A stretch of 64,000 nt of DNA from Rhizobiaceae bacterium (lineage in GTDB: Bacteria; Pseudomonadota; Alphaproteobacteria; Rhizobiales; Rhizobiaceae): positions 62,001-126,000 of the forward strand of contig JAHBYU010000005.1 in NCBI GenBank assembly GCA_019635775.1, given 5' to 3'. A program made the translations under genes and the position numbers. Below, piece after piece: positions 1 through 64,000 of this stretch. Within the stretch, counting starts at the first letter, position 1. Every line of letters starts with the position of its first letter. Below the pieces are notes generated by a model that searched no databases, was not told where the DNA came from, and was given only the letters and a program-made list of their open reading frames with translations.

Positions 1-417
1 GTCATGGGCATACTAGACTCAACACGCGTCTACAGGCTCTCGCGCGCAGTCGCGGTGGACATCAATGTGATGGACTTCGTCGAGGCAGCAAAGCTGCGCG
101 GCGAGGGACGCGGCTGGATCATCTTCCGCGAAATTCTGCCCAACGCCCTGTCTCCGCTGGTTTCCGAGCTTGGCCTGCGCTTCATCTATGCCGTGCTGTT
201 CCTCTCCGCCCTTTCCTTCCTCGGGCTTGGCGTGCAGCCGCCGGCGGCCGATTGGGGCGGAATGGTCAAGGAAAACAAGGACGGCATCGTGTTCGGCATA
301 CCGGCGGCGCTGATACCGGCCGGCGCAATCGCGGCTCTGGCGATCTCGGTGAACCTCGTCGCCGACTGGATACTCAACCGGACAACCGACCTCAAGGGAG
401 GGCGCGGCAATGGCTGA
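1..417 (+). CDS. Peptide-type ABC transporter permease (OppC/DppC family), 3' end only
   Basis: This is the C-terminal part of an inner-membrane permease whose start lies before the window; the frame is open from base 1. The visible 138 residues hold the conserved cytoplasmic EAA-type loop (VEAAKLRGEGRGWIIFREIL, then PN) that docks onto the ATPase, followed by hydrophobic segments with the SFLGLGVQPP motif that marks the OppC/DppC family. The stop overlaps the start of the following ATPase gene by 8 bases, so the two are translated together. The family imports di- or oligopeptides, nickel or opines; the substrate cannot be read from this fragment. Confidence 0.9.
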   Translation, partial: VMGILDSTRVYRLSRAVAVDINVMDFVEAAKLRGEGRGWIIFREILPNALSPLVSELGLRFIYAVLFLSALSFLGLGVQPPAADWGGMVKENKDGIVFGIPAALIPAGAIAALAISVNLVADWILNRTTDLKGGRGNG

Positions 418-2074
418 CAAGCCGGCAAAGGAGAGCAAGTCGGGGCGGCTTCTCGACATCCGCAACCTGAGGATCGAGGCCACCGTCTATCCGCCGGGCG
501 AAGCGCCAAGGAACGTGACGCTGGTCGACGACGTGTCGCTGACGCTGGAACGCGGCAAGGTGCTCGGGCTGATCGGCGAATCGGGAGCCGGCAAATCGAC
601 CATCGGACTGTCGTCCATGGGATACGGCCGCGGCGGCGTGCGGATCACGGGCGGCGAGGTCATCCTCAACGGGCGCGATATCCTGAAGGGCGGGCGTTCG
701 GGAATCCGCAAGATACGCGGCCGCGAGGTCTGTTACGTTGCGCAGTCGGCCGCTGCCGCGTTCAACCCGGCCCATCAGTTGATGGACCAGGTGGTCGAAG
801 CAGCGCTGCTTCATGGCACGGCAAGACGTGCCGAAGCCGAGAAGCGGGCGGTGACGCTGTTTCGCAAGCTGGGGCTGCCAGACCCGGACAATATCGGCAG
901 GCGCTATCCCCACCAGGTTTCGGGCGGCCAGCTCCAACGCGTTATGACCGCGATGGCGCTTTGTTCGGAGCCGGACCTGATCGTCTTCGACGAACCGACC
1001 ACGGCGCTTGACGTTACGACCCAGATCGACGTGCTGGCGGCTATCCGTGATGCGATCCGGGACACCGGCGTCGCCGCGCTCTACATCACGCACGATCTGG
1101 CCGTGGTTGCGCAGGTGGCCGACGAGATCATGGTGCTGAGGCACGGCAAGCTTGTCGAGTGGGGCGGAACGCGCCAGATCATCAAGGAGCCGCGCCAGCA
1201 ATACACCAACGCGCTGGTCTCCGTGCACGAGATCGAACATCAGGAAAAGAAACCGACCGACCATCCGTTCCTGTCGGTCAAGAACGTGACGGCTTCCTAT
1301 GGCAACGGACAGGTCAAGGTACTGAAGAACGTCTCGGTCGACATCCATCCGGGGCAGACGCTCGCTGTAGTGGGGGAATCCGGTTCCGGAAAATCAACGC
1401 TTGCCCGCGCGATCACGGGCCTGCTTCCGCCGATGGAGGGATCGATCACCTTCGGCGGAAAGGAGCTGTCGAACGCGCTTTCCGGCCGAAGCAAGGAAGA
1501 CCTGCGACAATTGCAGATGGTTTACCAGATGGCGGACGTGGCGATGAATCCGAGGCAGCCGGTCGCCACGATCATAGGCCGCCCGCTTGAATTCTATTTC
1601 GGGATGCGCGGCAAGGAGCGAGACCGGCGCGTTGCCGAGCTTCTTGACAAGATCGAGATGGGCAAGGGCTTTGCCGACCGCTATCCGGCAGAACTGTCCG
1701 GCGGTCAGAAGCAGCGCGTCTGTATCGCCCGGGCGCTCGCCGCCAGGCCGAAACTCATCATCTGCGACGAGGTGACCTCCGCGCTCGACCCGCTTGTCGC
1801 CAACGGGATATTGAAACTCCTGCTGGGACTCCAGGCTGAGGAAGACGTGGCGTATCTGTTCATCACGCATGATCTTGCGACCGTGAAGTCGATCGCCGAT
1901 TCGATCGCCGTCATGTATCGCGGTGAAATCGTGCGCTACGGCCCCAAGAGCGAGGTGCTCGCGCCACCCTTCGACCCCTACACCGACCTTCTGCTTTCTT
2001 CAGTGCCGGAGATGGAGATCGGCTGGCTCGACAAGGCGATCGCATCGCGGCGGATGGAAAGCGCTGGCAACTGA
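410..2074 (+). CDS. Fused dual-domain ABC ATPase of a peptide-type importer (DppD-DppF like)
   Basis: A 554-residue cytoplasmic ATPase made of two nucleotide-binding domains that are separate proteins in E. coli Dpp/Opp. The first half has Walker A GESGAGKST (residues 57-65), signature VSGGQ and Walker B DEPTTALD. The second half has Walker [10 protein letters not shown] (near residue 322), signature LSGGQKQR and Walker B CDEVTSALD, where the usual Pro after DE is Val. It powers the permease encoded just upstream. It is the last gene of that operon: the next gene is convergent and only 16 bases away. Substrate unknown; peptides or opines are typical for this fused architecture in rhizobia. 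Confidence 0.92.
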   Translation: MADKPAKESKSGRLLDIRNLRIEATVYPPGEAPRNVTLVDDVSLTLERGKVLGLIGESGAGKSTIGLSSMGYGRGGVRITGGEVILNGRDILKGGRSGIRKIRGREVCYVAQSAAAAFNPAHQLMDQVVEAALLHGTARRAEAEKRAVTLFRKLGLPDPDNIGRRYPHQVSGGQLQRVMTAMALCSEPDLIVFDEPTTALDVTTQIDVLAAIRDAIRDTGVAALYITHDLAVVAQVADEIMVLRHGKLVEWGGTRQIIKEPRQQYTNALVSVHEIEHQEKKPTDHPFLSVKNVTASYGNGQVKVLKNVSVDIHPGQTLAVVGESGSGKSTLARAITGLLPPMEGSITFGGKELSNALSGRSKEDLRQLQMVYQMADVAMNPRQPVATIIGRPLEFYFGMRGKERDRRVAELLDKIEMGKGFADRYPAELSGGQKQRVCIARALAARPKLIICDEVTSALDPLVANGILKLLLGLQAEEDVAYLFITHDLATVKSIADSIAVMYRGEIVRYGPKSEVLAPPFDPYTDLLLSSVPEMEIGWLDKAIASRRMESAGN

Positions 2075-2090
2075 GCATTGCCTGACGACA

Positions 2091-2882
2091 TCAGACCAGT
2101 TCCAGCTTGATTCCCGCCTGCTGCATCTGGTCGACGAGTTCCTCGTCCACCGTGCGCGAAACCAGCACCACGTCGAAGACGCTGAGGTCGGCGACATGGT
2201 TCAAGGCCGAAAAGTGAAACTTGCTTTCATCGACAAGCAGGATCTTCTTGCGCGCGATCTCGATCATGGCCTGCTTGGCGCGCAGGACCTGCTCGTCCTG
2301 AGTGAACATGGAAAGCCCCTGGATGGTCGTGGTCGACAGCAGCGCGACGTCGACGCGGTAGGAGCGAATCGCCCGTTCGCATGCAAGGCCGAAGAAGCCG
2401 TTGTAGGAGCGATGGAACTTCCCACCCAACGCGATCAGGTCGATGTCGGGCGAAGCGCGCAGCTTTTCGAGCACCGGAAGCGCATTGGTGATGATCGTGA
2501 CGGGCGTGACCTGGTCGATGAATTCGGTGACATGGAAGGTCGTGGAACTGTCGTCCCACACGATGGCGTCGCCCGCCTCTATGTGCGCGATCGCGGCACG
2601 CGCCAGCTTGCGCTTTTCCCCGACATGCTGATGCGTGCGGAAAAGATAGCTGCTTTCGAACAGCATTGATTTCTCCGCCGACACCGATCCGCGAAGCCGC
2701 CTTACAAGGCCTTGCGTCTGCAGATCGTTGAGATCGCGGTGGATCGTCATGAGACTGACGTCCAGGCGTGTCGCGAGATCCTTGATCGGCAAGGACGGGC
2801 TTTCCATCAGCAGCTTAATGATCTCCGCGCGGCGCTGATCCGCCTTGGACAGGTGCGCGGTCTCGATGTTCGGTTCGAACAA
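2091..2882 (-). CDS. DeoR-family transcriptional regulator
   Basis: A DNA-binding repressor of about 263 residues. The N-terminus has the DeoR helix-turn-helix (from QRRAEIIKLL to DVSLMTIHRDLNDLQTQG), and the rest is the DeoR sugar-phosphate sensor fold with VDVALLSTTTIQG and ILLVDESKF. A longer frame reaches 2927 (GTG). I prefer the TTG at 2882 because AGGGAGG lies 8 bases before it and the resulting length fits DeoR proteins. It is divergent from the sugar importer at 3244, so it probably controls the 3244-12317 block and answers to a phosphorylated intermediate. That block contains a kinase (DhaKL), which fits such a ligand. Family call sure; start and ligand are inferred. Confidence 0.88.
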   Translation of the reverse strand: MFEPNIETAHLSKADQRRAEIIKLLMESPSLPIKDLATRLDVSLMTIHRDLNDLQTQGLVRRLRGSVSAEKSMLFESSYLFRTHQHVGEKRKLARAAIAHIEAGDAIVWDDSSTTFHVTEFIDQVTPVTIITNALPVLEKLRASPDIDLIALGGKFHRSYNGFFGLACERAIRSYRVDVALLSTTTIQGLSMFTQDEQVLRAKQAMIEIARKKILLVDESKFHFSALNHVADLSVFDVVLVSRTVDEELVDQMQQAGIKLELV

Positions 2883-3243
2883 GGCGGAGGCCTCCCTCTC
2901 CACATTGGGAATGCCAGAGGCTAGCACCGCCCACGCAAGGTTGAAAGCAAAATGTTAAATTGTGAGAAATCGGACTGTTGGCATCATTTTTCAACCGATT
3001 TGTACGACACGTCATATGAAACATAAAACTGTTTGATTACAATATCATAAAAGAAGATTATGCATTGACAGAGGTCGTTAACATCTCGTGAGAACGCTTC
3101 GCCAAATAACAAAAAACATGACAAAAATAAGTTTTGTGTTGATATTTTTAACGTAGGTGATAGCGTTGGAAACAGGGCAGGAGACGGGGCGGAGGAGATC
3201 GCCAGCCGGCTGGATTGCCCGTCTGACTCGTTGGAGGAAAATC
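2883..3243. promoter_or_regulatory. AT-rich divergent promoter/operator region
   Basis: This spacer separates the DeoR-type gene from the sugar importer operon and is far richer in A+T than the flanking genes, especially 2950-3150. It holds an inverted repeat ACAAAA-ATAAG-TTTTGT at 3121-3137, a plausible operator for a DeoR-type protein, plus several A/T runs. The importer start at 3244 is preceded by GGAGGAAAATC, a strong ribosome binding site. No promoter boxes can be assigned with certainty. Confidence 0.5.
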
Positions 3244-4659
3244 ATGAAACACGCATCGCGTGCGCGTTTGCTCGCGTCCGCTGCCGTCGCTGTGACAGCG
3301 ATGGCCGCAACCGCCGGCATTGCCCGTGCCGAAGAAACCACGCTCACCTTCGTCTGGCACGCAGGAACCTGCGCTGACGCGCTGGTGGATATCGCGAAAG
3401 ACTATCCGGACAAATCCGTGAAGATCGTCCCCGCGCTGGTTCCCTACGGACCGCAGTGGCACGACAAGATCGCATCCGAATTCGCAATCCAGGGCGACGC
3501 ATTCGACTTCGCCATGTGGGACAGCCAGTCCACGGCCGAGTTTGCCTCGCATGCGGTCAAAATCAACGACATCTTCGACAAGTCGAGCTACCTGAAGGCT
3601 GACATCTTTCCGCCGGCATCCCTGTCGCGCTACGGCGAATATCCCGACGGATCGGGTGAATTCTACGGCCTGCCCGCCAACCAGGACGCTTATGGGCTGA
3701 CCTATCGCAAGGATCTTTTCGAGGACCCGAAGGAACAGGAAGCTTTCAAGGCCAAGTATGGCCGCGACCTCGCCGTGCCGCAGACCTATCAGGAGGCCAA
3801 GGAGGTCGCCGAATTCTTCACGCGTCCCGACCAGGGGCTCTACGGCTGGGCACAGATGGGCGGCCGCGACTATGACTTCGCCACCACCGCTTCGAACTCG
3901 TTCCTTTGGTCGTTCGGCGGCGAGCTCTACAATCCCGAAACTTTCGAGGTGAAGGGCTATCTCGACTCGCCTGCCTCGATCGACGGCGTGCAGGCCTATG
4001 TCGACATGTTCAAGTTCGGTCCTCCCGGATCGCAGAACTGGGGCTTCGATGAAGTCAACACGGCCATCCAGCAGGGCCAGGTCGCGATGGCGATGCAGTG
4101 GTTCTACTTCAACGGGTCGAACGCCGATCCCAAGGTCAGCAAGTTCGCCGACAAGGTTGGCTTTGCCGTTCTTCCGGGCGCTGTCGGACGCGATGGCAAG
4201 TTCCGCCGCCAGTTCTCGGTCGGCGGTCAGGGCATGGGCATCAACAAATATTCCAAGAAGCTTCCTGAGCTTACCAAGTTCATGGAATGGTACTTCGAGC
4301 CCGAGCAGCAGAAGCGCTATGCAGCCGTCTGCCAGACCGGCCTGAAGGCGGTTCTGGAGAGCCCGGACTGGCAGAACCTGAACTCCTACAACAAGCAGTT
4401 CTCTTCGGCTCTGGCCTATCTGAACGACTACTGGCACCTCCCCGAATACCCTGTTCTGCTCGATGAGCTGCAGCAGGAGATTTCGGCTGCGGCAGCCGGC
4501 ACCAAGACCGTGCAGGAAGCGCTCTCGGCGGCCGCCGAGAAGAACGAGCGCACGCTCACGCGCGCCGGCTACGAGATCAAGCGCGGTGAAAGCACGCCTG
4601 AAGTGCCCGACCAGACGATCTCGCCAGTTGGCCAGGATAACGTCGTGCCTGTCGAATAA
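3244..4659 (+). CDS. Sugar ABC transporter substrate-binding protein (CUT1 / extracellular family 1)
   Basis: A 471-residue periplasmic binding protein. The Sec signal peptide (MKHASRARLLASAAVAV..., cleavage after GIARA) is followed by a family-1 solute-binding fold with motifs such as FDFAMWDSQSTAEF, YGLPANQDAYGLTYRKDLF and QQGQVAMAMQWFY. The frame extends upstream to 3157, but the ATG at 3244 has the ribosome binding site and starts the signal peptide. First gene of the importer, kinase and thiolase operon, divergent from the DeoR gene. The aromatic-rich region suits a sugar or polyol. The real ligand is unknown, and the kinases downstream suggest a small polyol or ketose. Confidence 0.92.
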   Translation: MKHASRARLLASAAVAVTAMAATAGIARAEETTLTFVWHAGTCADALVDIAKDYPDKSVKIVPALVPYGPQWHDKIASEFAIQGDAFDFAMWDSQSTAEFASHAVKINDIFDKSSYLKADIFPPASLSRYGEYPDGSGEFYGLPANQDAYGLTYRKDLFEDPKEQEAFKAKYGRDLAVPQTYQEAKEVAEFFTRPDQGLYGWAQMGGRDYDFATTASNSFLWSFGGELYNPETFEVKGYLDSPASIDGVQAYVDMFKFGPPGSQNWGFDEVNTAIQQGQVAMAMQWFYFNGSNADPKVSKFADKVGFAVLPGAVGRDGKFRRQFSVGGQGMGINKYSKKLPELTKFMEWYFEPEQQKRYAAVCQTGLKAVLESPDWQNLNSYNKQFSSALAYLNDYWHLPEYPVLLDELQQEISAAAAGTKTVQEALSAAAEKNERTLTRAGYEIKRGESTPEVPDQTISPVGQDNVVPVE

Positions 4660-4672
4660 CGGCACCGACAAG

Positions 4673-4704
4673 AAGGGCGCGTGGAGTTTTCCGCGCGCCT
4701 TTTC
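4673..4704 (+). terminator. Intercistronic hairpin after the binding-protein gene
   Basis: AAGGGCGCG and CGCGCCTT form an 8-bp stem with one bulged G, and the 3' arm runs into TTTTCC. It lies between the binding-protein stop and the first permease start. Such hairpins often stabilise or partly terminate the upstream mRNA, so that the binding protein is made in excess over the membrane parts. Seen as sequence; the role is inferred. Confidence 0.5.
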
Positions 4705-4754
4705 CGTCTTACCCACCAGGCTACCCGGCATCTGACCGAACGACAGGGCTCGGC

Positions 4755-5627
4755 ATGACGAACGCTCGTACCTCAATGATCGATCTGGCCACCAGATGGC
4801 TGATCCTCGGCCTGTTGATCGTCTACACGATCTACAATGTCGGGCCGATCTTCTGGCTGCTTCTTTCCTCTTTCAAGAGCCGCATGGACCTGTTCTCCAT
4901 GCCCCCCAAGCTGTTCTTCACGCCTGATCTGAGCGGCTACCAGAGCGTGTTCGGCGTTGGCGCGGCAAAGGACAGCGCTTCGGCCGTCGGGGTCTTCGAT
5001 TCTCTGGTCAACAGCATCATCGTCTCGGTTTCGGGCACCGCACTTGCCGTCTTCTTCGGCACACTGGCGGGCTATGTCTGCTCGCGCTTCAACTTCAGGG
5101 GCAAGGGCGATTTCATGTTCTTCGTCCTGTCCACCCGTATGCTGCCGCCTGTGGCGGTACTCGTCTTCTACCATCTGATGTTCGCGCGGCTTGGCCTTGC
5201 CGACACGCGCTTCGGCCTCGTGCTCGTCGCCATCTTTGCCAATATCGGCCTTGCGACCTGGATCATGAAGGGCTTCTTCGACGGCGTGCCCAAGGAGGTG
5301 GAGCAGATCGCGATCGTAAATGGCTATACGCGGATGTACGCCTTCACGCGGCTCGTGCTGCCGATGGTGAAGGGCGGCATCGCGGCCACCGCCGGCTTCT
5401 GCTTCATTTTCGCGTGGAACGAGTTCGCCTTTGCGTCGATCCTGACAACCACCCAGGCCAAGACGCTGCCGGTCAAGATTTCCGCTGCCTCCGGGGCCAC
5501 CGGCATTGAGTGGACGCAGATCTGCGCCGCCGGCGTGGTGCTGATCATTCCGGTCCTGATCTTCTTCTACCTGATCCGCAAGCACCTGCTGATGGGCATG
5601 ACCTTCGGCGTGCTGGGGAGGAGATAA
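4755..5627 (+). CDS. Sugar ABC transporter permease, MalG-like (CUT1)
   Basis: A 290-residue inner-membrane permease with about six hydrophobic segments, starting with LILGLLIVYTIYNVGPIFWLLLSSF. The ATPase-docking loop (VEQIAIVNGYTRMYAFTRLVLP) is a loose version of the EAA motif: EQIAIVNG stands where EAAxxDG is usual. The C-terminus (IRKHLLMGMTFGVL) is like other MalG proteins. It sits between the binding protein and the MalF-like permease, with 2 bases before the next start. Its order before the MalF-type gene reverses the malFG order. Confidence 0.92.
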   Translation: MTNARTSMIDLATRWLILGLLIVYTIYNVGPIFWLLLSSFKSRMDLFSMPPKLFFTPDLSGYQSVFGVGAAKDSASAVGVFDSLVNSIIVSVSGTALAVFFGTLAGYVCSRFNFRGKGDFMFFVLSTRMLPPVAVLVFYHLMFARLGLADTRFGLVLVAIFANIGLATWIMKGFFDGVPKEVEQIAIVNGYTRMYAFTRLVLPMVKGGIAATAGFCFIFAWNEFAFASILTTTQAKTLPVKISAASGATGIEWTQICAAGVVLIIPVLIFFYLIRKHLLMGMTFGVLGRR

Positions 5628-5629
5628 CG

Positions 5630-6577
5630 ATGGCCTCTTCCCAGACCACGACCACCGAGGATCGCGCCGCTGGCCATGCGCGGCGGCAGGCCGAACTGCG
5701 CAAGCGTTCGTCCGGCAGGCTGATGATCTTCGGTTTCCTTTCTCCGTCGCTGGCGATCCTGCTGTTCATGGTCGCCTACCCGATCTTCTCGCTGATCTAC
5801 TACTCGTTCTACAATTTCTCGGCCCTACGCCAGACCACCATGAAGCCGGTCGGGCTGAGCAACTATACCTTCCTGCTGTCCGATCCGGAGCTTTGGCAGC
5901 GTTTCGTCTTCACGGGGAAGTTCGTCTTCATCTGCGTCACGCTTCAGATGCTGATCGGCATCTTCGTCGGCTATCAGCTGCAGAAGAATTTCCGCGGCCG
6001 CGACATCATCTTCACCCTGCTGATGATGCCGATGATGCTGTCTCCGGTCGTCGTCGGCTTCCTGTGGCGATACATGCTGAATTCGGAATGGGGTATCGTG
6101 AATTACCTGCTGTCCTCGGTCGGGCTGCCGAAGGTCGACTGGCTCGGCCAGACCAACGCTGCGCTTTGGGCCGCCGCAGCCGCCGACACGTGGATGTGGA
6201 CACCCTTCATCGTCCTGCTCGCCACGGCCGCCTTCCGAGGCATTCCCGAGACGATCTACGAGGCAGCCGAGGTTGACGGGGCAAGTCCCGCATACCGCTT
6301 CTTCCGGATCACGCTGCCGATGTCGGCGCCGGTCCTGTTCATCGCGCTGATCCTCAGGCTGATCGACAGCTTCAAGCAATACGACCTGTTCGTCGCGCTG
6401 ACGGGCGGCGGCCCCGGATCGAGCACCGAAACCGTCTCCTATGCGGTCGCGAAAACGGCGTTCAGCTACTTCTACACCGGCGAGGCGTCGGCCCTCGCGG
6501 TGATCCTGCTTCTCATCATAACAGGCTTGTCGATGATCCTCGTGCGCCACCTCACCAAGATGGGCGAGAAATACTGA
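5630..6577 (+). CDS. Sugar ABC transporter permease, MalF-like (CUT1)
   Basis: A 315-residue inner-membrane permease. After a charged N-terminus (residues 1-30) come about six membrane segments. The EAA loop is textbook (ETIYEAAEVDGASPAYRFFRITLP), and the family motif GGGPGSSTETVSY follows. The frame is open upstream to 5510, but the ATG at 5630 is preceded by GGGGAGGAG and follows the MalG-like stop by 2 bases. It pairs with that permease to form the channel. The stop overlaps the next ATPase start by one base (TGATG). Confidence 0.93.
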   Translation: MASSQTTTTEDRAAGHARRQAELRKRSSGRLMIFGFLSPSLAILLFMVAYPIFSLIYYSFYNFSALRQTTMKPVGLSNYTFLLSDPELWQRFVFTGKFVFICVTLQMLIGIFVGYQLQKNFRGRDIIFTLLMMPMMLSPVVVGFLWRYMLNSEWGIVNYLLSSVGLPKVDWLGQTNAALWAAAAADTWMWTPFIVLLATAAFRGIPETIYEAAEVDGASPAYRFFRITLPMSAPVLFIALILRLIDSFKQYDLFVALTGGGPGSSTETVSYAVAKTAFSYFYTGEASALAVILLLIITGLSMILVRHLTKMGEKY

Positions 6578-7665
6578 TGGCCGAGATATCGCTCAGGAAC
6601 CTGACGATCGAGTTCGGCGACTTCAAGGCGGTCGACGACGTCAGCCTGACCGTGAAGAACGGCGAGTTCGTCGTCTATCTCGGTCCGTCCGGATGCGGCA
6701 AGACGACGACGCTCAGATGTATCGCCGGCCTTGTCGGGGCAACATCCGGCGACGTTCTGTTCGACGGTGTGCGGGTCAACGACCTGTCGGCGAGCGAGCG
6801 CAACATCGCGATGGTGTTCCAGTTCGTGTCGCTCTATCCGCACCTCAGGATCAAGGAGAACATCGTTTTCCCGCTGAAGGCGCGCGGCGTGGCCAAGGCC
6901 GAGATCGCCCGCAAGCTCGACTGGGTCACGGAAGTCTTCAAGCTGGGCGACGATCTTGGTCGCTACCCAGCCGCATTGCCGCCTGGCGCGCGGCAGAAGG
7001 TGGCGCTGGCGCGGGCGGTTATCCGCGATCCGGCGGTGCTGCTGCTGGACGAGCCGCTGTCTGCAATCGATGAACAGTTCCGCGAGGAGATGCGCTGGGA
7101 ACTGGGCCATCTGCAGCGGCAGCTCGGCGTCACGACCATCTATGTCACGCACGACCAGCGCGAGGCCATGTCGCTGGCGGATCGTATCGTCCTCATGAAC
7201 AACAGCCGCATCGTCCAGGTATCCGTGCCCGATCGCATGTTCTTCGATCCTGTCGATATCTTTGCCGGCCAGTTCATCGGCTCGCCCTCGATGAACCTCA
7301 TCGATCTCGAGCCGGTTTCGGGCGGACTGAAGCTCGGCGGCAGCGACGTGACGCTGACGCCGGAGCGCGAGCGCCTGCCGCAATGGGCGCTTTCCTCAGC
7401 CCGCCCGCTGAAGCTCGGAGTCCGGCCGATCAACGTCCATCTTGTCGACGATCCGCAGGCAGGCGTCGCACTACCTGTCGACGACGTGTTCTCGGTCGGC
7501 CGGGAACGCTTCTTTTCCTTCCGCATAGGCGACACGATCCACCAGGGCGTGGACAAACGCCGGTCCAACAGCGGATCGGAGGGAAGGGTGCATTTCGACC
7601 CCGACGGCTTCCTGTTCTTCGATGCCCAGACGGGACGGCGGGTCGGCGCGGAGGACGCGGCATGA
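6577..7665 (+). CDS. Sugar ABC transporter ATPase 1, MalK/UgpC-like with altered signature
   Basis: A 362-residue cytoplasmic ATPase with a C-terminal regulatory/TOBE-like domain. Walker A is GPSGCGKTT, the Q-loop MVFQ, Walker B LLLDEPLSAID and the switch His THD, all normal. The ABC signature is ALPPGARQKVALARA instead of LSGGQ, so the site it completes on its partner should be weak or dead. It overlaps the MalF-like gene by one base and the second ATPase by four, which suggests that the two ATPases are made together and work as a heterodimer. MalK-type importers usually use one ATPase gene twice; rhizobial glycerol importers are a known exception with two. Confidence 0.93.
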   Translation: MAEISLRNLTIEFGDFKAVDDVSLTVKNGEFVVYLGPSGCGKTTTLRCIAGLVGATSGDVLFDGVRVNDLSASERNIAMVFQFVSLYPHLRIKENIVFPLKARGVAKAEIARKLDWVTEVFKLGDDLGRYPAALPPGARQKVALARAVIRDPAVLLLDEPLSAIDEQFREEMRWELGHLQRQLGVTTIYVTHDQREAMSLADRIVLMNNSRIVQVSVPDRMFFDPVDIFAGQFIGSPSMNLIDLEPVSGGLKLGGSDVTLTPERERLPQWALSSARPLKLGVRPINVHLVDDPQAGVALPVDDVFSVGRERFFSFRIGDTIHQGVDKRRSNSGSEGRVHFDPDGFLFFDAQTGRRVGAEDAA

Positions 7666-8771
7666 GCGCGACCCCGATGCTCCAGCTCGACGGCCTGAAA
7701 AAGTCTTATCACGGCAAGACCGCGCTTCGAGGCTTGGACCTTACCGTCAATGACAACGAGATTTTTGCGCTGCTTGGCCCGACCGGTGCCGGCAAGAGCT
7801 CGACGCTGCTTGCATCCGCCGGCCTGATCGACCTCGATGCCGGTCGCGTCAACCTGGCCGGACGCGATGTCACCGAGGCCGATCCCGCCACGCGCGACGT
7901 CGCCATCGTCTTCGAGGGCTTCAACCTCCTGCCGGTTCTCGACGTCAAGGACAACATCGCCTTTGCGCTGCGTTCGCCGGAGTTCCGCGAAGCAGAGGAC
8001 GAGATCTCGCGCCGTGTCGGCCGCACGGCCGAACTGCTCAGGATCTCGCACCTGCTGGACCGGGACGTAGGCACACTCTCGGGTGGCGAGCGGCAGCGCG
8101 TGGCGATCGCCCGCGCGCTGGTCCGGCGTCCCGTCATGTTCCTGCTCGATGAACCCCTCTCGGCGCTTGACCTGAAGCTGCGCGAGGGATTGCGCGCGGA
8201 GCTGCGCCAGATCCACAAGCATTATCAATCGACCATGCTTTACGCTACGCACGACTATCACGGGGCGATCGCAATTGCCGACCGCATCGGTATCATCGAT
8301 GGTGGCTCGATCCAGCAGGCGGGCACGATCGAGGATATCTACCGCTTTCCAGCCAACATCCTCGTCGGGAAGCTGATCGGCAGTCCCTCGATGGCTTTCC
8401 TCGAAGCGCGCATCGAGGGCGGCAAGGTGGTCGTCAAGGGCGCCGCGCAGTCCCTGCCCATAGAGGATTTCGGCACGGTGGCGACGACGAGCGGCAAGGT
8501 GGTTCTCGGCATCTGGCCCGAGGACATGGAGGTCGGCCCTGCCGGCGTTGAGGACGCAAGCGTCGGCACGATCTACGCGGTGGACAATCGCGGCTTCGAA
8601 CGCGCCATCCAGGTGGAGACGTCGGCGGGTTCGTTCCGCAAGGTGGTGCCGCTTTCCATGCCCGTGACCCAGGGCGACCCCTGCACATTCCGCATACCGC
8701 GAGGTGCGTGCTTCCTGTTTGACGTGGAGAGCGGCAAACGCATCTCCCAGATGGGAGAAGGCAGCAACTGA
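7662..8771 (+). CDS. Sugar ABC transporter ATPase 2, MalK/UgpC-like
   Basis: A 369-residue cytoplasmic ATPase that begins at the ATGA overlap with ATPase 1. Walker A GPTGAGKSS, signature LSGGERQR and Walker B LLDEPLSALD are all good, and there is a C-terminal regulatory domain. The Q-loop reads IVFEGFNLLP, with Glu where Gln is nearly invariant. ATPase 1 has the normal Q but a broken signature, so the defects are complementary, as expected for an asymmetric heterodimer. The frame is open upstream to 7383, but that part lies inside ATPase 1. The stop overlaps the next small gene by one base. Confidence 0.93.
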   Translation: MSATPMLQLDGLKKSYHGKTALRGLDLTVNDNEIFALLGPTGAGKSSTLLASAGLIDLDAGRVNLAGRDVTEADPATRDVAIVFEGFNLLPVLDVKDNIAFALRSPEFREAEDEISRRVGRTAELLRISHLLDRDVGTLSGGERQRVAIARALVRRPVMFLLDEPLSALDLKLREGLRAELRQIHKHYQSTMLYATHDYHGAIAIADRIGIIDGGSIQQAGTIEDIYRFPANILVGKLIGSPSMAFLEARIEGGKVVVKGAAQSLPIEDFGTVATTSGKVVLGIWPEDMEVGPAGVEDASVGTIYAVDNRGFERAIQVETSAGSFRKVVPLSMPVTQGDPCTFRIPRGACFLFDVESGKRISQMGEGSN

Positions 8772-8968
8772 TGTCATCCCTGCTCAGTAAAAAATGGATG
8801 TACCGACTGGCGTCGACGCTGATCCTCGGCGGATTTGCGATGCTTTGCCAGCCATTCACCCACGCCCTTTTCGTACTGGGATTTCCGGTCCTGCTCGCAG
8901 GCGTCGTCCTGTTCATAATTCTTGACCATGTGCCGGATGGGAGGATCGAGGAGAACGACAATGGCTAA
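8771..8968 (+). CDS. Small membrane protein of the importer/kinase operon
   Basis: A 65-residue protein with two hydrophobic stretches (LASTLILGGFAMLCQPF and ALFVLGFPVLLAGVVLFIILDHV) and a short acidic tail. It is probably a two-TM hairpin in the inner membrane. Its start overlaps the ATPase 2 stop by one base, and its own stop lies 8 bases inside dhaK, so it is locked into the operon. I recognise no family. Rhizobial glycerol importer operons also carry a small membrane protein beside their two ATPases, but homology to it cannot be shown by eye. It may be an accessory subunit of the importer. Confidence 0.7.
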   Translation: MSSLLSKKWMYRLASTLILGGFAMLCQPFTHALFVLGFPVLLAGVVLFIILDHVPDGRIEENDNG

Positions 8969-9965
8969 TCCAAAAAAGGTACTGAACGATCCCAAGCAGG
9001 TCGTAGCCGAAATGATCGACGGCCTCGTGCTGGCCAATGACGGACGGGTCCGGAAGTTGCCGAACCACGCCGCGATCGTCCGCACCGACCTCCCCGACAG
9101 CAAGGTCGCTCTCCTCATCGGCGGGGGCAGTGGACACGAACCGCTGTTCCACGGTTTCGTGGGCCGCAACATGGGCGACGGCGCTGCCTGCGGCCAGGTC
9201 TTCGCCGCCCCATCTCCAGACATCATCTACGAGGCGGCCAAGGTCGTGCACCGTGGCAAGGGGATACTGTTCCTGTACGGCAACTATGCCGGCGACAACA
9301 TGAATTTCGACATCGCCGCCGAGATGCTCGAAGACGACGGCATCGACGTGCGCACGGTTCGCGTGACGGACGATGTCGCCGCGGCACCTCCCGAGCGGAC
9401 GCATGACCGTCGCGGCATCGCGGGCGACATCTACATGATCAAGATTGCCGGCGGCGCGGCGTCTGAGCTGGACACGCTGGACGAGGTCGAGCGCGTCGCA
9501 CGCAAGGCGGTCGCGAATGTCCGCTCCATAGGCGTCGCGGTCGCAGCCGGCTCCATACCGGAAACGGGCAAGCTGACCTTCGAACTCGCCGACGACGAGA
9601 TCGAGATCGGCATGGGCGCGCATGGTGAGGCAGGCGTGTCGCGCCAGAAGATGAAGTCCGCCGACGCAATCGCCGACGAACTGATGGAGAAGGTCCTATC
9701 GGATCTTCCTTTCAGGGCAGGGGATGAGGTCGCCCTGATGATCAACAATCTCGGCGCGACGACAATGATGGAGATGCTGATCGTCAACCGCCGCATCCGG
9801 CAGATACTCGACAGCCAAGGCATCAAGGTCCACCGGTCCGATGTCGGAACCTGGCTCACCGTTCAGGAGATGGCTGGCTTCTCGGTAACGCTGATGCGGC
9901 TGGATGACGAACTCAAGCGGTATCTCGACATGCCTGCCGAGTCGCTTGGCTATTCAAGAATGTGA
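8961..9965 (+). CDS. dhaK: Dihydroxyacetone kinase subunit DhaK-like
   Basis: A 334-residue substrate-binding subunit of a DhaK/DhaL kinase. The GGGSGHEP motif is at 54-61. The His that forms the covalent hemiaminal with the ketose is H221 in GMGAHGEAG. The frame runs upstream to 8922, but the ATG at 8961 gives the standard N-terminus. It partners DhaL, encoded next with a one-base overlap. There is no DhaM phosphotransferase gene nearby, so the phosphoryl donor should be ATP, not PEP. In this setting the substrate could be dihydroxyacetone or another small ketose such as a tetrulose; that is inference. Confidence 0.93.
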   Translation: MANPKKVLNDPKQVVAEMIDGLVLANDGRVRKLPNHAAIVRTDLPDSKVALLIGGGSGHEPLFHGFVGRNMGDGAACGQVFAAPSPDIIYEAAKVVHRGKGILFLYGNYAGDNMNFDIAAEMLEDDGIDVRTVRVTDDVAAAPPERTHDRRGIAGDIYMIKIAGGAASELDTLDEVERVARKAVANVRSIGVAVAAGSIPETGKLTFELADDEIEIGMGAHGEAGVSRQKMKSADAIADELMEKVLSDLPFRAGDEVALMINNLGATTMMEMLIVNRRIRQILDSQGIKVHRSDVGTWLTVQEMAGFSVTLMRLDDELKRYLDMPAESLGYSRM

Positions 9966-10609
9966 TGCCCGACATGTCCGATACGCTCGATCTCGACGCT
10001 ACGATCAATATGCTGAAATTCGTGTCCCGGTCGGTCATCGACCAGACCGACCTTCTGACCGATGCCGACCTCGCCATCGGCGACGGCGATCATGGCATCG
10101 GCATGCGCAGGGGGTTCGAGGGCGCGCTCGAGGCGATGGACGCCACGCCTCCCGATTCGATCGAGAATGCGCTGAAGACGGTCGGCACCGCGATCATGTC
10201 CAAGACGGGGGGAGCTGCAGGCGCGATCTTCGGCACGCTCTTCCGCGCAGGTTCCAAGCCTCTGGCCGGGCGTGATGTTCTGGACGGGGAAGGCTTCGCC
10301 ACCTTCCTCGACACCGGGCTGGAAGCCGTTCTGAAACGGGGTGGCGTCACCGAGGGTCAAAAGACGATGATCGACGCCATTGCGCCTGCCGCGCGTGCTG
10401 CAAGGCGAGGCGCGGACGCCGGTCTGAGGCAGGCCATCGCCGCCGCCGCCGCTGCTTCCCAGCAGGGTGTCGAGGCGACCAGGGACATGATCGCGACTAC
10501 CGGCAAGGCCCGCTCGCTCGGTGAGCGCAGCCTTGGCCATCCCGACCCGGGCGCGATCTCGGTCTCGCTGATCCTCAAGGCAATGCAGGATTTTACCGCA
10601 GGGGCCTGA
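9965..10609 (+). CDS. dhaL: Dihydroxyacetone kinase subunit DhaL-like
   Basis: A 214-residue nucleotide-binding subunit. The Mg-ADP/ATP binding motif LAIGDGDHGIGM carries the conserved Asp residues, and the helical barrel glycine motifs follow (KTGGAAGAIFGTLF; RSLGERSLGHPDPGA). The start is the ATG at 9965 that overlaps the dhaK stop (TGATG); a second ATG at 9974 is possible. With DhaK it forms the kinase. The absence of DhaM and the ATP-type partner arrangement suggest that nucleotide exchanges freely, as in ATP-dependent two-subunit enzymes. Confidence 0.92.
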   Translation: MPDMSDTLDLDATINMLKFVSRSVIDQTDLLTDADLAIGDGDHGIGMRRGFEGALEAMDATPPDSIENALKTVGTAIMSKTGGAAGAIFGTLFRAGSKPLAGRDVLDGEGFATFLDTGLEAVLKRGGVTEGQKTMIDAIAPAARAARRGADAGLRQAIAAAAAASQQGVEATRDMIATTGKARSLGERSLGHPDPGAISVSLILKAMQDFTAGA

Positions 10610-10638
10610 GGGCACGCGGCATTTAGGAGGAATTCGAC

Positions 10639-11526
10639 ATGGCAGACCTGGACGACATCAAGGACGGCAAGGATTGGGGACAGGACCGTCCGGCGGATAC
10701 GAGCCGCTTCTATCTCAAGGGCGCGGCCCATCACGACTGGGGCATGAAAGCCAGGCTTGCGCGCGTGTTCAACCCCGACAGCGGCCGCACCGTGATGCTT
10801 GCCTTCGACCACGGCTATTTCCAGGGTCCGACCACGGGTCTGGAACGGATGGACCTGTCGATCGCGCCGCTAGCCGACCATGCCGACGTGCTGATGTGCA
10901 CGCGCGGCGGCCTGCGCGCGACGATACCGCCTGAGGTCAACAAGCCGGTGGTGTTGCGCTGCAGCGGCGGCAACTCGATCCTGACTGAACTGTCGAACGA
11001 GCTTGTGGCCGTCGATATTGACGACGCGATCCGGCTCGGGGCCGTCGCCATGGCGGCGCAGGTCTACATCGGCGCCGAATACGAACACAAATCGATCTCC
11101 AACGTCGTCAAGCTGATCGACACGGGCACACGCTACGGCATCCCGACCATGGCGGTTACCGGGGTCGGCAAGGACATGGTGCGCGACGCGCGGTATTTCG
11201 GGCTGGCGACAAGGATTGCGGCCGAGATCGGCGCGCAATTCGTGAAGTCCTACTACGTCGATGAAGGCTTCGAGAAGATCGTGCTTGGCTGCCCGGTGCC
11301 GATCGTGATTGCGGGCGGCAAGAAACTGCCGGAACGCGACGCGCTGGAAATGGCATGGCGGGCGATCGATCAGGGAGCCGCCGGCGTGGACATGGGGCGC
11401 AACGTGTTCCAGTCGTCTGATCCCGTAGCCATGCTGAAGGCGCTCGCAGCGATCGTTCACAAGGGCGAGAAAGCGGACAGGGCATATGCCATGTTCCGCG
11501 ATCTGGAGCAGGCTAAGGCAGCCTGA
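10639..11526 (+). CDS. lsrF: LsrF-like class I aldolase-family thiolase
   Basis: A 295-residue cytoplasmic enzyme very close to E. coli LsrF along its whole length, including the start [12 protein letters not shown] and the stretches [20 protein letters not shown] and [11 protein letters not shown]. The Schiff-base Lys of LsrF falls at the same position, K203. LsrF transfers an acetyl group from 3-hydroxy-2,4-pentanedione-5-phosphate to CoA, giving DHAP and acetyl-CoA, in AI-2 breakdown. Here it follows dhaKL and not lsrK/lsrG, so it may act on a different phosphorylated diketone or ketose. A strong AGGAGGAATTCGAC precedes the ATG. Family call sure; substrate open. Confidence 0.92.
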
Positions 11527-11528
11527 TC

Positions 11529-12317
11529 ATGTTTCAGACAGCATCCGACACAGCCATGAAGCCCTTGCTTGGCAAGGCGGTAATTGTCACGGGCGCTGCC
11601 AGCGGCATCGGCCGCGAGATCGCCCGCACGTTTTCGGGTGCGGGCGCAAGGGTTGCCGCGCTCGACATCAACGATCCCGCATCGGCCGGAAATGTTGCCG
11701 ATGAAGGTTGTCGTGCGTATCGGTGCGACGTGACCGACGCCGACATCGTCGGCCGCGTGTTCGAAAACGCGGCGGCCGAAATGGGCGGTCTCGACATACT
11801 GGTGACCAACGCCGGCTCGGCCCAGCAGGGTGCCATAGGCGACCTGCCCATGAACGAACTGCGCCGCAGCTTCGAGCTCAATTTCTTCGGTCACCAGAAC
11901 GCCTGCCAGGCCGCCATCAGGATTTTCCGCCAGCAGGGGCGAGGCGGCACGATCCTCTTCAACATCTCCAATCAATCGGTCAATCCGGGCAAGGACTTCG
12001 GGCCCTATGGCATACCCAAGGCCGCGACCCTTGCCCTGATGAAGCAGTACGCGGTCGACCACGGGCGTGAAGGCGTGCGGGTCAACGGCGTAAACGCCGG
12101 CCGCATCCGAAGCGGGTTGATGACCGAGCAGATGATCCTCGAACGCGCCAGCGCGCGCGGCATGACCCCGCACGAATACATGGCCGGAAACCTGCTCGGC
12201 GTCGAGGTCACGGCATCCGACATTGCCGACGCCTTTCTGCACCTTGCCCTGATGGAAAAGGTCAACGCGGCGGTTCTTACGGTCGATGGCGGTGTCATAG
12301 CCACCTCGCTTAGGTAG
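11529..12317 (+). CDS. SDR-family oxidoreductase (sugar/polyol dehydrogenase type)
   Basis: A 262-residue NAD(P)-dependent short-chain dehydrogenase. Cofactor motif TGAASGIG, then VTNAGS, and the active-site YGIPK (YxxxK). The C-terminal part (VNAGRIRSGLMT, EYMAGNLLG, TVDGG) resembles the dehydrogenase half of bifunctional rhamnulose-phosphate aldolase/lactaldehyde dehydrogenases. It starts 2 bases after the lsrF-like stop; a second ATG at 11562 is the start most SDRs would use. It probably oxidises the imported polyol or an aldehyde product of the pathway. The direction of reaction and substrate are inferred. Confidence 0.88.
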   Translation: MFQTASDTAMKPLLGKAVIVTGAASGIGREIARTFSGAGARVAALDINDPASAGNVADEGCRAYRCDVTDADIVGRVFENAAAEMGGLDILVTNAGSAQQGAIGDLPMNELRRSFELNFFGHQNACQAAIRIFRQQGRGGTILFNISNQSVNPGKDFGPYGIPKAATLALMKQYAVDHGREGVRVNGVNAGRIRSGLMTEQMILERASARGMTPHEYMAGNLLGVEVTASDIADAFLHLALMEKVNAAVLTVDGGVIATSLR

Positions 12318-12422
12318 CCGCCGGCAGGGTGCCTCTTGCGGCCCGTCGCGGGATGTTCCCATGCGAGCCGAAACGATGCATTCTTGGCCGACACCAGTTT
12401 CGGCATCGATCGGATATCCGCC

Positions 12423-13310
12423 ATGAACCTTCAGGTCGTTCCTTCATCAGAGGCGGCTGCGCTTGTCGAGCGGCCGTTCGTGAAGATGCACGGCCTGCGC
12501 AATCACTTCGTCATATTCGACCGGCGCTCCGACCGCCGGGCATTTACGAAGAAGGACATCGTCAGGATCTGCGATCCGCAGGTGGGCGTCGGCGGCGAAC
12601 AGCTCCTCACAATCGAACCTCCGTCGACAGCGGCACAGGACGCATATGCACGGATGCGCATCTTCAACATCGACGGTCGCGAGGTCTCCGCCTGCGGCAA
12701 TGCCACGCGATGCGTGGCGCATATGCTGTTCGAGGAGAGCGGCAGGACGGAACTCTTGCTCGAGACCGCCGGCGGCATTCTGAATTGCCGACGGGAAGGG
12801 GCGATGGATGTCAGTGTCGAGCTTGGTCCCATCGGCTGGAACTGGCGCGACTTCCCGCTTGCGTGGGAAGTCGACACGTTCGACCTGCCGGTCCAAAGCG
12901 GATCGCTGCGCAACGGCACGGCGCTCTGGATCGGAAACCCCCATGCCGTCTTTTTCGTGGATAGACTCTCGGACATCGAGTTAGCCAGGGATGCCGCGCC
13001 GATCCATGATGATCCGCTGTTTCCGGAAGGCATCAATGTCGGTGTCGCCGAGATTATCGATCCTCGCAACATCCGGCTCGCGGTGTGGGAGCGTCCGGGC
13101 ATTGCCACGCAGGCATGCGGCACAGGCGCCTGTGTTGCGGCCTTCGCGGCGCACAGAAAGGGCCTTGTGGCCAATGACCGCATCACGGTGCACCTTCCGG
13201 CGGGACCACTCAGGATCGAACTTCAGGACAGGATGGCCGTGATGTCCGGCCCCGTTGCCTATTGCTGCCGGGGCTTTGTCATGTGTGAGCCGGTCGATGA
13301 TTTCGAGTGA
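12423..13310 (+). CDS. Diaminopimelate epimerase-family racemase (DapF fold)
   Basis: A 295-residue PLP-independent epimerase. It shows the DapF signatures: VKMHGLRNHFVIFD near the N-terminus, SACGNATRC with the first catalytic Cys at 91, the NPH motif, and QACGTGACVAA with the second catalytic Cys at 232. HGLRNHF replaces the usual HGLGNDF, and CGNAT replaces CGNG, so it may not be the housekeeping DapF but an amino-acid or hydroxyproline-type relative. The ATG at 12423 is chosen for homology; no clear ribosome site precedes it. It ends 4 bases before the convergent polyamine-type ATPase. Its link to the importer block is only by position. Confidence 0.82.
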   Translation: MNLQVVPSSEAAALVERPFVKMHGLRNHFVIFDRRSDRRAFTKKDIVRICDPQVGVGGEQLLTIEPPSTAAQDAYARMRIFNIDGREVSACGNATRCVAHMLFEESGRTELLLETAGGILNCRREGAMDVSVELGPIGWNWRDFPLAWEVDTFDLPVQSGSLRNGTALWIGNPHAVFFVDRLSDIELARDAAPIHDDPLFPEGINVGVAEIIDPRNIRLAVWERPGIATQACGTGACVAAFAAHRKGLVANDRITVHLPAGPLRIELQDRMAVMSGPVAYCCRGFVMCEPVDDFE

Positions 13311-13314
13311 TTGC

Positions 13315-14478
13315 TCAGGAAACGCGTGAACCGGTTTCATCAAGCAGGACGCAGCCGGCCGGGTCGAAGCCGATCTCTATGGCCTCTCCCTCCGGGATCA
13401 TCTTGCCGACAAGCTGGCTATTCGCTCGGATAACGGTCTGCTCGCCAATGTCGATTTCGTAGATGACATTTCCGCCGAGATAGGAAGCGGAGATGACGCG
13501 CCCGGACAACCGGTTTTCAATACCGGCGCCGACCTGCACCTTCTGCGGCCTGAGAACGATGGTGATGTCCGTTCCGGTCGAAAGGGGCCGCGGGGAGACC
13601 ACGCTGACCCTCTGCCCGGCCTTGAGCGCGACAGTCGCGTTCTGTCCGTCGCTTGCGGTCACGCTGCCGGCAAGCAGGTTCGCCTTGCCGAGAAAGTCTG
13701 CAACGAAGGAAGTCCTGGGCGTTTCGTAAACTTCTTCAGGGGTGCCGATCTGCTCCATCATTCCGGCGTTCATGACCACGATCTGGTCGGACATCGACAG
13801 GGCTTCTTCCTGGTCATGCGTAACGAAGATTGCGGTGATGCCGGTTTCCTTCTGGATCTTCTTGATCTCGACCCGCATCTCCTCACGCATGTTGGCGTCG
13901 AGTGCCGAAAGCGGCTCGTCGAGCAGCAGCACTTCAGGCTCGAAGACGATGGCGCGCGCAAGCGCGATACGCTGCTGCTGCCCACCTGACAATTGCGACG
14001 GCAGCTTCTTCTCGCTGCCTGGAAGCCGAACCATCTCGAGCGCCTTGCCGACGCGGCGCGTGATCTCGGGCTTGGGAACGTTTCTGTATTTCAGCCCGAA
14101 AGCGACATTGTCGAAGACGCTCTTGTGGGGAAACAGCGCATAGCTCTGGAAGACCAGTCCGATGTTGCGCTTGTAGATGGGGATGTCGTCCACCCGGCGT
14201 CCGCCGATGGATATCTGGCCGCGGGATATGTCGACAAGGCCGGCAATGGAACGCAGGATCGTCGTCTTGCCGCAACCGGACGGGCCCAGAAGGGTCACGA
14301 AGCTGCCGCGCGGGATCGCCAGCGAAAAATCGCGGACCGCGACAAACTTTCCATAGGCGATGTCGATGTTACGGAATTCGACGGCAGGGCGCTCATAGCC
14401 CGTGCCGGCGTTCGCCTGCGACGTCCCGGTCGACTCCGACCGGGACGTTATGACTGGGCTCACAGCAGTGTCAGGCAC
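13315..14478 (-). CDS. Spermidine/putrescine-type ABC ATPase (PotA-like)
   Basis: A cytoplasmic ATPase of about 387 residues. Walker A GPSGCGKTT, Q-loop LVFQSYALFPH, signature LSGGQQQR, Walker B LLLDEPLSALD, and a C-terminal TOBE domain. It is the last gene of a four-gene operon read on the minus strand. The start is uncertain: GTG at 14478 overlaps the binding-protein stop by 8 bases and GTG at 14463 lies just after it. The frame is open upstream to 14547, but that part would be inside the previous gene. Family members import polyamines, opines, iron or amino-acid derivatives. Confidence 0.9.
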   Translation of the reverse strand: MPDTAVSPVITSRSESTGTSQANAGTGYERPAVEFRNIDIAYGKFVAVRDFSLAIPRGSFVTLLGPSGCGKTTILRSIAGLVDISRGQISIGGRRVDDIPIYKRNIGLVFQSYALFPHKSVFDNVAFGLKYRNVPKPEITRRVGKALEMVRLPGSEKKLPSQLSGGQQQRIALARAIVFEPEVLLLDEPLSALDANMREEMRVEIKKIQKETGITAIFVTHDQEEALSMSDQIVVMNAGMMEQIGTPEEVYETPRTSFVADFLGKANLLAGSVTASDGQNATVALKAGQRVSVVSPRPLSTGTDITIVLRPQKVQVGAGIENRLSGRVISASYLGGNVIYEIDIGEQTVIRANSQLVGKMIPEGEAIEIGFDPAGCVLLDETGSRVS

Positions 14479-15613
14479 CCTTGGAGATCCTGTCCCACTG
14501 CTTCTGCCAGGCATCCTCGTTGTCTGCCCAGTAGATCGGATCGGCAAAGGTCAGCGCCTTCATCTGGCCGGTCGGGTCGAAGGCCGGAAGTTTCTCGATC
14601 TTCTCGGTGAGCTTGACCTTGGTCGGGTCGAGGGACGGCGGATAGTTCTGGCCTTCGGCGACAGCGATGGATGTCGCGGGGTCGAGCATGAAGTTGAGCA
14701 GTTCCTCGCACTCGGCCATTGGCGAACCCTTGAGGACCAGCATGTCCTCCATCCAGGCATAAGAGCCCGATGGATCGAGATAGCCGATCGGATGACCCTG
14801 CTGCTGAAGCGCGGCGACGCGGCCCGACCACGCGTCGGTGACGACAATCTCGCCCTTGGAAAGCAGGTCCATGAGTTCCGCGCCTGAGCTCCAGAACTTC
14901 TTGGCAAGGTCGCGCGTCTCGCGCACCTTGGCCCAGACGGCATCCATGTCCTGGATGTTGTTGGGATCCTGCCCTGTGTCGAGCGCGGCATACCAGACGC
15001 GGGTCGTCATGTCGGCGTATCCGCCGATCTTGCCCGCATACTTCTTGTCGGCGAGCATGGCCGCGCCCTTTTCCTTCGCCTCCTCCGGCGAAATCACCGT
15101 GGTGTTGTAGGCGAGGCCTGTCGTGCCGTAGTCGTAAGGCACGGCCGACAGCTTTGGCGTGAGCTTGCGGAATGGCTCGATCATAGGCTGCAGCACATTC
15201 GCCAGGTTGGGAATGTTGGCCTCGTTGAGTTCCGAGGTCGCGCCGGCATTGACGTATTTGATGTAGTAGTTGACGCCGGACGAGTGGATCACTTGGAAAT
15301 CGCCGGGCTTGGACGTCTTGATCTTGGTGATGATCTCGTTTTCGTCGCCGAAGGTCCCCTGGACCACCTTATTTCCTGTTTTCGCCGTGTAGGGCTGGAA
15401 GGCATATTTGTCGATCGCCTCCTGGACGACGCCGCCCCATCCGTCGAAGCGGACATCGGTGGTGGCCGCAAGCGCGCGACCCATCCAAGGCATGTTGAGA
15501 CCGGCGGTCGTTGCCGCCGCGGCCGTGAGCGTCAGGAAAGTACGCCGGCTGATGTCGCCATTGGCATGACGCTCCTGAAGCCTTTCCAGCCGTTTCGTTG
15601 TTGATATTTTCAT
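14471..15613 (-). CDS. Spermidine/putrescine-type ABC binding protein, Tat-exported
   Basis: A 380-residue periplasmic binding protein of the PotD/PotF type. The N-terminus has a twin-arginine signal, SRRTFLTLTAAAA with RR at 23-24, instead of a plain Sec signal, so the protein is folded before export. The body has family motifs such as VRFDGWGGVVQEAIDKYAFQPY and VVTDAWSGRVAALQQQGHP. The start overlaps the stop of the permease by 4 bases. It gives the importer its specificity; polyamine binding is possible but cannot be read from the sequence. Confidence 0.9.
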   Translation of the reverse strand: MKISTTKRLERLQERHANGDISRRTFLTLTAAAATTAGLNMPWMGRALAATTDVRFDGWGGVVQEAIDKYAFQPYTAKTGNKVVQGTFGDENEIITKIKTSKPGDFQVIHSSGVNYYIKYVNAGATSELNEANIPNLANVLQPMIEPFRKLTPKLSAVPYDYGTTGLAYNTTVISPEEAKEKGAAMLADKKYAGKIGGYADMTTRVWYAALDTGQDPNNIQDMDAVWAKVRETRDLAKKFWSSGAELMDLLSKGEIVVTDAWSGRVAALQQQGHPIGYLDPSGSYAWMEDMLVLKGSPMAECEELLNFMLDPATSIAVAEGQNYPPSLDPTKVKLTEKIEKLPAFDPTGQMKALTFADPIYWADNEDAWQKQWDRISKGA

Positions 15614-16455
15614 TGTTCTACCTCCGTTGAATTGCCACGTCTTCTCAGTCTTGTGAGTCCTTGCAGGAGAAGCCCGCCAAGCAAGGGTATTCCGACGGTC
15701 ACGAGGATCATGACCGTACCCAACGCGTTGATTTCAGGGCTTATCGAGATTTTCAGCATTGAAAGGATCTGCGTCGGCATGGTTTCCACGCCCGCGGGGC
15801 GCCAGAACAGGCTTGCCGAAGTGTTGTCGAAGGAAATGGTGAACGCCAGCAGCGCACCCGCCACGACGGCGGGCAGCAGAAGTGGCAGGATGACCTCCCT
15901 GAATGTGGCCGCGCGCGAGGCTCCGAGCGAAAGCGCAGCCTCCTCGTAAACCCGGCGGATTCCCACAAGGCGCGCCTGTGCGACCAGCACGACATAGGGC
16001 ACGGCAAGCAGGATATGCCCGAGGATCAGAATCCACAGGGTGCGGGGCTGGTCGACTGCCTTGATCATGACGAGCAGCCCGACGCCAAGAATGGTCTCAG
16101 GGACAAGCGCTGGAAGAATCACAAGCGTGCCGAGGATCTGCTTGCCGTTGAATTCGAAACGCGTGAGCGCGTAGGCGGTTATGACCCCGATTATGGTCGT
16201 GACGCCTGCTGTTACCAGAGCGATCCACAGCGAGGTCCGGAAAGCCTGCAGGACCTGCTCGTTCTGAAGCAGCTTGGCGTACCACTGCAGGCTGAAGCCG
16301 GTCATCGGGAAGCCGCCGAACATGGACGAGTTGAACGAGAGGACCACCGTCGCGACGATGGGCGCGAACATGAAGATGTAGACGCAGATCGTCATGAACC
16401 CGGTGAGCCGCCAGGCCCATTTCCCTTCCCGGTCTCCATGCGTCGCGGCCGTCAT
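15610..16455 (-). CDS. Spermidine/putrescine-type ABC permease (PotC-like)
   Basis: A 281-residue inner-membrane permease with six hydrophobic segments. The EAA loop YEEAALSLGASRAATFREVILPLLLP contacts the PotA-like ATPase. Its start overlaps the stop of the upstream PotB-like gene by 4 bases, and its stop overlaps the binding-protein start by 4. The order permease B, permease C, binding protein, ATPase differs from E. coli potABCD and is common in alphaproteobacteria. Confidence 0.92.
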   Translation of the reverse strand: MTAATHGDREGKWAWRLTGFMTICVYIFMFAPIVATVVLSFNSSMFGGFPMTGFSLQWYAKLLQNEQVLQAFRTSLWIALVTAGVTTIIGVITAYALTRFEFNGKQILGTLVILPALVPETILGVGLLVMIKAVDQPRTLWILILGHILLAVPYVVLVAQARLVGIRRVYEEAALSLGASRAATFREVILPLLLPAVVAGALLAFTISFDNTSASLFWRPAGVETMPTQILSMLKISISPEINALGTVMILVTVGIPLLGGLLLQGLTRLRRRGNSTEVEQ

Positions 16456-17336
16456 CCGCCCAATCCCTTAACGATCTGCGACATGCTCATGTAGCGGGTG
16501 TACACGGCGGCAAAACAGCCGAGAACCATGAAGAGGACGATGGACAGCGTCGCGCCCATCGGCCAGTTCAGCTGACCCATAATGGTGTCGTAGATGAGAT
16601 TCCCGAACAGCGCATCGCGTCCTGAACCCAATAGCTGCGGGGTCACGTAGCTGCCGGCCGCAAGCACGAAACAGAGCATGAGCCCGGCCGCAAGCCCTGG
16701 CAGCGAAAGCGGTAAGGTGACCTCGCGAAACGCCTGTGCGCTGGTGCAGCCCATGGAACGCGCTGCCGAGATCAAGGTTCGATCGATGCTTTCGAGACTC
16801 ACATAGACGTTGAGGATCATGTAGGGCAGCAGGAAGTGCAGCAACCCCATGATCACAGCACCCTCCGTGTAGAGCATTTGCAGCGGCTCCTGGATCAGGC
16901 CCAGCTTGAGCAGGGTGACGTTGATCAGGCCCTGTTCGCCCAGAATGTGAATCCACGAGAAGGTGCGGATGGTGAAGCTGATCCAGAACGGAACGATGAG
17001 CAGAAGCAGCAGCAGCCACTTGTGCTTGAACGTCGTCGCCCAGATGAAATAGGCAGGGAAATAGCCGAGGATTCCGCAGATGATGGCCGTCATCCCACCG
17101 ACGCGCAACGTCTTCAGCAGAAAGCCGTGATAGTAGCCGTCGGTAAGGAATTCGTGCCAGTTCGCGAGCGTCACGGTCGCCGACTCAACGCCTGCTGTCA
17201 CGAAGGTGAAGAAGGTGTAGACCAACATCACGGCGATCGGCAGCAAGAGGAAGAAGATCAGCAGAAGCAGGACGGGCGCGACCAGCATCCACGCCAGCCG
17301 GGGGTCGTACAACGTCCATCCTTTGTTCATGCGCAT
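16452..17336 (-). CDS. Spermidine/putrescine-type ABC permease (PotB-like)
   Basis: An inner-membrane permease of about 294 residues and the first gene of the importer operon. Hydrophobic segments begin at LAWMLVAPVLLLLIFFLLLP. The cytoplasmic loop has ISAARSMGCTSAQAFREVTLPLSLPG, the expected ATPase contact. The frame is open to 17495, but the extra 53 residues are Arg-rich and unlike the family. I place the start at 17336 or the Met at 17330 (MRMNKG). The ribosome site is weak (GGGCAG). Confidence 0.88.
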   Translation of the reverse strand: MRMNKGWTLYDPRLAWMLVAPVLLLLIFFLLLPIAVMLVYTFFTFVTAGVESATVTLANWHEFLTDGYYHGFLLKTLRVGGMTAIICGILGYFPAYFIWATTFKHKWLLLLLLIVPFWISFTIRTFSWIHILGEQGLINVTLLKLGLIQEPLQMLYTEGAVIMGLLHFLLPYMILNVYVSLESIDRTLISAARSMGCTSAQAFREVTLPLSLPGLAAGLMLCFVLAAGSYVTPQLLGSGRDALFGNLIYDTIMGQLNWPMGATLSIVLFMVLGCFAAVYTRYMSMSQIVKGLGG

Positions 17337-17591
17337 GCAATACTGCCCGGGCGCCTTTTCGGCGCTCCTGTTCCCAACCCCGATGTTGGGTGATTGAAGC
17401 CTCGATGTCCACAGTCGACGCGCAGAAATCTGTTCTGCCAGGCTTTTCCGGCGGTGAAATGGCCGCCGCGACATGTCAGCGACAAGGCGAGCCATGCCGA
17501 AGGCGGACGGGTGAAACGCGATTCTCTTTTAACGAATTCCTGAGAATGTTGACCGGCTAAGGGGCATTGGTCCGTGTTGCGGAAGGAAGCC
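17337..17591. other. Divergent spacer between the PotB-like gene and a lipoprotein gene
   Basis: This 255-base gap must hold promoters for both directions. I see no clear operator. A GGAAGGAAGCC ribosome site precedes the lipoprotein start at 17592. A weak 5-bp GCGCC/GGCGC hairpin lies at about 17350-17365. No gene is supported. Confidence 0.4.
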
Positions 17592-17993
17592 ATGTCAAGA
17601 ACTCAGGATTGCCGTAGACACATTGCACGGGTCGCAAGGATCTGCGTTTCAATGGGCGTCACAGCAGCAATTCTTGCCGGATGCACAAGCACGCCGGCCG
17701 AATACGGTGCAACGCTTTCCAGCCAGGATCCCAAATGGACGTCGCCGCAATGCGTGGAAGCTCGCAGGGCGGCGACCGACTACAAGGAGAAGAAGCTCAA
17801 CTGGGGAGCCGGCATGCTCATCGGCCCTTATGGGCTGGCCCTGGTGGCGGCAGGCAAGGAGCACCAGGCAAAGCAACGTAAGCTGCTGGCCCGCGAGATG
17901 CACATGAAGTGCTCCAGCCAGCCACTGCCCAAGGACCTTCAGGCTGACCCGTCAACTGCGGGCAAACCCAATGTCCGAGCGGGGAAGGTCTGA
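17592..17993 (+). CDS. Small lipoprotein of unknown function
   Basis: A 133-residue predicted lipoprotein. After a basic start it has a hydrophobic stretch that ends in ILAGCTST, a lipobox with the Cys at about 30. The mature part has one WGAGMLIGPYGLALVAAGKEHQAKQRK segment that could lie on or in a membrane, and several Lys/Arg residues. The ATG at 17592 is chosen for the GGAAGGAAGCC before it; the frame opens at 17574. I do not recognise the family. The neighbours on both sides are on the other strand, so it appears to be a single-gene unit. Confidence 0.75.
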   Translation: MSRTQDCRRHIARVARICVSMGVTAAILAGCTSTPAEYGATLSSQDPKWTSPQCVEARRAATDYKEKKLNWGAGMLIGPYGLALVAAGKEHQAKQRKLLAREMHMKCSSQPLPKDLQADPSTAGKPNVRAGKV

Positions 17994-18103
17994 CCTGCCA
18001 TCCCAATCATGGTTGGATTTGAGGTCGGCCCGGCGATCGGTGTGCTTCGCTTCCGCAAGCCCTAGTCGCTTATCGGCGTACGGATCGTCTCATTGCAATG
18101 ATA

Positions 18104-19093
18104 TCACTGCTCAGGCGAGTGGGGATCGGCCAGGGCGGCGTCCGGCCTACTGACTGGTACGCCGGTCTTTGAGGTCTTCTTGGCCAGTTTCTTGGGCCCG
18201 CTCTTTTCCAGCAGCTTGCGGAAGACCGGGTGCATGCCGCCATCGGTATAGGCATCCACGTTCGACGCATATCCGCGCGCGACGATATCGTGAATGGCGC
18301 GCTCGTCGGCCTCCTGCTTGGAGGCGATGAGCGGATTGGGCGAGGTCGTTGTGCATTGGGCCAGAGGGTCGGAAGGAAGGCTTCCATCGGGCCCGGGCTC
18401 AAAGGCGTAGCCACGTCCGCAATAGCCGATCTGCGGGGGCGTTCGGGTCACCTCGAAAAGATCGTAGCCTTTTTTCAAATTCTGCCAGAATGCATAGTTA
18501 GGGTCGTTGCGGTTCTTCGCCATGTTCCTAGGTGTCATGCGGAAGGGAAAGGCCTGAACCTGAAAGACGGTCTGACCTCCCTTGAGGGCTTCCCGCACGA
18601 CGGCATAAATCTCAGCGACGCCATCGTCGGTCATCGCATAGCAGCCGGAAGACGAGCACGCTCCATGAACCATCAGGGCCTCGCCGGTATAGCCAAGTGC
18701 GGACTCCAGCCTGTTCGGATAGCCGAGGTTGAAGGAAAGATAATATTTCGAGCTCGGATTCAGCATGCTGGCGGTGACCTGATAAAAGCCTTCAGGCGCC
18801 TGCCGGTCGCCGATCCGCTTCTTGGGACCGAGCTTTCCCGACCAGCGGCACATCGGGAAGGTTTTCAGCAGTGCGTAGCGTCCGTTTCGAGTGCGCTTCC
18901 AGACCTCCAGCTCGCTCTCCTGCTTGAAGATTCGGACGAGGATCGGATCCGAGGGCTTCATGGACTGGCGTTTCATCTCGGCGACCAGCGACGCTGGAAT
19001 GGGCTGGGAGGCCTTCTGGTCAACGTCCAGAACCGTGGAGACACACCCTGCCAGGGTGGTCGCGAGACAAAGAAGAAGAACGCGGAGGAACAT
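18104..19093 (-). CDS. L,D-transpeptidase-family lipoprotein (YafK/ErfK-like)
   Basis: A 329-residue lipoprotein with signal MFLRVLLLCLATTLAGC and lipobox Cys at 17. The catalytic core has the YkuD-type motif MVHGACSSSGCYAM, with the HG...S.GC arrangement that places the nucleophilic Cys. The N-terminal part ILVRIFKQESELEVWKRTRNGRY...CRWSGKLGPKK is typical of the YafK group. A C-terminal extension of about 120 residues ends in a Lys-rich tail. The family cross-links or trims peptidoglycan or its attached proteins. It stands alone, with spacers of about 110 and 210 bases around it. Confidence 0.85.
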   Translation of the reverse strand: MFLRVLLLCLATTLAGCVSTVLDVDQKASQPIPASLVAEMKRQSMKPSDPILVRIFKQESELEVWKRTRNGRYALLKTFPMCRWSGKLGPKKRIGDRQAPEGFYQVTASMLNPSSKYYLSFNLGYPNRLESALGYTGEALMVHGACSSSGCYAMTDDGVAEIYAVVREALKGGQTVFQVQAFPFRMTPRNMAKNRNDPNYAFWQNLKKGYDLFEVTRTPPQIGYCGRGYAFEPGPDGSLPSDPLAQCTTTSPNPLIASKQEADERAIHDIVARGYASNVDAYTDGGMHPVFRKLLEKSGPKKLAKKTSKTGVPVSRPDAALADPHSPEQ

Positions 19094-19302
19094 GGATCCT
19101 GCTATTCGATATCGGGCGATTCAACGCCATACGTCCGGTTGCGCGCCGGCGGGTTCTGGCCCGAATCTGCCTTGCCTTGGTTAACGCAATGTTTCCACGG
19201 CAGTTTTGAGCCTTTCCGGCGTTCCGCACGCGGCAAAGGACAGACTGCCGTTGCCGCTGCGGCCCAATATGCGTAGACCTAACCGCAAAAAGGGACGAAG
19301 AC

Positions 19303-19830
19303 ATGGCAGACGACAAGGCGGCGCGCGACAGGTGGATTCCCTACCGCAAGGCGCAGCCTGCGGAATCTCCTCTTGAGCTTGTCGTTCCGGATGCAATTCC
19401 GGCAGATGACCGCGTCTGGGTGCCTGTCGACGACAATGTCTGGTTCCGGCCGCTTCTGATGTGCGCGTCGCGCGGCTACTGGATGAATCTCCTCAAGGTG
19501 CGCAAATCAGGCGTGTTGTCGCGCCATCGCCATCCGCAGCCAGTGCACGGTTTCGTGCTTAAGGGTGAATGGCGCTATCTCGAACACGACTGGGTCGCAC
19601 GCGAAGGGGGCTACGTCTACGAGGCGCCGGGCGAGACCCATACCCTTGTTGTGGATGAGCATGTCGAGGAGATGATTACGCTGTTCCAGGTCAACGGCGC
19701 GATGATCTATGTCGATCCCGATGGCAACGCGGTCGGATATGACGACGTTTTTACCCGCATCGACAAATGTCGTGCCCATTATGCCGCAAACGGACTCGGG
19801 CAGGACTATGTCGACCAATTCATTCGATAA
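19303..19830 (+). CDS. Cupin-domain protein, dihydroxyacetophenone-dioxygenase-like
   Basis: A 175-residue cytoplasmic cupin. The metal-site motifs are SRHRHPQPVHGFVLKGEWRY and YEAPGETHTLVV, giving several His and a Glu to bind Fe or another metal. It resembles 2,4'-dihydroxyacetophenone dioxygenases and acetylacetone-cleaving enzymes, which break C-C bonds next to carbonyl groups. The SDR gene begins 24 bases after it, so the two likely act in one small pathway. The true substrate is unknown. Confidence 0.82.
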   Translation: MADDKAARDRWIPYRKAQPAESPLELVVPDAIPADDRVWVPVDDNVWFRPLLMCASRGYWMNLLKVRKSGVLSRHRHPQPVHGFVLKGEWRYLEHDWVAREGGYVYEAPGETHTLVVDEHVEEMITLFQVNGAMIYVDPDGNAVGYDDVFTRIDKCRAHYAANGLGQDYVDQFIR

Positions 19831-19854
19831 TTCAGGCAGACGGAAAGGCCGATC

Positions 19855-20634
19855 ATGGATCTCGGAATAAGGGGCAGGAGTGCAATCGTCTGCGGCGGGT
19901 CGAAGGGGCTTGGCCGTGGATCGGCCGAAAAGCTCGCTGAGGCAGGTGTCGATATTGTGCTCAATGCGCGCTCCGCCGGGCCGCTGGAAAAAGCGGCAAG
20001 CGAGATATCCGAGCGATATGGCGTCAAGGTCACGCCGGTCGCAGCGGACGTCACGACGCCCGAAGGCCGCGCCATGCTTCTCGAGGCGGCACCGGCGGTC
20101 GATATACTGGTCAACAATGCCGGCGGACCACCGCCCGGAGTATGGTCGGAGTGGGGAGAAGACGAATGGCAGGCCGCCATTCGGGCCAACATGCTCTCGC
20201 CAATCCACCTGATTACCGCCGTCCTGCCGGGCATGATAGAGCGGCGCTGGGGCCGGATCGTCAACATCACCTCCGGCTCCGTCAAGTCTCCGATCCCGCA
20301 ACTCGGCCTGTCCGGCGCGGCGCGAAGCGGCCTCACGGGATTTGTGGCGGGAACGTCGCGGCAGGTGGCGCGCCACGGCGTGACAATCAACAATCTCCTG
20401 CCCGGTTCGCATGAGACAGCGCGCATCGATTCCCTGATGACGAATACGGCGAAAGCAAAAGGCATATCGGTCGAGGAAGCCCGCGAGGCCGCCTATGCCG
20501 CCAACCCGACCGGGCGGTTCGGCACGATTGAGGAGTTCGGCGCGGCCTGTGCATTCCTGTGCAGCGCTTATGCCGGCTACATCGTCGGACAGAATATCCT
20601 GCTGGATGGTGGCGCTATCAACACCACGCTCTGA
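19855..20634 (+). CDS. SDR-family oxidoreductase
   Basis: A 259-residue short-chain dehydrogenase of the 3-oxoacyl-ACP-reductase-like group. It has GGSKGLGRGSAEKLAEAG (cofactor loop), VNNAGGPPPG, ITSGSVKSPIPQLGLSGAARSG and the C-terminal GQNILLDGGAINTTL. The position of the catalytic Tyr of YxxxK reads LSGAAR, so the usual Tyr/Lys pair is missing here and the activity may be altered. This is a known subgroup in which Tyr is replaced. It is paired with the cupin gene just upstream. Confidence 0.85.
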   Translation: MDLGIRGRSAIVCGGSKGLGRGSAEKLAEAGVDIVLNARSAGPLEKAASEISERYGVKVTPVAADVTTPEGRAMLLEAAPAVDILVNNAGGPPPGVWSEWGEDEWQAAIRANMLSPIHLITAVLPGMIERRWGRIVNITSGSVKSPIPQLGLSGAARSGLTGFVAGTSRQVARHGVTINNLLPGSHETARIDSLMTNTAKAKGISVEEAREAAYAANPTGRFGTIEEFGAACAFLCSAYAGYIVGQNILLDGGAINTTL

Positions 20635-20658
20635 GGCTGCACGGTCGGTTGGGCAGCT

Positions 20659-21480
20659 TCAGAAATAGAGGTCCATCAGCATCTTCGCGGCGGTAAGGAG
20701 CAGGAATGCGCCGAAGCCGTAGGCGAGATATCTGCGGTCGATCGTGTGGGTCATTCTCGCGCCGTACGGGGCGGCAAGAATTGAAAGGGGCACGATAGCG
20801 GCCACGGCGATCAGATTGACGAAGCCGAGTGAGAGCGGCGGAAGGCCGGGCATGTTCCAGCCCGCGATGACATAGCCGATGGTAGCCGGAATGGCGATGA
20901 TGAAGCCGATCGCCGACGACGTGCCGACCGCGCGGCGTATGTCCATGCCGACCGCCGTCAGTATGGTCACGCCAAGCGTGCCGCCGCCGATACCCATCAT
21001 CGCCGAGATGGCACCAAGCAGGACGCCGAGGCCGAGCTTGACCGGGACGTTGGGAAAGCCGTCGGTCAGTTTCTGGCTGTTGGAGCGCAGGAACATGTTT
21101 GCTGCCACGACAAGCGCGGTCACTGCAAAGACGAGCTTGAGCACACGTCCGTCGACCACGCCTGCAAGGGCGGTGCCGATGACGACACCGAAAAAGATCA
21201 TCGGCCCCCAGCTTTTGAGAAGATCGAAATCCACCGCATCGTGTTTACGGTGCGACCTGGCGGATGACCACGACGTGGCGACGATGGTACCCAGCGACGA
21301 GGCGACCGCGACCTTCATGCGTATGGATGGATCGACATCCAGCGCGGCGAGCAGCGTATCAAGCACCGGCACGATGACAATGCCGCCGCCAACGCCCAAA
21401 AGTCCGGCGACGAAGCCGGCGATCAGCCCCGCCGCGATCATGGCGAGCACCCAGGGCAGGTAGTGCAGGACAAGGTCCAT
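20659..21480 (-). CDS. TauE/SafE-family membrane exporter
   Basis: A 273-residue inner-membrane protein with about eight hydrophobic segments. The glycine-rich family motif GFVAGLLGVGGGIVIVPVLDTLL occurs near the N-terminus and its repeat GVLLGAISAMMGIGGGTLGV in the second half. Members export sulfite, sulfoacetate or other organosulfur anions. It is convergent with the SDR gene and 85 bases downstream of the oligopeptide operon. A sulfite-oxidase-like operon is at 34-38 kb, so sulfur handling is a possible shared theme, but there is no direct link. Confidence 0.9.
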   Translation of the reverse strand: MDLVLHYLPWVLAMIAAGLIAGFVAGLLGVGGGIVIVPVLDTLLAALDVDPSIRMKVAVASSLGTIVATSWSSARSHRKHDAVDFDLLKSWGPMIFFGVVIGTALAGVVDGRVLKLVFAVTALVVAANMFLRSNSQKLTDGFPNVPVKLGLGVLLGAISAMMGIGGGTLGVTILTAVGMDIRRAVGTSSAIGFIIAIPATIGYVIAGWNMPGLPPLSLGFVNLIAVAAIVPLSILAAPYGARMTHTIDRRYLAYGFGAFLLLTAAKMLMDLYF

Positions 21481-21565
21481 TCAGGAGGGTTCCGCCAGCC
21501 GATCCGAGACAAATGCCAAGTTGCGACACCTACTATGTCCGTTGGAGCCTGCTGCGCAACTGTGC

Positions 21566-23191
21566 CTATGCACGTGCAGGCGTATTTCGAAATGGCGTGC
21601 CGTCAAGCGCCGCGGCCATGAGGGACTTCGTGTAGTCCTCGCGGGGTGAATCGAAGATCGCATCGGTGGGGCCTTCCTCCACGAGGCGTCCGGCCCGCAT
21701 GACGATGATGTAGTCTGCCATGGCACGCACCACGGCGAGATCGTGGCTGATGAACAGATAGGACAGGCCATGTGCTGACTGCAGGTCGCGCAGCAAATCG
21801 ACGATCTGCTTCTGCACTGAACGATCGAGCGCCGAGGTCGGTTCGTCGAGCACCACGACGCCGGGTTTGAGGATCATGGCGCGCGCAATCGCTATGCGCT
21901 GGCGTTGTCCACCGGAGAATTCGTGCGGATACCTGTTTGCCACCGCCGGATCGAGGCCGACCTCGCGCAAGACCTCGCTTGCTCTTAGATCGCGTTCGTG
22001 GGCGGGCATCTTCGGCATGTGCACCCTCAGCCCCTCCGTGACGATCTGGCCGACGGTCATGCGCGGCGAAAGCGATCCGAACGGATCCTGGAACACGAGC
22101 TGCAACCGTTTGCGCAATGGCCGCATATGATTCTTGTCGGCATCGCTGATGTCGCGCTCCTCGAAGCGGATTGTTCCCCTGCTTGGTACAAGCCGCAGGA
22201 GGGCGCGTCCCAGGGTCGATTTTCCAGAGCCGGATTCCCCGACGATGCCGATCGTCTGCCCCCGACGCAAGGAGACAGAAGCGTTGGCCACCGCACGCAA
22301 CTCGTCGACGGATCGAGAGAACCAGCCGCCTCCAATGCGGAAGGTGACATTGACGTCACGCCCTTCCAGCAGGGGCGGCGAATCCGGCGGGGGAGGAGTC
22401 TTTCGGCCGGTTGGTTGAGCGGCGAGTAACATCCTGGTGTAGGGATGGGAGGGATTGGCGAAAAGCGAACCTGTATGGTCTTGCTCGACAACCTCGCCTG
22501 CGCGCATGACATAGACCCGGTCCGCGAACCGGCGGACGATACCCAGATCGTGCGTGATGAAGACGATCGCCATGCCGAGCTTGCTTTGCAAGTCGGCAAG
22601 CAGCGTCAGGATTTGAGCCTGAATGGTTACGTCCAGTGCGGTCGTGGGTTCGTCCGCGATCAGCACGTCGGGCTCGTTGGCCAGAGCCATCGCGATCATC
22701 ACCCGCTGGCGCTGCCCGCCTGAAAGTTCGTGCGGGTAGGAATCGATCCTGCGCCCCGGATCGGGAATGCCGACCAGTTCCAGCAATTCGATTGCGCGTG
22801 CGCGTGCTGCCCTCGCAGCGAGGCCCCGGTGATGGACCATCGGCTCCACCAGTTGCCGCCCGATCCGGTAGAGCGGATCAAGCGAAGTCATGGGCTCCTG
22901 AAAAATCATCGTGATCTTGCTACCCCGGATGCGGTTGAGGCCGCTTTCGCCGAGGCCGATCAGTTCCTGTCCACGATAGCTGGCCGAACCGCTTGCCCGG
23001 CCGTTGGCGGCGAGCAGGCCCATGATGGCCATCATGGCCTGGCTCTTGCCGGAGCCGGATTCGCCGACGATGGCCACGGTCTCGTTCGATCGCAAGTCGA
23101 GGTCGATCCCCTTGACGGCTTCCACAACGCCGTCATTCGTGGAGAACTCCACGCGAAGGTTCCGAACCTTGAGAAGGCTTTGCTTCTCCAT
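21566..23191 (-). CDS. Oligopeptide ABC transporter, fused ATPase (OppD-OppF like)
   Basis: A 541-residue protein with two nucleotide-binding domains. The first has [17 protein letters not shown] and [10 protein letters not shown]. The second has [17 protein letters not shown] and [10 protein letters not shown]. The first Walker A ends in Gln where Ser/Thr-Thr is usual (GKSQ). It is the last gene of an operon that runs binding protein, OppB, OppC, OppDF on the minus strand, and it begins 2 bases after the OppC stop. It powers uptake of peptides or a peptide-like compound. Confidence 0.93.
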
Positions 23192-23193
23192 TC

Positions 23194-24333
23194 CTAGCGA
23201 TCCTTAGGGTCGAGCGCATCGCGCAAGCCGTCGCCAAGGAAGTTGAGCGCGAACAGCATCGTTGTCAGTGTAACAGCGGGATAGATCAGGAGCCAGGCTG
23301 CGCCCCGCATGTTGGAAGCGCCCTCCGCGATCAGCAGTCCAAGGCTTGTCAGGGGTTCCTGCACGCCCAGCCCGAGGAAGGACAGGAGGCTCTCCAGCAG
23401 GATCGCCTTCGGAACCAGCAGCGTCACGAACACGACGACCGGACCAAGCGCATTGGGGATGATGTGCCGGCGAACGATATCCGCGTCGGGGACGCCAAGC
23501 GCTTCCGCGGCCTGGACATACTCCTGGCGCTTGAGCGTCAGTGTCTGGCCGCGCACGATGCGCGCCATGTCGAGCCATTCGGTGCAGCCGATGGCGATGA
23601 AGATGAGCACGAAGTTTCGCCCGAAGAAGACGACCAGCAGGATCACGAAGAAGATGAAAGGGAGCGAATAGAGGATGTCGACCACCCGCATCATGACATT
23701 GTCGATGCGGCCGCCCAGATAGCCCGCGATGGCGCCGTAGGCGACGCCGAGCAGGAGAGACATCGCGGACGCCAGAACGCCGATCGCAAGCGAGATGCGG
23801 ATTCCGATCAGTATGCGCGAAAGCAGGTCTCGCCCGTTGGCGTCGGTGCCGAACAGGAAACGGAGCCGGTGGACGTCCGCGACAATTGTTCCGCTTGTGG
23901 CTCCTGCTGTCAGCGCCTTCCCGTCCAAGCCTTCCAGCCGCGCGTTGGAGAACAGGTCCGAGCGATCGACATAGCGAACAATTCGTGGGTCCAGAGGCGC
24001 GTCCGAGGAGATGGGCGCGCGAACGGTTGTGCCCGAAACTGCGATCTCGCCGATCTGCACGCGCGCCCGCTCCAGAGCGGACATAAACGCGGGAGCGATG
24101 GCGTCCTTTCGCGGATAGGCCTCCAGGCTTGCCGGCGTCCGCACATATTGCGGGTAGATCCGGTCATAGGGGTGGGGGGCGAGATACGGGCCGACGATGC
24201 CCGCGAAGGCAAGCAGCATAAGCACGATCGCGCTTGCGACGGCTGCCTTGTTGCGCTTCAGCCTGACCCACGCATCCTGGCCGAGGGAACGGCCTGCGGG
24301 AGGAAGTGCTGTCGAGAGAGTGGTTTCGCTCAT
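23194..24333 (-). CDS. Oligopeptide ABC transporter permease OppC-like
   Basis: A 379-residue inner-membrane permease. After the first membrane segment (VLMLLAFAGIVGPYLAP) there is a long periplasmic loop of about 120 residues (HPYDRIYPQYVRTPAS to HRLRFLFGTDANGRDLL), longer than in typical OppC. The EAA loop is YVQAAEALGVPDADIVRRHIIPN, and SFLGLGVQEPLTSLG marks the family. The upstream gene ends 9 bases before its start. Confidence 0.92.
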   Translation of the reverse strand: MSETTLSTALPPAGRSLGQDAWVRLKRNKAAVASAIVLMLLAFAGIVGPYLAPHPYDRIYPQYVRTPASLEAYPRKDAIAPAFMSALERARVQIGEIAVSGTTVRAPISSDAPLDPRIVRYVDRSDLFSNARLEGLDGKALTAGATSGTIVADVHRLRFLFGTDANGRDLLSRILIGIRISLAIGVLASAMSLLLGVAYGAIAGYLGGRIDNVMMRVVDILYSLPFIFFVILLVVFFGRNFVLIFIAIGCTEWLDMARIVRGQTLTLKRQEYVQAAEALGVPDADIVRRHIIPNALGPVVVFVTLLVPKAILLESLLSFLGLGVQEPLTSLGLLIAEGASNMRGAAWLLIYPAVTLTTMLFALNFLGDGLRDALDPKDR

Positions 24334-24342
24334 CGAACAGGC

Positions 24343-25260
24343 TCAATCGTAGCGCACGCGTGGATCGAGCCACGCATACAGGATGTCGACGATCAGGTTG
24401 AACACGATCACGAAGCAGGCGATGACAACCACCGTCCCCATGACGAGTGTATAATCGCGGCCAAGCGCGCCCTGGACGAAATAGCGCCCTATGCCCGGAA
24501 TCCCGAATATCGTTTCGACGACGACCGAGCCTGTCAGCAGTGCCGCCGCCGTCGGCCCGAGATAGGAAACGACCGGCAGGATCGCACCACGCAACGCGTG
24601 AACACCGACCACGACGCGGGCTGGAAGACCATAGGCGCGCGCTGTCCGCACGTGGTTTGACCGCAGTGCCTCGATGGTCGCACCGCGCGTCAGCCTTGCC
24701 ACGATGGCAATCTGGGGAAGTGCGAGCGTCGCGACCGGAAGCACCATGTGCTGCCATGTGCCCCATCCCCCCGCGGGCAGCCAGCCCATCATCACGCCGA
24801 AGGAGAGCGACAACAGCGGGGCTATCACGAAGGTCGGGATCGTGATGCCGAGTGTTGCCGTGCCGACCACCGTGTAGTCCACCCAGCTGTTTTGCCTTAG
24901 CGCTGCCAGCGCGCCAAGCAAGACGCCGACGACCAGCGCGATCGACATCGCGAGGCTTCCAAGCGCTATGGAAACAGGCAGGCCGGTGCGGAACAGGTCG
25001 CCGACCGAAAAGTCGCGCCGCGTGAAGGAAGGACCCAGATCGCCCTGAAGCAGGTTGCCGATGTAGATCAGATACTGCTGCCACAGCGGCTTGTCGAAAT
25101 TATAGGCGCGCTCGAGATTCTGCATGATGAGGGGGTCGAGCGGGCGTTCGAGGGAGAACGGCCCGCCGGGCGCCAGGCGGATCATGAAAAACGCCAGCGT
25201 AACGATGATGAACAGCGTGGGGATCGCGCTGGCGAGACGCCTGAGCACGTAGACGATCAT
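24343..25260 (-). CDS. Oligopeptide ABC transporter permease OppB-like
   Basis: A 305-residue inner-membrane permease with six hydrophobic segments. The N-terminus MIVYVLRRLASAIPTLFIIV and the motif LGPSFTRRDFSVGDLF are family marks. The EAA loop is HVRTARAYGLPARVVVGVHALRGAILP. It pairs with the OppC-like permease. The 62-base gap from the binding-protein gene is the widest spacing in the operon. Confidence 0.93.
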   Translation of the reverse strand: MIVYVLRRLASAIPTLFIIVTLAFFMIRLAPGGPFSLERPLDPLIMQNLERAYNFDKPLWQQYLIYIGNLLQGDLGPSFTRRDFSVGDLFRTGLPVSIALGSLAMSIALVVGVLLGALAALRQNSWVDYTVVGTATLGITIPTFVIAPLLSLSFGVMMGWLPAGGWGTWQHMVLPVATLALPQIAIVARLTRGATIEALRSNHVRTARAYGLPARVVVGVHALRGAILPVVSYLGPTAAALLTGSVVVETIFGIPGIGRYFVQGALGRDYTLVMGTVVVIACFVIVFNLIVDILYAWLDPRVRYD

Positions 25261-25322
25261 GACCTGCTCCAGTCAGGTCCATGCGCGGTATGGTGGCCGC
25301 GCATGGACGAACCGTCCCGCAA

Positions 25323-26918
25323 CTACTGCGCCAATGACAACCAGCGCGTTCCGTGGACGTTCATCACATTGTCCTCCCAGCCCTTGAGCTTGTCCGACAC
25401 CAGCGAGCCGGAGGAATAGTACATGATCGGGATGATGGGCATTTCCTTGAGCAGAAGCTCTTCGGCCTGCTTGAGAACAGCGGCGCGCTCGTCGATGTCG
25501 ATGGTCTGCGCGGCCTTCTGCATCAGGGCGTCGTATTCCGGGTTTGCCCAGCGCGGATAGTTGAAGCCGAGGTTCTGGCTTTCAAAAAGGAACAGAAAGT
25601 TCTGCGGGTCGGAATAGTCGCCGATCCAGCCCGCCCGGGTGATGTCGAAATCGCCATCCTGCTTCATGTAGTCGAAATAGCCGGTGCCCTCCATCTCCAC
25701 GATGGTCGAACTGATGCCGATGTTCTTCAGCATGTCGCTGAGCGCGGTCATCGTGTTCTTGTGGTTCTCGCCGGTATTGTGGCGCAGTTCCACGGTGAGC
25801 GATCCTTCGGCGACGCCTGCCTCGGCAAGCAGAGCTTTCGCGGCATCCTCGCGGTCGAGAATGTCGTCCTTCGCATAGGGCAGCACGGCATTTTCACCGT
25901 AGTTTCCGATGCCCGGCGGCACAAAGGAATATGCGGGAAGCATTGACCCGCGCCAGATCTGGTTGGCCAGGAAGTCCCGGTCGATCGCCATCGAGATTGC
26001 CTGCCGCACACGAGGATCGGCAAGCTTCTCCTTCTTGACCTTCACGGGCAGATAGTAGGTGCCCAGATAGGGTGCGATGCGAAGCTGGTCGCCGAGATTG
26101 GCCTTCATGTAGTCCATCTGCTGATTGTCGAGATCCGAGCAGGACTGGACCTCGCCGGCCTCGAACCGACGCAGGCAGGTGGCGCGATCCTCAAAGGGAA
26201 TGAAGTTGACGACATCGATCTGCACGTTCGCCGCGTCATGGAAATGCGGGTTCTTGCGCATCGCGATCTTGTCGTTGGGGGTAAAGGCTTCCAGCATGTA
26301 GGCCCCGTTCGTGACCATGTTCCCGGGGCGCGTGAAATCGTCGCCGAACTTCTCAACTGAAGCCTGGTGCAGGGGATAGCCAGTCTGGTGGGTCAGCAGC
26401 TCGAGGAAATATGGCGTAGGGGAAGTGAGCGTTATTTCCAGCGTGTGGTCGTCGATCGCCTTCACGCCGAGCTCCGTCGCCTGCTTTTCGCCCTTGTTGA
26501 TGGCTTCCGCGTTGACCATCGGAAAAAGCATGTTGGCGTAGGGAGCCGCCGTTTCCGGCTTCTGGATCCGCTGGTAGGCAAACACGAAATCGCTCGCCTT
26601 GACCGGGTCGCCGTTCGACCACTTGGCGTCCTGGCGAAGCTTGAATGTATACACAAGGCCATCGTCGGATACTGTCCAGCTTTCGGCCACCCCGGGGACG
26701 ATCTTCGCAGCGGCGTCCTGCACGACGAGGCCTTCATAGAGGTCTCGCATCAAATTGCCTTCCGCCACAGTCGATGTCTTCTGGTGGTCGAGCGTTGTCG
26801 GGTCCGTATCGTTTCCGCGGTTGTAGACAATCTCGGCGGATGCTGACGTGACCGCATATGCTACGCAAAGAACGATTGCGGTCGACAGCAACGCTGCCTT
26901 CATCAAAGGACGCATCAT
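25323..26918 (-). CDS. Oligopeptide ABC transporter binding protein (OppA-like)
   Basis: A 531-residue periplasmic binding protein of the large peptide-binding family 5. The signal peptide MMRPLMKAALLSTAIVLCVAYAVTSASA is cleaved before EIVYNRGNDTDPTTLDHQ. Family motifs include DLYEGLVVQDAAAKIVPGVAESW, WSNGDPVKASDFVFAYQR and GDYSDPQNFLFLFES. The frame opens at 26996, but the ATG at 26918 has GAGGAGAAGTGTT before it. It is first in the operon. The length and the YPRWANPEYDALMQ region fit a di- to oligopeptide binder. Confidence 0.93.
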   Translation of the reverse strand: MMRPLMKAALLSTAIVLCVAYAVTSASAEIVYNRGNDTDPTTLDHQKTSTVAEGNLMRDLYEGLVVQDAAAKIVPGVAESWTVSDDGLVYTFKLRQDAKWSNGDPVKASDFVFAYQRIQKPETAAPYANMLFPMVNAEAINKGEKQATELGVKAIDDHTLEITLTSPTPYFLELLTHQTGYPLHQASVEKFGDDFTRPGNMVTNGAYMLEAFTPNDKIAMRKNPHFHDAANVQIDVVNFIPFEDRATCLRRFEAGEVQSCSDLDNQQMDYMKANLGDQLRIAPYLGTYYLPVKVKKEKLADPRVRQAISMAIDRDFLANQIWRGSMLPAYSFVPPGIGNYGENAVLPYAKDDILDREDAAKALLAEAGVAEGSLTVELRHNTGENHKNTMTALSDMLKNIGISSTIVEMEGTGYFDYMKQDGDFDITRAGWIGDYSDPQNFLFLFESQNLGFNYPRWANPEYDALMQKAAQTIDIDERAAVLKQAEELLLKEMPIIPIMYYSSGSLVSDKLKGWEDNVMNVHGTRWLSLAQ

Positions 26919-27246
26919 AACACTTCTCCTCGAGTGACGCCCCGCCCGGGGGGTAACGAAGACTATGGTTCGTTCGAAGGAGAGGGCAAGGCGCAAAAAG
27001 AGGAAATTCGCATACCCCTACGTGAAGACGGAGCAGCACTGACGATCGACGATCACGCCGGCCACACCCGCGCTCTCAACAATTTGTTCTGATAAGCGGC
27101 ATCGTGCCAATAGGTGGTAGCCCTGAGCGTTCAAGCCCGCTATCTGGAGATTCGCGACCTGTTCAAGGCGCCGGGCATGGCCCATAACAGGGCGGAGGTC
27201 CGGCAACGTTGCTGGTCGCGCTTACATCTTTGGGTTCAGGTTACGA
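26919..27246. other. Divergent spacer, oligopeptide operon and Mrp antiporter operon
   Basis: This gap of 328 bases holds the two divergent promoters. No open frame in it looks coding and no strong inverted repeat was seen. The start of the antiporter gene at 27247 has only a weak ribosome binding region (TTCAGGTTACGA). Confidence 0.4.
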
Positions 27247-30158
<2,912 letters not shown>

Positions 30159-30159
<1 letters not shown>

Positions 30160-30497
30160 TGGAACTGGTCATCGCCGCAGCCATCGGAATCCTCACCACA
30201 TCCGGCGTGTGGCTGATCCTGCGCTCGCGCACATATCAGCTCATCATCGGTCTTGCGCTCCTGTCCTATGCGGTCAATCTGTTCATCTTCAGCATGGGTC
30301 GCCTGCGGGTCAACGCTCCGCCGGTTCTGGACGGATCGGCGCCGGTCGACGTCGCTGCCTATACGGACCCCATTCCGCAAGCGCTGGTGCTGACCGCGAT
30401 TGTCATCAGCTTTGCCACGACGGCGCTGTTCCTGGTTGTGCTGATCGTATCCCGCGGGCTGACGGGCAGTGACCACGTAGACGGCAGGGAGGGCTGA
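30159..30497 (+). CDS. phaC: Mrp/Pha antiporter subunit C
   Basis: A 112-residue, three-TM protein homologous to the NuoK subunit. The hallmark GLALLSYAVNLFIFSMGRL is in the middle, and the C-terminus has DPIPQALVLTAIVISFATTALFLVVLIV. The frame opens upstream at 29895, but that part lies inside subunit A; the ATG at 30159 overlaps the upstream stop by one base. It follows subunit A and precedes subunit D, the standard order of the mrp operon. Confidence 0.94.
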
Positions 30498-30500
30498 TCG

Positions 30501-32117
30501 ATGTCGTCCGCGCCCTCAAATCTCGTCATAGCGCCGATCCTCATCCCGCTGCTTGCTGGCGCGCTAATGCTGTTTTTCAACGAACGCGAGCGACGCCTGA
30601 AGACCGTCCTGTCGGTGCTTTCCATCTTAACCCAGATGGTCATTTCGCTGTCGCTTCTGAGGACCGTTCATCTCGACGGACAGACGCCCGCGCTCGTTTA
30701 CCTCGTCGGAAACTGGCCCGCGCCAATCGCCATCAATCTGGTGGTCGATCGCCTTGCGGCCGTGATGCTCATGCTGACAGGCGCGCTGGCGCTGCCCGCA
30801 ATCCTCTATGCAATGGAGCGTTGGGACAAGGTAGGCCCGCACTTCCACTCGCTGTTCCAGTTCCTGCTGGTCGGACTCAACGGCGCGTTCCTGACCGGAG
30901 ACCTTTTCAATCTCTTCGTGTTCTTCGAGGTGATGCTGGCGGCGTCCTACGGGCTTGTCCTGCACGGCGGCGGGCTTCAGAGGGTGCGTTCGGGCATGCA
31001 CTACATTGCGGTGAACCTCGTGACGTCGCTGATCTTCCTGATCGGCATAGCGATGGTCTTCGGCGCAACCGGCAGTCTGAACCTTGCGGAGATTGCGCTG
31101 CGCGCGGAATGGCTCGAAGGGTTTTCCCGCGTGGCGCTGCATGTCGGGCTGGCCATGCTCGGGCTTGCCTTCCTCATCAAGGCGGGCATGTGGCCGCTCT
31201 GCTTCTGGCTCGTCCCTGCCTATGCGGCGGCTGCCGGCCCGGTTGCGGCGGTGTTTGCGATGCTGAGCAAGGTGGGCATTTACGCCCTGTTGCGGCTGGC
31301 CTTGCTGCTGCCGGGCACCGGGGCTGCTTTTGGCTCGCGCGTCATCTTTATCGGCGGCGCCGTTACGCTCGCCTTTGCTTCGATTGGTCTGCTGGCGTCC
31401 CAGTCAATGAAACGCGCAAGCGCCTATTTCATCCTGATATCATCGGGTACGCTTCTGGCTGCATTCGGCATATCGACACCTGGCGGCACGGCGGGCGCAT
31501 TGTTCTACCTGCTCAGTTCAACGCTTGCGGTCAGTGCGTTCTTCATGCTTGTCGAACTGCTGGAGCGGGAACAGGACGCCGCGTCGGGGGTCCTCGCTGT
31601 TACGCAGGAGGCGTTCGGCGACAGCGATGAGGTCGACGAGGAGGAACTGGAAGTGGGGCGGGTGATGCCGAGCGCGCTCGCCGTCCTGGGTATTGGCTTC
31701 ACCCTGCTGGCAATGGTCCTGATCGGCCTGCCTCCGCTTTCCGGCTTCCTGGCGAAGCTTTCCATCCTGACTGCGGTGCTGGGTCCGGGAGCGGGCGACC
31801 TTGCAACGCTGGAAGGGCGCCGCGCCATTCTGGTGGTGCTGCTTCTGGTTTCGGGGCTCGTCGCCCTGATCGCCATGGCACGCATGGGCATACGGACCTT
31901 CTGGGCTCCGGTCGAACCGTTCACCCCGCGCGTAACCGTAATGGAGGCAACCCCGATCCTCATGCTCCTTGCGATGCTGATTGCCCTGTCCGTGCTGGCA
32001 GGCCCCGTCATCAATCTCCTGCAGTTCACGGCCGCAGACCTGCATGACCCGGGCCGATACCTGAACGCAGTCCTCGGTGCCGAACGCGTGCCGCCCTACG
32101 CGGGGAGGGAGCATTGA
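30501..32117 (+). CDS. phaD: Mrp/Pha antiporter subunit D
   Basis: A 538-residue membrane protein of the NADH-quinone antiporter-like family, with about 14 hydrophobic segments. It has the conserved LFNLFVFFEVMLAASYGLVLHGG and FLIKAGMWPLCFWLVPAYAAAAGPVAAVFAMLSKVGIYAL motifs with buried Lys, Glu and Pro. An acidic loop (EAFGDSDEVDEEELEVG) lies late in the protein. It is one of the two large ion-conducting subunits. Three bases follow the phaC stop. Confidence 0.94.
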   Translation: MSSAPSNLVIAPILIPLLAGALMLFFNERERRLKTVLSVLSILTQMVISLSLLRTVHLDGQTPALVYLVGNWPAPIAINLVVDRLAAVMLMLTGALALPAILYAMERWDKVGPHFHSLFQFLLVGLNGAFLTGDLFNLFVFFEVMLAASYGLVLHGGGLQRVRSGMHYIAVNLVTSLIFLIGIAMVFGATGSLNLAEIALRAEWLEGFSRVALHVGLAMLGLAFLIKAGMWPLCFWLVPAYAAAAGPVAAVFAMLSKVGIYALLRLALLLPGTGAAFGSRVIFIGGAVTLAFASIGLLASQSMKRASAYFILISSGTLLAAFGISTPGGTAGALFYLLSSTLAVSAFFMLVELLEREQDAASGVLAVTQEAFGDSDEVDEEELEVGRVMPSALAVLGIGFTLLAMVLIGLPPLSGFLAKLSILTAVLGPGAGDLATLEGRRAILVVLLLVSGLVALIAMARMGIRTFWAPVEPFTPRVTVMEATPILMLLAMLIALSVLAGPVINLLQFTAADLHDPGRYLNAVLGAERVPPYAGREH

Positions 32118-32599
32118 AGCGCTATTTTCCTTACCCGGTCCTGACCGGCTGCCTCGCACTGATGTGGCTGCTTCTCGCAGGATTCACGCGCGGGCAGTTT
32201 GTGCTTGCGGTTCTGGTTTCGCTTGCCGCTCCACATGCGCTGAAGGCGTTGGGGGAGGAAAGCGCAACGGTCAAACGCTGGCTGCTGATTCCGGGTTTCC
32301 TGGGGGTCGTCCTCGTAGACATCATCCGGTCCAATATTTCCGTAGTGTGGATTCTGTTGTCGGGAGACCACCGCCCGAGAAACTCAAATTTCATCACGAT
32401 GCCGATGAAGCTCAAGAGCCCGACAGGTCTTGCTACGCTTGCCGTCGTGCTGACGAGTACACCCGGCACGGCCTGGCTGGACTACAATTCGACGCGCGGT
32501 GAACTGCTGATACACGTCTTCGATATCGTCGATGAGAAACAGTGGATCGAGCAGATCACGAAGCGATACGAAGAGCCGTTGCGGGAGATTTTCGAATGA
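32114..32599 (+). CDS. phaE: Mrp/Pha antiporter subunit E
   Basis: A 161-residue subunit with two or three N-terminal membrane segments and a cytoplasmic C-terminal part. It begins at a TTG (TTGA) that overlaps the phaD stop by four bases, and GGGGAGGGA lies just before it. The family motif [16 protein letters not shown] and the later [24 protein letters not shown] are clear. It is needed for assembly of the antiporter complex. Confidence 0.92.
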
Positions 32600-32877
32600 A
32601 CGTCCTCGTTCTGTTCGTCACCCTTTGGATCGTCCAGGGCGCGCTTGCGCTGGCAATGTGCATGTGCGTCTATCGCATGGTCCTTGGCCCGCGTGCCCAG
32701 GACCGTATCCTGGCGCTCGATGCCCTCTACGTCAGCGCCATGCTACAGCTGCTCGCTTTTGGCGTTAGGACCGGCAGCACGGTATATTTCGAGACAGCCC
32801 TGATCATCGGCATGCTCGGCTTCGTGGCGACAGTGGCGCTGGCGAAATTCCTCATGCGTGGCGAGGTTATCGAATGA
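32596..32877 (+). CDS. phaF: Mrp/Pha antiporter subunit F
   Basis: A 93-residue, three-TM subunit. The signature is [20 protein letters not shown] in the loop between the first and second membrane segments. The ATG at 32596 overlaps the phaE stop by four bases. The C-terminus ([13 protein letters not shown]) is typical. Confidence 0.93.
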
Positions 32878-33308
32878 CGACCTTCAGCCATGCGGACGTT
32901 CCGCTGTGGGCCGCCGTGGTTGGCTCTGCCTTCCTTCTTTTGGGGGCGGGACTAACCCTCATTGGGGCCTTCGGCCTTGTACGCCTCCAGTCCTTTTACG
33001 AGCGGATACACGCGCCGACGCTGGGAACGAGCTGGGGGATGGGCGGAATGATTCTGGGCTCCATCATAATTTTCACCTCCGCGTCCGCACGTCCGGTTCT
33101 CCATGAAATCCTGATCGGCGTGTTCGTCACGGTGACGACCCCTGTAACGCTGATGATGCTTGGCCGCGCGGCGCTCTATCGCGACCGCTCCGAGCTGAAC
33201 CCGGGCGTTCCGCCTGAAACGCCTGACGACTCTTTTGCTACCGCCATGGTGGAGAGGAAAGAAGCCCCTTCTCATAGCGAGCAGGAGGTGGTGAGTCAGC
33301 GCCCGTAA
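32874..33308 (+). CDS. phaG: Mrp/Pha antiporter subunit G
   Basis: A 144-residue subunit with three membrane segments and a charged C-terminal tail. The family motif is [28 protein letters not shown], followed by [23 protein letters not shown]. The start overlaps phaF by four bases. The stop runs 13 bases past the end of the convergent SoeC-like gene. Last gene of the operon. Confidence 0.93.
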
Positions 33309-34237
33309 TAGAGCGCCACCGTGTGTCTGGCTTCGGCAAAGAAGAGCCATCGCTCGACCAGCATTCCCGCAAGTTGCAGAATAGTGGCCGCCATAGCGAA
33401 CAGCGCTGCCAGCCAGCCGACTTCCCGCAGCAGGACAGAAAGCGCGAGGAGCAGAAACGGCATGGCGAAAGTCAGTGCCTGCGCGATCAGTCTCAGCTTG
33501 GCGGCATGTTTTCGCGCGACGATGAAACCCATCTCCTTCAGGACATAGTTTTCCTCGGTGTGCGGCCATTCGATCGAGCGCACTTCGCCGCCCATAAGGC
33601 CGGTGGCGCTGTTCAAGGTTGTCCCGGTCACCTGACCGTCGTTGTGGCGCCAGGTCGCCCGTTTCCATGCCCAGCCGCAACCGGTCAGCAGCAGCGAGGT
33701 GGTCTGGACCCACAGAAACGGCTGGCCGAAGGACGACAACAATGCGTTGAAGAGGACGCACCCGGTCATGACTGCGAAGATGAGATAGGCAGGAAGCGTG
33801 TACCTGCTTGACCACTGCGCTATCGGCTTGAGGGAGGCGTAGATCATGCCGGTTGTCGAAACGGTGACCGCGGCTCCAATCGCCGACAGAAGACCGGCCG
33901 CCGCGGTCCACCCGCCGTCAAGACCGAGCAAGACCCAGCCAAGGCCGAATGCGGCGGTTGGTATGAAGGTTGCCACGGCTGCGACGCCTTCGCGCGAGAG
34001 CCAGGAACTCTTCCACTGGGAAAATGCACGCCACGCCCGCTCGGGTCGCCCGAGATGCGCGGTGGACGAGAGCAGACCAGCGGAGATGAGGGCAACGGCG
34101 ATCCCGAGCGAAACAAGCCGGAACCAAAACCCTGCCTCGATGAAGCCCAGGAACGCAAAGATCCCGAGGCAGGCGAGCAGGCCGTAGCCCGCACCTGTCG
34201 CGGTCGTGAAGAAGATAACCGAATAGGCTGGATGCAT
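33296..34237 (-). CDS. DmsC-type membrane anchor subunit (SoeC-like)
   Basis: A 313-residue inner-membrane protein with eight or more hydrophobic segments, similar to the DMSO-reductase anchor DmsC. It begins with MHPAYSVIFFTTATGAGYGLL and carries STAHLGRPERAWRAFSQWKSSWLSREG, a conserved quinone-side motif. It is the membrane part of the molybdoenzyme encoded upstream and would pass electrons to the quinone pool. It starts 6 bases after the ferredoxin-like subunit. Its last 13 bases overlap phaG from the other strand, so the two operons abut without a spacer. Confidence 0.86.
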   Translation of the reverse strand: MHPAYSVIFFTTATGAGYGLLACLGIFAFLGFIEAGFWFRLVSLGIAVALISAGLLSSTAHLGRPERAWRAFSQWKSSWLSREGVAAVATFIPTAAFGLGWVLLGLDGGWTAAAGLLSAIGAAVTVSTTGMIYASLKPIAQWSSRYTLPAYLIFAVMTGCVLFNALLSSFGQPFLWVQTTSLLLTGCGWAWKRATWRHNDGQVTGTTLNSATGLMGGEVRSIEWPHTEENYVLKEMGFIVARKHAAKLRLIAQALTFAMPFLLLALSVLLREVGWLAALFAMAATILQLAGMLVERWLFFAEARHTVALYYGR

Positions 34238-34243
34238 TGCCGC

Positions 34244-34978
34244 TTACTGACGCGATAGCATGCGGTCGACCCAGCCGAGAAAGCCGCCCTCGGCTTGCAA
34301 GGGCTGGAGTGCGGGAGCTGCGCTGCCGAAGTTACTTGTCCGCTCGCGGGGGGGAAGGTATCGATTTGTCGGCTTGTAGCCGAGTTCGGGCATCAATTCC
34401 ACGCCGCTGCGACGGTCCACAAGCTGGGAGATTGCTGAGTCCGGATCGCCTAGGTCGCCGAAGTGCCTGGCGCTGGTAGGGCAGGCTGCCACGCAGGCCG
34501 GAACGCGATCCTCCTCGGCGATATTTTCGTTGTAGATGCGGTCGATGCATAGCGTGCACTTCTTCATCACGCCGACGGAGGTGTCGAATTCGCGCGCGCC
34601 ATAGGGACATGCCCAGCTGCAAAGCTTGCAGCCGATGCATTTGCTTTCATCGATCAGGACGATGCCGTCTGAAGAGCGCTTGTAGGATGCACCGGTGGGG
34701 CAGACGGTAACACATGCCGGTTTCTCGCAATGCAGGCAGGAGCGCGGGAAATGCACCGTACTGCTGCCGCTTTCAGTCTGGTGTTCATAGGAATGAACCC
34801 TGTTGAACCAGACACCGTCAACGTCCCCTCCATAAGGATCGACGTCTGTCAGGGGGGCCATTTCGCCACCCGTGTTCCATTCCTTGCAGGATGTGACGCA
34901 TGCCTGGCAGCCGACGCAAGTATCGAGATCGATCACGAGACCGAGTTTCTTTTCGGTCGATGCGGGAAGACAGGTCAT
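34244..34978 (-). CDS. Iron-sulfur subunit of the molybdoenzyme (DmsB/SoeB-like)
   Basis: A 244-residue cytoplasmic electron carrier with four Cys clusters: CVGCQACVTSCKEW, CLHCEKPACVTVCPTG, CIGCKLCSWACPYG and CTLC...PACVAACPTSARHFGD. This gives the four [4Fe-4S] centres of the DmsB family. No signal peptide is present. It overlaps the catalytic subunit gene by four bases (ATGA). It links SoeA-like catalysis to the SoeC-like anchor. Confidence 0.9.
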   Translation of the reverse strand: MTCLPASTEKKLGLVIDLDTCVGCQACVTSCKEWNTGGEMAPLTDVDPYGGDVDGVWFNRVHSYEHQTESGSSTVHFPRSCLHCEKPACVTVCPTGASYKRSSDGIVLIDESKCIGCKLCSWACPYGAREFDTSVGVMKKCTLCIDRIYNENIAEEDRVPACVAACPTSARHFGDLGDPDSAISQLVDRRSGVELMPELGYKPTNRYLPPRERTSNFGSAAPALQPLQAEGGFLGWVDRMLSRQ

Positions 34979-37896
34979 GCTGGTGGAACGCTTCTGCCGC
35001 GGAATTGCGCGCCGAAGGAAAGCGATTCGGCCGGTTGCGGGAAATGGGGCGGTTGAGCCTGCCGGTCAAATCGCGGCTCTGTGAAGCCGATTTCCTGCGG
35101 CAGGCATTTCTCGATGCGGACCCTGAGGTCGAACCACGCAGCCTGCCCGGTCACGGGATCGGAGTTTGAATAGCGGGAATCGCCGGACAGGCGGTCACCG
35201 ATGATGTGGTTCAGCAGAAAGCTGCGGTTCGATTCGGCTGCATCGTCTTTCAGACCCCATGCGCCGCGCCGCTTTCCGATCGCGTTCCATGTCCACACCG
35301 TCTGCGGATTCACTCCATCCACAAGCCTGATCTGGCCCTTGACGCGTCCGTTGGCGCTTTCGATCCAGACCCAGTCATCATCGGCAAGACCGAGGGCGGC
35401 GGCTGTCTTGCGGTGCATGAAAAGGCGGTTCTGGCTGGTGATCTGCCTCAGCCATGCATTCTGGCCGCCCCATGAATGATACATGTGCATCGGGCGCTGC
35501 GTCAGCGCATGCAGCGGGAAGCGACCTTTTTCCGACGAACTGTCCTCGAACGGTTCATACCAGAAGGGCAGCGGATCCATATATGCCTTGAGTCGCTCGC
35601 GATGATCCGGTGGCGGCACGAGGTCGCCATGTCCCTCCGCCGCCAGCCGGAATTTCTGCAGCGGCTCCGAGTAGAGCTGGAAGATGATCGGCTCCGGCTT
35701 TTCGACAAAGCCCATGTGCCGGGCGAAATCCAGATAGGATTTGTTCGCCATTTTGTAAAAGCGCTGTTCGTCGGCAAGCTCGTGATGCCAGAAGCCACCA
35801 TTGTCGATATAGCGCTGCAACTGGCCGGGATTGGGAGCGCCGCGACCTTCAGCCGAACCATCCTCGCTGCGCCAGCCGGCCAGCGGCCCGATGCCGGGCG
35901 AGCGTTCGTGATTGACAATGTAGTCGGCATAGTCGCGGTACTTCGCCGAACCGTCATCATTGACGAAGCCGGGCAGGCCGAGCCGCGCACCAAGATCGAT
36001 CAGCACTGTCTGGAACGCACGCACGTCCCGGTCAGGGTCGATCACCGGCTGTCGGATCGCGTCGCCGGGCCCGTCTGCATGGCTGACCGGACGGTCCAGC
36101 AGGCTGATGCAATCATGCCGCTCGAGATAGGTCGTGTCGGGCAGCACCAGGTCGGCGAAGGCGACCGTCTCCGAGTAATAGGCATCCGAGTAGATGATGT
36201 AGGGGATCCTGTATTCGCCGGACCCGTCCTTGTCCGTCAGCATGCGGATCGTGTCGACCGTATTCATCGACGAATTCCATGCCATGTTCGCCATGTAGAG
36301 GAACAGGGTGTCGATAGGGTAGGGATCACCGACCCAAGCGTTGCGGATGACGGTATGCATCAGTCCGTGTGCCGCGAGCGGCGCTTCCCAGGAATAGGCC
36401 TTGTCGATGCGTATCGGGCCCCCGTTGTCATCAACCAGCAGGTCTTCAGGTCCCGATACGAAGCCGAGCGGCATCCCGGACAAAGGCGTCATGGCCCTGC
36501 CCCCGTCCTTGCCCGCTGGCTTCGGGCCAGGCGGCGGCTCTTTCGGAAAAGGCGGCTTGAAACGGAAGCCACCGGGAACGTCCACGGTTCCCAGAAGCAC
36601 CTGCAGGAGATGGATTGCACGGCAGGTGTGGAAGCCGTTCGTGTGCGCCGAGATTCCGCGCATGGCGTGCATGGAAATCGGCCGCCCGCGCATGGAAGCG
36701 TGGCGCCGGCCGTTTGTGCCCGTCCAGGCAACCGGTAGTTCTATCGCCTCCTCGAAGGCGACGTGGGCAAGCTCGGCCGCGATCCGCCTGATTGTGGCGG
36801 CGTCTACCCCGCAGCGCTCGGCAACGACGTCGGGCGAGTAGGCCTCGTCCAGATATCGCTCCGCCATCAACTGGAAGACCGGCACGCAGCGCCGGCCGTC
36901 AATGAGGTAGCTTCCCGTCAGAACCGGTCTGACATCGGCATTATGCGCATCGACCGCAACATTTCTTTCGCTGTCCCAGATGAGCGGCAAGTCGCCGGGG
37001 CCACGCAGGAAAAGGCCGTCATCCGCCCCACCTGGGTTCTGAATGACGAGATGTGCCGCATTCGTGTAGGCGGCTATGTACTCAAGGTCGATCTTGCCGG
37101 CTCTCAGCAATTCATGCACGAGCGCCAGCACAAACAGTCCATCGGTGCCGGGCCGGATACCGATCCAGTCGTCCGCGATGGCGTTGTAGCCGGTTCGGCA
37201 GGGATTGACCGAGACGACCTTCGCGCCTCGCGCCTTCAATTTACCAAGGCCGATCTTGATGGGATTGGAGTCATGATCTTCCGCGACGCCGAAGATCATG
37301 AAGTACTTTGTGCGATCCCAGTCGGGCTCGCCAAATTCCCAGAAGGAGCCTCCGACCGTGTAGAGGCCACCGGCCGCCATGTTGACCGAGCAAAAGCCCC
37401 CATGGGCTGCGTAGTTAGGGGTGCCGAACTTCGATGCCCACCAACCTGTCAGGGATTGCGACTGGTCGCGGCCTGTGAAAAAGGCGAGTTTCCTGGGTTC
37501 GGTGGCGCGAATTTGCGACAATCGTTGCGTGGCAATCGAGAGCGCTTCGTCCCATTCGATCTCGCGAAACGCGCCGGAGCCGCGCGGCCCGGTTCTCAGC
37601 AGCGGTTTCCTCAGCCTGGCGGGACTGTAATGCTGCATGATCCCGGCGCTTCCCTTGCCGCATATGACGCCGCGGTTGACCGGATGGTCCTTGTTGCCGT
37701 TGATGTAGCGGATCACGCCGTCCTTGACGTGCACATCGATGCCACAGCGGCATGCGCACATGTAGCAGGTGGTCTTGGCGATTCGGTCGGAAACAGCGGG
37801 AGACGTTTCCACGCCATCTTTCTCGTTCGGGGCCGATACCGAGAGGGGACGTTGCGACGGGCTGGAATTTGCAGCTCTTAACCAGTCTCTGCTCAT
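34975..37896 (-). CDS. Molybdopterin oxidoreductase catalytic subunit (SoeA-like, probable sulfite dehydrogenase)
   Basis: A 973-residue enzyme. The N-terminal [4Fe-4S] motif is CYMCACRCGIDVHV...GVICGKG, followed by bis-MGD binding blocks (FFTGRDQSQSLTGWWASKFG, HTNGFHTCRAIHLLQV) and a C-terminal MGD domain (FPLHALTQRPMHMYHS). There is no Tat signal, so it is cytoplasmic, unlike DmsA. This, the partner genes and the size fit the SoeABC sulfite-oxidising enzyme of Allochromatium and many alphaproteobacteria, with a DMSO/thiosulfate-type reductase as the alternative. The start at 37896 has GTGGA about 5 bases upstream; the frame opens at 37995. Confident about the family, less so about sulfite. 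Confidence 0.85.
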   Translation of the reverse strand: MSRDWLRAANSSPSQRPLSVSAPNEKDGVETSPAVSDRIAKTTCYMCACRCGIDVHVKDGVIRYINGNKDHPVNRGVICGKGSAGIMQHYSPARLRKPLLRTGPRGSGAFREIEWDEALSIATQRLSQIRATEPRKLAFFTGRDQSQSLTGWWASKFGTPNYAAHGGFCSVNMAAGGLYTVGGSFWEFGEPDWDRTKYFMIFGVAEDHDSNPIKIGLGKLKARGAKVVSVNPCRTGYNAIADDWIGIRPGTDGLFVLALVHELLRAGKIDLEYIAAYTNAAHLVIQNPGGADDGLFLRGPGDLPLIWDSERNVAVDAHNADVRPVLTGSYLIDGRRCVPVFQLMAERYLDEAYSPDVVAERCGVDAATIRRIAAELAHVAFEEAIELPVAWTGTNGRRHASMRGRPISMHAMRGISAHTNGFHTCRAIHLLQVLLGTVDVPGGFRFKPPFPKEPPPGPKPAGKDGGRAMTPLSGMPLGFVSGPEDLLVDDNGGPIRIDKAYSWEAPLAAHGLMHTVIRNAWVGDPYPIDTLFLYMANMAWNSSMNTVDTIRMLTDKDGSGEYRIPYIIYSDAYYSETVAFADLVLPDTTYLERHDCISLLDRPVSHADGPGDAIRQPVIDPDRDVRAFQTVLIDLGARLGLPGFVNDDGSAKYRDYADYIVNHERSPGIGPLAGWRSEDGSAEGRGAPNPGQLQRYIDNGGFWHHELADEQRFYKMANKSYLDFARHMGFVEKPEPIIFQLYSEPLQKFRLAAEGHGDLVPPPDHRERLKAYMDPLPFWYEPFEDSSSEKGRFPLHALTQRPMHMYHSWGGQNAWLRQITSQNRLFMHRKTAAALGLADDDWVWIESANGRVKGQIRLVDGVNPQTVWTWNAIGKRRGAWGLKDDAAESNRSFLLNHIIGDRLSGDSRYSNSDPVTGQAAWFDLRVRIEKCLPQEIGFTEPRFDRQAQPPHFPQPAESLSFGAQFRGRSVPPA

Positions 37897-38324
37897 CAAT
37901 TTCCACTGCATTTCAAGCGCTGTTGCTATGCGATTCGCGCTCTTTTGTTTGTTCGCGGAATTTAGAATATTATCGTCGGGAGACACCATATCCAAGGAAC
38001 ATTATTCCGCTGGAGGCCTATCGGGCGAAACTGCGGGATTGATCACGATTTTCGCTGCGCCCGAATTCTGTTAACGGGAGCTTGGCCAAGCGGAACAGGT
38101 GGTTATTCTATCGACAGGCGTACAATCCGAATTGCCGAGAAGAATTTCTAAAGGAGATTCCAAAAAATCGGCGGATACGGCTCGTTTCCGGCTCGGACAG
38201 ACATGCCGAGAACATTTATTATTAGTTCGCCGGCGGTTTTTTGTTGCGTCGGGGCCGATGGAGATTGAGCCAGCGCACTTTCCGGAATAGATACCTGAAG
38301 CAATTATTGAGGGGAGTTGGGATA
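37897..38324. promoter_or_regulatory. AT-rich divergent spacer, SoeA-like operon and mucR
   Basis: This gap of 428 bases is richer in A+T than its neighbours, especially 37930-38000 and 38130-38240 (runs of T and A). MucR proteins bind AT-rich sites and repress their own genes, so these runs are candidate sites for autoregulation. The mucR ribosome site GGGGAG at 38311-38316 lies 8 bases before its TTG. A 63-codon frame at 38099-38290 does not look like a gene. Confidence 0.45.
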
Positions 38325-38753
38325 TTGGCAGACATTGACGAGACCGAGTTGATCGGCCTGACAGCAGATATTGTGTCTGCGTATGTGGTGAACAACCAAG
38401 TGCCACCTGCGGAATTGGCTGGTCTGATCGTGAGCGTCAGCGACAGCATCCGGAAACTGGGCCAGCCGGTGCAGGAACCCGAGCCGGAACTGGTACCCGC
38501 GGTTAACCCCAAGAAGTCGGTTCATTCGGGCCATATCGTTTGCCTCGAGGACGGAAAGAAGTTCAAATCTCTGAAGCGTCATCTCGCTTCGCATGGTCTG
38601 ACGCCGCAGGAATATCGCGCCAAGTGGGGGCTCGCTCACGACTACCCGATGACTGCCCCTGACTATTCCGCGACCAGATCAGCTATGGCCCGCGATATCG
38701 GCCTTGGGCGCAAGTCCGTTGCCAGAAAGCCTCGTCGCAAAAAGGCGTCGTGA
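38325..38753 (+). CDS. mucR: MucR/Ros-family transcriptional regulator
   Basis: A 142-residue regulator, close to the usual 143. The start is TTG with a GGGGAG ribosome site 8 bases before; the frame opens earlier at 38241. The N-terminal part (ETELIGLTADIVSAYVVNNQVPPAELAGLI) is the dimer domain. The C-terminal finger has C73, D76, H86 and H90: the second zinc Cys is Asp, as in Mesorhizobium Ros homologues. A basic tail (RKSVARKPRRKKAS) helps bind DNA. MucR controls exopolysaccharide, motility and cell-cycle genes; nothing here shows which target is served. Confidence 0.93.
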   Translation: MADIDETELIGLTADIVSAYVVNNQVPPAELAGLIVSVSDSIRKLGQPVQEPEPELVPAVNPKKSVHSGHIVCLEDGKKFKSLKRHLASHGLTPQEYRAKWGLAHDYPMTAPDYSATRSAMARDIGLGRKSVARKPRRKKAS

Positions 38754-38845
38754 GGCGGGCAGTCGGTAGCAGATCGCGATGAAAGTTGTTGACCCGGAAC
38801 CAGCCGGATGGGAATGGCGGGTAGGCTCATAGAACCCGCCAGATC

Positions 38846-39751
38846 ATGGAACTCTGGATACCGATAACCATTGCTGCTGCGTTTCTGCAGAACGTTCGTT
38901 CTGCGCTGCAGAAGCACCTCAAGGGCGTCATGGGCACCCAGGGCGCCACCTTTGTGCGTTTCGGTTTTGGCTGGCCCATCGCCGCATTGATCGTCGCCAT
39001 CCTGCACTGGGGTCCCGGCTATGCGCTGCCTGTCGCCAACGGATCGTTCCTTGCATGGATGGTGCTGGGGGGCGTGTCGCAGATCGCGGCGACTTTCCTG
39101 CTCGTACATCTGTTTTCGTTCAGGAATTTCGCCGTCGGCACAGCCTATTCCCGTACGGAGCCGGCACAGGCGGCCTTGTTCGGACTGGTCTTCCTTAGCG
39201 AAACCGTGACAGCCGGAACACTTGCCGCGATAGCCATCAGCGTGGTTGGCGTCATGCTGATATCGGTCGCACACCTGCAGGTCAGCGCGCGCACGCTGGT
39301 TACGTCCGTGATAAGCCGTACGGCGCTGGTCGGCCTTGCTTCAGGTTCGATGTTCGGCTTCTCGGCAGTCGCCTACCGAGCAGCGTCGCTTTCGCTTGGT
39401 GGTCCGAACTTTATGATGCAGGCAGCCTATACGCTGGCCTGGACCACATTGTTCCAGACCATCCTGATGGGGGGATGGCTGCTCGCCACCAACCGCGCGG
39501 AATTGCGCCGTATCGCAGCGGCCTGGAAACCATCGCTTGTTGTCGGCGTCGCGGGAGCCCTCGCGTCCTTCGGCTGGTTCATGGCCATGACGCTGCAACA
39601 GGCCGCAGTGGTCAAATCGCTGGCCCAGATCGAAATGCTTTTCACGTTTGCGTCGACGGTCTTCGTCTTCAAGGAGAAGATCAATCGGCTTGAGGTTGCC
39701 GGCTGCCTTCTCATCGTCGGGGGAATACTGGTCCTGCTTGCTGTTCGCTAA
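38846..39751 (+). CDS. DMT-family (EamA) membrane transporter
   Basis: A 301-residue protein of about ten membrane segments, made of two EamA repeats. The N-terminal repeat begins MELWIPITIAAAFLQNVRSALQKHLKG, and the second is centred on LASGSMFGFSAVAYRAAS. The family carries drugs, amino acids or metabolites. The gene ends 5 bases before argB on the other strand. Substrate unknown. Confidence 0.88.
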   Translation: MELWIPITIAAAFLQNVRSALQKHLKGVMGTQGATFVRFGFGWPIAALIVAILHWGPGYALPVANGSFLAWMVLGGVSQIAATFLLVHLFSFRNFAVGTAYSRTEPAQAALFGLVFLSETVTAGTLAAIAISVVGVMLISVAHLQVSARTLVTSVISRTALVGLASGSMFGFSAVAYRAASLSLGGPNFMMQAAYTLAWTTLFQTILMGGWLLATNRAELRRIAAAWKPSLVVGVAGALASFGWFMAMTLQQAAVVKSLAQIEMLFTFASTVFVFKEKINRLEVAGCLLIVGGILVLLAVR

Positions 39752-39756
39752 GGGTC

Positions 39757-40653
39757 TCAGGGAACGATGAGCGTTCCCGCGCCATGTTCGGTGAACAGTT
39801 CCAGAAGCACCGCATGCGCCGTCTTCCCGTTGAGGATGACGACACCTTCGACCCCGCGCTCGATTGCTTCGATACACGTCTCCACTTTGGGAATCATTCC
39901 GCCGGAGATCGTTCCGTCAGCGATAAGCTCCCTTGCCTGTCCCACCGTCAGTTCGTCTAGGAGCTTCTTGTCCCGGTTCAGCACACCGGGAACATCGGTG
40001 AGGAAGAGCAGGCGGGAGGCCTTCACCGCACCGGCTATCGCGCCTGCAAAGGTGTCGGCATTGATGTTGTAGGTGTGTCCATCCCGGCCAGGAGCGACGG
40101 GAGCGAGAACCGGGATCATCTCGGAGCGTGCCAGCAGATCGAGCAGCGTCCGGTCCACCTCGATAGGCTCGCCGACGAAACCGAGGTCGAGTACACGCTC
40201 GATGTTGGAATCCGGATCGCGATATTTCTTCGTGGCCTTTTCGGCGAAGACCATGTTGCCGTCCTTGCCGCACAGGCCGATCGCCCATTCTCCCTCGGCG
40301 TTGATCAGCGCCACAATTTCCTTGTTGATCGAACCTGCGAGCACCATCTCGACGATTTCGACTGTCTTCTGGTCGGTGACGCGCAGTCCGCCCTCGAATT
40401 TGGATTCGATGCCCATCCGGTTCAGCATCGCGCCGATCTGGGGACCACCGCCATGCACGACGATCGGATTGACGCCGGACTGTTTGAGCAGTGCGATATC
40501 GCGCGCGAATGCGCGGCCGAGTTCGATGTCGCCCATTGCGTGGCCGCCATATTTGACGACGACCGTCTTGTTCTCGTAGCGCTGCATGTAGGGCAGCGCC
40601 CTGGAAAGCAGCGCTGCCTGCATCTCGGCGGTGCTGGCCTGGTCGGTCGACAT
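39757..40653 (-). CDS. argB: Acetylglutamate kinase
   Basis: A 298-residue cytoplasmic enzyme that phosphorylates N-acetyl-L-glutamate in the second step of arginine synthesis. The N-terminal [10 protein letters not shown] and the [12 protein letters not shown] loop bind ATP and substrate. The later blocks [30 protein letters not shown] and [10 protein letters not shown] are those of arginine-feedback-inhibited enzymes. GAGGAAATC precedes the ATG. It follows engB by 70 bases, the usual pair order in Hyphomicrobiales. Confidence 0.96.
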
Positions 40654-40723
40654 GATTTCCTCGGGTGGTTTGCGGGATGCTGGGTCTTAGCGGGAAACGC
40701 CTTATCGGGCAATTGGTTCGATG

Positions 40724-41383
40724 TCAGCCGCCGTTCGCGGCGAATACGATTGCGGCGCGAAGGTCGTCGATACCCTCGTTCTTTTCGGAGGAGGTCGCGA
40801 GCACTTCCGGAAACGCCGCTGGCCGCTTGCGGATCTTTTCCATCGTCTCTGCAATAAGCCTGGGCACGCCGGCAGTCTTGATCTTGTCCGTCTTGGTCAG
40901 AACGAGCTGATAGGAAACGGCAGCCTTGTCGAGCAATTTGAAGACATCCTCGTCGTTCTTCTTGATGCCGTGACGGGAGTCGATCAGGACATAGACGCGC
41001 TTCAACGTTACCCGACCCTGGAGATAGTCGAAGATCAGCCTTGTCCACTCATCCACCTTCTCCTTAGGCGCGCTCGCATAGCCGTATCCCGGCATGTCCA
41101 CCATCGCCATCGGTGGCAGGTCACCGGGTTGTCCAGAATATCCGTCCGGGACAAAGTAGTTGAGTTCCTGCGTGCGCCCGGGCGTGTTGGACGTTCTCGC
41201 CAGCCCATTCTGGGAAACGAGCGCGTTGATGAGTGATGACTTCCCAACGTTGGACCGCCCGGCGAACGCGATTTCCGGTGGGCCCTCGGGTGGCAGGAAT
41301 TTCATTGCCGGTACCCCCCGGATGAAAACCCAGGGCGAATTGAAGATCTCCATGCCGACCTTCGCGTTTGTGCTACCGTTCAA
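40724..41383 (-). CDS. engB: Ribosome biogenesis GTPase EngB (YihA/YsxC)
   Basis: A 219-residue essential GTPase that helps mature the 50S subunit. The G1 motif is [10 protein letters not shown]3 is DMPGYG and G4 is TKTD. The conserved stretch [23 protein letters not shown] precedes G1. The start is TTG at 41383, overlapping the acetyltransferase stop (TTGA), with GGAGG about 10 bases upstream. An ATG at 41353 (MEIFNSP) is the alternative. Normally yidC precedes engB in this order of bacteria; here an acetyltransferase does. Confidence 0.94.
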
Positions 41384-42024
41384 ACCGCTGCCTCCAGCGC
41401 CCCCATGTCGGCGCCCCGGATGGCATTGAGGTTGCGGGCGATCTTGTCAACAGGCCAGTTCCACCACGCTGCTGCAAGCAGGCGGTCCACGGTGGGTTCG
41501 TCGAACCGCATCTTGACGATCTTCGCGGGGTTTCCGGCGACGATCGCATAGTCCGGAACGTTATGCGTCACGACTGATTTCGCGGCCACGATCGCGCCAT
41601 TGCCGATCGTCACGCCGGGAAGGATGACGGCCTCCATCCCGATCCATACGTCATTTTCGATCACGGTGTCGCCGCGCAGTTCCCGATGCCAGGTGTTCTC
41701 GTCAAAGCCTTTCTCCCAGCCATGGCCGAAGATGTTAAACGGGTATGTGGAGAATCCCGACATCGCATGGTTTGCGCCATTCATGATGAAACGGGCCCCC
41801 TCCGCGATGGCGCAGAACTTTCCGATGATCAGCCGGTCGCCGATGAAGTCGTAGTGATGCAGGACGCATTTGGTCTGGAAAAGATCAGGCCCTTCGGGAT
41901 CGTCGTAATATGTGTAGTCACCGATCACGATGTTCGGGGCTGTCACAAGCGGCTTCAGGAAACCGACCCTGGGATGCATCGGAATCGGATGCTTGATTTC
42001 CGGTTTGGGTCCCGTTTCGTCCAT
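41380..42024 (-). CDS. Hexapeptide-repeat O-acetyltransferase (Vat/CatB-like)
   Basis: A 214-residue left-handed beta-helix acetyltransferase. It has the xenobiotic-acetyltransferase layout: [42 protein letters not shown] (the catalytic His region) and a C-terminal hexapeptide stretch [43 protein letters not shown]. Members acetylate streptogramin or chloramphenicol, but environmental copies often act on sugars or phosphonates. It lies 91 bases after the phosphonate/phosphate permease and may belong to that operon. Confidence 0.9.
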
Positions 42025-42115
42025 GACGTTCTCTCCATCAATGCGCGACGGAACTATAGCGCCCGAAACGTCGTCGGAAAACTTGGCTGCTGATACTCGC
42101 GGCCGCCGGTCCGCC

Positions 42116-43471
42116 TCAGTGCACTGCGTTGGACGCGGAGCGCCCTATCAGCTTGCCCCGGAGCCATCCGGACAGGATATCCATCATGGAAACCATCAAG
42201 AGCGTGAGCACGATGTAGTACGTCACTTCTTCCCAGTCCTTCTGGGTCTGGATTGCCTGGGTGAGCAGGAGGCCGATGCCGCCCCCCACGACGGCTCCGA
42301 TGACGGTCGCACTGCGCGTGTTTGATTCCAGGTAGTACAGGACCTGGCTGACGATCACCGGCGCAACCTGCGGGATCACCCCGAAGCGCACACGCTGCAA
42401 GCCACCTGCACCCGTGGAGCGCAAGCCGTCGATCTGCTTGCGGTCCACATTCTCGATAGCCTCCGAGAACAGCTTGCCGAACGTGCCGGTATCGGTCAGC
42501 AGTATGGCAAGCGACCCTGTAAGCGGCCCCGGCCCGAAGGCGCGCGACAGCACAATTGTCCAGATCAGGCCGTCGACCCCGCGCAGGAAGTCGAAAAGGC
42601 GGCGGGTTCCGAAACGGATGACGCGGCTCGGCGTGAAGTTGTGGGCGGCGGCGAAGCCGAGGGGGAAGGCGGCCAGCGCCGCCCCCATCGTTCCGAGAAA
42701 GGCCATCAGAATCGTCTCGAAAATCGCCCAGGCGACGTCGCCGTGCCGCCACATGGCATTGTTCCAGAAGTCGGAGAGCATTGCCCAGAGATTGCTCTGT
42801 CCCGGCCTGATGCGTTCGGCTGATACAGCGAGGGACGCGAGTTCGGACCATGATTTGGCGTGGAACGGGCTGTCCAGCGTGAAGAAGAAGAGCTCCCAGC
42901 CGGCGAAGTAGCGAAAGACCTCGGCCCGATTGCGGGTCACCGAAAGGCGTCCTTCCGGCCGCGTCACGGACACGCGCGTTGGCGACGCATTGATCCATTC
43001 CGGCAGAGGCTCGACAGGCGAGCGCACGATTATCCCGTCGTCGCTGTGAACGATCTCCAGCAGGCCGAAATCCGGTATGTCGAAACGCACCGCATCGGGA
43101 TCGAAGCGCGCCGTGGCGGCGTTGTCGAGGTCGACGACGGTGGAGTCGCCTTCGGTTCGCACCCAGCTGGGCCAGGCTTCGGCAGGATAGGTGCCTTTGT
43201 TTTCTCCTTCGATCGCAACCGTCACCTGGCCGATCCGTTCGTGGCGCGTGACATGCACCTTGTGGCTGTAGGCGTCAGCCAGCAGGATCTTTGCGTTGTC
43301 CATGCGGGCACGCGCGGCGAGGCCGTGAATGTCGAAGGAAAGGAACACGTAGATTAGGTAGGCAAGTATGAATGCAGGCACGCCAAAAGAGATGAGCCTT
43401 TTGCGCGCGAACAGGCGGCCGATCTCGCGGCGTCTGGCCGATGGATCGAAAGCAGTCTGCACCATCGCCAT
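42116..43471 (-). CDS. Phosphonate/phosphate ABC permease 2 (PhnE/PhoT-like)
   Basis: A 451-residue inner-membrane permease, much longer than the 285-residue partner upstream. About 200 N-terminal residues after the first membrane segment form a periplasmic domain (EGENKGTYPAEAWPSWVRTEG to VSVTRPEGRLSVTR), followed by the PhnE core (FETILMAFLGTMGAALAAFP) and its motif GLRSTGAGGLQRVRFGVIPQVAP. This large permease is the PhoT form of the rhizobial PhoCDET system. It starts at the one-base overlap with the first permease. Confidence 0.9.
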   Translation of the reverse strand: MAMVQTAFDPSARRREIGRLFARKRLISFGVPAFILAYLIYVFLSFDIHGLAARARMDNAKILLADAYSHKVHVTRHERIGQVTVAIEGENKGTYPAEAWPSWVRTEGDSTVVDLDNAATARFDPDAVRFDIPDFGLLEIVHSDDGIIVRSPVEPLPEWINASPTRVSVTRPEGRLSVTRNRAEVFRYFAGWELFFFTLDSPFHAKSWSELASLAVSAERIRPGQSNLWAMLSDFWNNAMWRHGDVAWAIFETILMAFLGTMGAALAAFPLGFAAAHNFTPSRVIRFGTRRLFDFLRGVDGLIWTIVLSRAFGPGPLTGSLAILLTDTGTFGKLFSEAIENVDRKQIDGLRSTGAGGLQRVRFGVIPQVAPVIVSQVLYYLESNTRSATVIGAVVGGGIGLLLTQAIQTQKDWEEVTYYIVLTLLMVSMMDILSGWLRGKLIGRSASNAVH

Positions 43472-44328
43472 CAGTGCGCTCCAACGAGACGGTTTCGGTA
43501 GTAGCTCGACAGTTGGTCGATCGCCACGATGGTCAGGAAGAGAAGGATGAAGATCGCGGCTGCGGCGTCATAGCGGCCGGTTCCCCAACTGATTGCCACG
43601 CGCAGTTCCGCGCCGATACCCCCGGCGCCCACGAATCCCAGGATCGCCGAGGCGCGCACATTGATCTCGAAACGCAGCAGCGCGTAGGAAATGTAGTTGG
43701 GCGCGACCTGTGGAATGACGCCGAGCCACATGCGCTGCAGCCAGGAAGCGCCGACCGACGCCAGACCTTCAACCGGCTTGAGATCGGCATTCTCGTTGAC
43801 TTCCGAAAACAGCTTTCCAAGCGCGCCGGCACTGTGAAAGGTAATGGCTATCAGGGCCGGGACAGGACCGCCGCCCATGACGAATATCAGGACAAGAGCA
43901 ATTACGATCTCCGGCACTGCCCGCGCTACGTCCATTGCCCGGCGAAAGAACGGGATCAGACGCGGCCAGCGCGCCAGACCGCGTGTGGATAGAAGCGAAA
44001 GCACGATGGCAAGCAGCGCGCCCACAAGTGTCGACACCGCCGCGATGTTGACGGTCTCGATCAGCGCCGGCAGGTAGAGCAGCAGGTTGGCAGGCAGGTC
44101 CGCGGATTTGTCGATCGCCTCTGAGATCAGTTCTGCCGGAAAGTCGAAAATCTTGGGCAGGCCCTGCCAGAATCCTCCGGCATTGCGGGCGTCTGCTACG
44201 CTGAACCCGGCTGCCAGAACCGATACGAACAGGACTGTGATGAGCCCGGAGTACATTCGGCGTCGTCGGACCAACGCGAGATAATCCGCCTTCAAGCTGC
44301 CGAGAGCGCTCGTTGCTGGTCCTGTCAT
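43471..44328 (-). CDS. Phosphonate/phosphate ABC permease 1 (PhnE/PhoE-like)
   Basis: A 285-residue inner-membrane permease with about six segments. The core has NIAAVSTLVGALLAIVLSLL, ARAVPEIVIALVLIFVMGGG and the PhnE signature GLASVGASWLQRMWLGVIPQVAPNYISYALLRFE. It pairs with the larger permease encoded next. A hairpin lies between it and the binding-protein gene. Confidence 0.92.
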   Translation of the reverse strand: MTGPATSALGSLKADYLALVRRRRMYSGLITVLFVSVLAAGFSVADARNAGGFWQGLPKIFDFPAELISEAIDKSADLPANLLLYLPALIETVNIAAVSTLVGALLAIVLSLLSTRGLARWPRLIPFFRRAMDVARAVPEIVIALVLIFVMGGGPVPALIAITFHSAGALGKLFSEVNENADLKPVEGLASVGASWLQRMWLGVIPQVAPNYISYALLRFEINVRASAILGFVGAGGIGAELRVAISWGTGRYDAAAAIFILLFLTIVAIDQLSSYYRNRLVGAH

Positions 44329-44345
44329 AAACTGCCTCGGAAATT

Positions 44346-44368
44346 CGACGGGCCTCGAGAGCCCGTCG
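44346..44368 (-). terminator. Intercistronic hairpin between phnD-like and phnE-like genes
   Basis: A perfect 8-bp stem, CGACGGGC and GCCCGTCG, closes a 7-base loop. In the operon direction it follows the binding-protein gene. Without a U-run it is more likely to protect the upstream message from decay than to stop transcription fully. Confidence 0.55.
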
Positions 44369-44399
44369 GATTGATGCCGCGTTGCTCGGCTGGTGTTGC

Positions 44400-45305
44400 T
44401 CAGTTCGTCTGAGCTTTCCTGAGGTCGATCATGGTCTGATAGGCGTCATGCCCGATCGGTTTGAACCCGGCCGTCTCGCCAGCCGCAATGCTGTAGGTGC
44501 AGTCCTTGTCCTTTTCGTACATGCCGCCGACCAGTTCGGTCATTTTGGTCTTGACGTCGCCAGGCAGGGCCTTGCGCACCACGATCGGACCTTCCGGGAT
44601 CGGCTTCGAGCGCCAGATCTCGACGATGTCGTTCATGTCGACGATGCCGGAATCCACAGCCTTGCGCAGCGCGCCGGAGTTGTAGCCGTCTTCCCAATCA
44701 CCCTGGCCATCGGCCCAGGTCACGCCGGCATCGACGTCCTTGTTGGCAACTGCCACGATGGTCTGTTCATGGCCTCCGGTGAAGACGACTTCGCCGAAAT
44801 AGACGCCGTTGTCCATCGTGGCGCCGGTTTCCCTAGGTATTTCGATGGAGGGTATCAGATAGCCGGATGTCGAATTGGGATCGCCGAACCCAAACTTCTT
44901 TCCCTTCATGTCGGTCAGCGACTTGATACCGGAATCCTTCCGGGCAAAGCCGATTGAATAGTAAGTATAGGATCCGTCAAGGTTGGTCTTGACCAGCACC
45001 GGCTCCACCGCCTCGGGGTCGGTCAGGTAAGCCTTCGCGTAGGCCGACGCACCGAGCCAAGCCATGTCGAGCGAGCCGCCGACAAGCCCCTGAATGACGC
45101 CGTCATAGTCGGCCGGCGTGAACAGCTTGACCGGCACACCAAGCGCCTCCTCAGCATATTTTCGAAGGCATTCGTTTGAGGTGAGGCGATCCTGCGCGTT
45201 CTCTCCGCCCAGAATGCCGATACGGAACTCGGCGATCTTGTCCTCGGCAAGCGCGGGAACTGTCAGTGCGACCGACGCGACGAGTGCTGCGAGCAGTTTC
45301 TTCAT
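44400..45305 (-). CDS. phnD: Phosphonate/phosphate ABC binding protein (PhnD/PhoD-like)
   Basis: A 301-residue periplasmic binding protein. The signal MKKLLAALVASVALTVPALA is cleaved before EDKIAEFRIGILGGENAQDR. The core motifs LVGGSLDMAWLGASAYAKAYL, MKGKKFGFGDPNSTSGYLIPS and GVTWADGQG fit the PhnD family. It binds phosphonates or phosphate esters. The CTC-rich region before the start (revealing AGGAGAGAACC) is a good ribosome site. Confidence 0.93.
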   Translation of the reverse strand: MKKLLAALVASVALTVPALAEDKIAEFRIGILGGENAQDRLTSNECLRKYAEEALGVPVKLFTPADYDGVIQGLVGGSLDMAWLGASAYAKAYLTDPEAVEPVLVKTNLDGSYTYYSIGFARKDSGIKSLTDMKGKKFGFGDPNSTSGYLIPSIEIPRETGATMDNGVYFGEVVFTGGHEQTIVAVANKDVDAGVTWADGQGDWEDGYNSGALRKAVDSGIVDMNDIVEIWRSKPIPEGPIVVRKALPGDVKTKMTELVGGMYEKDKDCTYSIAAGETAGFKPIGHDAYQTMIDLRKAQTN

Positions 45306-45358
45306 GGTTCTCTCCTGGTTGGGTCTGCCATCGCGACGCGATGGGAGATGCTTCGAGA

Positions 45359-46186
45359 TCAGTTGGCGAAAGCAGGTTCGCGGACCGGAGCCGGATTGAA
45401 CAGTGGTTCGAGCGTCTCGATCGATGTCGATGTCGACGCTTCAGAGAATTTTTCCCCGGCCCCATAGATGTCGCGGGCGGCGCGGGTGGTGAGATCTTGG
45501 GGGCTGCCGTCAAACACGACGCGGCCGTCGCGCATGCCGATCACGCGGTCGCAGTAGCGCCGTGCCGTATCGAGCGTGTGCAGGTTGCAGACGATCATGC
45601 GGCCGTCCTCATCGTGGATGCGGCGCAGCGTGTCCATCACGACCTGCGCGTTCATCGGATCGAGGGACGCGATCGGTTCGTCGGCCAGGATGATGCGCGG
45701 ATCCTGCATCAGGGCGCGGGCGATCGCGACGCGCTGCTGCTGCCCGCCCGAGAGTGCCTCGACCCGTTTGGGCGCATGGTCCGCGATCCCAAGGCGGTCC
45801 AGAATGTCGATCGCTTGGTTGATGTCGGCTGTCGGGAAAAGGTTGAGCATCGTCGCGACAGTGGAGCGGCGATTGAGCGTCCCGTGCAGAACGTTCGAGA
45901 CGACGTCGAGGCGCGGGACAAGATTGAACTGCTGGAAGATCATGGCGCAATCGCGATGCCACGAACGCAGCGCTGCCCCGCGCAGTGCCGACACTTCTCT
46001 GCCGTCAAAGAGGATCGATCCTTCAGAGGGGTCGACCAGACGGTTGATCATGCGCAGCAACGTCGACTTGCCGGCGCCGGAGCGTCCGATGATCCCGACC
46101 ATCTGGCCCGAGGGGATTTCGAGCGCGACGCGGTCAACGGCGGTGTTCCTGCCGAAACGGCGCGTCACGTCGCGGATGTGCAGCAT
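45359..46186 (-). CDS. phnC: Phosphonate/phosphate ABC ATPase (PhnC/PhoC-like)
   Basis: A 275-residue ATPase. Walker [11 protein letters not shown]-loop [21 protein letters not shown], signature LSGGQQQR, Walker [12 protein letters not shown]. The [18 protein letters not shown] region is diagnostic of PhnC. First gene of the operon PhnC, PhnD, PhnE1, PhnE2 and possibly the acetyltransferase. No C-P lyase or phosphonatase genes are in the window, so it may import phosphate, phosphite or phosphonates, as PhoCDET of S. meliloti does. Confidence 0.94.
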
Positions 46187-46263
46187 GGCGTCTTCCCTGC
46201 TCGACTGTCAGTCGCTTGGGAACATGCGGTAACGCGCCCGCATGAAGGCTGGATGTCCGTTTC

Positions 46264-46281
46264 GTGTCAGTTCCGTTACAC
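46264..46281 (-). promoter_or_regulatory. Possible PHO box upstream of the phnC-like gene
   Basis: On the minus strand GTGTAAC and CTGACAC form two 7-base units separated by four bases, about 78 bases before the gene start. This matches the PhoB site pattern CTGTCAT-N4-CTGTCAT at TGTxA and CTGxCA. It would make the importer phosphate-starvation induced. The match is partial, so the call is tentative. Confidence 0.4.
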
Positions 46282-46373
46282 TTCACAATCTCGCTATCCG
46301 GTCAGCAGGCACTTGCCGCGCCCTGAGCAGCGCCATAGCTCCGTCAGGTCGATGAATCTCGAAAGGAGTCCTC

Positions 46374-46631
46374 ATGAAAATCGCAACCCTCGTCATACCG
46401 GCCGTCCTGCTGGCCTCGCCCGCCCTGGCCGACCGCGCGCCGACTCCGGAGGAGCGTTCCGCGATCGAGGAAAAACTTCGTGCCGAAGGCTTCACGAAAT
46501 GGGAGGACATCGAACTGGAAGATGACGGCTCCGTCTGGGAAGTGGATGACGCCGTCGGCGCCGACGGACGCGAATACGACCTGGAACTTCGCGCCGGCAC
46601 GCTGGAAATCCTGGAGCGCGACCCCGACTGA
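46374..46631 (+). CDS. Small periplasmic PepSY-domain protein
   Basis: An 85-residue protein with signal peptide MKIATLVIPAVLLASPALA, then a PepSY fold: TPEERSAIEEKLRAEGFTKWEDIELEDDGSVWEVDDAVGADGREYDLELRAGTLEILERD. The acidic second half can bind metal. PepSY domains often inhibit peptidases or sit next to metal sensors. GAAAGGAGTCCTC precedes the ATG. Divergent from the PhnC-like gene. Confidence 0.85.
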   Translation: MKIATLVIPAVLLASPALADRAPTPEERSAIEEKLRAEGFTKWEDIELEDDGSVWEVDDAVGADGREYDLELRAGTLEILERDPD

Positions 46632-46691
46632 GCGATCGCAAGGCGTGCGTGGCGCTTGCTGTTTGGTCCGCACGGACCTAATTCGCAATGC

Positions 46692-47195
46692 ATGGCCAAG
46701 GAAAAGCGCCTCGTGCGCCGCGCAAAGAAGAACAAGCCGATCCGGCAGGTTGCGGCCATCCCGTACCGCCTGACGAAGAATGGCGACATGGAGGTGATGC
46801 TCGTAACCTCGCGGACCACGCACCGCTTCATCGTGCCGAAGGGCTGGCCGATGAAGTCGAAGACCGGTCGGCAGGCCGCGATGCAGGAGGCGTTCGAGGA
46901 AGCCGGTGTGACGGGCACGGTCGAGGACAAGCCGGTCGGGGCGTATGTCTACTGGAAACGGCTGTCGGACGCTTTCGTGAAGGTGAACGTGAAGGTGTTC
47001 CTCCTGAAGACGGACGACGTGCTGGCCGATTGGGAGGAGCAGGGCAGGCGGGCGCGGGCATGGCTTTCGCCGGCTGACGCCGCAACCCTGATCGACGAGC
47101 CCGAACTTGCGGCGCTGGTGCTGTCGCTGGAAGATCTCCGGCCGCAACCGCTCACGAAGGCGAAGCCGCGCAAGAAGGCCGAGCCCGCGACGTAG
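46692..47195 (+). CDS. NUDIX-family hydrolase
   Basis: A 167-residue hydrolase. The Nudix box is FIVPKGWPMKSKTGRQAAMQEAFEEAGV, with EAFEEAG matching but Lys in the place of the first Glu and Gln in the place of the Arg of the classical GX5EX7REUXEEXGU. The form GWPMK is usual for an alphaproteobacterial diphosphoinositol-phosphohydrolase-like group. A basic tail (KAKPRKKAEPAT) follows. The start at 46692 is chosen; the frame opens at 46656. It sits 60 bases after the PepSY gene. Confidence 0.87.
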   Translation: MAKEKRLVRRAKKNKPIRQVAAIPYRLTKNGDMEVMLVTSRTTHRFIVPKGWPMKSKTGRQAAMQEAFEEAGVTGTVEDKPVGAYVYWKRLSDAFVKVNVKVFLLKTDDVLADWEEQGRRARAWLSPADAATLIDEPELAALVLSLEDLRPQPLTKAKPRKKAEPAT

Positions 47196-47294
47196 CCACC
47201 CTCGCCGCCAGGCAGCCGCCGCGAGCAACATAAATTCCCTCTCGGCAGCGGACCTGCGGCGCGCTAGGATCGCACCCGAGATAGGGGGCTGGCC

Positions 47295-48239
47295 ATGCAT
47301 GCAGTGCCGATCGGACAGGCGGACGCGGCTGCAAACGCTGCCGCCCGCTCCATGACGTCCGCCTACGCGACGGCCATCTTCGGCTGGCTGCTGTCGGCGG
47401 GCGTCTACATCGCGGCCAAGTGGGTCGCGCCGGAGATGCCGCCCTGGGCGCTCTGCTTCTGGCGGCTGGCGCTCGCCTGCCTGATCCTGCTGCCGGTCGT
47501 GCACCGCCACCACGGCGCCATGCTGGACCTCCTGCGGGCACGCACGCTGGAACTGGCGATCATCGGCGCGGTGGGGCTTGCGCTCTGCCAGGGCATGATC
47601 TTTGTCGGCCTGCACTACACCGACGCCACGACGGCCGGCATCATCATGGCGCTCTGCCCGATCATGACCATCGTGCTCGCCCGTTTCATCCTCGGCGAAC
47701 CGCTCGGCCCGGCCAAGGCCCTTGGCGCGGTACTGGCGCTGGCCGGCATGCTCTGGATCGTGTCGCGCGGCGACCTGGGTGCGCTTGTGCGGCTCCAGTT
47801 CAGCGTCGGCGAATTGTGGATCGTCGGCAGCGCCTTCTGCTTCGGCCTCTACACGGTGCTGCTGCGCCGCTCGAAATTCGACATGCCCATGCTGCCGCTG
47901 CTGGTCCTCCTTCTCGGCGTCGGCGCGCTCGCCGCACTTCCCTTCTACCTCTGGGAAGTGGTGGCGGGCGAACACTCGTCGCTCGACCGCAAGGGCCTGC
48001 TGGCGCTCGCCTATGTCGCCGGGCCGGGCGGCGCGCTGATGTACTTCCTCTACAACCGCAGCGTCGGCGCGCTTGGCGCCAGCCGCGCCTCCATGCTGAT
48101 GTACCTGCAGACCGTGTTCGTCGCGATCCTCGCCTGGCTGCTGCTCGGCGAAGGCCTGCATGGCTACGACCTCGCGGGCGCGGGCTTCATCGTCGCGGGC
48201 ATTTTGCTTGTCACGCTCGCGCGTGCCAAGCCGGTCTAG
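47295..48239 (+). CDS. DMT-family (EamA) membrane transporter
   Basis: A 314-residue, about ten-TM transporter built of two EamA repeats (GWLLSAGVYIAAKWVAPEMPPWALCFWRLALACLILLP and FCFGLYTVLLRRSKFDMPML). The motif GIIMALCPIMTIVLARFILGEPLGPAKALG is in the first repeat. The start may be the ATG at 47352. It is 100 bases after the NUDIX gene on the same strand. Substrate unknown. Confidence 0.88.
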   Translation: MHAVPIGQADAAANAAARSMTSAYATAIFGWLLSAGVYIAAKWVAPEMPPWALCFWRLALACLILLPVVHRHHGAMLDLLRARTLELAIIGAVGLALCQGMIFVGLHYTDATTAGIIMALCPIMTIVLARFILGEPLGPAKALGAVLALAGMLWIVSRGDLGALVRLQFSVGELWIVGSAFCFGLYTVLLRRSKFDMPMLPLLVLLLGVGALAALPFYLWEVVAGEHSSLDRKGLLALAYVAGPGGALMYFLYNRSVGALGASRASMLMYLQTVFVAILAWLLLGEGLHGYDLAGAGFIVAGILLVTLARAKPV

Positions 48240-48246
48240 TTCTCGT

Positions 48247-48765
48247 TCAAGTTTTTTCGCTCACGGGCCGTTGCGCCGCCTGCGGCGGCTGGCCCTCCGC
48301 GTGGGCGGCCTGACCGGCCGACGCCCGGTCGGGCTTGCGGCCTGTGGCCGTTGGCCGGCGTGCTTTCTCGGGCACCGGTATTGCGAAGGTGGCGGCGATG
48401 GACTTCGCCCAGGATAAGGGGCGGTAGTCCGGCCTGGGCACGACCGCCGGGAACGTCTCCAGGTCGGGCCCGACGAGATCGTCATAGATGCCGCCCTCCG
48501 GGTCGATCCAGCCGAGCAGGCGCAGGAACTCGATATGCTCGGCGGCCGCCCGCGCGACGGAGAAGTCGGGCGAACAGCCGCGATCGATCGCGCCGTTCCA
48601 CGGCTGGTGGGCAAGCTGGCAGATGCCTGACGAGCGGCAGGCGCGCCGCCGGCAGGAGGCGGGAAGGCCGCGCGCCGTCGCGGCGGCCCTGAGCGCCACC
48701 TCGAAAAGCAGCGGCCCGAATGCGGTGCGGTATTCGCTTGCGTCGTTGTCGTCGTCGGCCGGCAT
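48247..48765 (-). CDS. Conserved hypothetical protein with a Cys cluster
   Basis: A 172-residue cytoplasmic protein of no family I recognise. It has a central cluster CRRRACRSSGICQL with three Cys, an aromatic-rich stretch GWIDPEGGIYDDLVGPDLE, and a low-complexity Pro/Gln/Arg tail. A good ribosome site (AAGAGGAGAACGGCA) precedes the ATG and supports it. It is convergent with the DMT gene 8 bases away. The spaced Cys might bind a metal; that is a guess. Confidence 0.6.
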   Translation of the reverse strand: MPADDDNDASEYRTAFGPLLFEVALRAAATARGLPASCRRRACRSSGICQLAHQPWNGAIDRGCSPDFSVARAAAEHIEFLRLLGWIDPEGGIYDDLVGPDLETFPAVVPRPDYRPLSWAKSIAATFAIPVPEKARRPTATGRKPDRASAGQAAHAEGQPPQAAQRPVSEKT

Positions 48766-49364
48766 TGCCGTTCTCCTCTTGGGTCTGGGGTGCGTGGAGG
48801 CGCGCGAAAGCGCGCCCGCGCCGTGAAAGGGCCGGGAGGCGACGCATGCGACCGCGCCTTGACTGTGATGTTTTGTACGGCGCGGTCTTCTGCGTCGCCG
48901 GCGTTCTTGCCCTGAAGGAGGACACGGCCGTTGCCGCTGGTCTCCAGCAGGGCCCGGATCTGGGGGTTCATCACCCAGCCGCGCTACCGATGAAGCGTGA
49001 CCGGCGACAGGCGGTTGCCCGCTGGTCGACGATCAGCTCCGGCGCGACCGATCCGGCGCCGCCACCCTCCCCGTCATCCGGTTCATGACCCGGGCTCCCG
49101 CGAGGGCGGTCCGGGGATTATCGGGGAGGGGAAAAGGGGTGTGGAAAAGCTTGTCTGCGAAAAACAACTGTCCCGGGCTTTCCGGCATCGCCCGCGAAGA
49201 GAAAAAGGAAACTGTCTCAACAGGTTAAACGTCGAGTGCCGCGCACAGGTTCGGAAACTGCCAAGCGACACGGCAAAAATTTCGTCCCCGTTTTCTCCGT
49301 GGGACATTGCAACTTGTTATGTTATTACGTTACTAATCTCGTGCTTAATGCAGGAGATATTTTG
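48766..49364. promoter_or_regulatory. Long spacer upstream of zinT, with a hairpin
   Basis: This gap of 599 bases has no convincing gene. It holds a GC hairpin GGCGCGC-GAAA-GCGCGCC at 48799-48816, 5' of the minus-strand gene. The last 70 bases are AT-rich and carry the probable Zur site and the zinT promoter. Frames on the minus strand from 48974 overlap the hypothetical gene in another frame and are not supported. Confidence 0.4.
49316..49333 (+). promoter_or_regulatory. Probable Zur operator upstream of zinT
   Basis: GTTATGTTATTACGTTAC is an imperfect palindrome (12 of 18 positions match their complement) with the TGTTATgTTATTAC character of alphaproteobacterial Zur sites. It lies about 30 bases before the zinT start. 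The gene's zinc role and the following COG0523 GTPase make zinc repression likely. The match was made by eye. Confidence 0.5.
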
Positions 49365-50135
49365 ATGAAAAGAAGCATCTGGGTCGCGGGTCTGGTTCTC
49401 GCAGCGATGACCTCGCCGGAATTGTCGCAGGCCGCCACTGGCCAGGCAGGGACAAGCCCCGGGACAGAGCGTGAGGGGCCTGTGGTGACGATCATCGGTC
49501 CGCTGGCCGGCAAGATCGTCGACACCATAGCCGTGGCGCTTGACAGGGAGGCTAAAGAAGCCGGCACGGAGAAGCACGACCACGCCCATGATCATGGTGA
49601 TGACCAGATCTACAAGGGCTATTTCGAAGACAGCCAGGTCAAGGACCGCGCTCTGTCCGACTGGGCCGGCGACTGGCAGTCCGTCTATGGCTACCTGCAG
49701 GACGGGACGCTTGATCCCGTGATGGCCCACAAGGCGGAGAAGGGGGACAAGAGCGCCGACGAGTACAAGGCCTATTACGAAATCGGCTACAGGACCGATG
49801 TCGAGCGCATCACGATCGACGGCGACATTGTCACGTTCTTCAGGGACGGGAAGCCGGCGAAGGCCCGATATGCCAGCGATGGCCGTGAGATCCTGACCTA
49901 CGAGAAGGGCAACCGGGGTGTTCGCTTCATCTTCAGGAAGGCCGAAGGGGATGCGGACGCCCCGGAATATTTCCAGTTCAGCGACCACAAGATCGCTCCT
50001 GCAAAGGCCGACCACTACCACCTCTACTGGGGTGATGACCGCGCCGCGCTCCTGAAGGAGGTAACGAACTGGCCGACCTACTACCCTTCCGCGCTGAGCG
50101 CGGATGAGATCGTGCACGAGATGATGGCGCACTGA
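49365..50135 (+). CDS. zinT: Periplasmic zinc-binding protein ZinT
   Basis: A 256-residue periplasmic protein. The signal [23 protein letters not shown] is followed by a spacer and a His-rich site [12 protein letters not shown]. The ZinT body shows [62 protein letters not shown] (His metal site) and [21 protein letters not shown]. Residues after the signal are an extension compared with E. coli ZinT. It scavenges zinc and helps ZnuA. AGGAGATATTTTG precedes the ATG. Confidence 0.95.
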
Positions 50136-50151
50136 CGTCCCGACTGTCCTT

Positions 50152-50180
50152 CGTCGCCCGACAATCCGGGTCGGGCGACG
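50152..50180 (+). terminator. Strong hairpin between zinT and the GTPase gene
   Basis: A perfect 11-bp stem, CGTCGCCCGAC and GTCGGGCGACG, closes a 7-base loop (AATCCGG) 16 bases after the zinT stop. No long U-run follows. It could lower read-through into the GTPase gene or protect the zinT message. The sequence is clear; function inferred. Confidence 0.6.
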
Positions 50181-50208
50181 TCAATCCCCCAACAACCCAG
50201 GGTTCGCC

Positions 50209-51432
50209 ATGCTCGACACAGCCAGACCAGGAACACGCCTGCCCGTCACAGTCCTTTCGGGATTTCTCGGGGCCGGCAAGACCACGCTTCTCAATCATGT
50301 CCTCAACAATCGCGAAGGCCGTCGCGTGGCGGTCATCGTCAACGACATGAGCGAAGTGAACATAGACGCCGCACTCGTGCGCGAGGGAGGTGCGAACCTG
50401 TCGCGCACCGACGAGCAGCTTGTCGAAATGACCAATGGCTGCATCTGCTGCACCCTGCGCGACGATCTCCTGAAGGAGGTTCGGAAACTGTCGCGCGAGG
50501 GGCGCTTCGACTATCTGCTGATCGAGGGAACCGGCATCGCCGAGCCGCTGCCTGTCGCGACAACCTTCGACTTCCGCGACGAGAATGGCGAAAGCCTGTC
50601 CGACGTGGCCCGGCTGGACACGATGGTCACGGTGGTCGATGCAGCCAACCTGCTGAAGGACTACTCCTCGCAAGATTTCCTGCGCGACCGGGGCGAGGTG
50701 GCCGGCGAGGGCGACGACCGTGCCCTGGTCAACCTGCTGGTGGAGCAGATCGAGTTCGCCGACGTGATCGTGCTGAACAAGGTTTCCGATACGCCGGCAC
50801 ACGGCCTCGACCTCGCGCGCAAGATCATCCGGGCGCTCAACTCCGATGCCAGGCTGATCGAGACGGATTTCGGGCAGGTTGCGCTGGCGGACGTTCTCGA
50901 CACCGGCCGCTTCGATTTCGCCAGGGCCGAGCAGCATCCGCTCTGGTTCAAGGAACTCAACGGCTTCAGGGATCATGTCCCCGAAACAGAGGAATACGGC
51001 ATCCGCTCCTTCGTCTACCGGGAACGGCGGCCCTTCGACCCCATGAAGCTCAGCGCATTTGTCAACCAGTCATGGCCCGGTGTCGTGCGCGCCAAAGGCT
51101 TCTTCTGGCTGGCCACCCGGCCCCATTATGTCGGGGAGATCAGTCAGGCGGGCGCGCTTGTCCGCACCGGAAAGCGCGGCCTGTGGTGGGCGTCCGTGCC
51201 AAGACACCAATGGCCGGACCATGCGGAGTGGAGGGCAGCGATGAAGCCCTATCTCGATCCCGTCTGGGGTGACCGCCGGCAGGAAATCGTCTTCATCGGC
51301 TGCGATCCGATGGACGAGGCGGCGATCCGCGTCGCGCTCGACGCCTGCCTCGTGCCGGAGCGCGACTACATGCCGGGCCGCTGGCGCGACCTGCCCGACC
51401 CGTTCCCGAGCTGGGAGCGGATGGCGGCATGA
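50209..51432 (+). CDS. COG0523 (CobW/ZigA/YciC-type) zinc-related GTPase
   Basis: A 407-residue G3E-family GTPase. The P-loop is GFLGAGKTT, followed by the metal-binding CXCC motif NGCICCTLR, and the SHLCHE-like LNKVSDTP region. The C-terminal domain ([13 protein letters not shown]) is the CobW C-terminal fold. Members in the Zur regulon, such as ZigA and YciC, deliver zinc to proteins under starvation. It lies 73 bases after zinT on the same strand, and the Zur-like site upstream probably covers both. CobW for cobalamin is less likely as no cobalamin gene is near. Confidence 0.92.
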
Positions 51433-51623
51433 AGATCGGCGAGATCCTGTCCGCTCTCGCATCGGCCTGGAACGGCAAGGCGCATGCCGATTGCGCCTGC
51501 CACCCCCAGCTGAACTACCGCCCGCGCCGTTTGGACGGACAATCGCATGCCGATGACGCGCTGGAGCAGGGGGCCGGGAACAAGGCACGTCCCGCTGGTC
51601 GGTTCCAAGCCCCTGCCGCGTAA
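51429..51623 (+). CDS. Possible small protein coupled to the GTPase gene
   Basis: A 64-residue frame overlaps the GTPase stop by four bases (ATGA) and has GGGAGCGG 10 bases before the ATG. The first 20 residues ([20 protein letters not shown]) look plausible, and the rest is Arg/Pro-rich and resembles junk coding. It may be the remnant of a longer protein cut by the accessory island. Low confidence. Confidence 0.25.
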
Positions 51624-51638
51624 GCGGCAGCCGACGCA

Positions 51639-51767
51639 CCCGCCGAGCCGCTTGGTGCTCAGTGCCTGCCACAGCACGTTCTCGGCCTTGGTCGAGTCCG
51701 CACGCATGGCGTGGGCGAAGGTTCGGTGCGGCGGAGGGACGGGCTGGTGCAAGGGGTGCTCCCGCAA
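51639..51767 (-). pseudogene. N-terminal fragment of a DUF559 (Vsr-like) endonuclease gene
   Basis: The frame reads HRTFAHAMRADSTKAENVLWQALSTKRLGG, which matches the conserved start of DUF559 endonuclease-like proteins (MR...TKAE..LW..L...LGG). After about 43 residues the family sequence is lost and the rest of the frame has no match to the family. No other frame continues it. It looks like the 5' stub of a broken gene at the edge of the accessory island. Seen in sequence; the family name is from memory of the motif. Confidence 0.5.
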
Positions 51768-51785
51768 GAGAGGGGATTGTTGGCT

Positions 51786-53204
51786 TCAACCGCTTTCTTT
51801 CGCAGCCTTCTTTGTGGCCTTCGGGCTGAAATTCACGCGAGTCCCGTCTGGTCCCACACTGACTTCAGGCGCTAGCCCCATAATCGAGCCAAGGGCAGCA
51901 AGCGAACTGACTTCAGATTCCGCATTTCCTTGATTTTGGAAAAGTCCATAAACCGCGCCTTCCACCCATTTTTCTGGAAGAGTTGCACCTTCTTTCGTGG
52001 TCATCTCCATTGCGGTTTCAATCACCCAACTTGCTCGGTTGATATCCATTCCATACCGCTGCAACTCTCGGTGCGATTGTACATCTCTCTCGTATGAATT
52101 CCTTAGCAAGCTTATAAGGTACGCCGTAAAACCAATAGCTACCGCTGACAAAAGCGCTCCCCGAGCAGCCAATAGCCAGAGCAGATAGCCACTATTCGGC
52201 GGTGAGTTATTCGACTGGGCAGCGCCTGATCGAGATATGCTTTGAGCGTATGAAGATGAGCTGCCGCTTTGCTCGTTTGCGCTCTGAGCGGCTGACTGGG
52301 AGATGCCTTGAGCCTCTGACGAGGAATTACCTGTTTTCGCGTTTGGTATCTCATAGGCGGATTCTGTGGGAAATGATCGAGCGGCATTTGTGTTTGCGAT
52401 AAAGGACTCAAAGCTCTCATAGGCGAGAAAACCTGAGCCAATGGCGGCAAGTATGCAAACTGCTATAATGAGCAGGAATTTCAAACGAGATTCAGTCGGC
52501 GTGAGCGGTTCCCGGAGAAAATTTTGAACCTGACTGCTGATGTCCTCTCGCAGCTTCCGGCGAGCTCGCATGTGATCAGAAAAATCGAACCCCTTTATCC
52601 GTTCATCCAGATCAGCCTTCTCACTGGCAATTCGCTCTAAACTGGATTGTTCGCGCTCTTTGATGACCTTTTCAGCCTCACGCTGTTCTTGTTCAAACTG
52701 AATCCTCCGCTCAGCATCTTGGAGTTCATATGTTTTGCGAAGATCAAGAGCATCGGCTAACAATTTTTCGTGCATGCTCGCGATAGTCGCCATTTCCTTT
52801 TCAAGAAGGCCAGCTACGGCGTTCTCGTTGCTTGCGCCTATCTTGGCGAGGGCAGGCATTTTTATCTTGCTGCGAATGATGTCATCGAGCCGCAGAAGAT
52901 CGTCAGACGACGGCGTAGGGTTGGTTTTCGGAGTAATATTTATATCGTCAAAGTAGGTTGAATTTGGCTTTTTGTCATCTCTATGTATCTGGACGTTGAA
53001 TAAGCCTCCCTTAGTACGTATTCGGGCTTCACTTATAATATATGTCGATACACTTTTTTCTTTCAGACTTTGCCCATTGTCTTGAAATAGAATTTCACCG
53101 CTTTGGAAATTTTTACTTTCCGCCCCAAATGCGGCCTCGATTGCTTCGATAGTATCTATTATCGTCTTGTCTGGTAATTTTCCGACCTGGAAATGAATTG
53201 GCAT
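51786..53204 (-). CDS. AT-rich two-TM coiled-coil protein of unknown function
   Basis: A 472-residue protein with no recognised family. The N-terminal 110 residues are globular (IHFQVGKLPDKTIIDTIEAIEAAFGAES). Residues about 130-250 form a charged coiled coil (ALDLRKTYELQDAERRIQFEQEQREAEKVIKEREQ). Then comes a TM segment (LKFLLIIAVCILAAIGSGFLAYESF), a Ser/Gln-rich loop, a second TM segment (WLLAARGALLSAVAIGFTAYLISLL) and a C-terminal domain. GGGGGGAAA precedes the ATG; the frame opens at 53258. The A+T content is far higher than in its neighbours, which points to recent transfer. It may be a defence or envelope protein, but I cannot say which. Confidence 0.75.
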   Translation of the reverse strand: MPIHFQVGKLPDKTIIDTIEAIEAAFGAESKNFQSGEILFQDNGQSLKEKSVSTYIISEARIRTKGGLFNVQIHRDDKKPNSTYFDDINITPKTNPTPSSDDLLRLDDIIRSKIKMPALAKIGASNENAVAGLLEKEMATIASMHEKLLADALDLRKTYELQDAERRIQFEQEQREAEKVIKEREQSSLERIASEKADLDERIKGFDFSDHMRARRKLREDISSQVQNFLREPLTPTESRLKFLLIIAVCILAAIGSGFLAYESFESFIANTNAARSFPTESAYEIPNAKTGNSSSEAQGISQSAAQSANEQSGSSSSYAQSISRSGAAQSNNSPPNSGYLLWLLAARGALLSAVAIGFTAYLISLLRNSYERDVQSHRELQRYGMDINRASWVIETAMEMTTKEGATLPEKWVEGAVYGLFQNQGNAESEVSSLAALGSIMGLAPEVSVGPDGTRVNFSPKATKKAAKESG

Positions 53205-53322
53205 TTTCCCCCCTTGTCGCGAATACAAACTTGGAACGAGAGAATGCCATAATAACATCGTGCCTTACCATACGGTGTTATTCGCTCGGCTAAATGTTGA
53301 AATCGTTTTCCAGCCGGGTCCC

Positions 53323-53424
53323 CGCTGCTCCGCAGCGTCCCGGCGTTCGCTGGCCTTTCACCATGCCACCGGCATGGTGAATTCGCTGCGCGAACCGGCT
53401 GCTCACTCCCCCGCAAGGGGGGAG
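53323..53424. repeat. Palindromic intergenic repeat with three hairpins
   Basis: Three hairpins follow each other: CGCTGC/GCAGCG (53323-53337), TCACCATGCC/GGCATGGTGA (53358-53380) and CTCCCCC/GGGGGAG around GCAA (53406-53424). This kind of element, with the CTCCCCCGCAAGGGGGGAG end, is familiar from many copies between genes in rhizobial genomes. It separates the AT-rich gene from maeB. Copy number in this genome cannot be seen from one window. Confidence 0.65.
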
Positions 53425-53437
53425 ATGAGGGGCGGCG

Positions 53438-55717
53438 CTACACCCCCGCCGCATAAGCGGCAATCGCCGCCATGTTCACGATGTCGCTGTCCTTGGCGTT
53501 CATGGGCACGATCTGCACCGGCTTGTTCAGCCCCACGATCAGCGGGCCGATGACCGTTGAACCGCCAAGCTCCTGCAGCATCTTGGTGGAGATGCTGGCC
53601 GAGTGGAAGGCCGGCATGACCAGCACGTTGGCCGGGCCCGAGAGGCGGCAGAAGGGATAGCGCTTCATCGCCTCCGGGTTGAGCGCGACGTCGGCGGCCA
53701 TCTCGCCGTCATATTCGAAATCGACGCGGCGCTTGTCGAGGATCTTCACCGCCTCCTGCACGCGCTCGGAACGCTCGCCGGCCGGGTGGCCGAAGGTGGA
53801 ATAGGCAAGCATCGCCACGCGCGGCTCGTAGCCCATGCGGCGCGCAAAGGCGGCTGTCTCCTCGGCGATGTCGGCGATCTGCTCCGCATTCGGCATGTCG
53901 TGCACGGCGGTGTCGGCGACGATGACGGTGCGCCCCCGGCAGAGCGCGATCGACACGCCGATGACCGGATGGCCGGGGCGCGCATCGATGACGCGGCGCA
54001 CGTCGTCCAGCGCGGTGGAATAGTTGCGCGTGACGCCCGTCACCATCGCGTCGGCGTCGGCCGAGGCCACCATGCAGGCGGCGAAATGGTTGCGGTCGTT
54101 GTTGATGAGCCGCTGCGCGTCGCGCAGGAGGTAGCCCTTGCGCTGCAGCCGCTCGTAGAGGAAGTCGGCATAGGCCGCGTTGCGCTTGGACAGGCGCGCG
54201 TTGATGATCTCGATGCCGGGACGGTCGAGGTCGACGCCCGCCGCGCGCGCATTGTCGCGCACCACCTCCTCGCGGCCGACGAGGATGGCCGTGCCGAGCT
54301 TCTGGCTGACATAGGAGACGGCGGCGCGCATGACTTGCTCCTCCTCGCCCTCGGCAAAGACGACGCGCTGCGGCTTCCTGCGCACGCGGTCGTAGATGCG
54401 GCTGAGCGTCGAGGCGATCGGGTCGCGGCGGGCGGACAGCTCCAGCGCATATTTCTCGAAATCCGCGATCGGCTTGCGCGCGACGCCGGACTCCATCGCT
54501 GCCTTGGCGACCGCGATCGGGATGGCGGAGATGAGGCGCGGGTCGAAGGGCACGGGGATGATGTATTGCGGGCCGAATTTCGGGCGGTTGCCCTGGTAGG
54601 CGGCGGCGACGTCGTCGGGCACGTCCTGGCGGGCAAGCTCGGCCAGCGCTTGCGCCGCCGCCACCTTCATGGCGTCGTTGATGGTGGTGGCCCGCACGTC
54701 GAGCGCGCCACGGAAGATGTAGGGGAAGCCGAGCACGTTGTTGACCTGGTTCGGGTAGTCCGAGCGGCCCGTCGCCATGATGGCGTCGTCTCGGATCCTG
54801 GCGACGTCCTCGGGCGTGATCTCCGGGTCGGGATTGGCCATCGCGAAGATGATCGGGTTGGGCGCCATCGAGCGGATCATGTCGTCGGTGAAGGCGCCCT
54901 TGGCCGAAAGGCCGAACACGATGTCGGCGCCCTCAAGCACGTCGGCCAGCGTGCGTGCGTTGGTCTTGGCGGCATGCGCCGACTTCCACTGGTTCATGCC
55001 CTCGGCGCGGCCCTGGTAGACCACGCCCTTGGTGTCGCACAGGATGACGTTCTCCGGAGAGAAGCCCATCGACTTGACCAGCTCGATGCAGGCGATGCCG
55101 GCAGAGCCCGCGCCGTTGCACACGAGCTTGGCCGTCTTCATGTCGCGGCCGGTGATGGCAAGCGCGTTGATGAGGCCGGCGGCGGCGATGATGGCCGTGC
55201 CGTGCTGGTCGTCGTGGAACACGGGGATGTCCATCAGCTCGCGCAGGCGCTGCTCGATGATGAAGCACTCCGGCGCCTTGATGTCCTCAAGGTTGATGCC
55301 GCCGAAGGACGGCCCGAGATAGCGCACGCAGTTGATGAAGGCGTCGGCGTCCTCGGTGTCGACCTCGAGGTCGATGCTGTCGACGTCGGCGAAGCGCTTG
55401 AACAGCACCGCCTTGCCCTCCATCACCGGCTTGGAGGCGAGCGCGCCGAGATTGCCAAGCCCAAGGATGGCCGTGCCGTTGGAGATGACGGCGACCATGT
55501 TGCCCTTGGTCGTGTAGTCGTAGGCGCGCGCGGGGTCCTCGGCGATGGCCTTGACGGGAACCGCGACGCCCGGCGAGTAGGCCAGCGACAGGTCGCGCTG
55601 CGTCGCCATCGGCTTGGTCGGGTTGATTTCCAGCTTGCCGGGCCGGCCCATCGCATGGAAATGCAACGCCTCCTCGGGACTGACCGACGGGCCCTGGCTG
55701 TCCGGTTTCCTTGCCAT
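53438..55717 (-). CDS. maeB: Malic enzyme with C-terminal phosphotransacetylase-like domain
   Basis: A 759-residue cytoplasmic hybrid enzyme converting malate to pyruvate and CO2 with NAD(P)+. The malic part has [39 protein letters not shown] and [19 protein letters not shown] (cofactor loop). From about residue 430 the PTA-like domain begins ([19 protein letters not shown]...), which regulates and does not transfer acetyl. This size is that of the rhizobial DME/TME enzymes. GGGAGGG precedes the ATG at 55717; the frame opens at 55765. Divergent from mutS. Confidence 0.95.
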
Positions 55718-55843
55718 GCTGCCGTTACCCTCCCAGGAAGCATATGCTTTGTTTTTGTGGAGCATTCGGGATTAAGGCTACACTCGCAAGGCGTAAAGAG
55801 CCAAACAGGCTGTCTGCGGCACTTTTGCCGGAAACGGAATCAT

Positions 55844-58543
55844 GTGGTGAACGACGGCACGCCGATAAATCGCCAGACTGCCCAGCCGGCGGCAACGCCG
55901 ATGATGGAGCAGTATGTGGAGATCAAGGCTGCGAACCCGGATTCGCTGCTGTTCTACCGCATGGGCGACTTCTACGAGCTGTTCTTCGAGGATGCGGAGA
56001 AGGCCAGCAAGGCGCTCGGCATCGTGCTGACCAGGCGCGGCAAGCATCTCGGGCAGGACATCCCCATGTGCGGCGTGCCGGTGCATGCCGCCGACGACTA
56101 TCTGCAGAAGCTGATCGCGCAGGGCTTCCGCGTCGCTGTGTGCGAACAGGTCGAGGACCCGGCCGAAGCCAGGAAGCGCGGCTCGAAATCGGTCGTCAGG
56201 CGCGACGTAGTACGCCTCGTGACGCCCGGCACCATCACCGAGGAGAAGCTGCTGGCGCCGTCGGAGTCGAGCTTCCTGATGGCGCTGGGACGGGTGAAGG
56301 GCGGCGAGAACTCCTATGCGCTGGCGTGGACGGAAATCTCGACCGGCGCGTTTCGTGTCGCTGAGACGAATGCCGAGCGGCTGCTGTCCGACGTGCTGCG
56401 GGTCGATCCGAAGGAGCTGATCGTCGCCGACACGGTGTTCCATGACGAGGAACTGCGCGGTGTATTCGATGTGCTGGGGCGCGTGGTGAGCCCGCAGCCG
56501 TCGCAACTTTTCGATTCCTCGGCTGCGGCAGGCCGCATCGCGCGCTTCTACGAAATCGCCACGCCCGACAGTTTCGGCAGTTTCGGCCGTGCGGAACTGG
56601 CGGCGATCTCCGCGGTCATCGCCTATGTCGAGAAGACGCAGATCTCCGAACGGCCACCGCTCGATTTTCCGCAGCGCGAGGAGAATGGCGCGACGCTGTT
56701 CATCGATCCGGCGACGCGCGCCAATCTCGAACTGATGAAGACGCTGTCGGGCAGCCGCGAAGGCTCGCTTTTCCGCGCCATCGACAGGACGGTGACCGGC
56801 GGCGGCGCAAGGATGCTGGCCGACCGCCTGACGGCCCCGCTGACCGATCCGGACGCGATCAACAGGCGGCTCGATTCCGTGTCGTTCTTTCTTGCCGAGA
56901 CACGCCTTTGCGAGGCGCTGCGGACGTCGCTGAAAAGCGTAGCCGACATGCCGCGCGCGCTGACGCGGCTGGCGCTCAACCGGGGCGGGCCGCGCGATCT
57001 CGGCGCGTTGCGCTCCGGCTTCTCGGCGGCGCGCGACATCGCCACGTTTTTTTCCGGCTCGCCTCTGCCCGACGAACTCGGCGGGGCGATGCAGGCAATC
57101 GCGCGGCTGCCAGCAGATTTCGCGCTGCATCTCGAGAGAGCGCTTGCCGACGAACTGCCGCTACTGAAGCGAGACGGCGGCTTCCTGCGCGAAGGTTATG
57201 ACGGCGATCTCGACGAAGCGCGCGGATTGCGCGACGAATCGCGGCGCATCATTCTCGGGATGGAACGCGACCTCCAGGAGGAGACCGGGATACGGTCGCT
57301 GAAGATCCGGCATAACAACGTGCTGGGTTACTACATCGAGGTGACGGCGAACCATTCCGCGATCATGACCGGCACGGACGAGGCCAAGGGTCGCTTCATC
57401 CATCGCCAGACGATGGCGAATGCCATGCGTTTCACGACGACGGAACTGGCCGGATTGGAAAGCAGGATCGCGAACGCCGCAGACCGCGCCCTTTCGATAG
57501 AGCTTGCAGCGTTCGAGCGGCTGGTGGGCGAAGCGGTTGCGGCGGCAGACGCGATCCGGGCAGGCGCCGAGGCGCTGAGCGTGCTGGACGTGTCCGCGTC
57601 CCTCGCCTGTCTTGCCTTGGGGGAGGATTACGCCCGGCCGGTGGTGGACGCGAGCCTTACATTTTCGATCGAGGCGGGACGCCATCCGGTGGTGGAGCAG
57701 TCGCTGCGACGTCACGCCGAGGCGCCGTTCGTTGCGAATGATTGCGACCTTTCGCCGGAGAATGGCGCGCGGAACGCGGCGATCTGGCTGCTGACGGGTC
57801 CCAACATGGGCGGCAAGTCGACATTCCTGCGCCAGAATGCGCTGATCGCCATCCTGGCGCAGATGGGCTCCTACGTTCCGGCGCGCGCTGCGCATATCGG
57901 CGTGGTCGACCGGCTGTTCAGCCGCGTCGGCGCTTCGGACGACCTGGCGCGGGGCCGCTCGACCTTCATGGTGGAAATGGTCGAGACGGCGGCCATCCTT
58001 AACCAGGCCGGTGAGCGCAGCCTCGTGATCCTCGACGAGATTGGCCGGGGCACCTCGACTTTCGACGGTCTTTCGATCGCGTGGGCCGCGCTCGAATACC
58101 TGCACGAGCAGAACCGGTGCAGGACCATCTTCGCCACGCACTTCCACGAGATGACGGCCCTGGCCGGAAAGCTGCCGCGCCTCCACAACGTCACCATGCG
58201 GGTGAAGGAATGGGAAGGCGACGTGGTCTTCCTGCACGAGGTGGCCAAGGGCGCGGCGGATCGAAGCTACGGCGTGCAGGTTGCCAGGCTGGCGGGCTTG
58301 CCGGCCGCTGTCGTGGCGCGCGCAAAGGACGTACTGGCGCAACTCGAAAGCGGCGAGACCGCAGGCAAGGCCGAGAAACTGGTCGACGACCTCCCGCTGT
58401 TCTCCGCCGCAATGCGCCGGGAAGCACCGACTGCACCCAAGGCCGATCCCGTGACGCAGGCGCTGGCCGGTATCAATCCGGATGAAATGTCGCCGCGTGA
58501 AGCGCTGGAGGCGTTGTACCGCCTGAAGGGCCTGGGGCGCTAG
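55844..58543 (+). CDS. mutS: DNA mismatch repair protein MutS
   Basis: A protein of about 899 residues that finds base mismatches. The mismatch-binding motif is in [19 protein letters not shown], the ATPase Walker A is GPNMGGKST, and Walker B and signature are RSTFMVEM and [23 protein letters not shown]. The start is GTG at 55844 or 55847 on homology to rhizobial MutS, with GGAAACGGAATCAT upstream; an ATG pair at 55901 is also possible. The frame stays open far upstream to 53603, but that stretch is antisense to maeB. The last 96 bases occur a second time at 61301-61396. Confidence 0.95.
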
Positions 58544-58546
58544 GCA

Positions 58547-58568
58547 CCGGGGCGGGTGGCCGCCCCGG
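58547..58568. terminator. Bidirectional terminator hairpin after mutS
   Basis: A perfect 9-bp stem CCGGGGCGG/CCGCCCCGG with GTGG loop directly follows the mutS stop. The convergent sulfatase reading frame ends 11 bases beyond it. It can end transcripts from both sides. No U-run is present. Confidence 0.6.
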
Positions 58569-58578
58569 CAATGCGGTG

Positions 58579-61092
58579 TTACTCGCTGGACTTGTTGTTG
58601 CGCTGGGCGTCTTCCAGCTTCTTGATATCCGCGGCTGACAATTGCGGCCGGTCAAGCTTGATCGTGAGCTTGTCCAGCTTCGCCGTCAGCGGGAAGGGTG
58701 GCTTATAGTCCGCGTCATTCACGCCGGTCAGCGTGTCGGACCCGATGTCGAAGGCCTCGTCCCATTGCAGGATCATCGGCAGTGTCTTGGCCATCGTCTT
58801 TGTATCCACCTCGGCGCCGTCAATCTTCAAAGTGCCGACGCCCCCACGACCTACGCCCGAGAAGTCGTTGAACGCCAGTGTGCCGGGACCGAGCCCATCG
58901 TACTTGAAATCAAATTCGATGAGATGCTTGCCGGCGGAAAGCGGCTCCGCACCAGTCCACTTCACGCGTTCGAGATCCGCCAGATTCCAGACCCAGACCG
59001 GCTTGCCGTCGAGCAGATAGAAACCATATCCGCCGAACCGGCCGCCCGATGTCAGGATCATGCCGTTGGCGTTGTCCGCAGGCACGTCGATCTCGGCTGT
59101 TACCGTGTAGGAGGTGTTCAGCAGCAGGGGAGAGTCGCCCTGCGGCAGCCCCGTCATCGGAAGGGTGTAGACGAATTCGCTTCGCCCCGCGGTGATGTTG
59201 GGCCGTGGCGCTACGATGCGTGCGGCAACGGAGGCATCGAGCGGGAGAACCTCGTACTTCTTCGCTTCCTCCATGAACTTGGCCTTGAGTTCCGCAACCT
59301 TGTCGGGGTGTTCCGCGGCGATGTCCTTCGTCTGGTTCATGTCGGTGCTGAGATCGTACAGCTGGAATTCCTGATTGTTGAGGGGATCGGGATTTGCCGG
59401 CCCGAATGCTTCCCACGGCGCGCGGTTCACCTTGGTGCTGAGCAGCCAGCCTTCGTCATAGAGCGCCCACTGGCCCATCATCTCGAAATACTGCGTCTTG
59501 TGGCGGCTCGGCGCGTTGGCGTTCGCGGCGTCGAAGGTGTAGGCAAAGCTCGTTCCCTCGATAGGCGACTGCTTGATGCCGTCCACCATTTCAGGCGCAT
59601 TGATGCCCGCCACCTCCAGTATCGTTGGCACGACGTCGATGACATGCATGAACTGGTCGCGCCTGCCGCCCTTGTCGGTGATCTTCGCGGGCTAGGACAC
59701 GGCCATGTTCTGGCGAATGCCGCCCAGCCGGGACGCATTCTGCTTGAACCAGTCGAAGGGGGTGTCGAAGGCCCATGACCAGCCAGCCGACATGTGATTG
59801 TACGTCATCTCGGTTCCCCAGACGTCGTACCATTTCATCTGATCCTCGGCAGGGATCATGTTGACCCCGTTGAAGAACGCCACCTCGTTGGGCGTACCGA
59901 GCGGCCCGCCCTCGGCGATCGTTCCATTGTCGCCGTTGATGTAGATGATGAGGGTGTCCTCGAGCTCGCCAAGGTCCTCCACCGCCTGGATCACGCGTCC
60001 GATCTCGTGGTCCGAATAGGCGGCATAGGCGGCGAAAGTGTTGACCTGCCTGATGAAGAGCTTCTTCTCTATATCGGTCAGCTGGTCCCATGGCTTGATC
60101 ATGTCCGCCGGCCAGGGCGTAAGCGTCGCATCCTGCGGGACAAGGCCCATCTTCTTCTGGTTCGCGAAGATCCTCTCACGCAGCGCCTCGTAACCATCGT
60201 CGAAGAGGTGCATCGCCTCGATCTTGTCCATCCACTCCTTCGTTGGATGATGCGGCGCGTGCGTGGCGCCGGGCGCATATTTCACGAAGAACGGCTTGGA
60301 AGGATTGATCTGGTGCATGTTGCTGATCCAGCCGATGGCGTCGTCCGCCATGCCGGTGACCAGGTTCCACTCCGGCTTGCCGTCGAATGGGTAAATCTGC
60401 GTCGTGTTGCGGAAGAGGTTGGGCTGCCACTGGTTGGCGTCGCCGCCGACGAAGCCGTAGAAATACTCGAAGCCCATGCCGCTCGGCCATTGATCGAACG
60501 GCCCGGACTGGCTCGCCTCGAAGGCCGGCGTGTTGTGATTCTTGCCGAACCAGGAGGTGCTGTAGCCGTTGTCGAGCAGAATCCGCCCGATCGTCGCCTT
60601 GTCTTGCGGGATGATGCTGTTGTAGCCGGGGAAGCCGGTCGACTGCTCAGAGATCACCCCGAACCCGGCCGAATGGTGGTTGCGACCGGTTATCAGCGCG
60701 GCGCGCGTGGGTGAGCAGAGCGCGGTCGAATGGATGTTGGTGTAGCTGAGGCCGGACGCCGCCACACGGTCCATCGCTTCGGTCGGGATGACCCCGCCGA
60801 ACGTGCTGGGAACGCCGAAACCCGCATCGTCCGTGATGATCAGCAGGACGTTGGGCGCTTCTGCCGGTGGCACCACGGTCGGCGCCCACCAGGGCTGCGA
60901 CTGCAGCGCGTCATTCGTGATTTTGCCACCGAATTCGGGAGCGGGCGACGGCAACTGCTTGCCGTCGATGGTGGTCGTGGCGCTGGGCGACCCCAAAGTC
61001 CCCGTTACCTGTTGTGCCGAAGCTGTTCCTGCTCCGGACAAAAGTGCAAGCGTGAGGACGGACGCTCTAGCGAGCCACCGGTTCGTCTTCAT
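58579..61092 (-). pseudogene. Arylsulfatase gene with one in-frame amber codon
   Basis: An 838-codon frame that is whole except for a TAG at 59692-59694. It starts at 61092 with signal peptide MKTNRWLARASVLTLALLSGAGTASA. The metal site Asp pair is in VLLIITDDAGFG, and CSPTRAALITGR (Cys at 126) is the formylglycine modification motif, so the enzyme would be a type I sulfatase. The stop interrupts NMAVS-TAG-PAKITDKGG, where homologues have Trp. The part behind (58579-59691) shows VIDVVPTILEVAGI and the usual C-terminal domain, with no other lesions. The break needs a single G-to-A change. Real nonsense, suppressor or sequencing error cannot be told apart from here. Confidence 0.85.
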
Positions 61093-61240
61093 GACTTCTT
61101 CCCCTGTGCGCGCTAGCTGCATTCACTGCACGGTGAGGCGCATTCCACACATGCAAGCATGCGAATGAGGAAGACTAGACCCCGCAACTGTTGGATGTAA
61201 GTAATTTACGGTAACAAGGCACAGTTCGCGGCAGCTCGAC

Positions 61241-61300
61241 CTAATTTAGCGTCTGCATCTTCCGCAGGAAAAAGCCGTTGCCGAAACGGTTTTAGCAGGT
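61241..61300 (-). repeat. Degenerate copy of the 3' end of the gene at 63544-63963
   Basis: Sixty bases match the last 63 bases of the downstream DUF6636-type gene, in the same orientation, with a 3-base gap and about seven mismatches. On the minus strand it codes FGNGFFLRKMQTLN before a stop, against FGNGFFLSKKMQTLR in the full gene. A stop codon lies further up (TGC TAA). It joins directly to the second mutS tail. Confidence 0.8.
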
Positions 61301-61396
61301 CCCGTGACGCAGGCGCTGGCCGGTATCAATCCGGATGAAATGTCGCCGCGCGAGGAGCTGGAGGCGTTGTACCGCCTGAAGGGCCTGGGCCGGTAA
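61301..61396 (+). repeat. Second copy of the mutS 3' end
   Basis: These 96 bases align without gaps to 58448-58543, the last 32 codons of mutS including the stop. Six bases differ, and five of the six changes are silent (CGT/CGC, GAA/GAG, GGG/GGC, CGC/CGG, TAG/TAA); one gives Ala to Glu. The pattern means that this tail once belonged to a working mutS of a close relative. Confidence 0.9.
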
Positions 61397-61414
61397 GCAT
61401 CTTCTGCGAGCGAC

Positions 61415-61439
61415 AAGGCGACCCCTTCGAGGTCGCCTT
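61415..61439. terminator. Terminator hairpin after the second mutS tail
   Basis: A perfect 9-bp stem AAGGCGACC/GGTCGCCTT with loop CCTTCGA stands 18 bases after the mutS-copy stop and 10 bases before the PepSY gene stop. It is probably the original mutS terminator of the recipient chromosome and ends transcripts from both sides. Confidence 0.65.
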
Positions 61440-61448
61440 ACGCCAGCT

Positions 61449-62849
61449 TCAAGACAAGACGCGTTTCAGGCCCGGCGTGATGCGCAGGAGGGTTGCGTCG
61501 AGAAGCAGCACGACGAGAATGGCCGCGCCGGCCAGCGGGAAAATGATCCCAAGCAACAGGACGACGAGCGCCGCTCCTTTCCAGAACGGCAGGTCGCGAG
61601 GCCTTGGCGGGGCTGCGAGACGGGCTGCGGTTTCCGGCCTGCGCTTCCACCACATAACCAGCCCGGACACCGACACGGTGATGACCGACAGGCAGAAGAG
61701 TGTGTTGAAGATGAGGTTCCAGACACCGAGGTCGCCTTCGTGAAAGGCTATGCCCCAAGCCATCGCCTTTGCGTACGCCGAATAGTCTGCATAACGCACG
61801 TCGGCCAGCACGTTGCCTGAGTACCGGTCGATATGGATCGTTCGGTCGGCCGACGGGTTCGGCCCGTCATTCGACATGCTGTCATGGCTGATCGTCCAGA
61901 CGCCCGTTTCGTCGGTGGGCAGGTTGATCTGGAAACGACCGACGAAGCCGAGGCTCCGGGCGAAGGACGCGACACTGTCGAGCGAGACATCGCCCTCGAT
62001 CGCATCGATGCCAGCGAGCGATCCGGACTGCGGCAGCGGTGTCTGCTCGAGGCCCCAAGGGACTTCGTGATGTCCGTCATGGTTCATGCTGGCGTGGGTA
62101 GCGTCCGAAAGCGGCGCGCCGAACTTCTCGGCTGGGAACGTGTTCCACGCCTGCACCACCCTCTCGCCCCAGATACCCGCCCAGCTCAGGCCCGAAATCA
62201 GGAAGACGATGAGGAAAACCGATATCCAGAGGCCGAGCGTGCCGTGCAGGGATTTCCAGAAAATCCTGCCATGCGCGGCGAGCCTCGGGATGAGGACAGT
62301 TCGCAAGCCCCCACCGTTTCGCGGCCAATGCAGATAGAGGCCGGTCGCCACCATGATGATGGCGAGGCTGGCCGCCATCTCGATCATGCGGTCGCCGAAG
62401 CTGCCGAGTAGCAGGGTGCCGTGGATCTTGTTCACGAAATCGTACCAGCCCGCTCGCCAGGGAAAGATTTCGAGCACAGCGCCTGTGTATGGATCGACCG
62501 CGACGCCAGTCTTGTCGGCGCCGTCCGCGACAACGAGGACGGCGACGCGGTCGGCAGCGAGTGGCTCGATGTATTGGACGACCCTGTTGCCGGGAACAGA
62601 TGCCTCGGCCGCCGTCTGCAGGGCGCTCGGCGCAAGCGGGTCGGCCTGCGCCGACACGACGGTACGCCCGCTGTCGATGCCGGCGCTCCATGAAATCCAG
62701 AGCATGATCAGGCCGGTCGTTGCCAACATGACAAGAAACGGGATGACGTAGAGTCCGGCATAGAAATGCCAGCGCCAGGCGATGAAGTAGAACTTGTTGA
62801 CGGTGGCGTCCGCCTGCTGGGACTCTGCTTCGAGAGTAATGTTGCTCAT
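61449..62849 (-). CDS. PepSY-associated membrane protein (PiuB-type)
   Basis: A 466-residue inner-membrane protein with four main membrane segments. It begins FYFIAWRWHFYAGLYVIPFLVMLATTGLIML, a classic start of PepSY-TM proteins with conserved His and Arg. Periplasmic PepSY domains lie between the segments (DRVAVLVVADGADKTGVAVDPYTGAVLEIF). The second segment group contains IFWKSLHGTLGLWISVFLIVFLISGLSWAGIWG. Such proteins are iron-regulated and may reduce ferric siderophores. Its start overlaps a small upstream frame (ATGA). Confidence 0.9.
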   Translation of the reverse strand: MSNITLEAESQQADATVNKFYFIAWRWHFYAGLYVIPFLVMLATTGLIMLWISWSAGIDSGRTVVSAQADPLAPSALQTAAEASVPGNRVVQYIEPLAADRVAVLVVADGADKTGVAVDPYTGAVLEIFPWRAGWYDFVNKIHGTLLLGSFGDRMIEMAASLAIIMVATGLYLHWPRNGGGLRTVLIPRLAAHGRIFWKSLHGTLGLWISVFLIVFLISGLSWAGIWGERVVQAWNTFPAEKFGAPLSDATHASMNHDGHHEVPWGLEQTPLPQSGSLAGIDAIEGDVSLDSVASFARSLGFVGRFQINLPTDETGVWTISHDSMSNDGPNPSADRTIHIDRYSGNVLADVRYADYSAYAKAMAWGIAFHEGDLGVWNLIFNTLFCLSVITVSVSGLVMWWKRRPETAARLAAPPRPRDLPFWKGAALVVLLLGIIFPLAGAAILVVLLLDATLLRITPGLKRVLS

Positions 62850-62944
62850 GGATTTGCTCCCGTCTGAACGGGATTAAAGCGGATGGCCGTGAGCATAAGC
62901 GAGTGAGCGGCTGCGAGCGTGCTCGCGCGATGAAAAACAGACAT
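62846..62944 (-). CDS. Possible small coupled peptide upstream of the PepSY gene
   Basis: A 32-residue frame, MSVFHRASTLAAAHSLMLTA..., whose stop overlaps the PepSY protein start by four bases (ATGA). GGGAG lies 6 bases before its ATG. The upstream ribosome site and the coupling suggest that it is translated and may tune the PepSY gene. Its sequence resembles no known protein to me. It is just as likely to be a chance frame, so confidence is modest. Confidence 0.4.
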   Translation of the reverse strand: MSVFHRASTLAAAHSLMLTAIRFNPVQTGANP

Positions 62945-63035
62945 GGATGTCTCCCTTGCATGCCTTGCGGCAGCGAGTGGATTTGAAAGCCGACAGGTGC
63001 GGCTCCGGGTTCGATCGCCGCGACGCGGCGGAAAA

Positions 63036-63428
63036 TCAAATCGACGGGGGAGGGGCGCGGGGACGTCCGGAACGTCGTTCGAGCGCAAAGGTGGGCGGGT
63101 GCGCGTCCAAAACAGAAAATATGCGCGCAGCCGATGCCGAAAGCGGATTGGAAAGCGAATGCGAAGGACGGTTGTCGGAAAGCGCCGACAGGAACATGCC
63201 GCACGAGACAGTGCAGCAATCCGGGAAGATTTTGTGGCCGGAACGGTCCGTATCGCCGCCGGACCGCTCCATGCCGGGCATGCACAGCGGATTGCCGAAG
63301 GCGTCGAGCATCGGAGCGGCCGCCGCAGCTCCGGTTGCGTAAGCCCCGACCAGCGCCTGCATGAAAAGCAAGAGGGTCGCGACGAACGCGATGACCGTGC
63401 CTCTGCGCTTCTGCCCGATGCGTTTCAA
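63036..63428 (-). CDS. DUF2946-like small exported protein
   Basis: A 130-residue protein with a start at TTG (GAGGGAGCTTTC before it) and an N-terminal hydrophobic segment GTVIAFVATLLLFMQALVGAYA. The mature part contains LCMPG, and a Cys pair plus Cys (PDCCTVSCGMF), as in DUF2946 proteins that are found next to PepSY and TonB-dependent receptor genes for metal uptake. It lies about 90 bases upstream of the small coupled frame and likely starts the operon. Confidence 0.7.
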   Translation of the reverse strand: MKRIGQKRRGTVIAFVATLLLFMQALVGAYATGAAAAAPMLDAFGNPLCMPGMERSGGDTDRSGHKIFPDCCTVSCGMFLSALSDNRPSHSLSNPLSASAARIFSVLDAHPPTFALERRSGRPRAPPPSI

Positions 63429-63543
63429 GAAAGCTCCCTCTGCGCTTCTTGTAGCAGGGATCACGGCGACGTAAATCGTGGTGTGCGGCACTTGCCCCGT
63501 TCAAGGGCGACGTGTGCGCTTATGTCTCGCTGACTCGCGGGGG

Positions 63544-63963
63544 CTAGCGAAGCGTCTGCATCTTCTTCGACAGGAAAAAGCCGTTGCCGAAACGGTTTTT
63601 GCAGGTGACCCCATCCGTCGCAACCGAGCAGCTGAAGCCGTGTTTCTGCCACGTGCTGCCATAGCCCAGAACGGGATAGTCCGGGTTCATGACCGTATCG
63701 CCGGCACAAACGCGGTAGGCCGACTTCCGTTCGCCCGACAAGGCAAAGGCGTTGCCCCAGTCGAGATCGCAGTCGGATGGCGGCGCAGGCACGGCGGCCG
63801 CGTTGGTGCGGATGTCGCAGCGCAGTTCAGCGGTTCCTTCCCAGACATCAGCCATGCAGTGGATATTGTCGGAGGGCGTGCGGAAGCCGTCGGCAGATGC
63901 GGACGCGGCAAGCGTGAAACAGCAGCCGGTTGCCGCCAACAGATGGACAAGGAGAGAAGGCAT
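63544..63963 (-). CDS. DUF6636-type secreted protein
   Basis: A 139-residue secreted protein. The signal peptide MPSLLVHLLAATGCCFTLAASASA is followed by DGFRTPSDNIHCMADVW, with further Cys at CDIRT, CDLDWG, VCAGD, CSVATDGVTC. Six Cys suggest disulfides in the periplasm or outside. The C-terminal end FGNGFFLSKKMQTLR is duplicated as a remnant at 61241-61300. GAGGTC precedes the ATG at 63963. Function unknown. Confidence 0.8.
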   Translation of the reverse strand: MPSLLVHLLAATGCCFTLAASASADGFRTPSDNIHCMADVWEGTAELRCDIRTNAAAVPAPPSDCDLDWGNAFALSGERKSAYRVCAGDTVMNPDYPVLGYGSTWQKHGFSCSVATDGVTCKNRFGNGFFLSKKMQTLR

Positions 63964-64000
63964 TTTCGTTGACCTCAGGATTGACGCAGGGCTTTCACGA

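What the first reader, a model, noticed from the sequence alone, without database searches (positions are those of the whole stretch)
61241..61396. Recombination scar: two foreign or displaced gene tails fused head to tail
61241-61300 copies the end of the gene at 63544-63963, and 61301-61396 copies the end of mutS with six changes, five silent. The silent pattern shows that the second mutS tail evolved inside a working gene of another lineage. A simple model: DNA from a donor with the order mutS, sulfatase, DUF6636-type gene recombined at mutS on one side and joined by illegitimate ends on the other. The old mutS tail and its terminator (61415-61439) stayed behind. This dates the sulfatase as an import.
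Basis: partly seen in the sequence, partly recalled or inferred. Interest (0 to 1): 0.75.

Follow-up and report, generated by a model that had tools for sequence, protein, structure and literature searches.

The report
Two rival gene spacers fused together
Between two neighbouring genes this bacterium carries two alternative inserts one after the other, and the seam is made of a leftover end of each neighbour gene; it looks like a readable trace of a rare, known way in which bacteria stitch in DNA from a relative.

Summary
61241-61300 repeats the end of the DUF6636 gene (63544-63963), and 61301-61396 repeats the last 32 codons of mutS with six changes, five silent. The truncated 5' sides of the tails meet at 61300|61301 with the stop codons outermost, so 'head to tail' is wrong.

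One new joint explains both repeats. In a congener (G001) mutS and DUF6636 flank a quite different ~1 kb spacer. The window holds two unrelated spacers in tandem: A (sulfatase) and B (PepSY_TM plus a small ORF). Their similarity ends at the mutS and DUF6636 stop codons. Fusion of two alleles of one variable spot predicts this; duplication of one locus does not.

A trimmed fragment that closed into a circle (2853 or 2306 bp) and entered by one crossover gives the same product, and spacer B could be the newcomer. The silent bias is modest (P 0.004-0.013). The sulfatase is probably foreign and has an in-frame stop. Among 394 family genomes, a second mutS tail outside two contig-end cases was seen only here. 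It is a clean example of a known kind of event.

The parts
55847..58543 (+). mutS, complete (899 codons with stop, GTG start as in G001)
   Evidence: ORF frame; codon alignment with relatives; start codons of both
58448..58543 (+). mutS tail, copy 1 (inside the intact gene)
58544..61240 (.). spacer A: hairpin after mutS, sulfatase gene (-) with one in-frame TAG, upstream region
58579..61122 (-). sulfatase reading frame, split by TAG at 59692-59694
   Evidence: two ORFs in one frame; Pfam Sulfatase on the N-terminal piece, 141 bits; 39 of the 40 other places found have one open frame of 827-961 aa, the fortieth 482 aa
61241..61300 (-). DUF6636 tail, truncated copy (20 codons with stop; one codon fewer than the intact gene; internal TAA)
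61300..61301 (.). new joint: truncated 5' sides of both tails meet, one shared base (T)
61301..61396 (+). mutS tail, truncated copy (32 codons with stop)
61397..63543 (.). spacer B: hairpin after the second mutS tail, PepSY_TM gene (-), 151-aa ORF (-)
61449..62849 (-). PepSY_TM protein gene
   Evidence: Pfam PF03929, 199 bits
63036..63491 (-). 151-aa ORF, no Pfam or NCBIfam match; a relative is also beside the PepSY_TM gene in G197 and G151
63544..63963 (-). DUF6636 gene, complete; its last 21 codons (63544-63606) match the truncated copy

Best explanation
The place between mutS and the DUF6636 gene is a variable spot where different lineages of this genus carry different small gene sets. Here two such alleles stand in tandem: mutS - spacer A (sulfatase) - DUF6636 tail | mutS tail - spacer B (PepSY_TM and a small ORF) - DUF6636. 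Shown: both tails, the single joint with one base of overlap, the unrelated spacers, and a third spacer at the same place in a congener. Inferred: a fragment from a close relative, broken 96 bp inside the mutS end and 60 bp inside the DUF6636 end, was joined illegitimately (end joining is possible, since the genome has two Ku homologues) and came in through homology at the other side. I think it slightly more likely that the fragment closed into a small circle (2853 bp with A or 2306 bp with B) and entered by one crossover in a shared tail. Neither truncated tail is likely to have a function; they are a scar. As direct repeats they could let the chromosome lose A or B again. The confidence given is for the fusion of two alleles, whichever route made it.
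For: One joint accounts for both repeats. After the mutS stop codons the two copies share GCA and agree at 19 of 60 positions in all; before the DUF6636 stops at 13 of 60. Local alignments of the 200-nt edges are reached by 17 and 98 of 300 shuffles, and BLASTN of spacer A against B gives nothing better than E 0.72 (which corrects a 4-nt slip). G001 aligns with the window up to the mutS stop and again from 7 nt inside DUF6636 (82% and 81%), with a 1 kb unrelated spacer between. In G002 (87% complete) the spacer is different again, 5.5 kb to the CDP-alcohol transferase gene, without a DUF6636 match. 5 of 6 mutS-tail changes are silent (P 0.004-0.013). Both tails keep their stop in frame. Two Ku homologues. 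A second mutS tail with E below 0.01 was found, besides the own genome, only in G093 and G222, fragmented assemblies where the extra copy lies at a contig's start.
Against: No parental allele (mutS-A-DUF6636 or mutS-B-DUF6636) was found; the sets hold one genome per species. The tails are short, so the six changes are weak evidence of divergence in working genes. Polarised with G001 and G003, changes lie on both sides and do not tell which allele is native. The one-base overlap is less than the 3-10 bp found in most one-sided events (PMC3240628, passages). DNA uptake in this organism was not tested.
Confidence: 0.8

Rival explanations
1. One reading: a linear donor piece mutS-sulfatase-DUF6636 recombined by homology in mutS and was joined illegitimately at its DUF6636 end to the recipient's mutS tail (homology-facilitated illegitimate recombination).
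For: Same product; described in three competent species and, rarely, in E. coli conjugation (PMC3240628, start of abstract, passages). The same logic was proposed for Vibrio immunity arrays with displaced 3' ends (PMC5361080, passages).
Against: Such events generally delete recipient DNA (PMC3240628); here nothing is missing and 96 bp are doubled. In that E. coli study 56 of 60 candidate clones gave a duplication product, ascribed to a trimmed, re-closed molecule entering by one crossover.
Confidence: 0.33
2. The mirror case, also compatible with the fusion: mutS-sulfatase-DUF6636 is native and the piece with PepSY_TM came in.
For: The structure is symmetrical; PepSY_TM had no match at E 1e-60 in G001 and G003 and only a 46% one in G002, while G197 of another genus has 80% with a relative of the small neighbour ORF.
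Against: The sulfatase also looks foreign, so foreignness does not decide.
Confidence: 0.4
3. Tandem duplication of one locus that then lost different genes in each copy.
For: The joint has the geometry of a tandem-duplication joint.
Against: The spacer edges next to both stop codons are unrelated between the copies, and each mutS tail has its own hairpin; this would need replacement of both spacers up to the gene ends.
Confidence: 0.05
4. Site-specific integration of an element at the mutS 3' end, with the tails as attachment sites.
For: A repeated gene end flanking an insert is the usual footprint of such elements (from general knowledge).
Against: No integrase-like ORF was recognised between 58.5 and 64 kb (my reading; family scans covered five of its ORFs); a DUF6636 tail lies at the seam; no credible second mutS tail in other family genomes apart from contig ends.
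Confidence: 0.03
5. Assembly chimera of two strains' alleles.
For: The copies share identical runs of 51 nt (mutS) and 29 nt (DUF6636), and I could not see reads.
Against: The joint itself has one base of overlap, so an overlap or k-mer assembler needs real reads across it; contamination is listed as 1.1% in 36 contigs.
Confidence: 0.07

Closest known systems
Homology-facilitated illegitimate recombination, HFIR (PMC3240628: start of abstract and passages; the original papers of 2002-2003 seen only in reference lists)
   Same: Homology on one side, an illegitimate joint on the other; little or no overlap at the joint is allowed (in the E. coli study none in 3 of 4 clones and 1 nt in the fourth).
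   Different: HFIR generally deletes recipient DNA; here 96 bp of mutS and 60 bp of DUF6636 are doubled.
Single crossover of a trimmed, re-closed molecule (same paper, passages)
   Same: Doubles part of the anchor gene (109-950 bp in the 14 clones sequenced there, 96 bp here) and leaves a truncated copy.
   Different: A plasmid in a laboratory cross; here inferred from one genome.
Immunity-gene arrays of Vibrio T6SS clusters (PMC5361080, passages)
   Same: A new module inserted next to a conserved gene pushes the old 3' remainder downstream.
   Different: There it recurs and is tied to effector-immunity pairs; here one event at mutS.
mutS-rpoS variable region of E. coli (PMC4209514, passages)
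   Same: Mosaic spacer beside mutS with different inserts by lineage.
   Different: Different neighbours and organism; I saw no doubled mutS tail in the passages read.

Membership tests
Homology-facilitated illegitimate recombination | one illegitimate joint with short or no overlap | tested here: met
   1 nt overlap at 61300|61301
Homology-facilitated illegitimate recombination | other end joined by homologous recombination | tested here: inconclusive
   collinear with G001 on both flanks, but no same-species strain to locate a crossover
Homology-facilitated illegitimate recombination | deletion of recipient DNA, generally seen | tested here: not met
   duplication of both gene tails; mutS and DUF6636 are both complete
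Single crossover of a re-closed fragment | partial duplication of the anchor gene with the fragment's two ends fused | tested here: met
   DUF6636 tail joined to mutS tail, both doubled
Single crossover of a re-closed fragment | a circular intermediate existed | not testable with these tools
   the sequence product is the same as for other routes
Site-specific integrative element | integrase gene and a repeated attachment site used more than once | tested here: not met
   no integrase-like ORF recognised (my reading; five ORFs scanned); no credible second tail in relatives apart from contig ends
DUF6636 (Pfam PF20341) | score above the curated cut-off | tested here: met
   77.9 bits, cut-off 27

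The most novel reading that the evidence does not exclude
The locus is a two-allele cassette that can fall back to either parent: recombination between the mutS tails would excise spacer A with the scar, between the DUF6636 tails spacer B, so a population could switch between sulfatase and PepSY_TM alleles at a spot that several lineages use.
Probability: 0.07. Interest if true: 0.45.

Novelty: new member of a known kind. Interest (0 to 1): 0.3.

Why it matters
Illegitimate joints have been proposed to account for much of the small-scale variation among E. coli genomes (PMC2884548, passages), but natural cases seldom show how they arose. Here both leftover gene ends survive, so the joint can be read to the base and the two parent alleles can be predicted. 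That makes it a useful worked example, and it marks the mutS-DUF6636 spacer as a variable spot in this genus. It does not reveal a new system.

Tried and rejected
Tandem duplication of one locus: rejected, as the spacers differ right up to the stop codons. Site-specific integration: no integrase-like ORF recognised, no credible recurrence. Reading the direction of transfer from the tails: failed; G001 matches the own mutS tail at 75 and the scar tail at 73 of 97 positions, G003 at 77 and 76. Looking for a foreign tract along mutS: own-G001 identity runs from 73 to 92% in 60-codon windows without a clear step at the 3' end; with outgroups at this distance a tract from a sister strain would be invisible. 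DUF6636 in print: 0 papers. A search for Sinorhizobium, end joining and foreign DNA gave 4 papers of no use here, listing only.

Errors of mine: the mutS query was out of frame (stops written as X), so its values there are not used; one search repeats the check in frame. In one search the mutS third-position GC value is out of frame and not used, and the edge before the first DUF6636 stop was set 4 nt too far; one search gives the right register (13 of 60 instead of 25%, 98 instead of 96 shuffles), with the same conclusion. In one search the printed translation of the DUF6636 scar was cut short of its stop and is replaced. 'DUF2946' in my scripts and notes is a name from memory; two library scans gave no family, so the report says 151-aa ORF. 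In the sulfatase tree G051 appears in two clades, so old paralogues with loss remain possible beside transfer.

Full report
What is there. Two direct repeats overlap at one seam. The last 96 bases of mutS (58448-58543) recur at 61301-61396 with six changes, and the last codons of the DUF6636 gene (63544-63606) recur at 61241-61300. The mutS copies are on the + strand, the DUF6636 copies on the - strand. The seam therefore joins the two truncated 5' sides, with both stop codons outermost and one base of overlap. Apart from these two, the only direct-repeat family of 36 nt or more found in the 64 kb window (14-nt seed) has copies 79 and 82% alike and lies elsewhere.

What it means. In order, the region reads mutS, spacer A with a sulfatase gene, DUF6636 tail, seam, mutS tail, spacer B with a PepSY_TM gene and a 151-aa ORF, DUF6636. 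A single new joint turns two ordinary alleles (mutS-A-DUF6636 and mutS-B-DUF6636) into this. The test against a plain tandem duplication is what lies just outside the doubled tails. After the mutS stop codons the copies share three bases and agree at 19 of 60 positions in all; before the DUF6636 stops they agree at 13 of 60. Local alignments of 200-nt edges are reached by 17 and 98 of 300 shuffles, and spacer A (2697 nt) against B (2147 nt) gives no BLASTN match better than E 0.72. Each mutS copy has its own hairpin (-24.7 and -20.3 kcal/mol, z -3.4 and -3.3). So the two spacers were already different alleles when they were fused.

Relatives. The flanks are collinear with the window at 82% and 81% identity, and homology breaks at the mutS stop and within 7 nt of the DUF6636 stop. 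Between them lies about 1 kb with a RES-domain gene (72 bits) and a gene with a weak Xre/MbcA/ParS match (23.4 bits, just under the cut-off of 24.5); its best BLASTN matches to A and B have E 0.34 and 0.94. In G002 (87% complete) the next shared gene after mutS, the CDP-alcohol transferase gene, comes after 5.5 kb of other genes, and no DUF6636 match was found in that genome. In G003 none of the five shared downstream genes lies in the 9.7 kb after mutS, and its best DUF6636 relative, 45% identical, is on another contig. The mutS-DUF6636 spacer is thus a variable spot; that rests on this genome and three congeners.

How often. The last 38 residues of MutS were searched in 394 genomes of the family, drawn evenly from a larger group: 390 matched at E 1, 4 did not. 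The 56 genomes (own included) that I picked by eye from that table as having two or more matches were searched again. Besides the own genome, a second match with E below 0.01 occurred in two, G093 and G222 (about 440 and 530 contigs), where the extra copy lies within the first 520 bases of a contig; I take these to be contigs that begin inside mutS. The remaining second matches have E of 0.0129 or worse and look like chance. The DUF6636 protein has one match in the own genome; the short scar copy was not reported there.

Silent changes. Five of six changes in the mutS tail are silent. Six random changes in that stretch give five or more silent ones in 0.4 to 1.3% of trials, depending on the transition bias (20,000 trials for each of three settings). 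This favours divergence inside working genes but is not proof, since the intact copy also evolves under constraint. Polarised with G001 and G003, the amino-acid change and the TAA stop are new in the scar, one silent change is new in the intact gene, and three are unclear. The DUF6636 scar keeps its stop in frame and lacks one codon, as a working gene could, but also has an internal TAA, which presumably arose after it lost its function.

Is the sulfatase foreign? Its DNA is 80% identical to a copy in G051, of another family, whose mutS is 71% identical to this one; the congener G002 has 79% in mutS and 76% in its best sulfatase, which lies on another contig. In 297 genomes of the order, 34 had a match at E 1e-150 or better, and of those only the own genome and G154 are from its family; G002, G018 and G022 of the family also have relatives of it. 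In a tree of 14 rows the own gene groups with G051a and G576 (100/99; with G051a alone 81/77), while G002 and G018 sit in another clade with the second copy of G051 (100/97). Transfer is the simplest reading; paralogy with loss is not excluded. The reading frame is split by one TAG; the gene is broken here or the base is an error. Spacer B also looks acquired: PepSY_TM was not matched in G001 or G003 at E 1e-60, the G002 match is 46% identical, and the best are 80 and 76% in two other genera of the family, where a relative of the small ORF is beside it (45 and 29% identity). In those two genomes it is on another contig than mutS (G197) or 2.6 Mb away (G151).

Mechanism. Two routes fit. (1) One-sided event on a linear donor: homology at one end, an illegitimate joint at the other. 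This is known from competent bacteria and as a rare event in E. coli conjugation; it generally deletes recipient DNA and mostly shows 3 to 10 bp of overlap, although 3 of 4 E. coli clones had none and one had 1 nt (PMC3240628, passages). (2) A broken fragment closes on itself and enters by a single crossover. In that study 56 of 60 candidate clones gave a duplication product by PCR; 14 were sequenced and had 109-950 bp of the anchor doubled, which the authors ascribed to a circular molecule that had lost part of the anchor. Here nothing is deleted and 96 and 60 bp are doubled, so I lean to route 2 (circle of 2853 bp if A came in, 2306 bp if B; the repeat spacings), with route 1 close behind. 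Two Ku homologues (147 and 113 bits) make end joining possible. Which spacer is native cannot be told from what is held.

Place among known things. Displacement of old 3' ends by incoming modules has been proposed for Vibrio effector-immunity loci (PMC5361080, passages); homology-assisted illegitimate recombination has been proposed for sites that carry one of two alternative segments in E. coli genomes (PMC2884548, passages); transformation can also make merodiploids by unequal crossing-over (PMC3784515, passages); and the spacer beside mutS is a known mosaic region in E. coli (PMC4209514, passages). This is a clean natural case of a known kind of event.

Noticed in passing
59692-59694: One in-frame TAG splits the sulfatase reading frame (58579-61122, - strand) that is open in 39 of 40 other places found: a broken gene or a sequencing error.
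   Followed up: partly
L033:7394-8317: In the congener G001 the same mutS-DUF6636 spot holds a RES-domain gene with a small partner that weakly matches Xre/MbcA/ParS, the layout of a toxin-antitoxin pair.
   Followed up: partly
61449-63491: PepSY_TM gene and a 151-aa ORF without any family match form a pair; relatives of both are also side by side in G197 and G151.
   Followed up: partly
L109, L110: The own genome has two Ku homologues on different contigs.
   Followed up: no
61275-61289 and 63581-63595: Both DUF6636 tails contain the same terminator-like hairpin with a short T-rich tail inside coding sequence (- strand).
   Followed up: no
13951-13989, 21878-21916, 45713-45751: A 39-nt stretch recurs: two further copies are 79 and 82% identical to the first.
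   Followed up: no
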